Source: Pseudomonadota bacterium
GTDB lineage: Bacteria; Pseudomonadota; Alphaproteobacteria; Acetobacterales; Acetobacteraceae
Length of the DNA stretch: 40,703 nucleotides
Assembly (NCBI GenBank): GCA_021805545.1
Contig: JAJZFB010000095.1
Span: 1 to 40,703 of the forward strand
Reading direction: 5' to 3'
Shown: positions 1 through 40,703 of the stretch, piece after piece
Numbering within the stretch: the stretch's first letter is position 1
How the letters are laid out: the number at the start of each line of letters is the position of its first letter
The notes under the pieces: model-generated
Databases searched by the model: none
The model's input: only the letters and a program-made list of their open reading frames with translations
What the model was told of the DNA's origin: nothing
Translations under genes and position numbers: made by a program

Positions 1-2
1 TG

Positions 3-65
3 AGAGACGGATTCAGATTTTACACCGGATCACAACGTGATCCGGTCTAAAATCATCCGGCTCTA
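3..65. repeat. Palindromic repeat A, copy 1
   Basis: This intergenic element has outer ends of the type TAGAGACGG / CCGGCTCTA and an inner hairpin: 16-nt arms at 18-33 and 37-52 with a 3-nt loop and one mismatch. The same unit occurs, inverted, at 3341-3404 and again at 40652-40703. It could fold in RNA from either strand, but no T-run follows the hairpin, so it is not an obvious intrinsic terminator. Confidence 0.85.
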
Positions 66-95
66 AGGGATTGTTTCAAAACGTCCAGGGGCCGC

Positions 96-890
96 TCAGC
101 GCTTCGCCGCCAGGGGGGCGTACAGCTCTGGCCGCCGGTCGGTGAAAAATGGGTCGGCGGCGCGCACTTTACGCAGATGCTCCAGGCTTAAACCGGCGAA
201 CAGCATTTCCTCCCCCCGCCCGGCCATGGCCAGCACCGTGCCGTCCGGCCCGCAAATGCTGGAGAGGCCGACGTATGAAAGCCCGTCATCCTCGCCCGAA
301 TGGTTGGCATAGGCGGTGTAAAGCTGGTTCTCGTAAGCGCGGGCGGGCAGCACATGGCGGGCCACCTGCTCGTAAGGCTGCATTTGCGCGGTGGGGATGA
401 GCAGCACATCCGCCCCCGCCAGCGCCAGGCGGCGGGCCGGTTCGGGGAATTCAATGTCGTAGCAGATGAGCACGCCCAGATTATACCCGCCCAGCTGCGC
501 CACGGGGAATTCCGTGCCCACGGCCTTGAACATGGCGCGGTCGAGCGCGCCGAACAGATGCGATTTGCGGTAATTGAGCAGAATTTTGCCATCCGGCCCG
601 ATGAGCACGGCGGCATTGGCCACATCCGGCCCCACGCGCTCCGGGTAGCCAAACACCAGGGCGATGTTATGTGCCGCGGCGATTTGTTGCGCCGGTTCCA
701 GCCCGGCCTGGGTAAGGGCGTGTTTTTGCGCATTCTCCGGCCCTATATTATAGCCGGAAAGGTACATCTCGGGCAGAATCAGCAGGTTGGCGCCAGCTTC
801 AGCGGCTTGGCGCGCCTTGTTGCCCATAAGTGTAAAGCTGCCTGCGGGATGATTGACCAGGCCGGGCCCCTGGTAGAGTGCCAGTTTCAT
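96..890 (-). CDS. Carbon-nitrogen hydrolase (nitrilase superfamily amidase)
   Basis: This cytosolic enzyme should hydrolyse a carbon-nitrogen bond in an amide, nitrile or N-carbamoyl substrate. The complete catalytic triad is visible: Glu41 in LPEMYLSGY, Lys109 in YRKSHLF and Cys143 in LICYDIEFPE. At 264 aa it is a single nitrilase domain with no signal peptide, the size of the family's small amidases, including those acting on short-chain or D-amino-acid amides. It is divergent from rplY, with 121 bp between the two genes, and is followed by repeat A. Neighbours do not reveal the substrate. The ATG at 888-890 fits the family's usual N-terminus, where the first beta strand begins at residue 2. 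Family assignment is firm; substrate is unknown. Confidence 0.9.
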   Translation of the reverse strand: MKLALYQGPGLVNHPAGSFTLMGNKARQAAEAGANLLILPEMYLSGYNIGPENAQKHALTQAGLEPAQQIAAAHNIALVFGYPERVGPDVANAAVLIGPDGKILLNYRKSHLFGALDRAMFKAVGTEFPVAQLGGYNLGVLICYDIEFPEPARRLALAGADVLLIPTAQMQPYEQVARHVLPARAYENQLYTAYANHSGEDDGLSYVGLSSICGPDGTVLAMAGRGEEMLFAGLSLEHLRKVRAADPFFTDRRPELYAPLAAKR

Positions 891-931
891 GCCCCAACTG
901 TAGGCGCAAGGCGGGTTTTACGGAAGCCTTG

Positions 932-960
932 TTGAGTTTTTGGCCAAACCGGGCTACACC
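932..960 (+). promoter_or_regulatory. Predicted sigma-70 promoter of rplY
   Basis: TTGAGT (932-937) and TACACC (955-960) are separated by exactly 17 nt in the gap between the divergent hydrolase and rplY. This places a transcription start near 967, about 45 nt before the rplY start codon. It is a pattern match only. Confidence 0.4.
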
Positions 961-966
961 GCGCCC

Positions 967-1000
967 GCCGGCACCCCTGGAGGCCGGTTTTGTTGTTTTA
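967..1000 (+). promoter_or_regulatory. Terminator-like hairpin in the rplY leader
   Basis: Arms at 967-972 and 983-988 form a 6-bp stem (five G-C pairs and one G-T wobble) with a 10-nt loop, followed by a T-rich tail at 988-999. It lies between the predicted promoter and the rplY ribosome-binding site, so it could attenuate the operon. The stem is short, so function is uncertain. Confidence 0.35.
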
Positions 1001-1011
1001 TGGAGCGTGAA

Positions 1012-1662
1012 ATGGCCAATTTTGAAACGATTGAGGCCTCTGCGCGTCCGGCTGCCGGCAAGGGGGTGGCACGGGCGACGAGGCGTGAGGGCAAGGTGCC
1101 CGCCGTTATTTATGGTGCGAAGCAGGAACCTGCCCTGATCGCGCTCGACCCGCGCATTGTGATGCGCGAGCTGAAGCGTGGCGGCTGGCGCTCGCGCCTG
1201 TACGAAATTGAGGTGGCGGGCGGCAAAACCCGCGCCCTGATGCGCGACGTGCAGTTCCACCCGGTTACCGACCAGCCCGAGCATGTGGATTTCCAGCGCC
1301 TTGTGGCCGGCCAGCCGGTGCGCGTGGGCGTGGTTGTGCACTTCCTTAACGAGGTCACCTGCCCCGGCCTGAAGCGCGGCGGCGTGCTGAACGTGGTGCG
1401 CCACAAGGTTGAGGTTGAGGTGGATGCCGACCACGTGCCGGAGAAGTTCGAAGTCGACCTCGCCGCGCTGGACATTAACGACACCATCCGCTGGCATGAC
1501 CTTAAGGGTACCGAGCATTGCAAGCCGGTGATTATGGGCCGCGACTTTGTGGTGGCCACCATCGCGCCGCCGCTGGTTTCCGCCGAGCAGCTTGCCGCCG
1601 AGGCTGCTGCCGCCGCTGCTGCTGCCGCCGCCAAGGGCGGCAAGGGCGGCAAGAAGAAGTAA
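1012..1662 (+). CDS. rplY: 50S ribosomal protein L25/general stress protein Ctc
   Basis: This ribosomal protein binds 5S rRNA in the large subunit. The 216-aa product is the long Ctc/TL5 form: an N-terminal L25 beta-barrel (about residues 1-95), a second beta domain (about 100-190), and an alanine-rich, Lys/Gly-rich tail. The chosen ATG begins MANFETIEA and has GGAG at 1002-1005 with 6-nt spacing. An in-frame ATG 12 nt upstream would cover that ribosome-binding site and is less likely. pth follows after 12 bp and ychF overlaps pth, so the three form an operon, a common alphaproteobacterial arrangement. Confidence 0.95.
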   Translation: MANFETIEASARPAAGKGVARATRREGKVPAVIYGAKQEPALIALDPRIVMRELKRGGWRSRLYEIEVAGGKTRALMRDVQFHPVTDQPEHVDFQRLVAGQPVRVGVVVHFLNEVTCPGLKRGGVLNVVRHKVEVEVDADHVPEKFEVDLAALDINDTIRWHDLKGTEHCKPVIMGRDFVVATIAPPLVSAEQLAAEAAAAAAAAAAKGGKGGKKK

Positions 1663-1674
1663 TGTTGCATCGCC

Positions 1675-2259
1675 ATGCTGCTTTGGGTGGGCCTCGGCAA
1701 TCCTGAACCGGGCATGGCGCGGCACAGGCATAATATCGGCTTCATGGCCGTTGATGCCATTGCGTCCCGCCACGGCTTCACGCCGTGGCGTTCGCGTTTC
1801 AAGGGGCTATGCGCCGAGGGGCGCATTGGCTTGGAGAAAATGCTGCTGCTGAAGCCGATGACCTACATGAATTTGTCGGGTGAATCGGTGCAGGAGGCGG
1901 CATCTTTCTACAAAATCGCGCCGGGCGATGTGACGGCCTTCCACGATGAGCTGGATCTGGCGCCCGGCAAAATGCGGGTGAAAAAAGGCGGCGGCAATGC
2001 GGGGCATAATGGCTTGCGCAGCATGGACAGGCACCTTGGCACGCCGGATTACTGGCGGGTGCGGCTTGGCATTGGCCACCCTGGCGAAAAGGCGCGCGTG
2101 ACCGGCCATGTGCTGGGCGATTTCGCCAAGGCGGACAAAGACTGGCTGGAGCCATTGCTGGACGAAATCGCGGCGGGCGCGGATGTGCTGGCGGCGGGCA
2201 GGCCGGAAGATTTCATGACGCGCATCGCGCGGCTTACGGAGCAGAAAAATGGGCTTTAA
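1675..2259 (+). CDS. pth: Peptidyl-tRNA hydrolase
   Basis: Pth cleaves the ester bond of peptidyl-tRNAs released from stalled ribosomes and recycles the tRNA. The 194-aa protein has the family's key residues: Asn9 in GLGNP, the catalytic His19 in RHN, an Asn in the TYMNLSG motif, the Asp of the FHDELDL stretch, and the glycine-rich GGGNAGHNGL loop. Length matches bacterial Pth. It is the middle gene of rplY-pth-ychF; its last 11 nt overlap the start of ychF, which suggests translational coupling. Confidence 0.97.
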   Translation: MLLWVGLGNPEPGMARHRHNIGFMAVDAIASRHGFTPWRSRFKGLCAEGRIGLEKMLLLKPMTYMNLSGESVQEAASFYKIAPGDVTAFHDELDLAPGKMRVKKGGGNAGHNGLRSMDRHLGTPDYWRVRLGIGHPGEKARVTGHVLGDFAKADKDWLEPLLDEIAAGADVLAAGRPEDFMTRIARLTEQKNGL

Positions 2260-3343
2260 TTGCGGTATCGTGGGTTTGCCGAATGTGGGCAAATCCACCC
2301 TCTTCAACGCGCTGACCGCGACGGTTGCCGCGCAGGCCGCGAATTATCCTTTTTGTACGATCGAACCGAATACGGGCCGCGTGGCGGTGCCGGATAAGCG
2401 GCTGGGCAAGCTGGCGGAAATCGGCAAATCGCAGAAGATTGTGCCGACCAGCCTGGAATTTGTGGATATTGCCGGGCTGGTGCGTGGTGCCTCCAAGGGT
2501 GAAGGCCTGGGCAACCAGTTTCTGGCCAATATCCGCGAGGTGGATGCCATCGTGCATGTGCTGCGCTGCTTCGAGGATGACGACGTAACGCATGTGGAAG
2601 GGTCCGTGGACCCGATCCGCGATGCGGAGACGGTGGAAACCGAGCTGATGCTGGCGGATTTGGAAAGCCTGGCCAAGCGCGTGCCGATGCTGCAAAAAAA
2701 AGCCAAGACGAACGACAAGCAGGCCGTTTCGGACCTCGCCATTATCGAGCCGTTGATTGCAGCGCTTGAGGCCGGCCGGCCCGCGCGCACGGCCATCCTG
2801 AAGGGCGAGGAAGAGGCGGTGCGGCGGCTGAACCTGCTGACCTCAAAGCCCGTGCTGTACGTGTGCAATGTAGAGGAAGCCTCCGCCGCATCCGGCAATG
2901 CGTTCTCGGCCCGCGTGGCCGAAATGGCGGCGGCGCAGGGCGCGCGGCATGTTATCATCTCCGCGGCCATCGAGGCCGAGGTGAGCCAGTTGCCGGAAGA
3001 GGACCGGCCCGGGTTTTTGGCCGATTTGGGGCTGGAGGATAGCGGGCTGGACCGCATCATCCGCGCCGGTTACGCGCTGCTGGGGCTTATAACCTACTTC
3101 ACCGTGGGGCCGAAGGAGACGCGGGCCTGGACCATTGCGCAGGGCACCAAGGCGCCCGGTGCCGCGGGGGTTATCCATGGCGATTTCGAGCGCGGGTTTA
3201 TCGCCGCGGAAACCATCGGGTATGATGATTACGTTACCAATAAGGGCGAGGCCGGGGCGCGCGAGGCAGGCAAGCTGCGCGTGGAAGGCAAGGAATATGT
3301 GGTGAAGGATGGCGATGTGCTGCTGTTCCGCTTCAACGTCTAG
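2249..3343 (+). CDS. ychF: Redox-regulated ATPase YchF (OLA1 family)
   Basis: YchF is an Obg-related, ribosome-associated P-loop NTPase that prefers ATP. The 364-aa protein is full length and shows the G1 loop GLPNVGKST (residues 9-17), the switch motif DIAGLVRGAS, the altered G4 motif NVEE in place of NKxD (which accounts for ATP preference in the family), and a C-terminal TGS domain ending FRFNV as in homologues. Its ATG lies inside the end of pth, with a GGAG about 8 nt upstream. The stop codon at 3341-3343 is at the same time the first three bases of repeat A. Confidence 0.97.
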   Translation: MGFNCGIVGLPNVGKSTLFNALTATVAAQAANYPFCTIEPNTGRVAVPDKRLGKLAEIGKSQKIVPTSLEFVDIAGLVRGASKGEGLGNQFLANIREVDAIVHVLRCFEDDDVTHVEGSVDPIRDAETVETELMLADLESLAKRVPMLQKKAKTNDKQAVSDLAIIEPLIAALEAGRPARTAILKGEEEAVRRLNLLTSKPVLYVCNVEEASAASGNAFSARVAEMAAAQGARHVIISAAIEAEVSQLPEEDRPGFLADLGLEDSGLDRIIRAGYALLGLITYFTVGPKETRAWTIAQGTKAPGAAGVIHGDFERGFIAAETIGYDDYVTNKGEAGAREAGKLRVEGKEYVVKDGDVLLFRFNV

Positions 3344-3404
3344 AGCCGGATGATTTTAGACCGGATCACGTTGTGATCCGGTCTAAAATCTGAATCCGTC
3401 TCTA
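3341..3404. repeat. Palindromic repeat A, copy 2 (inverted)
   Basis: This 64-bp element is the reverse complement of the copies at the two ends of the window. Its inner arms, TTTTAGACCGGATCAC and its complement, pair perfectly over 16 bp around a 3-nt loop. Outer ends are TAGAGCCGG and CCGTCTCTA. The first TAG is the stop codon of ychF. An 11-bp spacer (AATCAATGAGG) joins it to repeat B. Confidence 0.9.
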
Positions 3405-3415
3405 AATCAATGAGG

Positions 3416-3479
3416 TAGAGCGCGATTCAGACTTTCGAATCGCTCGCAAAGCGAGCGCATCTCAAGTCATCGCGCTCTA
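3416..3479. repeat. Palindromic repeat B, copy 1
   Basis: This 64-bp element has TAGAGCGCGA / TCGCGCTCTA ends, a central hairpin CGCTCGC-AAA-GCGAGCG, and asymmetric shoulders. The same unit, inverted, lies at 40577-40640. The last bases overlap the start of repeat C. Confidence 0.9.
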
Positions 3480-3529
3480 GTGTCCCGGTTCTGAAATCCG
3501 TTGGATTTCAGAACCATGGTGGACACTAG
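3478..3529. repeat. Palindromic repeat C, copy 1
   Basis: This 52-bp element has TAGTGTCC / GGACACTA ends and a long inner inverted repeat, GGTTCTGAAATCC pairing with GGATTTCAGAACC. A related copy with a longer centre lies at 17016-17078. Confidence 0.85.
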
Positions 3530-3558
3530 AAAAATAAAATTGCTCGCCCATGCAAATG

Positions 3559-3591
3559 TAGAGCGTTTCCGATTGATCGGAAAATGCTCTA
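3559..3591. repeat. Palindromic repeat D
   Basis: This 33-bp near-perfect palindrome has TAGAGC / GCTCTA ends and TTTCCGAT-TG-ATCGGAAA in the centre. It lies just before the YqhA-type gene and ends 10 bp from its start codon, so it may also affect expression of that gene. Together A, B, C and D fill almost the whole 258-bp gap after ychF. Confidence 0.85.
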
Positions 3592-3601
3592 GGCTGAGGG
3601 C

Positions 3602-4105
3602 ATGAAATTCGCCCGTGCTATTGAAGCCATATTATTCGGCGGCCGCTGGCTGCTGGTGCCTATGTATGTGGCCATGCTTGGCCTGCTCGTCCTGCTCGCC
3701 GCCTATTTTATTGGCGAGCTGGCCCATGCCATGCTGAGGCTGATGGTGCTGAGCGAGAATGATTTGCTTGTTCTCTCTCTGTCGCTCATCGATTTGGTGC
3801 TGACGGCTAATCTCGTCGTGGTGGTCACCATTTCGGGCTATGAGAGCTTCGTGCGCCGGGTGGAGCTTGGCCCGGGTGATTCACGCCCGGAATGGATGGG
3901 GCGGATCGCGTTTGCCAGCCTCAAGCTGCGGCTGCTCACGGCGGTGAGCGTGATTGCCGCCGTACACCTGCTGCGCAGCTTTCTGGAGGTGGACCAGGAA
4001 ACCGAGCATGACCTGCTCTGGCAGGTTGTCATCGTGCTCACCTTCGGTGCGCTCTCGGCCATGCTGGCACTTACCGACAGGCTGGTGGGGCATAGCCAGA
4101 AATAG
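3602..4105 (+). CDS. YqhA/TIGR00645 family inner-membrane protein
   Basis: The 167-aa protein belongs to a family of small integral membrane proteins of unknown function represented by E. coli YqhA. Hydrophobic segments are visible at about residues 14-38, 55-80, 105-125 and 138-155. A charged loop (FVRRVELGPGDSRPEWMG) between the second and third is typical of the family. It stands alone between the repeat cluster and a convergent aminotransferase gene. No catalytic residues are evident and no role can be assigned from context. Confidence 0.85.
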   Translation: MKFARAIEAILFGGRWLLVPMYVAMLGLLVLLAAYFIGELAHAMLRLMVLSENDLLVLSLSLIDLVLTANLVVVVTISGYESFVRRVELGPGDSRPEWMGRIAFASLKLRLLTAVSVIAAVHLLRSFLEVDQETEHDLLWQVVIVLTFGALSAMLALTDRLVGHSQK

Positions 4106-4138
4106 GTTGCCGCCGGAGCGCGTTCTCAAACAGCGCTT

Positions 4139-5341
4139 TCAGCGCAAGGCGGCGCAGAATTCGGCGATGCGCGCGCAGGCTTGTTGCAGCACCGCCGGGG
4201 CGGCGGCGGTGGAAATGCGTATATGCGGGCTCATGGCGAAGGCGGCACCCTGCACCACGCCCACATGCGCCTCTTCCAGCAGCGCCAGGGCAAAATCCTC
4301 GTCCGTGGCCAGCTTGCGCCCCGCCTGGGTGGTTTTGCCGAGGCAGCCAGAAATATCGGGGAAGACGTAAAACGCGCCGTCCGGCTTGTGGCAGAGCAGG
4401 AAAGGGGCCTGGTTGAGCGCCGCCACCACAATATCACGCCGCGCCTGGTAGGCGGCGGCGCGGCCGGCCAGCAAATCCTGCGGGCCGGTAAGTGCTGCCA
4501 GTGCTGCCGCCTGGCCCACGGAAGATACGCCGGATGTGGCCGTGGCCTGCACCACGGTGCAGGCTTTCATCAGCTCGGCCGGGCCAAAGCACCAGCCGAT
4601 GCGCCAGCCCGTCATGGCATAGGTTTTAGAAACGCCGGACATGGTGACAACCCGGTCCGCCAGGTCGGGCGCCACGCCCAGCAGCGTTACATGCTTACGG
4701 CCATCGAAGAGCAGATGCTCGTAAATATCGTCCGACAGCACGGCCACGTGCGGGTAATGGCGCAGCACACCGGCCAAGGCGCGCAGGGCGGCTTCGTCCA
4801 TCGCAGCACCCGAGGGGTTGTTGGGGTAGTTGAGGATGAGCAACCTGGTGCGGCTGGAAATGGCGCTTTCCAGCACCTCTGGCCGCAGCACAAACCCGTC
4901 CGCCTGGGCGCAGGGCGCGAAAACCGGCTCGGCGCCGGCGAATTTCACCGTTTGCTCATACCCGGCCCAGGACGGGGCGGGGATAATCACCTCGTCCCCA
5001 TGCTGCGCCAGGGCCATCACCACGTTGAAGATGGCCTGCTTGCCGCCATTGGTGACCAGCACATTGGCGGGGTTGATGTTCACCCCGTGCGCGCGGGCGA
5101 AATTTTCCGCCACCGCCACGCGCAAGGGCTCGATGCCGCCCAGCGGCGGGTATTTGGTCTCGCCGCGCCTTGCTGCCGCAAACCCGGCCTCGATAACATG
5201 CTCCGGCGTGGGAAAATCCGGTTCGCCCAGCGAGAGGGAGATGACCTCGTGCCCCGCCGCGCGCAGCGCGCGGGCCTTGGCGGCCATGGCGAAGGTGGCA
5301 GCCAGTTCGGTACGGCCCACGCGTTCGGATAATGCCAGCAT
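4139..5341 (-). CDS. aatA: PLP-dependent aspartate aminotransferase (class I)
   Basis: This cytosolic enzyme should transfer an amino group between aspartate (or a related amino acid) and 2-oxoglutarate. The 400-aa protein has the class I fold type I landmarks: SLGEPDFPTP near residue 38, substrate/PLP loop YPNNPSG at 172-178, DDIYEHL near 204, and the Schiff-base lysine Lys239 in SGVSKTYAMTGWRIGW. The ATG beginning MLALSERVG is preferred over a start 14 codons upstream because homologues begin close to the SxRV motif. Substrate range within the family (aspartate, prephenate, aromatic) cannot be set from sequence alone. It is the last gene of a minus-strand series. Confidence 0.88.
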   Translation of the reverse strand: MLALSERVGRTELAATFAMAAKARALRAAGHEVISLSLGEPDFPTPEHVIEAGFAAARRGETKYPPLGGIEPLRVAVAENFARAHGVNINPANVLVTNGGKQAIFNVVMALAQHGDEVIIPAPSWAGYEQTVKFAGAEPVFAPCAQADGFVLRPEVLESAISSRTRLLILNYPNNPSGAAMDEAALRALAGVLRHYPHVAVLSDDIYEHLLFDGRKHVTLLGVAPDLADRVVTMSGVSKTYAMTGWRIGWCFGPAELMKACTVVQATATSGVSSVGQAAALAALTGPQDLLAGRAAAYQARRDIVVAALNQAPFLLCHKPDGAFYVFPDISGCLGKTTQAGRKLATDEDFALALLEEAHVGVVQGAAFAMSPHIRISTAAAPAVLQQACARIAEFCAALR

Positions 5342-5413
5342 GGGGGGCGGTTTATAACGTCCTGGCCAAGCAGGCCAGAGCAATGATTTGAGATGCGCTG
5401 AAAGGGGGCCCGC

Positions 5414-6343
5414 TCAAGCCATGCGCCGGATGGTTTGCGAGAACAGCGCCGCGCCATTCATGTCCACCAGCGCGTAATCCAGCGCCGTGCCGGTGAGGCT
5501 AATGGTCATGAAACCATGCGCGCCGGATACAAACCCGCCGCGTACCGGCTTGCCCGGCGTATAGGTCTTCGACCCGGCGCCATTCACCACATAGGTCATG
5601 CCATCCATCCGCACCGATTGCAGCGTGTGGTCGTGCCCGCAAATATAAAGCGGCACACCGTGTTTGCGCAGCACCGGGTTCACCCGCGCGATCATATCCG
5701 GCTGGTCGTGTGTATAGCCATCCGCATCAGATAGCGCGGTGTAAACCGGGTGGTGCCCGATCACGATATTCCATTCCGCCTTCGAGGCCCCAAGCCGCGC
5801 ATCCAGCCATTCAAGCTGGGCCTGGCTATCCTGCCCGGCCACATGCACCCTGGTGCCGTAATAGGCGTTTATAAAGGGCGAGGTATCGAGGTAATAAAAC
5901 GCCGCCCGCGCGCCATCGGGCAGGGTAACGCTTTCGGTATAATAGCGTGCCGGCATATGCCAGCGCTTGCTGGTGGCGGAATAGTCAATCTGCGCCTGCA
6001 CATTGCCGCGGTAATCATGGTTGCCCAGAATCACCCGCCAGGGAGATTGCAGCGCGGGCGCGGTATAAATCTCCTCAAACGAGCTTTGCCATTGCGGGTC
6101 GTCCACCCCGGTCACGCCGTTCTCGTAAAAATTATCGCCCATGGAAACCGTATAGGCGCTGCCGATGGCTTCCGCCGTCTTGCCCATTTGCACCGCCACG
6201 GCGCGCTGCTCGTCATGCCCGTTGCGGCCCCAATCGCCCACCAGCACAAAATTAAGGCTTTGGCCCGCTGCCCGGGCCGGCAGCGCGGCGGCAGCACCCA
6301 GCGCGGCGGTGGAGGCAATAAAGCTGCGGCGTGTTAGCAACAT
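5414..6343 (-). CDS. Tat-exported metallophosphoesterase (purple acid phosphatase-like)
   Basis: The enzyme should hydrolyse phosphomonoesters outside the cytoplasm with a dinuclear metal centre. The N-terminus has a twin-arginine signal (TRRSFIAS, Arg5-Arg6, then an alanine-rich stretch ending near residue 26). All calcineurin-like motifs are present in order: GDWG (36-39), GDNFYENG (69-76), GNHDY (107-111), GHHPVY (196-201) and GHDH (236-239). GDNFY and GHHPVY point to the tartrate-resistant (type 5) acid phosphatase group. Tat export fits folding with metal in the cytoplasm. No phosphate-starvation box was recognised upstream. Confidence 0.88.
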   Translation of the reverse strand: MLLTRRSFIASTAALGAAAALPARAAGQSLNFVLVGDWGRNGHDEQRAVAVQMGKTAEAIGSAYTVSMGDNFYENGVTGVDDPQWQSSFEEIYTAPALQSPWRVILGNHDYRGNVQAQIDYSATSKRWHMPARYYTESVTLPDGARAAFYYLDTSPFINAYYGTRVHVAGQDSQAQLEWLDARLGASKAEWNIVIGHHPVYTALSDADGYTHDQPDMIARVNPVLRKHGVPLYICGHDHTLQSVRMDGMTYVVNGAGSKTYTPGKPVRGGFVSGAHGFMTISLTGTALDYALVDMNGAALFSQTIRRMA

Positions 6344-6418
6344 GGTGAGTCTCCGTGAAATCCGCTGGGCTATAGCAAACCCGCCGGGCGTTGTTTGCGG
6401 CAGTTCAGTGACGCATCC

Positions 6419-7723
6419 CTATGCTCCCGCCAGAATCATCCCCTCAATGCGCAGCGTTGGTGCATCTGTGCCGCGTTTGAACGTCAAATCGCTCGCCGCG
6501 GTGATATTCAGGAACATATCCTTCAAATTCCCGGCAATGGTAAATTCCGCCACCGGCTCGGCCAGCACGCCGTTGCGGATCATGAATCCCGCCGCGCCGC
6601 GCGAATAATCGCCGGTCAGCCCGTTCACCCCCATGCCGATCAGCTCGGTCACAAACAGCCCCTCGGCAATATCCGCCATCAGCTCCGCCTGGTTCAGCCG
6701 CCCCGCCGCCATATAGAAATTGGCAAGCCCGCCCGCATGGCCATTGGTTTTAAGCCCCAGCTGGTTGGCGCTGCGCGTGTCCAGAATCCAGCCCGTCAGC
6801 ACGCCGTCCTCGATGAAATTCATCGCCGCCACGGGCTGGCCTTCGCGGTCGAACGGGCGCGAGCGCAGCCCGCGCACGCGCAGCGGGTCGTCGGTAATGG
6901 TAATGCCGGGCGCAAAAACAGGTTTGCCCAGGGCGTCCTTCAAAAACGAGGTGCCGCGCGCAATGGCCCCGCCGGAAATGGCGCCCGCGAGATGCCCCAG
7001 AATGCTGCCCGCCACGCGCGGGTGGAACAAAACCGGCAGCCGCGCCGTGGCCGGGCGCGTGGGGTTGAGCCGCGCCAGCGCCCGCGCGGCGGCGTGGCGC
7101 CCCAGCGTCACCGGGTTGTCCAGGTCCTCGCCATGCAGCGCAGAGGAAAAATCATAGTCCCGCTGCATGTCCACGCCCGCCCCCGCAATCGCGGTTACCG
7201 AGAGCCCGTGATTTGAGCGGGCATATTCCCCCACAAACCCATGGCTCGTGGCCAGCACCGAGATGGCGCGCGACCACGAGGCCGACGCCCCTTCCGAATT
7301 GGTGATGCCCGGCACGGAGAGTGCTGCTTCCTCGGCGGCGGCGGCGCGGTCTATCAGCACCTCCATCTCCGGTTCCACCTGGCCGTCCAGCTCCAAAAAC
7401 GCGGCATCCAGCGGCGGCGGCGCTTGGGGAATTTCCGCATACGGGTCTTCCGGCACCACGCGCGCCATGCTCACCGCCTGTTCGGCCAGGCGCGCGAAGC
7501 CCGCTTCGTCAATCGCGCTGGCGGAAACCGCGGCGCTGGCCCGGCCAATGAACACGCGCAATGCAATCTCGCGCGTCTCCGCCCGCTCGGTTTCCTCAAT
7601 TTTGCCCAGGCGCCGCTGCACGGAAACCGCGGCGCCATGCTGCAGCACCACCTCCGCCACATCGGCGCCCGCGCGCCTGGCCGCGCCCAGAAGCGCCTGG
7701 GCGGCGTCACTCAGCGCGCTCAC
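6419..7723 (-). CDS. pmbA: Metalloprotease subunit PmbA/TldE
   Basis: PmbA (TldE) pairs with TldD as a metalloprotease that trims peptides; the TldE partner itself usually lacks the metal site. The 434-aa product shows the family's N-terminal region (AETREIALRVFIGRASAAVSAS near residue 50), the central RTxFLKD-like block (GTSFLKDALG), and the C-terminal end LRIEGMILAGA. The start is a GTG at 7721-7723 that overlaps the stop of the M16 peptidase gene in a GTGA junction, so translation is coupled. tldD is not in this window. Confidence 0.9.
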   Translation of the reverse strand: MSALSDAAQALLGAARRAGADVAEVVLQHGAAVSVQRRLGKIEETERAETREIALRVFIGRASAAVSASAIDEAGFARLAEQAVSMARVVPEDPYAEIPQAPPPLDAAFLELDGQVEPEMEVLIDRAAAAEEAALSVPGITNSEGASASWSRAISVLATSHGFVGEYARSNHGLSVTAIAGAGVDMQRDYDFSSALHGEDLDNPVTLGRHAAARALARLNPTRPATARLPVLFHPRVAGSILGHLAGAISGGAIARGTSFLKDALGKPVFAPGITITDDPLRVRGLRSRPFDREGQPVAAMNFIEDGVLTGWILDTRSANQLGLKTNGHAGGLANFYMAAGRLNQAELMADIAEGLFVTELIGMGVNGLTGDYSRGAAGFMIRNGVLAEPVAEFTIAGNLKDMFLNITAASDLTFKRGTDAPTLRIEGMILAGA

Positions 7724-8985
7724 GCCGCCAGCCTGTCGATAATGCTGGAGAATTTAGGCACCTGCCCCACGGGGCCGATACTGGCCAGGGTCGGCTTCTG
7801 CCGGAAAATTTTTGCGCCCGCCGCGCGCACATCATCCACGGTCACGGCCTCAATCTTCCGCACGGTTTCGGCAACCGGTATAACGCGGCCAAAAATCTGC
7901 CATTGCCGCGCCAGTTGCTCGCAGCGGCTGCCGGTGGATTCCAGGCTCATCAGCAGCCCCGCCTTAAGCTGCGCCCGGGCGCGGGCCAGCTCCGCCTCGC
8001 TTACCTGCTGCTGCACCTTGGCCAGTTCCTCCAGCGTCACCGGCATCAGCTCGGCGGCTTCCGACTCACCCGTGCCCGCGTAAATGCCAAACAACCCGCC
8101 ATCCTGCGCCGGGCTGGTAAAGCTGTAGATGGAGTAAACCAGCCCGCGCTTCTCGCGGATTTCCTGGAACAGCCGCGAGGACATGCCGCCGCCCAGCACG
8201 GTGGAGAGCAGCATGGCCGGGTAATAATCCTCGCTCCCGTAAGCGGGTGAATCAAACCCCAGCACAATATGCGCCTGGTCCAAATCGCGCATCTCGCGGT
8301 ATTCCCCGCCCATATAGTCCGATGGCATGGGTGCTGCCCGTTCGGCGCGCGGCAGGCTGGCGAAATGCCGCTCCGCCAGCGCCACCACATCTTCGTGCCG
8401 CAAATTGCCGCTGGCCGCGATCACCATGTTCTCCGGCGTATAATGCGCCTGCATGAAGCCGTGCAGCGCCTCGCGCTTCATGCCCCGGATAATCTGCTCC
8501 GTGCCCAGCACTGGCCGCCCCATGGGCTGCGAGGGGTAGGCGGCGGACTGGAAATGGTCGAACACGATGTCATCGGGCGTGTCGTTCGCCTGGCCGATTT
8601 CCTGCAGAATCACGCCGCGCTCGCGCTCCACCTCATCCGGCTCGAAGGTGGAGTTGCACAGAATATCGCCGATAATATCGGCGCCCAGCGGCAAATCCTC
8701 CTTCAGCAGCTTCACGTAATAGGCGGTCTGCTCGCGCGAGGTATAGGCGTTGATATGCCCGCCCACATTCTCGATGGCCTCGGCAATATCCACGGCCGAG
8801 CGCGTGGTGGTGCCCTTGAAGGCCATATGCTCAAGAAAATGCGCCACCCCGTTCTCGGCGGCGGTTTCATGCCGTGTACCGGCACCCACATAGGCGCCGA
8901 AAGAAACCGTCTCCACCCGTTCCATGCGTTCGGTCAGTACCGTCAGGCCAGAGGGCAGGGTGGTGATGGAAACTTGTTCACTCAT
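7720..8985 (-). CDS. M16 family zinc peptidase (processing-peptidase-like)
   Basis: This 421-aa protein is a pitrilysin-family peptidase related to the beta subunit of the mitochondrial processing peptidase. The inverted zinc motif HFLEH is at residues 49-53, and the distal glutamate lies in RERGVILQEI (about residue 129). The R/Y substrate-binding block of the second domain is recognisable around GGGMSSRLFQEIREKRGLVY. It has no signal peptide. It overlaps thrC upstream (ATGA) and pmbA downstream (GTGA), so thrC-M16-pmbA is a strict translationally coupled run. The thrC-M16 pairing is a familiar alphaproteobacterial arrangement. Confidence 0.93.
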   Translation of the reverse strand: MSEQVSITTLPSGLTVLTERMERVETVSFGAYVGAGTRHETAAENGVAHFLEHMAFKGTTTRSAVDIAEAIENVGGHINAYTSREQTAYYVKLLKEDLPLGADIIGDILCNSTFEPDEVERERGVILQEIGQANDTPDDIVFDHFQSAAYPSQPMGRPVLGTEQIIRGMKREALHGFMQAHYTPENMVIAASGNLRHEDVVALAERHFASLPRAERAAPMPSDYMGGEYREMRDLDQAHIVLGFDSPAYGSEDYYPAMLLSTVLGGGMSSRLFQEIREKRGLVYSIYSFTSPAQDGGLFGIYAGTGESEAAELMPVTLEELAKVQQQVSEAELARARAQLKAGLLMSLESTGSRCEQLARQWQIFGRVIPVAETVRKIEAVTVDDVRAAGAKIFRQKPTLASIGPVGQVPKFSSIIDRLAA

Positions 8986-10385
8986 TCAGAATTCCTGTTC
9001 GCAAATCGCCGCTCCACAATCCGCGCCACCGCGGACCAGTCATTCGGAGCATGCTCATATCTCTCTTCCCTGTCATATAGGCCGGAAAGATGCGGCGGTA
9101 GGGGCGGGCGGCTGCCAATCGCTTTTTCGATGGCATCGGGGAACTTGGCCGGGTGCGCCGTGGCGGCGGCAATCACCGGCAGGCCCACCGGTGCTTTCTC
9201 GCGCGCGGCGGCAATGCCAATCACGGAATGCGGGTCGGCCAGATACCCCGTCTCGCGGTATAAACGGCTGATTTCGGCCAATGTTTCCGCGTCCGAGCAG
9301 CGGTAGCCGGTAAATTCGCGCCGCACCGCCTGCCACACCGCATCGGGAATGGGCATGCGCCCTTGCGTGGCGAAGGTGCTGAGCTGGTGGCGCGTCTGGC
9401 CCGCGTCGCGGCCCAGAAATTCGAACAAAAGCCGCTCGAAATTCGAGCTGATGCCAATATCCATCGAGGGCGAAAGGCTTGGCTCCACCGCCCGCAGCGA
9501 CATATCATTGGCATCGAGGAAGCGGGTGAGAATATCGTTGCGGTTGCTCGCCACGATAAAGCGCGCAATCGGCAGCCCCATCTGCCGGGCTGCCCAGGCG
9601 GCGAGGATATTGCCGAAATTTCCCGTCGGCACCGCCACCGCCACCTCGCGCTCCGGCGCGCCAAGGTTGAGCGCCGCGTACACGTAATACGGAATCTGCG
9701 CCGCGATGCGGGCGAAATTGATGGAATTCACCGCCGAGAGGCTCATCTTCTCGCGGAACCCCGTATCGGCGAACAGCGCTTTCACAATCGCCTGGCAATC
9801 GTCGAAATTCCCGTCCACCGCCAGATTCAGCACATTATCCGCCAGCACGCTGGTCATCTGCCGGCGCTGCACTTCCGATGTTTTGCCATGCGGGTGCAGA
9901 ATGGTGATGGAAATATTCTGCCGCCCCGCCACGGCCTCGATGGCGGCCGAACCGGTATCGCCCGAGGTGGCGCCGACGATGCAGATTTTCTTGTTCTCGC
10001 GCTCCAGCACATGCTCGAACAAATGCCCCACGAGCTGCAGCGCCATGTCCTTGAAGGCGAGCGTCGGCCCGTGGAACAGCTCCAGCGCGTAAATATTCGT
10101 ATCCAGCTGCACCAGCGGCGTTATGGCCTTGTGCGAAAACCCCGCATAAGCACGGCGGCACATGGATTGCAGCCCGGCAAACCCGATGCTCCCCTCGGTA
10201 AACGGTGCCAGCACGCGCGCCGCCAGCTCCGGGTAGGGCAGGCCGCGCAGGGCGCGCAGCTCGCCGGCGGAAAACCGCGGCCAGCGCGCGGGCATATACA
10301 GCCCGCCATCAACGGCCAGGCCCGCCAGCAGCGCACCGGCAAAATCCAGCTCCGGGGCCTGGCCGCGGGTTGAAAGGTAACGCAT
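8982..10385 (-). CDS. thrC: Threonine synthase
   Basis: ThrC converts O-phosphohomoserine to threonine and phosphate, the last step of threonine synthesis, with PLP. The 467-aa protein is the long bacterial form. It starts with the conserved MRYLSTRG, has the PLP lysine Lys112 in TLAFKDMALQ, and the phosphate-binding GATSGDTGSAAIEA stretch. Its stop codon overlaps the ATG of the M16 peptidase gene. hemW lies 32 bp upstream on the same strand, so the operon likely reads hemW-thrC-M16-pmbA. Confidence 0.97.
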   Translation of the reverse strand: MRYLSTRGQAPELDFAGALLAGLAVDGGLYMPARWPRFSAGELRALRGLPYPELAARVLAPFTEGSIGFAGLQSMCRRAYAGFSHKAITPLVQLDTNIYALELFHGPTLAFKDMALQLVGHLFEHVLERENKKICIVGATSGDTGSAAIEAVAGRQNISITILHPHGKTSEVQRRQMTSVLADNVLNLAVDGNFDDCQAIVKALFADTGFREKMSLSAVNSINFARIAAQIPYYVYAALNLGAPEREVAVAVPTGNFGNILAAWAARQMGLPIARFIVASNRNDILTRFLDANDMSLRAVEPSLSPSMDIGISSNFERLLFEFLGRDAGQTRHQLSTFATQGRMPIPDAVWQAVRREFTGYRCSDAETLAEISRLYRETGYLADPHSVIGIAAAREKAPVGLPVIAAATAHPAKFPDAIEKAIGSRPPLPPHLSGLYDREERYEHAPNDWSAVARIVERRFANRNSE

Positions 10386-10417
10386 GCAGCAAATCCTTTA
10401 GTTTGCCAGGGCCTATA

Positions 10418-11566
10418 CTATCGGAGCAAAGCAGGCAGCAATGCGCCCAGCCTTTGGCGGCCTTGTGCGGTGGCCGTCAGGCGCTCTGACGTAAGAGTGA
10501 GGTAACCTTCCTCGGTGCAGGCGTCCAGCATCGCCGCATCCACCGCTTCCGCCAGACCCAGCCCGGTGCGCGCCGCAAACGCGGCCAGATCCACCCCTTC
10601 CGCCAGCCGCAGCCCCATCAGCAGCGCCTCACGCGCCCGGTCTGGCGGTTCAATGGCCAATTCCTCGCTGCTGCCATGGCCCTGCCGCGCCACAAGCGCC
10701 ATCCACGCCTCTGGCGCGCGGTGGCGCGCGGTGGCAAACAGCCCGCCCGGCAGGCTCACCCGCCCATGCGCGCCAGGGCCGATGCCCGCGTAATCCTGGT
10801 AGCGCCAATAGGCCAGGTTGTGCCGGGATTCCCCGCCCGGTTTCGCGTAATTCGAGACTTCATATCCCGCCATCCCGAACTTCGCGGCCTGTTCCGCCGT
10901 GGCCTCGTATAAAACGGCGCCCAGCTCCTCATCCGGCAGGGTAAAATCCCCCCGCCCGTACAGCGTGGCGAATTTGGTGCCTTCCTCAATGGTAAGCTGG
11001 TAGAGCGAGAGATGGTCCGCCGCCAGATCCAGGGCAAAATTCAGCTCCGCCCGCCATGCCGCCTCGCTCTGCGCCGGCAATGCATAAATCAAATCGAACG
11101 ATAATCGCGGAAAGATAGATTTTGCTAATTGAATGGCATCCCGCGCCTGATCCGCCGAATGTTGCCGTCCCAAAAATTGCAGCGCCGCCGGGTCAAAACT
11201 CTGCACGCCGATGGACACACGGTTAACCCCCGCCTGCCGGTAGGCGGCGAATTTTCCCGCCTCGATGCTGGTGGGGTTGGCCTCCAGCGTAATTTCAATA
11301 TCCGGCGCCGGGCTGAAAAACCGCGTGGCATCCGCAATCAGCGCCGCCACGCTCTCAGGCGCCATCAGGCTCGGCGTGCCGCCGCCAAAAAAAATGGAGC
11401 CAAGCCGCCGCGCCCCCAGCCGCCCGGCCTCCCAGGCCAGCTCGGCGCGCAAGGCGGCCAGCATCTCCGCCTGCGGAATCCGCTCCCGTACATGGGAGTT
11501 GAAGTCGCAATACGGGCATTTGGCGAGGCAGAAGGGCCAATGGATATACAGGGCGAGCGGTTTCAC
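10418..11566 (-). CDS. hemW: Radical SAM heme chaperone HemW
   Basis: HemW is a radical SAM protein that binds heme and helps deliver it to respiratory proteins; it was formerly annotated as coproporphyrinogen III oxidase. The CxxxCxxC iron-sulfur motif is at Cys13-Cys17-Cys20 (FCLAKCPYC) followed by DFNS, and the HemW-specific HNLAYW block is present. That block, together with the CxxxCxxC spacing, separates it from HemN. The chosen start is the GTG at 11564-11566, giving 382 aa; a TTG 12 codons upstream is possible but would leave only 8 bp to the divergent ABC gene. No good ribosome-binding site marks either. Confidence 0.9.
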   Translation of the reverse strand: MKPLALYIHWPFCLAKCPYCDFNSHVRERIPQAEMLAALRAELAWEAGRLGARRLGSIFFGGGTPSLMAPESVAALIADATRFFSPAPDIEITLEANPTSIEAGKFAAYRQAGVNRVSIGVQSFDPAALQFLGRQHSADQARDAIQLAKSIFPRLSFDLIYALPAQSEAAWRAELNFALDLAADHLSLYQLTIEEGTKFATLYGRGDFTLPDEELGAVLYEATAEQAAKFGMAGYEVSNYAKPGGESRHNLAYWRYQDYAGIGPGAHGRVSLPGGLFATARHRAPEAWMALVARQGHGSSEELAIEPPDRAREALLMGLRLAEGVDLAAFAARTGLGLAEAVDAAMLDACTEEGYLTLTSERLTATAQGRQRLGALLPALLR

Positions 11567-11610
11567 CCCGCAGACATAGCGCAACGCGGCAAAATTGCCC
11601 AAATAGGCGC

Positions 11611-12339
11611 ATGGATGCCATTCGGGTCGAAAATCTCACCAAGCGCTACACCCATACGCTGGCGGTGGATGATATTTCCTTCACCCTGGCGCCGGGCCAG
11701 ACGCTGGGCCTGCTGGGCGGCAATGGCGCGGGCAAGACCACGACCATCTCACTGCTGCTCGGCCTGCTCACCCCCACCGCCGGGCGGATACAGGTGCTGG
11801 GGCATGATATGGCGCGGGACCGCTTCCCCGCCTTGCAGCGGATGAATTTTTCCTCGCCCTACATCGCCCTGCCCGCGCGGCTGACGGTGCGGGAGAATTT
11901 GCAGGTTTATGGGCATCTCTACAGCGTGCCGCGCCTTAAGGCCCGTATTGGCGAGCTGGCGGAGCGCTTCAACCTCACGGCGTTGCTTAACCGCCCGGCG
12001 GGCGCGCTTTCCGCCGGGCAGAAAACCCGCGTGGCTTTGGCCAAATCGTTTATCAACCAGCCCGAATTGCTGCTGCTGGACGAACCGACCGCCAGCCTGG
12101 ACCCGGATACGGGCGATTACGTGCGCACCGTGCTGGAGGCGTATAAGCGCGAGACCGGCGCCTCCATCCTGCTGGCCTCGCACAACATGGCCGAGGTGGA
12201 GCGGCTATGCGACGAGGTGCTGATGATGAAAACCGGCCGCATTGCCGGCCGCGGCGCGCCAGAGGCGCTGATTGCCCGCTACGGGCGCGAGGATATGGAG
12301 CAGGTGTTTTTGCACATCGCCCGGAGCGAGGAATTATGA
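11611..12339 (+). CDS. ABC transporter ATP-binding protein (ABC-2 type exporter)
   Basis: This 242-aa cytoplasmic ATPase should power the membrane protein encoded directly downstream. Walker A is GGNGAGKT (36-43), the signature is LSAGQ (133-137), Walker B is LLLLDEP (153-159), and the H-loop lies in LASHNMAEVE. Sequence type resembles the drug, sodium or polysaccharide ABC-2 exporters. The gene is divergent from hemW, with 44 bp between start codons. The cargo is unknown. Confidence 0.92.
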   Translation: MDAIRVENLTKRYTHTLAVDDISFTLAPGQTLGLLGGNGAGKTTTISLLLGLLTPTAGRIQVLGHDMARDRFPALQRMNFSSPYIALPARLTVRENLQVYGHLYSVPRLKARIGELAERFNLTALLNRPAGALSAGQKTRVALAKSFINQPELLLLDEPTASLDPDTGDYVRTVLEAYKRETGASILLASHNMAEVERLCDEVLMMKTGRIAGRGAPEALIARYGREDMEQVFLHIARSEEL

Positions 12340-12360
12340 GCCTGACCCGCGCCTTTCACT

Positions 12361-12388
12361 GTCACCGCCGCGCTGCGCTCGCGGTGAC
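12361..12388. repeat. Partial palindromic repeat F between the two ABC genes
   Basis: A hairpin with 8-bp arms GTCACCGC / GCGGTGAC sits in the 61-bp gap between the ATPase and permease genes. Its right half is nearly identical to the right arm of the full F element at 29291-29388, so it is best read as a shortened copy. It lacks a T-run. Confidence 0.55.
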
Positions 12389-12400
12389 GGGGTGGCGGCC

Positions 12401-13195
12401 ATGAGCGCGCGCCGCATCTGGGGCCTTATCTACCGGCATCTGTGCATGTACCGGCGCTCCTGGCCGCGCCTTGTGGAAATCGCCTATTGGCCGACGCTGG
12501 AATTGCTCATCTGGGGCTTTACCTCTGTTTACATCACCCGCGCCCATGCGGCGCCCGGCCTGGTGGCGGCGGGCGCGCTTATTGGCGGCGTGCTGCTGTG
12601 GGAGATTGTGCTGCGCGCGCAAATGGGCGTCACCACGGGGTTTCTGGAAGAAATCTGGTCGCGCAATCTCGGGCATTTATTCGTCAGCCCGCTGCGCCCG
12701 GCGGAGCTTATCGGCGCGCTGCTGGCGGTTTCGGCCATCCGCACGTTCCTTGGCCTGCTTCCTGCCACAATCATCGCCTACCTGCTTTATTACTATGATG
12801 TTTTCGCGCCCGGCCCCATCATGCTGTTCTTTTTCGCCAATTTGCTCATCATGGGCTGGTGGCTGGCGCTTGGCATTGTCTCGCTGCTGTTCCGCTACGG
12901 CGCGGGGGCCGAGGCATTGGCCTGGACGCTCGCCTTCGGCATTACGCCGCTGGCCTGTGTTTACTACCCCATGGCGGCGCTGCCCGTCTGGCTGCGGCCT
13001 TTCGCGCATATCCTTCCGGCGAGTTATATTTTTGAAGGATTACGCGCCGCCCTTTCCGGCCAGGCGCCGCATTGGGGCCAGCTTGGCCTGGCCTGCCTGC
13101 TCAATGCCGGCTGGATGCTCGCCGCCATCGCCATTTTCGCGGGGGAATTCCGCCGCGCCCGCCGCCAGGGCGTGCTGATCAGCATAGGGGAGTGA
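12401..13195 (+). CDS. ABC-2 type transporter permease
   Basis: The 264-aa membrane protein forms the channel of the exporter whose ATPase is encoded just upstream. About six hydrophobic segments are visible (around residues 25-45, 52-72, 108-130, 135-160, 170-190 and 230-250), as usual for ABC-2 permeases. The chosen ATG begins MSARRIWGLIYRH; earlier in-frame codons run through the F hairpin and are unlikely to be translated. The next gene starts one base after the stop codon. Confidence 0.88.
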   Translation: MSARRIWGLIYRHLCMYRRSWPRLVEIAYWPTLELLIWGFTSVYITRAHAAPGLVAAGALIGGVLLWEIVLRAQMGVTTGFLEEIWSRNLGHLFVSPLRPAELIGALLAVSAIRTFLGLLPATIIAYLLYYYDVFAPGPIMLFFFANLLIMGWWLALGIVSLLFRYGAGAEALAWTLAFGITPLACVYYPMAALPVWLRPFAHILPASYIFEGLRAALSGQAPHWGQLGLACLLNAGWMLAAIAIFAGEFRRARRQGVLISIGE

Positions 13196-13196
13196 G

Positions 13197-13862
13197 ATGC
13201 ATAAATTCTGGTTGATCCGCCACGCCCTGGTGCAAAAAACGGCTCTCGCCACGCTCTATGGCACGGAGGATGTGCCCATTTGCGGCGATACCATGGCCGC
13301 GCAGGCCGCGCGTTATGCCGCCCTGGCCGCGCGCCTGCCCCGCCCGGCGCGGCTGGTGTGCAGCCCGCTTTCGCGCACGCAGCTTACCGCCCTGGCCTTG
13401 TTCCGCGCCGGTTACCCGGAACAGGCGCCGCTGATCGACCCCGCCTTCATCGAACAGGATTTCGGCACGCTGCAAGGCCTGCCGATGGCGAGTTTCGACA
13501 CCAGGCAGGAGGAAGAGCGCCACCCGTTCTGGCCCATCCATGCCGCGGAAACCCCGCCTGGCGGCGAGAGTTTCGCGCATCTCATCGCCCGCGTGGGCGC
13601 GGGGCTGGAGGCGCTGCTGGAAAACGCCGCGGGCAAGGATACCGTTATTGTCAGCCATGGCGGCGCCATACGCGCCGCCTGCGCCTACGCGCTGGGCCTT
13701 ACCCCGCACCAGGCTTTGTGCCTGCAGATCGACAATATTTCTCTCACCCAAATTGAACGTAATGTGCGGGGCTGGCGGGTCTTGTCAGTCAACGAACATC
13801 CCTCCACACAAGCTAACCAAACCGCCGTGCCGCGCCCTGCCCGGCCGGCAACGGCTGCATAA
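13197..13862 (+). CDS. Histidine phosphatase family protein
   Basis: This 221-aa protein belongs to the phosphoglycerate mutase-like histidine phosphatases. The catalytic motif is LIRHA (Arg8-His9), a second arginine is in CSPLSRTQLTA, the acid/base region is near EQDFGTLQG, and the second histidine is in VSHGGAIRAA. The members most alike in size act on small phosphorylated metabolites such as alpha-ribazole phosphate, but no cobalamin genes are nearby. It follows the ABC permease with no gap, so it is probably co-transcribed. The C-terminal tail (about 20 residues, Pro/Ala/Thr-rich) looks unstructured. Confidence 0.85.
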   Translation: MHKFWLIRHALVQKTALATLYGTEDVPICGDTMAAQAARYAALAARLPRPARLVCSPLSRTQLTALALFRAGYPEQAPLIDPAFIEQDFGTLQGLPMASFDTRQEEERHPFWPIHAAETPPGGESFAHLIARVGAGLEALLENAAGKDTVIVSHGGAIRAACAYALGLTPHQALCLQIDNISLTQIERNVRGWRVLSVNEHPSTQANQTAVPRPARPATAA

Positions 13863-13881
13863 AGCCACCAAGGAGTGTAAC

Positions 13882-14550
13882 ATGAAGCGTCTTCTGCTCG
13901 CGCTTGCTTTGGTTCTGGCCCCCGCCGCGCCGGCGCTGGCCGACCCCCCGCAACATCTGGTCGATAGCTCCACCCTGGCGCTGGAAGACATGATGAGCGG
14001 CACGCTGGGCAAGCAAACCCAGGATTTGCTGCGCAAGGCCAAAGCCGTGCTGATCTGCCCCAACATTTTCCGCGGCGGCTTTATTTTTGGCGGAGAGGGC
14101 GGCACCTGCGTCATGTCTGCCCGTTTGGCCGATGGCACCTGGTCTTACCCCGCGCTGTATAGCTTTGGCAGCGGCAGCTTCGGGCTGCAGGCTGGTATTC
14201 AAACCTCTGAGCTGATGATGCTGGTGATGACCAATGGCGGCCTGAACGCGCTGCTCAACTCGCATTTCAAATTCGGCGCCGATGCCGGCATTACCTTGGC
14301 CACGTTCGGCACGGGGGTGAGCGGCGCCATGTCCACCGCGCTGGATGCCGATATCATCAGTGTTTCCAAGAGCCAGGGCCTGTATGGCGGCATCTCGCTC
14401 GCCGGCTCGGTGCTGTCCGATGATTCGGGGGTGCAGCAGCAATATTACGGGCAGGTGCTGAGCGCCCGGCAGATTGTTGTAGAGGGCCAGGGCCAGAACC
14501 CTGGCGCCAACCCGCTGCGCACCTTGCTGGCGCGCTATGGCGGGCAGTAA
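13882..14550 (+). CDS. Secreted SYLF domain (Ysc84/DUF500) lipid-binding protein
   Basis: The 222-aa protein starts with a clear Sec signal peptide (MKRLLLALALVLAPAAPALA, cut near residue 20), followed by a SYLF domain, a fold whose eukaryotic members bind phosphoinositides. Bacterial copies are periplasmic or surface proteins of unknown function. Recognisable blocks are RKAKAVLICPNIFRGGFIFG and GSGSFGLQAGIQTSELMM. The ATG has AAGGAG with 6-nt spacing. The transposon at 14565-16950 lies 14 bp after the stop codon and has moved the gene's natural terminator 2.4 kb away. Confidence 0.9.
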   Translation: MKRLLLALALVLAPAAPALADPPQHLVDSSTLALEDMMSGTLGKQTQDLLRKAKAVLICPNIFRGGFIFGGEGGTCVMSARLADGTWSYPALYSFGSGSFGLQAGIQTSELMMLVMTNGGLNALLNSHFKFGADAGITLATFGTGVSGAMSTALDADIISVSKSQGLYGGISLAGSVLSDDSGVQQQYYGQVLSARQIVVEGQGQNPGANPLRTLLARYGGQ

Positions 14551-14556
14551 CTGGCG

Positions 14557-14564
14557 TTAAAAAA
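14557..14564. repeat. Left target-site duplication (TTAAAAAA)
   Basis: These eight bases flank the left inverted repeat and are repeated exactly at 16951-16958 next to the right inverted repeat. Eight base pairs is the size typical of IS1595-family insertions. Confidence 0.93.
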
Positions 14565-14623
14565 GGTGATTATATACATGACAAAACTAACTACAATTTG
14601 TTGAGACACCGTGCCGAATTTCT

Positions 14624-14669
14624 TTGACGCGGTCACGCACCTCTATACTTAATGATTGTTAAATATAAT
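14624..14669 (+). promoter_or_regulatory. Possible promoter of the passenger operon
   Basis: TTGACG at 14624-14629 is followed by TATACT at 14644-14649 (14-nt spacing) or TACTTA at 14646-14651 (16-nt spacing), and a separate TATAAT lies at 14664-14669, only 10 nt before the start codon. One of these probably drives the operon, but the sequence does not decide which. If the last is used, the mRNA would be almost leaderless. Confidence 0.35.
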
Positions 14670-14679
14670 CGAGTGAAAA

Positions 14680-15579
14680 ATGACAATCGCCGCTTGTTAT
14701 CTGTCGCCAGAAGGAATTGTCTTGGGTGCAGATAGCACGTCAACATACCAAAATTTTGGCCGGTCAAAGCACTACAATCACGGCCAAAAACTCTTCCAAA
14801 TAGGTATAGAAAGTACCATTGGGATAGTGACATGGGGTGTTGGGGGCCTAAGGTTTGGCAGCTACCGGACATTGATCGCTCGACTGGCTGACAAATGCCC
14901 TCCGCCTCAAGCTCCCAGCGTCCAGCACGTGGCGGAGAAGTGGATCGATCTATTTTGGGCTGAGTATCAAAATTGCTTTTCTGCCGAAATTGCAACCCTT
15001 ACTACACTGAACCTTAAGCCTCCTATGGCTATGACTCCAACCGGATTGGACCCAAACTGCCGAAACCCGGCTGAAGAGATGCACTTCCGGCAGTTAAGCA
15101 ATGATCTGGTCGTTGGTTTTTGTATGGGAGGCTACGTGTTAGGCGACAGGCAGCCTCATGCATTCGAAATAATCTTCGATCCTCTCGGGGCTAAGCCCAC
15201 GCCAACGCCGCTTGCTCCGGCCCAAACTTTTTGGGGCGTGCCGTCCCTAATCGGAAGACTGATAAACGGTTGCGCACCAGAGTTAAGAAATTCTATATTA
15301 AGTTGTGGAAAATGGAACGGTACAGAAACGGATCTTGATATGTTGATAGCCCAACACAAGCTACATCACCCAGCGACAGTGCCGATCAGAGACGCGATTG
15401 ACTTCACCCACGCTTGCCTTTTGACCACAGTTAAGGCAATAAAATTTTCCAGTCTGCCGCAGGTGTGCGGCGGACCGTTGGAGGTTGCAGTAATCACTAC
15501 CGATAGACCATTTCGTTGGGTTAAGCACAAGCCCTGGGATGCCGCAATTATGGAGGAAGCTCGCGATGGCCATATCTAA
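14680..15579 (+). CDS. Transposon passenger: proteasome/HslV-like Ntn-hydrolase candidate
   Basis: The 299-aa protein has no name I recognise, but its start reads like a proteasome beta or HslV subunit. Removal of Met1 would expose Thr as the N-terminal nucleophile. IVLGADSTST puts an Asp at mature position 17, where catalytic Asp17 of proteasomes sits. QKLFQI offers Lys36 as the Lys33 equivalent. Later blocks VVGFCMGG (near residue 148) and EVAVITTDRPF (near 270) resemble strands of the same fold. Nothing suggests a propeptide, signal peptide or membrane segment. It is the first gene of the passenger operon and overlaps the next by 14 nt. Fold is an inference from motifs; substrate and assembly are unknown. 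Confidence 0.65.
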   Translation: MTIAACYLSPEGIVLGADSTSTYQNFGRSKHYNHGQKLFQIGIESTIGIVTWGVGGLRFGSYRTLIARLADKCPPPQAPSVQHVAEKWIDLFWAEYQNCFSAEIATLTTLNLKPPMAMTPTGLDPNCRNPAEEMHFRQLSNDLVVGFCMGGYVLGDRQPHAFEIIFDPLGAKPTPTPLAPAQTFWGVPSLIGRLINGCAPELRNSILSCGKWNGTETDLDMLIAQHKLHHPATVPIRDAIDFTHACLLTTVKAIKFSSLPQVCGGPLEVAVITTDRPFRWVKHKPWDAAIMEEARDGHI

Positions 15580-15775
15580 AAAAACTGCGACTGCCCCCGA
15601 CACATCGGGCGATGCTGCACAGGCCGAGGTCACAGTAAGGGATGTGGAGCAGTTACAGCACCTGCTTCTAATCCTCGGGGATCCGCGAGTTCGTGTGGAA
15701 GTTTCACATGGCGATTCTCAAAAACCGTCCTTTGAGATGCCGGCCAGCAGCCGTTTTCAATTTACAAATTATTGA
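15566..15775 (+). CDS. Transposon passenger: small protein of unknown function
   Basis: The ATG at 15566 has a strong ribosome-binding site, GGAGGAAG at 15552-15559, inside the end of the upstream gene, which it overlaps by 14 nt. The 69-aa product has a Lys/Thr/Ala-rich start, a central predicted helix (VRDVEQLQHLLLILGD) and a strand-like segment (RVRVEVSHG). No family is recognised. The strong signal and tight coupling argue that it is translated together with the Ntn-hydrolase-like protein. Confidence 0.6.
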   Translation: MAISKKTATAPDTSGDAAQAEVTVRDVEQLQHLLLILGDPRVRVEVSHGDSQKPSFEMPASSRFQFTNY

Positions 15776-15776
15776 A

Positions 15777-15956
15777 ATGGATGAATATTTCAGTGAAATT
15801 GAGGCAGAGCAACGCCGCACTGAGACGTTGCGCCAGCTTCTAGCGATGCCTCCACAGCAGCATGCTAGCCATCCTCCACAGACTCCCCGAAGTCGAAAGA
15901 AAGCTGGTCCAGGTGGTGGCAATAACCAGACCGAGACGGACCAGATGCGTCCTTAG
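15777..15956 (+). CDS. Transposon passenger: small basic protein of unknown function
   Basis: This 59-aa frame begins one base after the stop codon of the previous gene and ends in a stop that overlaps the convergent transposase stop codon by 3 bp. The product has a charged helical first half (EIEAEQRRTETLRQLL) and a Pro/Gly/Lys-rich, probably disordered second half. The close junctions suggest a real third gene of the operon, but no ribosome-binding site stands out and it could be a chance frame. Confidence 0.45.
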   Translation: MDEYFSEIEAEQRRTETLRQLLAMPPQQHASHPPQTPRSRKKAGPGGGNNQTETDQMRP

Positions 15957-16888
15957 AAAGTGACTTTGGCGCCGTGCTGCTCACTAGCTTGTTGATAGGT
16001 CAACCGTTTGCCGCCAACACCACGTAGCACTAGAACGGCGCGGTCTGCGTCTGAATAGCCCAGCTTGGTCCGCGTATTATAGCGGAAATCAAATTCCGCG
16101 AGGTAGCGGGCAAGGTGCTGTTCGCCGCAGTGCTGGTAGATACCGCGCATCCCGCGCTTGAAGATGCTGAACACACCCTCCACGGTGTTGGTATGCACGT
16201 TGCCCCGGACATATTCACCGGCGCTATGGGTGGTGAACTCATGGCTCGCAAAGTGCCGATGAGCAAAGCGATACTGTCCTGCCTCATCCGTCATCAGGGA
16301 AGCCTCAGGCACGATATGGGCGCGCAGGACGGGCATCACCACAGAAGCGCCGTGGCTGGGAACATGAAAAGACCGAACCTCGCCTCCGCGCTCCACCAGC
16401 GACAACACCACACGCTTATGGCCGACGCCGCGTTTAACCTTGGCGCCTTCCTTCTTGCTGATGAAAGTCTCGTCTGCCTCTACCGGCACACCATTACCGC
16501 CCATCGGGGCCAAACCGCCGGAAACCATGGCCTCGCGGATACGGTGCGACATGAACCATGCGGTTTTGTACGTCACGCCCAGCATCCGGTGGAGCTGGTG
16601 AGATGACATGCCTTTTTTGGAAGCCGAAAGCAGATGCACAGCCAGCAACCACTTGTTTAGGGCGATCTTGGAGCGCTCAAACACGGTGCCGACCGTAACC
16701 GTGAACTGGCCTTTGCAATCGCCACAGTAATAGAGCCCCGGACGATGAGATTTACCCTGCACCGCGCCAATCTTCCCCATGCAGCCACAATGCGCGCAGA
16801 CCGGGCCATTCGGCCAGCGGACGGCCTCAAGAGCCTCACGGGCAGCATCAGCATCGGTGAACATCGGGGCGGTAAGATCGGCAGACAT
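15953..16888 (-). CDS. IS1595 family transposase (ISXO2-like)
   Basis: The 311-aa transposase is complete. It has the N-terminal zinc ribbon of the family (Cys31, Cys34, Cys55, Cys58) and an RNase H-like catalytic domain with Asp139 in VEADETF, Asp201 in LMTDEAG and Glu237 in HTNTVEGVFSIFKRG. The segment EFDFRYNTR near the C-terminus is also typical. The start codon is preceded by GGAG. Its stop overlaps the end of the last passenger gene. With perfect target duplications outside, the element should be, or recently have been, able to move. Confidence 0.95.
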   Translation of the reverse strand: MSADLTAPMFTDADAAREALEAVRWPNGPVCAHCGCMGKIGAVQGKSHRPGLYYCGDCKGQFTVTVGTVFERSKIALNKWLLAVHLLSASKKGMSSHQLHRMLGVTYKTAWFMSHRIREAMVSGGLAPMGGNGVPVEADETFISKKEGAKVKRGVGHKRVVLSLVERGGEVRSFHVPSHGASVVMPVLRAHIVPEASLMTDEAGQYRFAHRHFASHEFTTHSAGEYVRGNVHTNTVEGVFSIFKRGMRGIYQHCGEQHLARYLAEFDFRYNTRTKLGYSDADRAVLVLRGVGGKRLTYQQASEQHGAKVTF

Positions 16889-16909
16889 GGGAAAACTCCT
16901 ATGAGGCCC

Positions 16910-16937
16910 ATTCTACATCTTGTGGTACTTACGTCAA
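16910..16937 (-). promoter_or_regulatory. Predicted transposase promoter inside the right inverted repeat
   Basis: On the minus strand TTGACG (16932-16937) and TAGAAT (16910-16915) are spaced by 16 nt, close to consensus. The -35 box lies within the terminal inverted repeat, so transposase binding to the end could repress its own transcription. This is a sequence match and an inference. Confidence 0.5.
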
Positions 16938-16952
16938 GTATATAATCGCCTT

Positions 16953-16980
16953 AAAAAAGGCGGCTTTGGCCGCCTTTTTT
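16953..16980 (+). terminator. Intrinsic terminator, originally of the SYLF gene
   Basis: An 11-bp perfect stem (AAAAAAGGCGG at 16953-16963 with CCGCCTTTTTT at 16970-16980) encloses a 6-nt loop and carries a T-run. It can act on both strands. Removing the transposon places it directly after the SYLF gene, so it is that gene's displaced terminator. It now insulates the right flank of the element. Confidence 0.85.
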
Positions 16981-17015
16981 GTCTGTCTGCTCGTGAATCT
17001 CTATCTGTGGGGCTC

Positions 17016-17078
17016 TATTGTCCCGGTTCTGAAATCCGCGATATTTCACATCACGAATTTCAGAACCATCACACTATA
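17016..17078. repeat. Palindromic repeat C, divergent copy
   Basis: The arms GGTTCTGAAATCCG and ATTTCAGAACC and the outer TGTCCC match repeat C at 3478-3529, but the centre is longer and differs. It lies between the displaced terminator and the end of the zinc-ribbon gene. Confidence 0.7.
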
Positions 17079-17112
17079 GTCAGCCGCAGTCAGCCGCTAA
17101 TGGTGTCCGGCC

Positions 17113-17571
17113 TCAATGCAGATGCAGAAGCAGGAACGCCACCACCACGAGGAACGCCACCACCAGCCCGCCGATGAGCACCGGGCCTTTGGGCCGGAAG
17201 CGCGGTTCGGGTTCTGGCTCCGGCTCAAACTCGATGGCGCGGCTGCGCGCCGCCATGACCAGATTGATAAACGCATCCTCCGGCTCGCCGCCGCTTGCGG
17301 GCTGGGGCTGTTCCTCTTCGGGGGTGTGGCCCTCGCGCGCCATGGCCTGCTGGAATTCAGCCTTGGCCCTGGCATCCACCGGTTTGCCAAAGACGCGGCC
17401 TGCCTCCGGCTCCGGCGGAAGCGCGCCGCCGCCTTGCGGGGCTTCCGCGTCTGGCGGGCCGGCGCGCCATTGCGTGCCGCATTGTTCGCAGCGCAGTTTA
17501 CGCGCGCGGCCGCCAAATACGGCGTCGGGAATTTCATACGCTGTGGAGCAATTCGGGCATACAATCTGCAT
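17113..17571 (-). CDS. MJ0042-type zinc-ribbon membrane-anchored protein
   Basis: The 152-aa protein starts with a compact zinc ribbon (Cys5, Cys8, Cys28, Cys31) of the MJ0042 type. A Pro/Glu-rich linker with an acidic EPEPEPEP stretch follows, then one membrane segment near the C-terminus (about residues 128-150), ending in a short His-containing tail. Such proteins are common next to ftsE in alphaproteobacteria and their role is unknown. The start beginning MQIVCPNC puts the first Cys where the domain expects it; an ATG five codons upstream is also possible. It is divergent from ftsE. Confidence 0.82.
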   Translation of the reverse strand: MQIVCPNCSTAYEIPDAVFGGRARKLRCEQCGTQWRAGPPDAEAPQGGGALPPEPEAGRVFGKPVDARAKAEFQQAMAREGHTPEEEQPQPASGGEPEDAFINLVMAARSRAIEFEPEPEPEPRFRPKGPVLIGGLVVAFLVVVAFLLLHLH

Positions 17572-17694
17572 GGCTGAGAGACGCATGGCATTTTTGCCGG
17601 AAGCGCGCAATAACGGCCTGTAGAAAGCTGAAAATATGTGTATTTTCTGGCGCATTGGCGGGGTTGCGGAAATTGGGGGTAAATTAGCGGGTCG

Positions 17695-18369
17695 ATGGTC
17701 CGGTTCGAGGATGTCTGGCTGAAATACAGCACGCGCCCCGGCACGCCAGGGCACGATGTTTTGCGTGGAATCAGCTTCGAAATTCCCGATGGCGGGTTCC
17801 GCTGGCTCACCGGCCCCTCGGGTGCTGGCAAAACCAGCCTGCTCAAGCTCATCTATCTGGCCGAGCATCCGGCGCGCGGATTCATCGACATTCTGGGCAC
17901 CAGGGCTGCGCATATTTCACGGCGCGAGGCGGCATTGCTGCGCCGGCGCATCGGCGTGGTGTACCAGGATTTCCGCCTGCTGCCGCAACTTTCCGCCTAC
18001 GACAACGTGGCCCTGCCCATGCGCCTGGCCCACCGGGGCGAAACGCAGATTAACGCCGATGTGACGGAAATTTTGCGCTGGGTGGGGCTGGAGGACAGGC
18101 TGAATGCGCGGCCCGACGAGCTTTCTGGCGGCGCGCAGCAGCGCATTGCCATTGCCCGCGCCGTGGTGGCGCGGCCCAAGCTGCTGGTGGCGGACGAGCC
18201 AACGGGCAATCTGGACGACGAGCAGGCGCAGCGCCTGATGCTGCTGATTACCGCGCTCAACCGGCTGGGCACCACCGTGATTATCGCCACGCATAACATG
18301 GCGCTGGTGGAGCGCTACCCGGCACCCCGGCTGCGCATAGAGGCGGGGCGGATGGTGCAGAATGGCTAA
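17695..18369 (+). CDS. ftsE: Cell division ATP-binding protein FtsE
   Basis: FtsE is the cytoplasmic ATPase of the FtsEX complex, which acts at the divisome and controls peptidoglycan hydrolases. The 224-aa protein has Walker A GPSGAGKT (40-47), Q-loop VYQDFRLLP, signature LSGGAQQR (143-150) and Walker [13 protein letters not shown]. The gene overlaps ftsX by 8 nt, the expected arrangement. The ATG lies in a 123-bp gap opposite the divergent zinc-ribbon gene. Confidence 0.95.
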
Positions 18370-19255
18370 GCGCGACGATCTGGGCCTGCGCGAGGCACTC
18401 TCGGACCGGCTGCTGCCGATGCTGGTGGCGGCGATGAGTTTTTTGGCCGCGCTGGGTTTGGCCGGCACGCTGGCCAGCGCCAGCCTGGCTCATGCCTGGC
18501 AGAACGAGGCCAGCGCCACGCTCACCATCCAGGTGCCGCAGCCGGATGACCCCGGTGCCACAGGCAAAACCACGCGCCTGGCCGCGGTGCAGGCGGCGCT
18601 GGCCCAGATGCCGGGGGTGGAAAACCCGCGGCTGATGAGCCAGGACGAGGAGAACAAGCTGCTCGCCCCGTGGCTGGGCGAGGATGCCACGCAGCTTGGG
18701 CTGGATTTGCCCAGCGTTATTTCCGCGCGCTGGGCCGGGGCCAGCTCGCCAGATGCGCTGGGCCAGAGCCTGGGCAAGGTTGCGCCCGGCACGCTGGTGG
18801 ATGCGGGTGCCATCTGGGCCGCGCGCGTGGCCGCGCTCACGGGCTCGCTGCAAGATTGCGCGGCGGTGGTGCTGCTGATTGTGGCGGCGGTGGCCGCGGC
18901 GGTGGTGGCGGTAGCGGCGCGCGCCGGGCTGGCGCAGCGGCGCGATACCATAACCATCGTGCATGGGCTGGGGGCGCTGGATGGCGATATTGCCGCGCGC
19001 TTTTCCAGCCGCGCTACCGTGCTGGTGGCCGCGGGCGCGGCGGGGGGCACCATTGCCGCGCTGCCGGTGCTGGCCTGGCTGGCCGCGCTGGCCGCGCCGT
19101 TTGCGGGTACGGGCATCCAACCCGGCGGGGGCGGGCTGTTCAACCTGCCGCTGCCGTTATGGGGCACTTTGCCCATTTTGCCGCTGGCCGCCGCCGGTAT
19201 TGGCTGGGTTACATCGCAAATAACCGTGCGCCGCTGGCTGCGGGGCCTGCCCTGA
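18362..19255 (+). CDS. ftsX: Cell division protein FtsX
   Basis: FtsX is the membrane partner of FtsE. The 297-aa protein shows four hydrophobic segments (about 20-42, 152-178, 212-238 and 262-290) with a periplasmic domain of roughly 110 residues between the first two, as in FtsX homologues. The periplasmic part should contact the cell-wall hydrolase or its activator. It overlaps ftsE by 8 nt and the next gene by one base (TGATG), so at least three genes are coupled. Confidence 0.92.
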   Translation: MAKRDDLGLREALSDRLLPMLVAAMSFLAALGLAGTLASASLAHAWQNEASATLTIQVPQPDDPGATGKTTRLAAVQAALAQMPGVENPRLMSQDEENKLLAPWLGEDATQLGLDLPSVISARWAGASSPDALGQSLGKVAPGTLVDAGAIWAARVAALTGSLQDCAAVVLLIVAAVAAAVVAVAARAGLAQRRDTITIVHGLGALDGDIAARFSSRATVLVAAGAAGGTIAALPVLAWLAALAAPFAGTGIQPGGGGLFNLPLPLWGTLPILPLAAAGIGWVTSQITVRRWLRGLP

Positions 19256-19884
19256 TGGCCCGCCGCCCGCGCCGCCGCCCGCGTTTTGCGCTGGCACGCA
19301 TGCTGGCGCGGGCCGTGGGGGTGGTGTGCGGGCTGTGGCTGGCGGGGTTTGCGGTATTCGCCATCGCCGTTTTCACCTCCGCGCCGCCCAACCCCGTGCC
19401 CCAGGCCGATGGCATTGTGGCCCTTACCGGCGGCGATGACCGTGTGGCCGAGGCGCTGGCGCTGCTGGCGGACCGGCAAGCGCCGCGCCTGCTTATCTCG
19501 GGCGCTGGGCGCGGCACTTATTTGGGTGATTTCACGCAAGACAACGCCCCGGCCGCCACGCAATATGCCGAGGACATCACCATCGGCCATATGGCGGACA
19601 CCACCCATGGCAACGCGGTGGAAACGGCGCGCTGGGCGGCCAAGCATCATATGCATTCCCTCATTATCGTGACGGCGGACTACCACATGCCGCGCGCCTT
19701 GCAGGAAATGCGCCGGGCCATGCCGGATGTGACGCTGACACCCTACCCGGTGCGCCCGCCCGCCATGCGTAAAATCATCAGCCTGCCCACGCTGCGCATG
19801 CTGGCCGGGGAATACACCAAATACCTCGCCGTGCGCGCCGGGCTGCGGCATCTTGCCGCCAGGCTGCTGCACTCGGTAGTCTAG
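19255..19884 (+). CDS. YdcF/DUF218 family membrane protein
   Basis: The 209-aa protein has an Arg-rich cytoplasmic start, one membrane segment (about residues 17-42) and a DUF218 domain with its usual blocks: DGIVALTGGDDRVAEAL, LLISGAGRGT and VTADYHMPRA. The domain is found in YdcF, SanA and ElyC, linked to envelope metabolism. Coupling to ftsX and position before plsC fits an envelope role. Exact function is unknown. Confidence 0.88.
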   Translation: MARRPRRRPRFALARMLARAVGVVCGLWLAGFAVFAIAVFTSAPPNPVPQADGIVALTGGDDRVAEALALLADRQAPRLLISGAGRGTYLGDFTQDNAPAATQYAEDITIGHMADTTHGNAVETARWAAKHHMHSLIIVTADYHMPRALQEMRRAMPDVTLTPYPVRPPAMRKIISLPTLRMLAGEYTKYLAVRAGLRHLAARLLHSVV

Positions 19885-19889
19885 CGCCC

Positions 19890-20591
19890 ATGCGCCTGCT
19901 CCGGTCTACTTGTTTCAATATCATCATGTTTGGCAGCGGCGCGCTGCTCAGCATCTGGTGTGCCATGGCGGGGCGGTTTTTGCCTGAAGGCATTGTGCGC
20001 GCGGCGCGGCTGTGGGGGCGGATTTGCCTGTGGGGCCTGCGTGTGTGCTGCGGCATAGCAGTAGAGGTTGAGGGGCGGGAAAACCTGCCGCCGGGCGGCG
20101 CCATCATCGCCGCGCAGCACCAGTCGGCGCTGGATATTTTTATCTGGCTCAGCCTGGTGCCGCATCCTGTTTTTGTGTTCAAGAAGGAGCTGCGGCGCGT
20201 CCCTGTTTTTGGCGGGCTGATGGAGCCGGCCGGGATGATCGCGGTGGACCGCGGCGGTGGCGGCCCAGCACTGCGCGAGATGCTGGCCAAGGCGGCGAAC
20301 GCCGTGCAAGCCGGGCGGCAGATCGTTATCTTCCCCGAAGGCACGCGCGTGGCCCATGGGGTGCGCGGGCGGATTAAAAACGGCATTATCGCCCTGGCGC
20401 AGCAAAGCAGCGCCCCCGTGCTGCCCGCCGCAACCAATTCTGGCCTGCGCTGGGGGCGCAAGGCCTATGGCAAGCATCCCGGGCCGGTGCGCGTGGCCAT
20501 CTTTCCGCCTTTGCCGCCGGGGCTGACGCGCGAGGAGACCGTGCAACGGCTGGAGGAGGTTTATTACGGGGATCTGCCCGTGGCGGGTTGA
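19890..20591 (+). CDS. plsC: 1-acyl-sn-glycerol-3-phosphate acyltransferase
   Basis: PlsC acylates lysophosphatidic acid to phosphatidic acid at the inner membrane. The 233-aa protein has an N-terminal hydrophobic anchor (about 8-28), the catalytic HX4D motif HQSALD at 77-82, and the substrate-binding FPEGTR at 148-153. The start codon lies 5 bp after the YdcF-like gene's stop, so ftsE-ftsX-YdcF-plsC is one transcription unit. Confidence 0.93.
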   Translation: MRLLRSTCFNIIMFGSGALLSIWCAMAGRFLPEGIVRAARLWGRICLWGLRVCCGIAVEVEGRENLPPGGAIIAAQHQSALDIFIWLSLVPHPVFVFKKELRRVPVFGGLMEPAGMIAVDRGGGGPALREMLAKAANAVQAGRQIVIFPEGTRVAHGVRGRIKNGIIALAQQSSAPVLPAATNSGLRWGRKAYGKHPGPVRVAIFPPLPPGLTREETVQRLEEVYYGDLPVAG

Positions 20592-20600
20592 AGCCCGGCT

Positions 20601-20662
20601 CTCAATCAATGAAGCAGAGCGCGATTTATACCAACGGTCATGGAGCATGACCGTTGGTATAA
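20601..20662. repeat. Composite of partial A-spacer-B and repeat E, copy 1
   Basis: From 20601 the sequence follows the A-to-B junction seen at 3400-3425 (the AATCAATGA spacer and AGAGCGCGATT). It then switches at 20626 to repeat E: arms TTATACCAACGGTCAT and its exact complement (16 bp) around a 5-nt loop, ending at 20662. E therefore seems to have inserted into or replaced the inside of B. The inner 33 bp recur at 40544-40576 with two differences. Confidence 0.85.
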
Positions 20663-20976
20663 TGAGGGTCTCGATTACGATGCCTACGCTCCAGGCGGTG
20701 CCGCGGCGGTATGTGTTGCCGAAATTCTGATACAGAAATGTCAGGCCCGCAACAGGATGCGGGGGGCGCATGGACGGTGGGTTTCGATCCTGCTAAGCCA
20801 TAGCTGATCATTCCGACATCACACGAAAGCGGACACACCCGAATGGCGCGCAGCTAAAGATTTGCGCACCAGCCGAAACTGGTAGCTGCCGCTTTAACTA
20901 TTGTTGCCGCTTTAACTATTACAGTAAATCTGCAGGCAATAGGTCGGCAGCTTTGAAACGTCGAAGGAAATCCTTC
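20663..20976. other. Non-coding stretch before the secreted-protein gene
   Basis: No convincing gene is seen in these 314 bp. On the minus strand an open stretch around 20680-20771 would encode a fragment (FLYQNFGNTYRRG) that faintly recalls the C-terminus of an outer-membrane receptor, but it runs into repeat E and has no start, so at most it is a gene relic. A short direct repeat, TTTAACTATTGTT/TTTAACTATT, lies around 20890-20920, and a ribosome-binding site for the next gene is at 20964-20969. Confidence 0.4.
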
Positions 20977-21744
20977 ATGAAAAAACTCTTTGTCCTTTTG
21001 GGTCTGATCGTCTCAATGACTGTACCCCCAATTTCGGCGCGCTGCGAGCAATTGCCCACATTGTCGGGGTTCAAGCAACCGATCGCCCGATGTCTAAAGC
21101 CATCCGGCAATTTGATTATCACCCAAGTTGGTAGTTATCAGGAATCTCCAGACGGAACGCCTCCCCTTGAAATCGTCGCCTCGGTACAGCCTGACACCGA
21201 TCCGAACGTCATTACAGAATTCGATCACGCGGCCATCAATATATACGGCCCTGGCTGTCACCTCATATACCGGCAAGAGTTTTCTGGATCGGGAGAGGTC
21301 ACATTTGAAACGATCCACTTGGGCGACCAAACGCTTCTGCACCTGATAGCTATGTCAGCCGTGGACGAGCCCACTGACGACGTCATATACGGCCACATCC
21401 TTCTCGCAGGTTACGGCGGCTCATTTTTTCCGGTGCAACCTCCATTCCTTCAGAGTGACAAAAATGTATCTATCTTCATTGGCGACATCGGCGGCGGGAG
21501 AGGGCCTGGCATTGTGGAGACCTTTCGGCCCTGGCCGGCGCCACCCCACTTCTCACCATTTTCGGTAATGTTTCAATTGAAGAACGTAGCATTACCGCAG
21601 GGCCAAACACTCACTACGTTTGTCGGGCCGACAGTGATCCGGCCGCCCCTTCACAAAAACAGCCTAGACGCTTGGCCAGACACATCATACGCGACAGGCT
21701 TTCCGCTGATGCATTACCTTTATGGGAAGTGGGGTGGCGGCTAA
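20977..21744 (+). CDS. Secreted protein of unknown function
   Basis: The 255-aa product begins with a typical Sec signal peptide (KKL, then FVLLGLIVSM and a cut near ISA-RC, residue 22). The mature protein has few Lys and many Pro, Gly and aromatic residues, suggesting a beta-rich periplasmic or secreted protein. Cysteines near the new N-terminus and in GPGCHLIY could form disulfides. The start at 20977 has AAGGAA with proper spacing; an upstream ATG 8 codons earlier would add an Arg-rich extension and is less likely. Base composition is visibly lower in G+C than the neighbours, a sign of horizontal origin. No family is recognised. Confidence 0.65.
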   Translation: MKKLFVLLGLIVSMTVPPISARCEQLPTLSGFKQPIARCLKPSGNLIITQVGSYQESPDGTPPLEIVASVQPDTDPNVITEFDHAAINIYGPGCHLIYRQEFSGSGEVTFETIHLGDQTLLHLIAMSAVDEPTDDVIYGHILLAGYGGSFFPVQPPFLQSDKNVSIFIGDIGGGRGPGIVETFRPWPAPPHFSPFSVMFQLKNVALPQGQTLTTFVGPTVIRPPLHKNSLDAWPDTSYATGFPLMHYLYGKWGGG

Positions 21745-21999
21745 CTCAAATCGCGACGGATACCAATGTCTGCTCCGGGGCGTCCTAATCGCGCCGCCAC
21801 GTCTGCCGCAAAGCTGCTGCCTGTGAAGCGTGCTTGCCAAAGTTGTACAAAACTCAAGATATACGCACCGGCGCCGTCACCAAATGTCTTCAACGGCTAA
21901 GACACTGCATAATGTCTGTTGCCAATGTCCGTGTAACCGGCCATTTGACTCAAAGCTGACGTTCCGCTTCCCCCCAAACCGTCCAGCACGCCCCCAACC
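21745..21999. other. Non-coding stretch between two convergent genes
   Basis: These 255 bp lie between the secreted-protein gene and the convergent DUF4410 gene. Short open frames exist on both strands but none has a ribosome-binding site or a recognisable product. No strong hairpin with a T-run was found, so termination between the two genes is unexplained. Confidence 0.4.
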
Positions 22000-22704
22000 C
22001 TATGCCTCTGGCACGGCAGATTCCGCAATCCAGCCCTGGGCGGCAAAATATTGCCCCAGCCGTGCCGCAAGCTGGTTGGCGGCTTTTGTTGCTTCCTGCT
22101 CAATCGGGCTGCCTGCCTCGCCCACGCCGTGGGCCGCGCCCGATAGGGCAGTGGTGGCCGATTTCACTCCGGCCGCGGCAGCGCCAATCCCCATCCCCGG
22201 CATCCGGCCGCTTGTCGCGGTGCTGGCGTAGGTTTGCAACACGTCCGTTCCGGTGGCGGTGCCGCGCAGCAGCATGGCGCTGCCCTGCACCTGCACCTTG
22301 CCCGCGCCAAGCCCCACAACAGTCCGCCGCGCGCGGTTGCCTTCCTGGATGGAATTAATCTGTATCGTCACCGCCAACTCGCCCGGCGCCGGTGTGGTGC
22401 CCGAGGGCACGCGCTCTGCCTGCAACCCCATGGCGTCGATCTTTTTCACCAGTGTGTTGGAGAGTGCCGCCTGCACGGCCAGCACGTCATTCACGGCGGC
22501 CTGCTGCGGCGTAATGCCTTCGCTCTTGCGCTGCGCCTGCATGCCGGGGCTTGTGTCCAGTTGCACAATGCCCGGGGGTGCCGCGGCATCCACCACCAGA
22601 ATTTTCGCGGGCCGCCCGCTTGCCTGCGCCGTGCCGCCCAACAGGCAGGCGATAAATACCAGCGGCGTTACCAATGCCGCGCGCCGCGATGGTTTCAGCT
22701 TCAT
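22000..22704 (-). CDS. DUF4410 domain-containing exported protein
   Basis: The 234-aa protein has an N-terminal signal peptide (MKLKPSRRAALVTPLVFIA, cut near the alanine of TAQASG) and a DUF4410 domain. The family's core is visible in EGNRARRTVVGLGAGKVQV and the following LLRG strand, with an alanine/glycine-rich helix after it. Members are exported and often lipoprotein-like, with no known role. The chosen ATG at 22702-22704 starts right at the signal peptide; another lies ten codons upstream. Confidence 0.8.
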   Translation of the reverse strand: MKLKPSRRAALVTPLVFIACLLGGTAQASGRPAKILVVDAAAPPGIVQLDTSPGMQAQRKSEGITPQQAAVNDVLAVQAALSNTLVKKIDAMGLQAERVPSGTTPAPGELAVTIQINSIQEGNRARRTVVGLGAGKVQVQGSAMLLRGTATGTDVLQTYASTATSGRMPGMGIGAAAAGVKSATTALSGAAHGVGEAGSPIEQEATKAANQLAARLGQYFAAQGWIAESAVPEA

Positions 22705-22788
22705 ACCCTGTGCCCTGCCCGTGCCATGTTTCATTCCCCGGACGTATCACCATTTCACCGGAGAAGAAAATAGCGTGCGGCCCTCAGC

Positions 22789-22817
22789 AAAAACGGCCCG
22801 GCATTGCTGCCGGGCCG
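22789..22817 (-). terminator. Intrinsic terminator of aceA
   Basis: On the minus strand a 10-bp perfect GC-rich stem (22794-22803 with 22808-22817, TTGC loop on the plus strand) is followed by five T residues (plus-strand AAAAA at 22789-22793). It lies 25 bp after the aceA stop codon. Confidence 0.85.
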
Positions 22818-22842
22818 CTGCATGTCCTGAAGCCTCGCGCGC

Positions 22843-24438
22843 TTACGCGGCGAACTGGTTCATGGTGTTATGCACCCCGCCGGCCTTCAGCGCGGCCTCA
22901 CCGGCGAAATACTCCTTATGGTCGTCGCCGATGTCCGAGCCCGACATGTTCTGGTGCTTCACGCAGGCAATACCCTGGCGGATTTCCTGGCGCTGCACGC
23001 CAGCCACGTAGCCCAGCATGCCCTGCTCGCCAAAATATTCCTTGGCCAGATTATCGGTGGAGAGCGCCGCGGTGTGGTAGGTGGGCAGGGTGATGAGGTG
23101 GTGGAAGATGCCCGCGCGCTTCGCCGCGTCGCGCTGGAAGGTGCGGATCTTCTCATCCGCCTCGATGCCCAGCGGGGTCGCATCGTAATCGGCGCTCATC
23201 AGCCTGGCGCGTTCATAGGCGGAAACATCCTGGCCCGCCGCCTTCATCGCATCGTAAACCTGCTGGCGGAAATTCAGCGTCCAGTTGAAGGAGGGCGAGT
23301 TGTTGTAAGCCAGCTTGGCATTGGGCACCACGGCGCGGATACGGTCCATCATGCCCGCAATCTGCGCGATATGCGGCTTCTCGGTCTCAATCCACAGCAG
23401 GTCGGCGCCGTTGTTCAGCGCGTTGATGCAATCCAGCACGCAACGGTCCTCGCCGGTGCCGGCGCGGAACTGGTACAGGTTGGAGGGCAGGCGCTTGGGG
23501 CGCAGCAGCTTGCCGTTGCGGGTAATCGCCACATCGCCATTGCCGATGTTGGCGGCGTCAACCTCGTCGCAATCGAGGAAGGCATTATACTGGTCGCCAA
23601 TATCGCCCGGCTCCTTCGAGAAGGCGATCTGCTTGGTCAGGCCAGCGCCCAGGCTGTCGGTACGGGCCACGATAATGCCGTCCTCAACGCCCATCTCCAA
23701 AAACGCGTAGCGCAGGGCACGGATCTTGGCCACGAAATCCTCGTGCGGCACGGTCACCTTGCCGTCCTGGTGGCCGCATTGCTTTTCGTCCGAAACCTGG
23801 TTCTCGATCTGCAGCGCGCAGGCCCCGGCCTCGATCATCTTCTTGGCCAGCAAATAGGTGGCTTCGGCATTGCCAAACCCGGCATCGATGTCGGCGATAA
23901 TGGGCACGACATGGGTTTCGTAATGATCGATCTTGTTCTGCACTTCCTTCTGCTTGGCCAGATCGCCAGCGGCGCGGGCGGCGTCCAGGTCGCGGAACAG
24001 CATGCCCAGCTCGCGCGCATCGGCCTGGCGCAGGAAGGTGTAAATCTCCTCGATCAGCGCGGGCACCGAGGTCTTCTCGTGCATCGACTGGTCGGGCAGC
24101 GGGCCGAATTCGGAGCGCAGGGCAGCGATCATCCAGCCGGAGAGGTAGATATAGCGGCGCTTGGTGGTGCCGAAATGCTTCTTGATGGAGATCAGCTTCT
24201 GCTGCGCGATAAACCCGTGCCAGCAGCCGAGCGACTGGGTGTAGCTGGCCGGGTCGGCATCATAGGCCGCCATGTCCTCGCGCATGATCTTCGCGGTGTA
24301 TTTGGCAATGTCCAGACCGGTGCGGAACCGGTTCTGGAGGCGCATCCGCGCCACGGCTTCGGCGCTGATACCGTCCCAGGTGCCGGCCTTCGCCGCGATC
24401 AGCCCAGAGACGTCGCTGATATGGTCTTGATAAGACAT
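22843..24438 (-). CDS. aceA: Isocitrate lyase
   Basis: Isocitrate lyase splits isocitrate into glyoxylate and succinate, the first step of the glyoxylate shunt, allowing growth on acetate or fatty acids. The 531-aa protein is the long Pseudomonas-type form. It carries the catalytic cysteine motif as KQCGHQDGKV, and the metal-binding and substrate loops are seen in PIIADIDAGFGN and NNSPSFNWTLNF. The ATG at 24436-24438 (MSYQDH) has GGAAG upstream and gives the usual length; an in-frame GTG three codons before is less likely. Malate synthase is not in the window. The A+T-rich upstream region holds repeated TGTAAA/TTTACA sites. Confidence 0.95.
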   Translation of the reverse strand: MSYQDHISDVSGLIAAKAGTWDGISAEAVARMRLQNRFRTGLDIAKYTAKIMREDMAAYDADPASYTQSLGCWHGFIAQQKLISIKKHFGTTKRRYIYLSGWMIAALRSEFGPLPDQSMHEKTSVPALIEEIYTFLRQADARELGMLFRDLDAARAAGDLAKQKEVQNKIDHYETHVVPIIADIDAGFGNAEATYLLAKKMIEAGACALQIENQVSDEKQCGHQDGKVTVPHEDFVAKIRALRYAFLEMGVEDGIIVARTDSLGAGLTKQIAFSKEPGDIGDQYNAFLDCDEVDAANIGNGDVAITRNGKLLRPKRLPSNLYQFRAGTGEDRCVLDCINALNNGADLLWIETEKPHIAQIAGMMDRIRAVVPNAKLAYNNSPSFNWTLNFRQQVYDAMKAAGQDVSAYERARLMSADYDATPLGIEADEKIRTFQRDAAKRAGIFHHLITLPTYHTAALSTDNLAKEYFGEQGMLGYVAGVQRQEIRQGIACVKHQNMSGSDIGDDHKEYFAGEAALKAGGVHNTMNQFAA

Positions 24439-24493
24439 CGTCTTCACTTCCGTTCGAGGTTAGGGAGTTATGTTGCACTGCACATATACGCCC

Positions 24494-24597
24494 TTTACAA
24501 ACCTGTGACAGTCAAAAACTTACGGAAATGTTGGTAAAAATACGTAAACCAGTATGGGGTTTGATTGTAAAATTCGCATATTTGTAAATTTTTTACA
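24494..24597 (-). promoter_or_regulatory. Operator-like region upstream of aceA
   Basis: This A+T-rich stretch stands out from its GC-rich surroundings. It holds TTTACAAA (24494-24501), GTAAA at 24534 and 24544, TTGTAAAA (24565-24572), and an inverted repeat TGTAAA-TTT-TTTACA (24583-24597). Repetition of one half-site on both strands suggests a dimeric regulator of the glyoxylate shunt. The regulator is not identifiable from the sequence. Confidence 0.45.
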
Positions 24598-24619
24598 TTC
24601 TTGCCAAAGCCCCGCCAAA

Positions 24620-24647
24620 CAAAAACGGCGCCCTAAGGCGCCGTTTT
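24620..24647 (-). terminator. Intrinsic terminator of glnA
   Basis: On the minus strand AAAACGGCGCC (24637-24647) pairs with GGCGCCGTTTT (24622-24632) around a four-base loop, and the T-run continues to the left. It lies about 17 bp after the glnA stop codon. Confidence 0.85.
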
Positions 24648-24663
24648 CCGTAAAACCCCGCTT

Positions 24664-26094
24664 TCAGGCGGAGTAGTACATCTCGAACTCAACCGGGTGC
24701 GGGGTGTGCTCGAAGCGGTACACATCCTTCCACTTCAGCTCGATATAGGACTCGATCTGCTCCTTGGAGAACACGTCGCCCGCGAGCAGGAACTCGTGGT
24801 CGGCTTCCAGGGCGGTGAGGGCCTCGCGGAGGCTGCCGCACACGGTCGGGATGTCCTTCAGCTCCTCGGGCGGCAGCTCGTACAGATCCTTGTCCATCGG
24901 GTCGCCCGGGTGGATCTTGTTCTTGATGCCGTCGATCGCCGCCATCAGCAGGGCGGAGAAAGAGAGGTACGGGTTGCAGGTCGGGTCGGGGAAGCGCACT
25001 TCCACGCGCTTGGCCTTCGGGCTGGTGGTGTACGGAATACGGCACGAGGCCGAGCGGTTACGCGCCGAGTAAGCCAGCAGCACCGGGGCCTCGAAGCCGG
25101 GGATCAGGCGCTTATAGCTGTTGGTGGAAGGGTTGGAGAACGCGTTGATGGCCTTGGCGTGCTTGATGATGCCGCCAATGGCATACAGGCAGGTCTCCGA
25201 CAGATCGGCATAGCCATTGCCCGCGAAGAGCGGCTTGCCGGCCTTCCAGATGGAGATATGCGTGTGCATGCCCGAGCCGTTATCGCCATAAATGGGCTTC
25301 GGCATGAAGGTCGCCGTTTTGCCGTAGGAATGGGCGACGTTGTGGACGCAGTATTTATAAATCTGCATCTGGTCGGCCATGGTGCACAGCGAATTGAAGC
25401 GGGTCCCCAGCTCGTGCTGGCTCTGCGCCACCTCGTGGTGGTGCTTCTCAATCGGCAGGCCCATCTCGCCCATGGTGGAGAGCATCTCGGCGCGCAGGTC
25501 GGAATCGCCATCCACGGGCTGCACGGGGAAATAGCCGCCCTTCACGCCCGGGCGGTGGCCCATATTGCCTTCCGGGTAATCCTTCAGCGAGGAGCCGGGG
25601 CCTTCGATGGAGTCGAGCTGATAGGTGCCGAAATTGCCGCCCGTGCCGAACTTCACGCTATCGAAGATGAAGAACTCAGCCTCGGCGCCGATGAAGGCGG
25701 TGTCGCCAATGCCGGTGGATTTCAGGTAGGATTCCGCCTTCTTCGCGGTGGAGCGCGGGTCGCGCACATAGCCCTGGCCGGTGGCGGGTTCCACAATGTC
25801 GCAGAACAGGATCATGCTGGGCTTGGCCGCGAACGGGTCCATCACCGCCGTGGTCAGGTCCGGCTGCAGGATCATGTCGGACTCGTTAATCGCCTTCCAG
25901 CCGGCAATCGACGAGCCGTCGAACATGAAGCCGTCCTTCAGCGTGGTCTCGTCAACGGTGCTTACATGCTGCGCCGTGTGCTGCCACTTGCCCTTGGGGT
26001 CGGTGAAGCGCAGGTCGACATATTCGACGCCGTTTTCCTTGATAAAACTCAGAACCTTGGCGACGTCATCGCCGCCCTCGGCCTTCTTAGCCAT
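24664..26094 (-). CDS. glnA: Type I glutamine synthetase
   Basis: GlnA joins ammonia to glutamate using ATP and is the main entry of ammonium into metabolism. The 476-aa protein is of the bacterial dodecameric GSI-beta type. It has [11 protein letters not shown], the ATP-binding [12 protein letters not shown], the RNRSAS substrate block, and Tyr405 in DLYELPPEE, the site adenylylated by GlnE. The ATG at 26092-26094 (MAKKAEGG) has GGGGA at good spacing; one two codons upstream abuts that signal. It follows glnB, the PII gene, on the same strand, with 132 bp between, and is probably transcribed from the sigma-54 promoter of glnB as well as any local promoter. Confidence 0.97.
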
Positions 26095-26183
26095 GCTCAT
26101 TCCCCGTGTGTAAAAGTTAAGGGTGTGTACTCTACCCATTTCCCGGCAGGACCGCGCCATGCGTTCCTGCCTGGTCAAATGCA

Positions 26184-26217
26184 GCGGCCGCCATGTTTAA
26201 GCAAGCATGGGGGCCGC
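26184..26217 (-). promoter_or_regulatory. Hairpin between glnB and glnA
   Basis: Arms at 26184-26195 and 26206-26217 pair at 11 of 12 positions around a 10-nt loop. Only a short, broken T stretch follows on the minus strand, so it is a weak terminator at best. It could reduce read-through from glnB into glnA or protect the processed mRNA end. Confidence 0.45.
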
Positions 26218-26226
26218 GACAATGCC

Positions 26227-26829
<603 letters not shown>

Positions 26830-26865
26830 TCAACCCCGGAATTGCGCCTTTTGGAGATAAATACC

Positions 26866-28056
26866 GTGAAACAGGCCAACGCGCTGCTCGCCGGCACGGG
26901 CACGACCATCTTCACCATCATGTCGGCGCTTGCCGCGCGGCATGGCGCCATCAATCTTGGCCAGGGCTTCCCCGATACGGAAGGCCCGCAAGATATCGTG
27001 CGGGCGGCGGCCGATGCGCTGCTGGATAACCGCAACCAATACCCGCCCCTAACCGGCCTGCCGGTGCTTAAAGAAGCCGTGGCCGACGCCAACCGGCGTT
27101 TTTACGGGCTGAATATCGACCCGGCTTCTGGCGTCTGCGTCACCTCCGGCGCCACCGAGGCCATAACCGCCTGCCTCATGGCCTTGCTCAACCCGGGTGA
27201 CGAGGTGGTGCTGATCGAGCCGCTTTACGACACCTACCTGCCCGTGGTGCGTATGCTGGGCGCCACGGCGCGGCTGGTGCGGCTGGAACCGCCGGGCTGG
27301 ACGCTGCCGCGCGCGGCGCTGGCCGCCGCCTTTGGCCCCAAGACCAAGCTGCTGCTGCTCAACTCCCCCATGAACCCCACGGGCAAGGTATTCACGCCAG
27401 AGGAGCTGGGCTTCATCGCCGGGCTGCTGGCGCAGCACGATGCCTATGCGGTGTGCGACGAGGTGTACGAGCATCTGGTGTTCAGCGGCGCGCGGCATAT
27501 TCCGCTGATGACCCTGCCCGGCATGGCGGAACGGTGCTTGCGCATTGGCAGCGCGGGCAAAACCTTCTCCCTCACCGGCTGGAAGGTGGGCTACGTGTCC
27601 GGCCCGCCGGACCTCGTTGCCCTCGTGGCCAAGGCGCACCAGAACCTTACCTTTACCACCGCCCCTAATTTGCAGCGCGCCGTGGCGCTGGGCCTGGCCA
27701 AGCCCGATGCGTATTTCGCCACACTGGCCAGCGGGCTGCAGGCCCAGCGCGATGTGCTGGATGCCGGGCTGCGCCGCCTGGGCTTTGCCACCCTGCCCGC
27801 CCAGGGCAGCTATTTCATCACCGCCGATTTCTCGCCTTTGCGCTTCAACGGCGATGACATGGAATTCGCCCGCGCCATTACAGAACAGGCCGGGGTCGCG
27901 GCCATTCCCGTCTCGGCCTTCTACGCCGGCCCGGCGGCGCCTAACCATTACGTGCGCTTCGCCTTTTGCAAGCGGCAAGCGGTGCTGGAGGCGGCGCTGC
28001 AAAACCTGGCGCGCTGGCTGGCCCCCGCCGCAAACAGCACGGAATTGCCAGGATAA
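26866..28056 (+). CDS. Class I/II PLP-dependent aminotransferase
   Basis: The 396-aa protein has the fold type I aminotransferase features: NLGQGFPDTEGP (30-41), NSPMNPTGK (166-174), CDEVYEHLVF, and Lys232 in GSAGKTFSLTGWKVGY. The sequence style is close to the group holding methionine/kynurenine aminotransferases (YbdL-like) and proteins annotated as N-succinyldiaminopimelate aminotransferase, so the substrate is open. The GTG at 26866 has GGAG 9 nt upstream and fits the family start; an upstream in-frame ATG would add about 21 residues of unlikely sequence. It stands alone between glnB and tRNA-His. Confidence 0.85.
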   Translation: MKQANALLAGTGTTIFTIMSALAARHGAINLGQGFPDTEGPQDIVRAAADALLDNRNQYPPLTGLPVLKEAVADANRRFYGLNIDPASGVCVTSGATEAITACLMALLNPGDEVVLIEPLYDTYLPVVRMLGATARLVRLEPPGWTLPRAALAAAFGPKTKLLLLNSPMNPTGKVFTPEELGFIAGLLAQHDAYAVCDEVYEHLVFSGARHIPLMTLPGMAERCLRIGSAGKTFSLTGWKVGYVSGPPDLVALVAKAHQNLTFTTAPNLQRAVALGLAKPDAYFATLASGLQAQRDVLDAGLRRLGFATLPAQGSYFITADFSPLRFNGDDMEFARAITEQAGVAAIPVSAFYAGPAAPNHYVRFAFCKRQAVLEAALQNLARWLAPAANSTELPG

Positions 28057-28103
28057 GCATTGACGTCCGCGCCCCGATGGCGTTACGAGGCCCCACCCTG
28101 GAT

Positions 28104-29275
<1,172 letters not shown>

Positions 29276-29290
29276 GCCCTGTAAGCAACG

Positions 29291-29388
29291 TCACCGCGAG
29301 TGCAGCGTGGCGGTCCATCTTCCGGGCCGCGAACGGCCTTCTGGGGCATTGTCCTGCAAGATAGACCGCCACGCTGCGCTCGCGGTGA
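29291..29388. repeat. Long inverted repeat element F
   Basis: Arms of 31 bp (29291-29321 and 29358-29388) match at 29 positions, enclosing a 36-nt centre that itself has a GGCC/GGCC hairpin. A shortened copy lies at 12361-12388, and the hairpin at 40471-40505 is related at its outer arms. It is a dispersed palindromic element downstream of the aldo/keto reductase gene. Confidence 0.8.
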
Positions 29389-29429
29389 GACCATGAAACC
29401 CGCCGGAGCTTCATCCCCAAACATACCCC

Positions 29430-29458
29430 TTGCCGTTTCGCCCCCAAGCGCGTACATA
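29430..29458 (+). promoter_or_regulatory. Predicted sigma-70 promoter of the rimP-infB operon
   Basis: TTGCCG (29430-29435) and TACATA (29453-29458) are spaced by exactly 17 nt. Transcription would begin near 29465, so the leader would be about 50 nt and would contain the terminator at 29486-29513. Pattern match only. Confidence 0.4.
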
Positions 29459-29485
29459 GCGCTTCAACAATACCCGTTTTCGCAG

Positions 29486-29513
29486 GGTGGCCCCTAAAAA
29501 GGCCGCCTTTTTT
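29486..29513 (+). terminator. Intrinsic terminator directly before rimP
   Basis: A 7-bp stem (GGTGGCC at 29486-29492 with GGCCGCC at 29501-29507, one G-T pair) encloses an 8-nt loop and is followed by six T residues. It ends one base before the likely rimP start codon. It may end the aldo/keto reductase transcript, or act as an attenuator in the rimP leader. Confidence 0.75.
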
Positions 29514-29514
29514 A

Positions 29515-30117
29515 TTGGATTTTCGAGACTTGTTTGACAACCGCCCAGTCCATACCGGCCTAGAGGGCCGCATCGCCGGGATGATCGTGGAGCCGCTGGA
29601 AGCCCAGGGCTACGAGCTTGTGCGCGTGCAGGTTATGGGCACCGAAACCCCCACAGTGCAGATTATGGCCGACCGCGCCGATGGCCGCGCCTTCACGCTG
29701 ACCGATTGCGAGGCCGTCTCGCGCCTGCTCTCCGCCGTGCTGGATGTGGAAGACCCGATTGGCAGCGCCTGGACGCTGGAGGTCTCCTCCGCCGGCATAG
29801 ACCGCCCGCTGACCCGCACAAAAGATTTTACCCGTTTTGCCGGGTTTGATGCTAAAATTGAACTCAACTTTCCCGGCCCTGGCGGGCGCAAGCGTTTTAC
29901 CGGCAAGCTGGAAGGCGCCGATGCGGAAATTGCCCGCCTGAAGCTGGAAAACGGCGAGACCATGGAAATCCGCCGCGCCGATATACGCAAGGCCAAGCTG
30001 GTGCTGACCGATGCGCTGATCGATTTCACGACGCAAACCGGGGCCGAACCCACGGATGCCCAATCCGAGATCCAACCCGAGACCCAATCCGAGACCCAAC
30101 CCAAAGTGAGCCATTAG
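29515..30117 (+). CDS. rimP: Ribosome maturation factor RimP
   Basis: RimP helps assemble the 30S subunit. The 200-aa product shows the family core, [19 protein letters not shown] and the VQIMADR and [11 protein letters not shown] blocks, followed by the C-terminal SH3-like domain and a Gln/Glu/Thr-rich tail. The start is uncertain: a TTG at 29515 and another at 29530 are in frame, both without a strong ribosome-binding site, while the first ATG (29581) would cut into the conserved N-terminal helix. It is the first gene of the rimP-nusA-rnpM-infB-rbfA operon. Confidence 0.9.
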
Positions 30118-30127
30118 AGGATTCGTT

Positions 30128-31645
30128 ATGGATACCGCAGTCAACCGCCCGGAATTGCTGCTTGTCGCCGACGCCGTGGCGCGGGAAAAACAGATTGAGC
30201 GCGAGGAAGTGCTGGAGGCGATGGAGCAGGCGATCCAGAAGGCCGGCCGCGCCAAATACGGGCACGAAAAGGACATCCGCGCCGTTATCGACCGCAAGAC
30301 CGGCGATGTGAAGCTCTCCCGCTGGACCGCGATTGTCAGCACGGTGGAGAATGAGGAAACGCAAATCGCCGTTTCCATCGCCAAAAAATTCGCGCCGGAT
30401 AAAGATGTGGGCGATTTCATTGTCGATCCGCTGCCGCCCATCGATTTCGGCCGCATCGCCGCGCAGACGGCCAAGCAGGTCATCGTGCAGCGCGTGCGCG
30501 AGTTTGAGCGCGCCAAGCAGTTCAACGAGTTCAAGGACCGCGTTGGCGAGATCATCAACGGTGTGGTCAAGCGCACCGAGTACGGCAACCTTATGGTTGA
30601 TTTGGGCCGTGCCGAGGCGCTGCTGCGCCGTGACGAATGCATTCCGCGCGAGCAGTTGAAGAATGGCGACCGCGTGCGCGCTTTCATCTACGATGTGCGC
30701 GAGGAGCAGCGCGGGCCGCAGATTTTTCTCTCCCGCACCCATCCCGGCTTCCTGGCCAAGCTGTTCGCGCAGGAAGTGCCCGAGATTTACGACGGCATCA
30801 TCGAGATCAAGGCCGTCTCGCGTGACCCCGGAAGCCGCGCCAAGATGGCCGTCATCTCGCGTGATTCCTCCATCGACCCCGTGGGGGCTTGCGTGGGCAT
30901 GCGCGGCTCGCGCGTGCAGGCGGTTGTGGCCGAGTTGCAGGGCGAGAAGATCGACATCATCCCCTGGTCGCCCAACGTCGCCACCTTCGTGGTGAACGCG
31001 CTGGCCCCGGCTGAAGTTTCCAAGGTGGTGATGGATGAAGAGGCTGGCCGCGTGGAAGTGGTGGTGCCGGACACGCAGCTTTCGCTCGCCATTGGCCGCC
31101 GCGGCCAGAATGTGCGCCTGGCCTCGCAGCTTACGCGCTGGGACATTGATATTCTCACCGAGGCCGAGGAATCCGAGCGCCGCCAGGAAGAGTTCCGCCG
31201 CAAGACCGGGCTGTTCGTGGAAGGGCTGGATGTGGACGACATGATCGCCGGCCTGCTGGTGCAGGAAGGGTTCGAGACGATCGAGGATCTCGTCACCACG
31301 CCGCTGGACGAAATTGCCACCATCGAGGGTTTTGACGAGACCATTGCCGGTGAGCTGCAACGCCGTGCCGATAATTTTCTCACCCGCCAGGCCGGCGAGC
31401 TGGAAGAGAAGCGCGTGGCGCTGGGCGTGGCGGACGACATTGCCGCCATCGAGGCGCTTTCGGCGAAAGACCTCATCGCCCTGGGCGAGAAAGGTGTGAA
31501 GACGCTTGACGATCTGGCGGACCTGGCCGGTGACGAGCTGGTGGAAATTCTGGGCGCGGATGTGATGAGCGAAGAGCAGGCCAATGAAATTATCATGGCT
31601 GCCCGCGCCCATTGGTTCGAGGGGGAGGACGGCAACGCGAACTGA
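30128..31645 (+). CDS. nusA: Transcription termination/antitermination factor NusA
   Basis: NusA binds RNA polymerase and nascent RNA, promoting pausing, intrinsic termination and rRNA antitermination. The 505-aa protein has the N-terminal polymerase-binding domain (about 1-130), the S1 domain ([20 protein letters not shown] near 140), two KH domains (the first with [12 protein letters not shown], the second with [12 protein letters not shown]), and two C-terminal helix-hairpin repeats (about 360-500). It follows rimP by 10 bp and the next gene begins within its 3' end. Confidence 0.97.
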
Positions 31646-32348
31646 CCCCGCCATTGATGACGCCACGGAGGACGCGCCGGGAGACTTGCCGCCGGAGGAT
31701 CTGTCAGAGCAAGGACCGTTCCGGCGCTGCCTCGTCACGCGCGCGCAGGGGCGGCGCGAGGAGATGCTGCGTTTCGTAGCCGCACCAGACGGGCGGGTGG
31801 TGTTCGACGCCACCGCAACCCTGCCCGGACGTGGCTTGTGGTTGAGTGCTGCGCCCGGCGTGCTACATCAGGCAGTCCGGCGCGGTGTTTTCGCGCGGGG
31901 GGCAAAACGGGCGGTTAGCGTGCCGCCCAATCTGGAGGATGAGGTGAAGGCGGCGCTGACGCGGCGGCTCACCGATCTTCTGGGGCTGGCGAGGCGCTCT
32001 GGCGCCGCCATTTCCGGCTTCGAAAAAGCGCGGGAATGGCTGCAAGGGGGTAAAGCCGGGCTGGTGGTGCAGGCCGCCGATGGTTCCGCCGAGGAGCGGG
32101 CCAGATTCACCGGCGGGCGCAGCGTGCCTGTGGCTGCCGTGCTTTCCGCCGCCAGCCTGGGCAAAATATTTGGCCGTGAACACACGGTGCATGTGGTCAT
32201 CGCGCCAGGGCGGCTGGCGAAGATGATCGAAAGTGAAGCGCGGCGCCTCCAGGGTGTTGCGGTGGGCGAGACAAGCGGGCAGTTAGTGCCCAACCAGGCC
32301 GGTACCCCCGGCCCAAGACGTGAATGGACCGGATTAGAGCATGAGTGA
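31584..32348 (+). CDS. rnpM: YlxR/RnpM domain RNA-binding protein fused to an L7Ae-like domain
   Basis: The 254-aa frame holds a DUF448 (YlxR/RnpM) domain, [19 protein letters not shown] with LPGRGLWL following, then a region resembling the L7Ae/YlxQ RNA-binding fold ([18 protein letters not shown]). Gram-positive bacteria encode the two parts as separate ylxR and ylxQ genes at this place; in alphaproteobacteria they are fused. RnpM is reported to bind RNase P RNA. The only ATG (31584) overlaps nusA by 62 nt and has no clear ribosome-binding site; the true start may be a rarer codon nearer the conserved domain. The end overlaps infB by 8 nt. Confidence 0.85.
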
Positions 32349-35022
32349 CGGCAACGACCAGAGTGAAACCAAAGGCAGGCTCTCGCTGCGCCCGGCGGCG
32401 CGCGGAGATGCGGGGCATACTGTCGATGCCGGTTCCGTGCGGCAAAGTTTCTCCCATGGCCGCTCCAAGGTGGTGCAGGTGGAAGTGCGCAAGAAGCGCG
32501 GCGCAGGCCCGGCCCCGGCTGCAGCAGGCAACGTGGCGCCGCCGGCGCCTGCCACGCTTGCGCTAAAGCCCGCGGCGGAACGCCCGGCCAGCCCGCCACC
32601 CGCGCCAGCGCCGCGCCAGCGCTCTGGCGGGCAGCCGCCCGCGCGCGCCCTTACCGCCGCCGAGCAGGCCAACCGCCAGCGCGTGCTGGCCATGGCCGCG
32701 CAGCGCGAGGCCGAACGCCGCGAGCAGGAGAAAATTTCCATCCTCTCCGCCGCCGAGGAAGCGCGGCGCCGCGAGGAAGAAGCCGCCCGCAAGGCTGAGG
32801 AAGACGCCAAGGCCGCCGCCGAGGAAGCCGCCCGTAAGGCCGAGCAAGATGCCGCCCGCGCCGCCGGGGATGTGAAAACCACGGCTGAAGCCCAGCCCAG
32901 CGGCCCGGCCGCGGCACCCGCCGCCGCGCCGCGCCCCGCCGCGCCCGTGCGCCCGGCAACCCCGCCCGCGCGTGAAACATTGCAGCTTAAGCCCGCTGGC
33001 CGCCCCGCCACGGCGGAAGAGGAAGAGGATGGCCTGCGCCGCCCTGGCCTGCGCCGCCCCGCCGCCGCCGCGCCCAAGCGTGGCGTGCCTGCCGCCCCGG
33101 CCAAAAAAATTGGCGATGGCAACCGCCGCGGCGGGCGCATCGACGTGCAGGCGGCCCTGGAAGGCGCGGATGAAAAAGTCCGCTCCCTGGCCTCCGTGCG
33201 CCGCCAGCGCGAGCGCGAGCGCCGCCAGGCCGAGCTGGAGCTGCTGCGCTCCGACGGCCTGAAAGTGGTGCGTGAAGTGGTGCTGCCCGAGACCATTACC
33301 GTGCAGGAGCTGGCCAACCGCATGGCCGCCCAGGGGCGCGACGTGGTGCGCGCCTTGATGAAGATGGGCGTGATGGCCACCATCACCCAGGCCATCGACG
33401 CCGATACGGCGGAGCTGGTCGTCACCGAATTCGGCCACAAGGTCCGCCGCGTGTCGGATTCCGACGTGGAAATTGGCCTGGAGGGCGAGGAGGATACGGA
33501 AGAGGAGTTGCTGCCGCGTCCGCCGGTTGTCACCATCATGGGCCATGTGGACCACGGCAAAACCAGCCTGCTGGATGCGCTACGCCATGCCAATGTGGCG
33601 GGCGGCGAGGCGGGGGGAATCACCCAGCATATCGGCGCTTATCAGGTCACGGCGCCATCTGGCCAGATTATCACCTTCCTCGACACGCCAGGCCACGAGG
33701 CCTTTACCGCCATGCGCGCCCGTGGCGCCGCCGCCACGGACATTGTGGTGCTGGTGGTGGCCGCCGATGACGGCGTGATGCCGCAGACCATTGAGGCCAT
33801 TAAACACGCCAAGGCGGCTGAGGTGCCCATCATCGTGGCGATCAACAAGATCGACCGCCCCGGCGCCGACCCCACCCGCGTGCGCAACGAACTGCTCCAG
33901 CACGAGATCGTGGTGGAAGACATGGGCGGCGACACGATGGATGTGGAAGTCTCCGCGCTGAAGAAGATTGGCCTCGACAAGCTGGAAGAAGCCATTCTGC
34001 TGCAGGCCGAGGTGCTGGAGCTGCGCGCCAACCCCGGCCGCTCGGCAGAAGGTGCCATTATTGAAAGCCGGCTGGACCGTGGCCGCGGCCCGGTGGCCAC
34101 GGTGCTGGTGCAGAAAGGCACGCTGCGCCAGGGCGAGATTGTGGTGGCTGGCGCCCAGTGGGGCCGCGTGCGCGCCATGCTGGACGACAAGGGCGAGGCC
34201 GTGAAGGAGGCGCTGCCCTCTACGCCGGTGGAAATCCTCGGCCTCTCTGGCGCGCCCACGGCGGGCGAGCCGTTTGTGGTGGTGGAAAACGAGCAGCGCG
34301 CGCGTGAGATTGTGGAGTACCGCCAGGCCAAGCAGCGCGACCGCCAGGTGGCGGCGCAAACCGCCGGGCGCGGCACCATGGAAGAAATGCTTGCCCGCAT
34401 CCAGGCCGGCGCGCAGAAGGAAGTGGCGCTCGTCGTCAAAGCCGATGTGCAAGGCTCCGCGGAGGCCATCGGCGTGGTGGTCACCAAGGTGGGCAACGAG
34501 GAAGTGCGCGTGCGCGTGGTGTATTCCGGCGTCGGCCAGATTACCGAGAGCGACGTGCAACTGGCCAAGGCGTCGGATGCCATCATCGTCGGCTTCAATG
34601 TCCGCGCCAACGTGCAGGCGCGCGAGCTGGCGAACCGCGAGGGCGTGGATATACGCTATTTCTCGATCATCTACGAGGTGGCGGACGACATCGAGAAGCT
34701 GGTCAAGGGCAAGCTCGCCCCCATCCACCGCGAGAAATTCCTGGGCTACGCGGAAATCCGCCAGGTGTTCAACATCACCAAAACCGGCAAGGTCGCGGGT
34801 TGTTATGTCACCGAAGGGCTGGTCAAGCGCGGTTGCGGCGTGCGCCTGCTGCGCGACAATGTGGTCATCCACCAGGGCGAGCTTTCGCAGCTCAAGCGCT
34901 TCAAGGATGACGTGAAGGAAGTGGCGCGCGGGTATGAATGCGGCCTGTCCTTCGCCGGGTTCCAGGATTTACGCGAAGGCGATGTGGTGGAGTGCTATGA
35001 AACCGAGATCGTCGCCGCGTAG
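32341..35022 (+). CDS. infB: Translation initiation factor IF-2
   Basis: IF-2 is the GTPase that brings initiator fMet-tRNA to the 30S subunit and drives subunit joining. The 893-aa protein has a long, Ala/Pro/Arg/Glu-rich N-terminal region (about 1-310, with coiled-coil-like [11 protein letters not shown] repeats), an IF2-N domain, the G domain with GHVDHGKTS (401-409), DTPGHEAF and NKID (502-505), and the C-terminal beta-barrel domains. The stop codon TAG lies within a 24-bp tandem repeat that reaches into the rbfA start. Confidence 0.98.
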
Positions 35023-35085
35023 CGCGCCAGGGCATACGCCGCGTAGCGCGCCAGGGCATATGCCGCGTAGCGCGCCAGGGCATAT
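35014..35085. repeat. 24-bp tandem triplication at the infB/rbfA junction
   Basis: Three head-to-tail 24-bp units at 35014-35037, 35038-35061 and 35062-35085 differ by a single base (C instead of T at the end of unit 1). Each carries the infB TAG, and the last two are followed by G to make the rbfA-type ATG. Because 24 is a multiple of three, each unit would encode the same eight residues if read in the rbfA frame. Confidence 0.93.
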
Positions 35086-35497
35086 GCGCGCTGAGCCTGC
35101 CGGCCCCTCGCAGCGCCAGCTGCGGGTGGGCGAGGAAATCCGCCATCTCCTGGCCGATCTTCTGGTCCGCACCGAGTTTCACGACCCGGCGCTGGCGCGC
35201 GAGCACATCACCGTGGCCGAGGTCCGCATGTCGCCGGACCTGAAGCACGCGCTTGTGTTCGCCTCGGTGCTGGGCCGTAAGGACATAACGCCGCTACTGC
35301 CCGCGCTGAAGCGCGTGGCGCCGTATTTGCGCGCGCAAATGGCGCCCAAGCTGGGGCTCCGCGTCACCCCGGAGCTTAAATTCGTGGCCGATGCGGCGCT
35401 GGACGAGGCGTCGAAGATCAACGAGATTCTGCACCGGCCGGACGTGGAGCGCGACCTAACACCGCCCCCGGCCAAACCCGGCGAAACCCCCGGCTGA
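35084..35497 (+). CDS. rbfA: Ribosome-binding factor A
   Basis: RbfA is a cold-shock-linked factor that binds 17S rRNA and helps mature the 30S subunit. The 137-aa protein has the KH-like core: SQRQLRVGEEIRHLLADLL, VAEVRMSPDLKHALVF and LGLRVTPELKFVAD, plus a proline-rich tail. The ATG at 35084 is the last of the tandem repeat; an in-frame ATG at 35060 would add eight residues (MPRSAPGH). It follows infB as usual, but truB, rpsO and pnp, its common followers, are missing here. Confidence 0.93.
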   Translation: MRAEPAGPSQRQLRVGEEIRHLLADLLVRTEFHDPALAREHITVAEVRMSPDLKHALVFASVLGRKDITPLLPALKRVAPYLRAQMAPKLGLRVTPELKFVADAALDEASKINEILHRPDVERDLTPPPAKPGETPG

Positions 35498-35535
35498 CCG
35501 TGCGCCGCCACGCCGCGTTCGCCATGCTCGTTCCC

Positions 35536-35565
35536 CCCGTCATGCCCGCGAAAGCGGGCATCTCT
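35536..35565. repeat. Left inverted repeat flanking the GIY-YIG gene
   Basis: This 30-bp sequence contains the hairpin ATGCCCGC-GAAA-GCGGGCAT and matches the reverse complement of 35878-35907 at 29 of 30 positions. The pair encloses a 312-bp segment that contains the GIY-YIG gene. Confidence 0.9.
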
Positions 35566-35582
35566 GCGTTTTGGGCCATTGC

Positions 35583-35864
35583 ATGAATGGCAAAGGCGGA
35601 TGGGTTTATATGATGCACGGCGTTCTCTATACTGGCGTAACCTCGGACATCATCCGGCGGGCCAGTGAGCATCGGGATGGGAAAATCCCCGGTTTCACCA
35701 AGCGCTACGGGCTGAAGCGGCTGATCTATTTTGAACGCCATGACGAAATCACCGGCGCCATCGTACGGCGAAGGGCGCTTAAAAAATGGGACCGTGCCTG
35801 GAAGGACGAGCTGATCGCCTCAGTGAATCCGCGCTGGAATGGTCTGTACGGGGCGATTTTCTGA
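35583..35864 (+). CDS. Degenerate GIY-YIG domain protein within inverted repeats
   Basis: The 93-aa product belongs to the small orphan GIY-YIG endonucleases (UPF0213/URI-like). The first strands VYMM and LYTGVTSD, the arginine helix IIRRASEH, and the FTKRYG / LIYFERHDEITGAI blocks are present. The catalytic glutamate that normally follows (AIxREKxLK) is replaced: the sequence reads AIVRRRALKKW. The usual loop between the two first strands is shortened too. It is therefore probably inactive as a nuclease. It sits alone inside 30-bp inverted repeats between rbfA and tsaC. The ATG at 35583 gives the family's normal start region. Confidence 0.8.
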   Translation: MNGKGGWVYMMHGVLYTGVTSDIIRRASEHRDGKIPGFTKRYGLKRLIYFERHDEITGAIVRRRALKKWDRAWKDELIASVNPRWNGLYGAIF

Positions 35865-35877
35865 TAGCATGGGCGCG

Positions 35878-35907
35878 AGAGAGGCCCGCTTTCGCGGGCA
35901 TGACGGG
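35878..35907. repeat. Right inverted repeat flanking the GIY-YIG gene
   Basis: This is the partner of 35536-35565 (29 of 30 positions as reverse complement), with its own hairpin GCCCGC-TTTC-GCGGGC. It ends 18 bp before the tsaC start codon. Confidence 0.9.
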
Positions 35908-35925
35908 AGTAGGAACAAGGACGGC

Positions 35926-36879
35926 ATGACCAAGCTCCTCACCAGCCCCAAATGCGCCGCCGCCTTGCTGAAGGCGGGCAAGCTCGTGGCATTCGGCACC
36001 GAGACCGTGTACGGCCTGGGGGCGGATGCGTGTAATGGCGCGGCTGTGGCGGGCATTTATGCCGCCAAGGGCCGCCCCAGCTTCAACCCGCTCATTTGCC
36101 ATTTTGCCAGCGCGGACCTGGCTTACCATTACGTAACCCTCACGCCCCTGGCGGAAAAACTTGCCGCCAAATTCTGGCCTGGCCCGCTCACGTTGGTGCT
36201 GCCCAAATCGCCCAACTGCCCCGTCTCGCAACTGGCCAGCGCGGGCTTGCCCACGCTGGCCGTGCGTGTGCCCAGCCACCCCGTGGCGCTGGCGCTGTTG
36301 CGCGAATTTGCCGGGCCGGTGGCCGCACCTTCCGCCAACCGCTCCGGCCGTATCTCTCCCACCTCCGCCGCCCATGTGCTGGCCGATATGGAAGGGCTTA
36401 TCGAAGCTGTGCTGGATTCGGGCCCCTGCGCTGTGGGGCTGGAATCCACCATTCTCGACCTCTCTGGCCCGTACCCGGTGCTGCTGCGCCCTGGCGGGGT
36501 AAGCCTGGAAGCGCTGGAGGCCGAAATAGGCCCCATTACCCGCGCTACCGAAAGCGGCGATGCGCCCAAGGCTCCGGGCATGCTGCTCTCCCACTACGCG
36601 CCCAGCCTGCCTGTACGGCTGAATGCCACCCAGGTAGCGCCGGGCGAGGCCTTGCTCGCCTTCGGCCCGCCTCTGCCCGGTGCCACTCTCAGCTTCCAGC
36701 TTTCCGCCGCATGCAACCTGCAAGAGGCCGCGGCAAACCTGTTTGAAGGTCTGCATGTGCTGGACGAGGAAGCCGCCAAACACGGCCTCAAGCGCATCGC
36801 CGCCATGCCCATCCCCGCCCATGGGCTGGGCCTTGCCATAAACGACCGCCTGGCCCGCGCCGCCGCGCCCCGGCACTGA
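35926..36879 (+). CDS. tsaC: L-threonylcarbamoyladenylate synthase, Sua5 type
   Basis: The enzyme makes threonylcarbamoyl-AMP from threonine, bicarbonate and ATP for the t6A modification of ANN-decoding tRNAs. The 317-aa protein has the YrdC core, including FGTETVYGLGADA, KGRPSFNPL and the APSANRSG motif near residue 136, then a linker and the C-terminal Sua5 domain introduced by APGMLLSHYAP. Presence of this second domain makes it Sua5-like rather than the short TsaC. The ATG beginning MTKLLTSP has AAGGA just upstream; the longer in-frame opening runs through the right inverted repeat. Confidence 0.94.
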   Translation: MTKLLTSPKCAAALLKAGKLVAFGTETVYGLGADACNGAAVAGIYAAKGRPSFNPLICHFASADLAYHYVTLTPLAEKLAAKFWPGPLTLVLPKSPNCPVSQLASAGLPTLAVRVPSHPVALALLREFAGPVAAPSANRSGRISPTSAAHVLADMEGLIEAVLDSGPCAVGLESTILDLSGPYPVLLRPGGVSLEALEAEIGPITRATESGDAPKAPGMLLSHYAPSLPVRLNATQVAPGEALLAFGPPLPGATLSFQLSAACNLQEAAANLFEGLHVLDEEAAKHGLKRIAAMPIPAHGLGLAINDRLARAAAPRH

Positions 36880-36925
36880 CCCTTGCCAAGTGCCCCACGG
36901 CGCTTTACCTCTGCGCCCAGCATCA

Positions 36926-37010
36926 AGAGTTGGGCCGGCGCCCAACGCCAACCTGCCAATCCGGGCAAGGTGGCGCTCCGTAAGGAGGATGTGGCCCAAC
37001 CGGCAACAAA
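36926..37010 (+). promoter_or_regulatory. Structured leader of metA, possible cis-regulatory RNA
   Basis: The 159-bp gap before metA can fold into competing structures. TTGGGC (36930-36935) pairs with GCCCAA (36940-36945), or the overlapping TTGGGCC with GGCCCAA at 36993-36999. Between them is an interrupted hairpin (36947-36957 with 36963-36974), and CAACC...GGTGGC...TCC recalls the core of SAM-I clan riboswitches (CAACC...GGTGC...TTCC). The match is partial, and no terminator follows, so this is a candidate only. Confidence 0.35.
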
Positions 37011-37038
37011 CGGACCAAGCCACTTCAAGCGCCGCGCC

Positions 37039-37974
37039 ATGCAAGAGGAACGACGCGAAGTGCCGATTAAAATCCCGGATGATTTGCCTGCCCGCCGCAC
37101 GCTGGAAAATGAAGGCGTGGTGGTGATGCGCGAAACCGACGCGGCGCGGCAGGACATAAGGCCGCTGCGCATCGGCCTGCTCAACCTGATGCCGGACAAG
37201 ATAAGCACGGAAACCCAGCTTGCCCGGCTGCTGGGCGCAACACCGCTGCAAATAGAACTGAGCCTGGTGCGGCTGACGGACCATACCCCCCGCAACACCC
37301 CGGCGGACCACATGGCCGCCTTTTACCGCCCCTGGGCCGAGGTCAGCACCGGACGGTTCGACGGCTTCATCATCACCGGCGCCCCGGTGGAGCAACTGGC
37401 CTTCGAGGAGGTGCGCTACTGGCCCGAGCTATGCGCCATTTTCGAGTGGACACAGACCCATATTCATCGCTGCCTGAATATATGCTGGGCGGCGCAGGCG
37501 GCGCTTTACTACTTCCACGGCGTGCCCAAGCGCCTGCTGGCGCGTAAGGCGTTTGGCGTGTTCCCGCACCGCAACCTCGCCCCCGCCTCGCCCTATTTGC
37601 GCGGCCTGTCCGATGGGTTTGCCGTGCCCGTCTCGCGCTGGTCGGAAACCAGGGCGGATGATCTGCCGCCGGGCCAGGGCTTGCGTGTGCTGGCCGATAG
37701 CGCGGAATCCGGCCTCTGCCTGGTGGAAGACCCGGCGCGCCGGATGCTGAACATGTTCAACCACCTGGAATACGACACCGGCACGCTGGCCGGGGAATAT
37801 AAGCGCGATGGCGGCACACAGCTTCCGGCGCATTATTTCCCCGGCGATGACCCGTCCCGCCTGCCCGCCAATAGCTGGCGCAGCCATGCGCATTTGCTGT
37901 TCGGCAACTGGGTTAATGAAATTTATCAGAGCACACCTTTCAACCTGGCGGAAATCGGCCATCTGGCGGCCTGA
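37039..37974 (+). CDS. metA: MetA family homoserine O-acyltransferase (predicted acetyltransferase)
   Basis: MetA activates homoserine for methionine synthesis. The 311-aa protein aligns to E. coli MetA with an offset of seven residues and no other shift at the key points: catalytic Cys149 (NICWAAQ), His242 and Glu244 (FNHLEYD). At the position that sets acyl donor choice (111 in E. coli, Gly for succinyl-CoA; Glu in Bacillus cereus for acetyl-CoA) this protein has Glu118 (GAPVEQL), so acetyl-CoA use is predicted. The ATG at 37039 is chosen because it places MetA's PIKIPDDLPA at the N-terminus. It lies after a structured leader and stands alone. Confidence 0.94.
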   Translation: MQEERREVPIKIPDDLPARRTLENEGVVVMRETDAARQDIRPLRIGLLNLMPDKISTETQLARLLGATPLQIELSLVRLTDHTPRNTPADHMAAFYRPWAEVSTGRFDGFIITGAPVEQLAFEEVRYWPELCAIFEWTQTHIHRCLNICWAAQAALYYFHGVPKRLLARKAFGVFPHRNLAPASPYLRGLSDGFAVPVSRWSETRADDLPPGQGLRVLADSAESGLCLVEDPARRMLNMFNHLEYDTGTLAGEYKRDGGTQLPAHYFPGDDPSRLPANSWRSHAHLLFGNWVNEIYQSTPFNLAEIGHLAA

Positions 37975-38136
37975 ACCGCCTGCCACAAATATGCCGCGGA
38001 ACAACGCCATATAGGCCAGGATGGTTGCGTGGCTTTACACCCGGGCAACCCGGCGGCAGATGCAACAGCCGCATGCTTGCGCGGCTGTGCCATGCCATGG
38101 CAGGACGCTACATAACGCTACGACAAGGAGAATGAG

Positions 38137-39012
38137 TTGGTAAAACCATTGCGCAAGGCGGTGCTGCCCGTCGCGGGCCTGGGCACGCGCTTTTTGCCCG
38201 CAACCAAGGCCATGCCAAAGGAGATGCTCCCCGTCGTCGATAAGCCGTTGATTCAATACGCGGTGGATGAAGCCCGCGCCGCCGGCATCGAGCAGTTCTG
38301 CATGGTCACCGGGCGCGGCAAAACCGCCCTCATCGACCATTTCGACATCGCCTTCGAGCTGGAAGCCACTTTGGCCGAGCGTAACAAGCGCGAGGCGCTG
38401 GACCTGCTGCGCGAGGAAGCCATGCCGCCCGGCTCCATCTCCACCGTGCGCCAGCAAGTGCCGCTGGGGCTTGGCCACGCCATATGGTGTGCCCGCACCT
38501 TTATTGGTGACGACCCGTTCGCCATTTTGCTGCCGGATGATCTGGTGCTGAGCGAAACCCCCTGCACCGCGCAGCTTGTTAAGGTTTATAACGAGACAGG
38601 CGGCAATGTGGTCGCGGTGTCCGAGGTGCCGAAGGAACATACCAACCGCTACGGCATTCTTAAAACCGGCGCGGTTGAAGGCGACCGCGTGGAGGTGACC
38701 GGGCTGGTGGAAAAACCCGCGCCGGAAAAAGCGCCTTCCAACCTTTCCATTATCGGCCGCTACGTGCTGCTGCCCGAGGTGGTTACTTATCTTTCCATGA
38801 TGGAACGCGGCGCCGGCAACGAGGTGCAGTTGACCGATGCCATGGCCAAAATGATCGGCCACGCGCCTTTCCACGGGCTGAAATTCGAAGGAAAGCGTTT
38901 CGATTGCGGCGACAAGGCGGGCTTTTTGGAAGCGCAAATCGCCTTCGCCCTGGCCCGGCCCGATCTCGGCCCCGCCGTGCGCGCCTTCCTGAAGAACTAT
39001 GTTAACGCCTGA
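38137..39012 (+). CDS. galU: UTP-glucose-1-phosphate uridylyltransferase
   Basis: GalU makes UDP-glucose from glucose-1-phosphate and UTP for envelope polysaccharides. The 291-aa protein has the nucleotide-binding GLGTRFLPATKAMPKE at its start, LLPDDLVL near residue 130 and GLVEKP near 190. The TTG at 38137 is the start: AAGGAG at 38125-38130 is spaced 6 nt from it and the product then begins MVKPLRKAV, as in homologues. An ATG five bases earlier, in another frame, opens a three-codon reading frame (ATGAGTTGGTAA). The next gene, a hexose-phosphate mutase, supplies its substrate. Confidence 0.95.
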   Translation: MVKPLRKAVLPVAGLGTRFLPATKAMPKEMLPVVDKPLIQYAVDEARAAGIEQFCMVTGRGKTALIDHFDIAFELEATLAERNKREALDLLREEAMPPGSISTVRQQVPLGLGHAIWCARTFIGDDPFAILLPDDLVLSETPCTAQLVKVYNETGGNVVAVSEVPKEHTNRYGILKTGAVEGDRVEVTGLVEKPAPEKAPSNLSIIGRYVLLPEVVTYLSMMERGAGNEVQLTDAMAKMIGHAPFHGLKFEGKRFDCGDKAGFLEAQIAFALARPDLGPAVRAFLKNYVNA

Positions 39013-39021
39013 GAGGATAAG

Positions 39022-40425
39022 ATGAGCTTCACCCATAAATTCTCCCCCAGCAGCCTGCGTGAATACGATATTCGCGGCATTGTCGGCGAAACGCTGGGCG
39101 AGGCGGATGCCTTTGCCATTGGCCGCGTATTTGGCACCATGGTGGCCGAGGCCGGAGGCAAAAAAGTGGCCGTGGGGCGCGATGGCCGCCTCTCCTCGCC
39201 CATGCTGGCGGCCGCCCTCATCAAGGGCCTGATGGCCAGCGGCGCGGATGTTGCCGATGTGGGCGAAGGCCCGACGCCGATGCTGTATTTTGCCTCGTTC
39301 GACGAGGGGGCCGATGGCGCCGTGCAGGTAACGGGCAGCCATAACCCGCCAAATTATAACGGCTTCAAGATGATGCTGAAGGGCAAGCCGTTTTTTGGCA
39401 AGCAGATTCAGGAGCTGGGCACCCGCGCCGCCGAGGGTAAGGTGGTGCCCGAAACCAAGGGCAGCGTGGTGCAGAAAAACGTGCAGGACACCTACGTGGC
39501 CCGCATGCTGAAAGACTGGGACGGCGCGCGCAAGCTGAACGTGGTATGGGACAACGGCAACGGCGCCGCGGGCGATGTGCTGATGAAGCTGGTGGCGAAG
39601 CTGCCCGGCAAGCATACGGTGCTGAATGCCAAGATCGACGGCACCTTCCCCGCGCACCACCCAGACCCGACCGTGCCGAAAAACCTGGAGCAGCTGATCG
39701 ACGCCGTGAAGGCCGAGGGGGCCGATGTCGGCATCGCCTTCGATGGCGACGCGGACCGCATCGGGCTGGTGGATAATGAGGGCAACATCCTGTTCGGCGA
39801 CCAGTTTCTCATCCTCATGGCGCGCGACGTGCTCAAAACCCACCCCGGCGCCACCATCATCGCCGATGTGAAGGCGAGCCAGGTGCTGTTCGACGAGGTG
39901 GCGAAGGCCGGCGGCAAGCCGCTTATGTGGAAGACCGGGCACTCGCTTATCAAGTCCAAAATGGCCGAGCTGGGTTCGCCGCTGGCCGGCGAAATGTCGG
40001 GCCATATTTTCTATAACGATAAATGGTACGGGTTCGACGACGCGCTTTACGCCGCCGTGCGTATCCTGGGCGTCATCTCCCGTACGCCGGGCACGGTGGG
40101 CGAATTCCGCGCCTCGCTGCCCGCCGTGCTCAACACGCCGGAGCTGCGCTTCGACTGTGATGAGGAGCGCAAATTCGCCGTGGTGGCGGAAGTGGCGGCG
40201 CGGCTGAAAGATGCGGGCGAGCAGGTTTCCGACACGGATGGCGTGCGCGTGAACACCAAGGATGGCTGGTGGCTGCTGCGCGCCTCCAACACCCAGGCCG
40301 TGCTGGTGGCGCGCTGCGAGAGCAACTCCGCCGCGGGGCTGAACAATCTGAAAGCCGCCCTGGCCAGCCAGCTCGCCGCCTCGGGCCTGGCGCCCGATTT
40401 CTCGGCCAGCAACGCGGGGCATTGA
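39022..40425 (+). CDS. Phosphomannomutase/phosphoglucomutase
   Basis: The enzyme interconverts hexose 6- and 1-phosphates. The 467-aa protein is a full alpha-D-phosphohexomutase: phosphoserine loop TGSHNP with Ser106, metal loop DGDADR (Asp241, Asp243, Asp245), sugar-binding GEMSGH and C-terminal phosphate-binding RASNTQ. The AlgC-like length and motifs support use of both mannose and glucose phosphates. It starts 9 bp after galU with a GAGAGG signal, so the pair gives glucose-6-phosphate to glucose-1-phosphate to UDP-glucose in one operon. Confidence 0.94.
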   Translation: MSFTHKFSPSSLREYDIRGIVGETLGEADAFAIGRVFGTMVAEAGGKKVAVGRDGRLSSPMLAAALIKGLMASGADVADVGEGPTPMLYFASFDEGADGAVQVTGSHNPPNYNGFKMMLKGKPFFGKQIQELGTRAAEGKVVPETKGSVVQKNVQDTYVARMLKDWDGARKLNVVWDNGNGAAGDVLMKLVAKLPGKHTVLNAKIDGTFPAHHPDPTVPKNLEQLIDAVKAEGADVGIAFDGDADRIGLVDNEGNILFGDQFLILMARDVLKTHPGATIIADVKASQVLFDEVAKAGGKPLMWKTGHSLIKSKMAELGSPLAGEMSGHIFYNDKWYGFDDALYAAVRILGVISRTPGTVGEFRASLPAVLNTPELRFDCDEERKFAVVAEVAARLKDAGEQVSDTDGVRVNTKDGWWLLRASNTQAVLVARCESNSAAGLNNLKAALASQLAASGLAPDFSASNAGH

Positions 40426-40470
40426 ACCTCGGGGGCCTGGCCCCAAACAAGCACCCCTCTGGCTGCTTTT

Positions 40471-40505
40471 GCATCACCGCCGCGCTGCACGCGCGGCGGT
40501 GATGC
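40471..40505. repeat. Perfect hairpin after the hexose-phosphate mutase gene
   Basis: Fifteen-base arms (40471-40485 and 40491-40505) pair perfectly around a 5-nt loop. No T-run follows on the plus strand, though TTTT precedes it. It may help end transcription of the galU operon, and its TCACCGC outer arms relate it to repeat F. Confidence 0.7.
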
Positions 40506-40522
40506 CGGGGGCACAAAACCCT

Positions 40523-40577
40523 TAAAATCTGAATCCGGCTCTCATACCAACGGCCATTGAGCATGACCGTTGGTATT
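40523..40577. repeat. Partial repeat A joined to repeat E, copy 2
   Basis: The first 20 bases (AAAATCTGAATCCGGCTCT with the preceding T) are the end of an A element. They are followed at 40544-40576 by repeat E, whose 33 core bases match the copy at 20628-20660 with two differences. Confidence 0.85.
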
Positions 40578-40640
40578 AGAGCGCGATGACTTGAGATGCG
40601 CTCGCTTTGCGAGCGATTCGAAAGTCTGAATCGCGCTCTA
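40577..40640. repeat. Palindromic repeat B, copy 2 (inverted)
   Basis: This 64-bp unit is essentially the reverse complement of 3416-3479. It shares TAGAGCGCGA ends and the CGCTCGC/GCGAGCG core. Confidence 0.9.
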
Positions 40641-40651
40641 CCTCATTGATT

Positions 40652-40703
40652 TAGAGACGGATTCAGATTTTAGACCGGATCACAACGTGATCCGGTCTAA
40701 AAT
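40652..40703. repeat. Palindromic repeat A, copy 3, cut by the window end
   Basis: This is the first 52 bp of a repeat A in the same orientation as the copy at the window start, with two differences. It is joined to repeat B by the same 11-bp spacer as at 3405-3415, in inverted order. The window stops before the right end of the element. Confidence 0.9.

Follow-up and report, generated by a model that had tools for sequence, protein, structure and literature searches.

The element and its insertion site

The window, the whole stretch of 40,703 nucleotides that was analysed, contains an intact 2,386-bp IS1595-type element at positions 14565-16950, delimited from the sequence, its open reading frames and its repeats, and the earlier observation of such an element at this place is confirmed. 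The element starts with GG at 14565 and stops with CC at 16950. The distal terminal inverted repeat (14565-14590, plus strand) pairs with the opposite tip at 20/26 positions, and the repeat on the transposase side (16925-16950, minus strand) was located by repeat search and tip comparison. Arms of 27 nt are 81% complementary, and an ungapped comparison by eye gives 22/32; the sequence-only reading had rightly called the repeats imperfect, but its score of 25/32 is reached only with a gap. The exact 8-bp target duplication (TTAAAAAA) that it had reported is present at 14557-14564 and, by repeat search, at 16951-16958, with 8/8 positions matching, and the right copy falls within the A-tract of a hairpin that resembles a terminator (16953-16980).

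The site is empty in the genome of a sister species (G1002, stretch L289), where both flanks lie 121 bp apart, with 92.7% and 89.9% identity to the window, and the terminator runs uninterrupted at the position occupied here by the element. Because the flanks are joined and the terminator is intact in G1002, the insertion at 14565-16950 represents more than chance. The host genome (96 contigs, 97.75% complete) holds a single copy of the element and one hydrolase match, and its two further IS1595-like genes show identities of 41% and 33%.

Genes between the repeats

The IS1595 family comprises seven ISfinder subgroups. The transposase of the element (15953-16888, minus strand, 311 aa in the open reading frame list) is a DDE enzyme matching Pfam DDE_Tnp_IS1595 (2.4e-34) and NCBIfam transpos_IS1595 (8.7e-57), with the N-terminal zinc ribbon that marks this family. 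An 8-bp target duplication, as found here, is described as usual for the family, as is a single transposase gene (PMC8101967). A candidate transposase promoter (TTGACG, 16 nt, TAGAAT; 10/12 consensus matches) lies at 16910-16937 on the minus strand with its -35 within the terminal repeat, and it is weak evidence because four promoter-like sites were found against 2.1 expected by chance. TTGAC[AG] is present in 39/52 transposase-side repeats of the delimited relatives against 15/52 distal repeats, and owing to this low distal count an inward -35 in both repeats was dropped as a general cargo promoter.

The complete transposase and all three plus-strand genes described earlier were located between the repeats. 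A plain insertion sequence (IS) has transposition genes only; since three cargo genes lie between the repeats, the element is filed as a passenger-carrying (transporter) IS or small transposon. The ends, the duplication, the family matches and the empty sister site bear out the description of an intact IS1595-type transposon with a real cargo operon.

In proteasome-like N-terminal-nucleophile (Ntn) hydrolases, a Thr after the start Met, an Asp and a Lys form the catalytic triad. The first cargo gene (14680-15579, plus strand) encodes a 299-aa protein of this Thr1 type, with Thr directly after Met and a match to phrog_5990 (1.8e-9). T2, D18 and K37 are invariant in 33 aligned sequences, and T2, D18 and the Lys are also invariant in an alignment of 12 sequences, the window protein being included in both. 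The structure model (pLDDT 74.9, pTM 0.75) matched 1ryp_K with an E-value of 8.9e-8, probability 1.00 and TM-scores of 0.47 (query-based) and 0.67 (target-based), and matched Anbu 5nyw with an E-value of 3.0e-7. A proteasome-beta/Anbu fold is predicted from this model, and together with the invariant residues it upholds the earlier assignment as a proteasome-like Ntn hydrolase.

The second cargo gene (15566-15775, plus strand, start corrected) overlaps the 3′ end of the hydrolase gene, has GGAGGA immediately upstream of its ATG, and encodes a 69-aa partner protein. A homologue (phmmer E 0.0029) directly follows a hydrolase 58.6% identical to that of the window in stretch L268, the one occurrence of the pair outside the window, beside integrase-like genes. 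The third gene, the last of the operon (15777-15956, plus strand, start corrected), encodes a 59-aa protein (LRQLLAMPPQQH, then a basic Pro-rich tail), called TPP, and the last 4 bp of its gene overlap the end of the transposase gene. Within the longer open reading frame 15693-15956, it matched a model of 24 TPP proteins built with the window left out (E 4.4e-7). PADLOC, Pfam and NCBIfam gave zero matches for the three cargo proteins of the window.

Relatives of the element

The closest 80 of 571 candidate transposase loci were used as the relative set. Delimitation by a target duplication of 7 or 8 was obtained at 52/80 loci, including two whose duplications are T-runs and less informative (L057, L089). 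Among the 28/80 without one, nine whose repeat pair matched at 21/26 or more positions were kept for cargo counts and 19 were dropped, giving 61 elements, or 62 with the window. Cargo was found in 52/52 delimited relatives (1,083-2,899 bp, median 1,433.5), a count that covers delimited loci, so that cargo-less copies may be among the 28 others. The same delimiting script recovers plain 1.19-kb elements among distant IS1595 members (L192, L193).

The cargo consists mostly of unnamed proteins, among them many HEPN-like proteins (RNxxxH) and some PIN, Panacea and Clp-like proteins. Most of 107 cargo open reading frames have no Pfam family match; the matches, of which one frame may have several, include Panacea (4), PIN (4), DUF3892 (3), and single ones to PIN_10, PIN_8, Clp protease, AlbA_2, DUF3800, GIY-YIG and others. 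PADLOC matched 12 families, the best being PDC-M24B (2.5e-12) and PDC-S50 (1.9e-8), and most were weaker than 1e-5. With few families and mostly weak PADLOC matches, "toxin-like" is therefore at most a candidate label for any of the cargo frames. PIN genes were also found in two plasmid relatives, one of these genes being annotated VapC.

TPP, with the consensus LxRMLxTPPKPH, recurs more widely than any other cargo protein and is present in 50/62 elements, the third gene of the window included. No TPP match was found in 12/62, six of which have a small protein of a second family. Using TPP as the sole query in 289 genomes, 22 places were obtained outside its own genome (G095 left out), and an IS1595-type transposase was found in 14/20 stretches, two of the 20 being nearly identical sequence (L232, L236), and was not found in 6/20. 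One locus of the second set, L222, is the same place as L071, which is among the 80 loci and outside the 61 elements. Codon positions of the TPP gene give 147/84/242, and the N-terminal part of the protein carries the signature of purifying selection at the codon level. A basic Pro-rich tail is present in most of the 23 TPP proteins listed.

HEPN ribonucleases carry an Rx4-6H motif within a helical bundle. In 28 aligned HEPN-like cargo proteins (10-24% identity), the R and H of RNxxxH are invariant (R115, H120), and the one protein modelled is helical (pLDDT 84.9). Foldseek gave no significant match for this model (best E-value 0.32), with no HEPN protein among the matches listed, and the profile search returned no HEPN protein, the best match being an ArsR regulator (0.01), so the label rests on the motif and the helical model. 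Where TPP and the HEPN-like gene are divergent, they have one common start codon, CATG, in 24/27 pairs, one of them doubtful; in a second set of divergent pairs, the common CATG start is found in 7/10. A candidate motif upstream of HEPN-like genes, GGVFSxRRRTSS, was rejected, as it reads as the TPP gene in antisense.

Relatives of the hydrolase

Homologues of the hydrolase, obtained via L002 and via the window's own order, were located in phages, plasmids, one integrase island and chromosomes; an exact peptide scan with the window hydrolase alone found no close relatives in genome or viral contigs, plasmids or phages. The window protein is a short form, long-form relatives seemingly having two insertions in the alignment. 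The long form is found in phages, and most phage copies of the hydrolase have a short open reading frame behind them.

Among the loci examined, the window's element is the only IS1595-type element with the hydrolase. The gene is absent from the closest 80 of 571 transposase loci (0/80), and neither transposase nor TPP was found near its homologues in 19 other stretches (15 places, some extending only 1.5 kb) or in nine short-form stretches from the window's family; an IS1595-like frame lies within about 4 kb of the hydrolase at 2/80 viral loci. The hydrolase as a recurrent transposase partner, proposed earlier as a test of a real system, is thus not supported in these loci. The alternative offered with it, chance capture, agrees with the single occurrence, but the label is too weak because all delimited relatives carry cargo and the TPP family is present in most.

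Proposed exchange of cargo and rival explanations

Among 12 element pairs with transposases 80-99% identical, the cargo differs in 11 and a large cargo is common to one, at a blastp cut-off of E<1e-4 that distant HEPN-like relationships escape. DNA identity in close pairs is limited to the repeat-plus-transposase block, the TPP-gene island and mostly the distal end, a breakpoint reading from eight pairs only.

These data suggest, with a probability of roughly 60%, a compact IS1595-type shuttle that keeps its backbone and exchanges its effector genes, which in this copy are a proteasome-like pair. The backbone would consist of the terminal repeats, the transposase and usually the small TPP, the remaining genes being swapped, probably by recombination at shared blocks. 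HEPN-like, PIN, Panacea-pair, Clp-like and proteasome-like cargo may act as toxin-antitoxin or anti-phage effectors and thereby help to retain the element, with TPP as a putative generic regulator or adaptor for whichever effector is carried. This copy would, on the best reading, have acquired a portable proteasome-like pair, whose hydrolase would cleave proteins once the small partner or a trigger permits. A bolder version, to be taken as tentative, makes the elements exchange platforms on which TPP would be the universal partner or switch for these unrelated effectors; in the divergent class, one ATG (CATG) for effector and switch would make their messages overlap in antisense at the 5′ ends, so that expression of one excludes the other, and new effectors would be tested through recombination at the TPP island.

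A neutral transporter IS, tolerating short DNA and carrying random host or phage genes of no benefit, the hydrolase pair included, would fit the single finding of the hydrolase, the majority of cargo frames without a family and the IS1595 passengers already known (cited in PMC11891212). It is improbable in view of the complete lack of cargo-less copies among the 52 delimited relatives, unrelated cargo travelling with a small protein that shows the signature of purifying selection, the recurrence of RNxxxH, PIN and Panacea proteins and the common start codon in all but three of the 27 divergent pairs, one case doubtful. TPP could instead be a transposition accessory, such as a host-factor or DNA-binding adaptor of the transposase, the other genes being separate defence cargo. 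Its wide sharing, its frequent transposase neighbour and its basic tail speak for such a role, which we nevertheless consider rather unlikely: TPP stands in the cargo operon or on the start codon of a cargo gene, not that of the transposase, and a dozen elements give no TPP match, half of them with a second-family protein instead. The idea that the hydrolase governs transposition by processing or removing the transposase, one of the options raised in the sequence-only reading, draws on its position within the element, convergent with the transposase. Such dedicated control is highly unlikely because recurrent linkage fails in the loci examined, with homologues in phages, plasmids and the integrase island standing without this transposase and the 80 nearest IS1595 loci without the hydrolase.

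If the shuttle reading is right, small insertion-sequence-like elements would be a neglected means of storing and exchanging toxin-like or defence-like genes, most of which belong to no Pfam family. The TPP gene would permit searches that do not depend on the transposase, and with the backbone constant, cargo could be delimited exactly. The proteasome-like hydrolases, a family common in phage contigs, would also gain a recurrent small neighbour gene, through which their function becomes testable.

Comparison with known systems

Transporter members of the IS1595 family with passengers, such as ISNha5, have been described (Siguier 2009, as cited in PMC11891212, PMC3129680). The present elements resemble them in transposase family, 8-bp duplications and non-transposition genes between the repeats. 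The passengers named for ISNha5 in those accounts are transcription regulators, whereas here all delimited relatives carry cargo that differs between near-identical transposases, with TPP in common.

Tn3-family transposons likewise carry diverse toxin types, including PIN toxins and one HEPN/MNT pair, in toxin-antitoxin pairs acquired independently (PMC7157771). That account, as far as it was available, describes neither a small partner across toxin types nor a common start codon. The Tn3 family also has another transposase class than the elements here.

Tn7-like transposons are larger and have multi-gene machinery, unlike the present elements of 2-4 kb with one transposase. Cargo carriage is a common trait, as 96% of Tn7-like transposons are reported to have cargo, in which toxin-antitoxin, defence and resistance genes are over-represented (PMC8649781).

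The hydrolase, besides its phrog_5990 match, resembles the PMI-4 proteasome homologues, compared by description only, in its predicted proteasome-beta fold, its Thr1 and the presence of long-form relatives in phages. PMI-4 homologues occur in phages, and their genomic context is reported to give no functional hint (Fuchs 2021, PMC8665760). Unlike in that report, a short open reading frame follows the hydrolase here in most phage copies.

Window element and insertion site

The sequence-only reading had proposed an intact IS1595-type element with an exact 8-bp duplication, and this was borne out. The element (14565-16950; 2,386 bp) is intact, with imperfect terminal repeats, an exact 8-bp target duplication, TTAAAAAA, and a transposase of the IS1595 family. 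Its insertion point is the A-tract of a hairpin that resembles a terminator (16953-16980). In the sister genome G1002 (locus L289), which belongs to the same genus and has a neighbouring ABC protein 99% identical to that of the window, the element's flanks are separated by 121 bp and the hairpin is unbroken, indicating a precise insertion. The source assembly holds a single copy, its two other IS1595-like genes being only 41% and 33% identical. Immediately to the right of the element lies an inverted repeat (17013-17079; 30 nt, 77% complementary, loop of 7), and the sister stretch has a gap across much of it.

Cargo operon and hydrolase fold

With start codons corrected from the sequence, the cargo forms a single operon encoding a 299-aa hydrolase (14680-15579), a 69-aa protein (15566-15775) whose gene overlaps the first and is preceded by GGAGGA, and last TPP (15777-15956), a 59-aa protein with the LxRMLxTPPKPH stretch. 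This layout is unlike the divergent one, in which the TPP gene and a HEPN-like gene run in opposite directions. Pfam, NCBIfam and PADLOC gave no match for the three proteins, the two small genes being queried as longer ORF versions; the hydrolase matched phrog_5990, of unknown function (1.8e-9). T2, D18, S19, T22 and a Lys are invariant across 12 aligned hydrolases, and T2, D18 and K37 are kept in 33, the window included in both alignments. Removal of the initial Met leaves Thr as the first residue, the arrangement seen in HslV and in the beta subunits of the proteasome. The predicted structure (pLDDT 74.9, pTM 0.75) matches the 20S proteasome beta subunit 1ryp_K (E 8.9e-8, TM 0.47 by query length) and also Anbu (5nyw). 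Because of these matches, the proposed proteasome-like N-terminal-nucleophile class is confirmed at the level of predicted fold.

Relatives of the transposase

The nearest transposases (53-67% identity; best 80 of 571 candidates) were collected, and element ends were located by a script seeking repeats in the 250 bp ahead of the transposase and in the span that begins 60 bp short of its end and closes 4 kb past it, together with an 8-bp duplication. Ends could be set for 52 of these best 80 loci, 51 of them with an 8/8 duplication and one with 7/8 (two accepted duplications are T-runs); nine others had a good repeat pair without a duplication and 19 were left out. All 52 delimited elements have 1,083-2,899 bp behind the transposase and span 2,063-3,866 bp. 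Target duplications are 84% A+T, versus 41% in the flanks. Twelve further loci served as a control, and no duplication was found in six of them. L192 and L193 (distant, 34-36% identity, one annotated ISRm32) are plain elements of 1,187 and 1,191 bp; L186 (58%) and L187 (56%) carry PIN genes as cargo, one of them annotated VapC; L188 has 834 bp, with a duplication that is ambiguous within an A-run. L194 (2780-6689), likewise distant, is a 3.9-kb IS1595 element with an 8/8 duplication whose cargo encodes a universal stress protein and a SulP transporter.

A shared small protein

When 760 cargo ORFs were compared with one another, TPP came out as the largest family, present in 35 elements; its members are about 50 aa long and combine a DEVLxRMLxTPPKPH stretch with a basic Pro/Lys tail. 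A model built from 24 TPP proteins matched in 50 of 62 elements (E<0.01), including the window's third gene (4.4e-7), whose sequence is outside the model; another small family replaces TPP in six elements without a match. The N-terminal part behaves as protein, judging from substitutions of 147/84/242 by codon position and from codons with a single change (107 synonymous, 77 non-synonymous), both from 19 non-independent pairs of the divergent class only. TPP alone as query matched 19 of 289 class genomes, the source genome by construction since the window's TPP was part of that model. Of the 20 stretches around 21 of the 22 other places (the TPP-first set), 14 have an IS1595-type transposase and 11 a HEPN-like gene; the transposase of L224 is weaker and lies 2.8 kb off, and L232 and L236 are almost identical in sequence. 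No transposase was found in the other six stretches, some of which are close to contig ends. One locus, L220, has two back-to-back IS1595-type transposases, each with its own TPP gene.

Proposed exchange of cargo

Among 12 transposase pairs at least 80% identical, large cargo was detectably common by blastp in one; L086 and L094 have transposases 99.1% identical and unrelated cargo. Eight DNA comparisons show identity (79-95%) that starts at the repeat and ends 24-61 bp beyond the transposase match, except in L077/L082, where this block ends just short of the end of the match. In seven of the eight, a second stretch of identity, 68-146 aligned bases long, lies in the TPP gene; in seven, identity also returns at or near the distal end, limited in three of these to the 24-27-bp repeat. 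For the pair L077/L082, identity extends across TPP and everything beyond, and the stretch between transposase and TPP differs. From where identity stops and returns, the elements read as having two cargo slots, one on either side of TPP.

Pfam matches among 107 cargo ORFs were Panacea (4), PIN (4), DUF3892 (3) and single hits to Clp protease, AlbA_2, PIN_10, PIN_8, DUF3800, DUF433, GIY-YIG and others; PADLOC matches fell in 12 families, the two strongest being 2.5e-12 and 1.9e-8 and all others 5e-6 or weaker. The commonest large cargo protein has about 200 aa and an RNxxxH stretch, the HEPN motif; only the R and H of this stretch are kept in 28 aligned members, and a profile from these matches in 31 of 62 elements. 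An AlphaFold model of one member is helical (pLDDT 84.9). Neither Foldseek with this model (best E 0.32) nor a profile search found a solved HEPN relative, and the protein is therefore labelled HEPN-like only. A 76-141-aa protein that looks Cas2-like (YDLxxPGxxY) recurs in L036, L040, L051, L068, L078 and L102, whose main cargo differs.

A shared start codon

In 24 of 27 divergent TPP/HEPN-like pairs, including L026, L034 and L097, both genes start on one ATG within the palindrome CATG. Of these, 22 were found by script and two (L026, L040) by hand and then confirmed; L044 is uncertain, its TPP start being non-homologous. The TPP-first set has the shared start in seven of ten distinct pairs, L220, L222 and L226 among them; L222 coincides with locus L071 of the transposase set, which is absent from the 27. 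GG-rich positions lying 6-10 bases before the HEPN-like start fall within TPP codons, and CTCC at a similar distance beyond falls within HEPN-like codons, placed as ribosome sites of the HEPN-like and TPP genes would be. The 5' ends of the two genes would be mutually antisense.

Distribution of the hydrolase

The window protein as query found one relative besides itself among 385 class genomes. Searching from that relative gave the family in 9 of 372 class genomes (own included), seven plasmid records and two phage records. At the levels of phylum and order the family occurs in 7 of 398 and 14 of 250 genomes, respectively, with the source genome counted in each, and many relatives have a long form (~400-460 aa). 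In three Rhizobium plasmids (L017:2930-8106, L018, L021), a long-form gene lies near a multiubiquitin/ThiF (E1-like) cluster.

The phrog_5990 family is widespread in viral contigs (170 stretches, 80 kept; L106-L185), usually followed by a short, variable ORF. Among 62 distinct viral rows from these 80, a 46-71-aa ORF starts 32 bp before to 27 bp after the hydrolase stop in 55 (that of L125 being part of the hydrolase), is more distant in two and absent in five. In a control with a slightly different count, such an ORF follows 56 of 63 hydrolase rows, compared with 10 of 93 among the remaining ORFs of 200 aa or more at the same loci.

No IS1595 transposase or TPP protein was found in 19 other hydrolase stretches (15 places, some extending only 1.5 kb), nor in nine from the same family as the window, each 8-11 kb long. 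An IS1595-like ORF lies within ~4 kb in two of the 80 viral loci (L143, L131), that of L143 apparently at the locus edge and directed away. At L268, one of the nine, the gene directly behind a hydrolase 58.6% identical to the window's encodes a 72-aa homologue of the 69-aa protein (E 0.0029); no such homologue was found in the other eight. Neighbouring ORFs resemble a P4-type tyrosine integrase and a serine recombinase, and the terminal-repeat motif was not found. On the evidence of this locus, the hydrolase and its partner can travel as a pair, the transposon being one vehicle.

Comparison with known systems

Among the matches listed, seen as titles and abstract starts with few subscription papers, nothing was found on cargo exchange or a shared small protein in IS1595 elements, or on such shared starts; both are weak negatives. 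Passengers in IS1595 elements are already described (PMC11891212; PMC3129680), and toxin-antitoxin cargo is known in Tn3 (PMC7157771) and Tn7-like elements (PMC8649781). From its published description, PMI-4 (Fuchs 2021, PMC8665760) appears to resemble the long-form hydrolase in its insertions and phage occurrence. An IS1595 element with a passenger is thus the ordinary part; the new part is a constant backbone with a TPP gene, apparent exchange of effector-like cargo and a shared ATG, with every functional role an inference.
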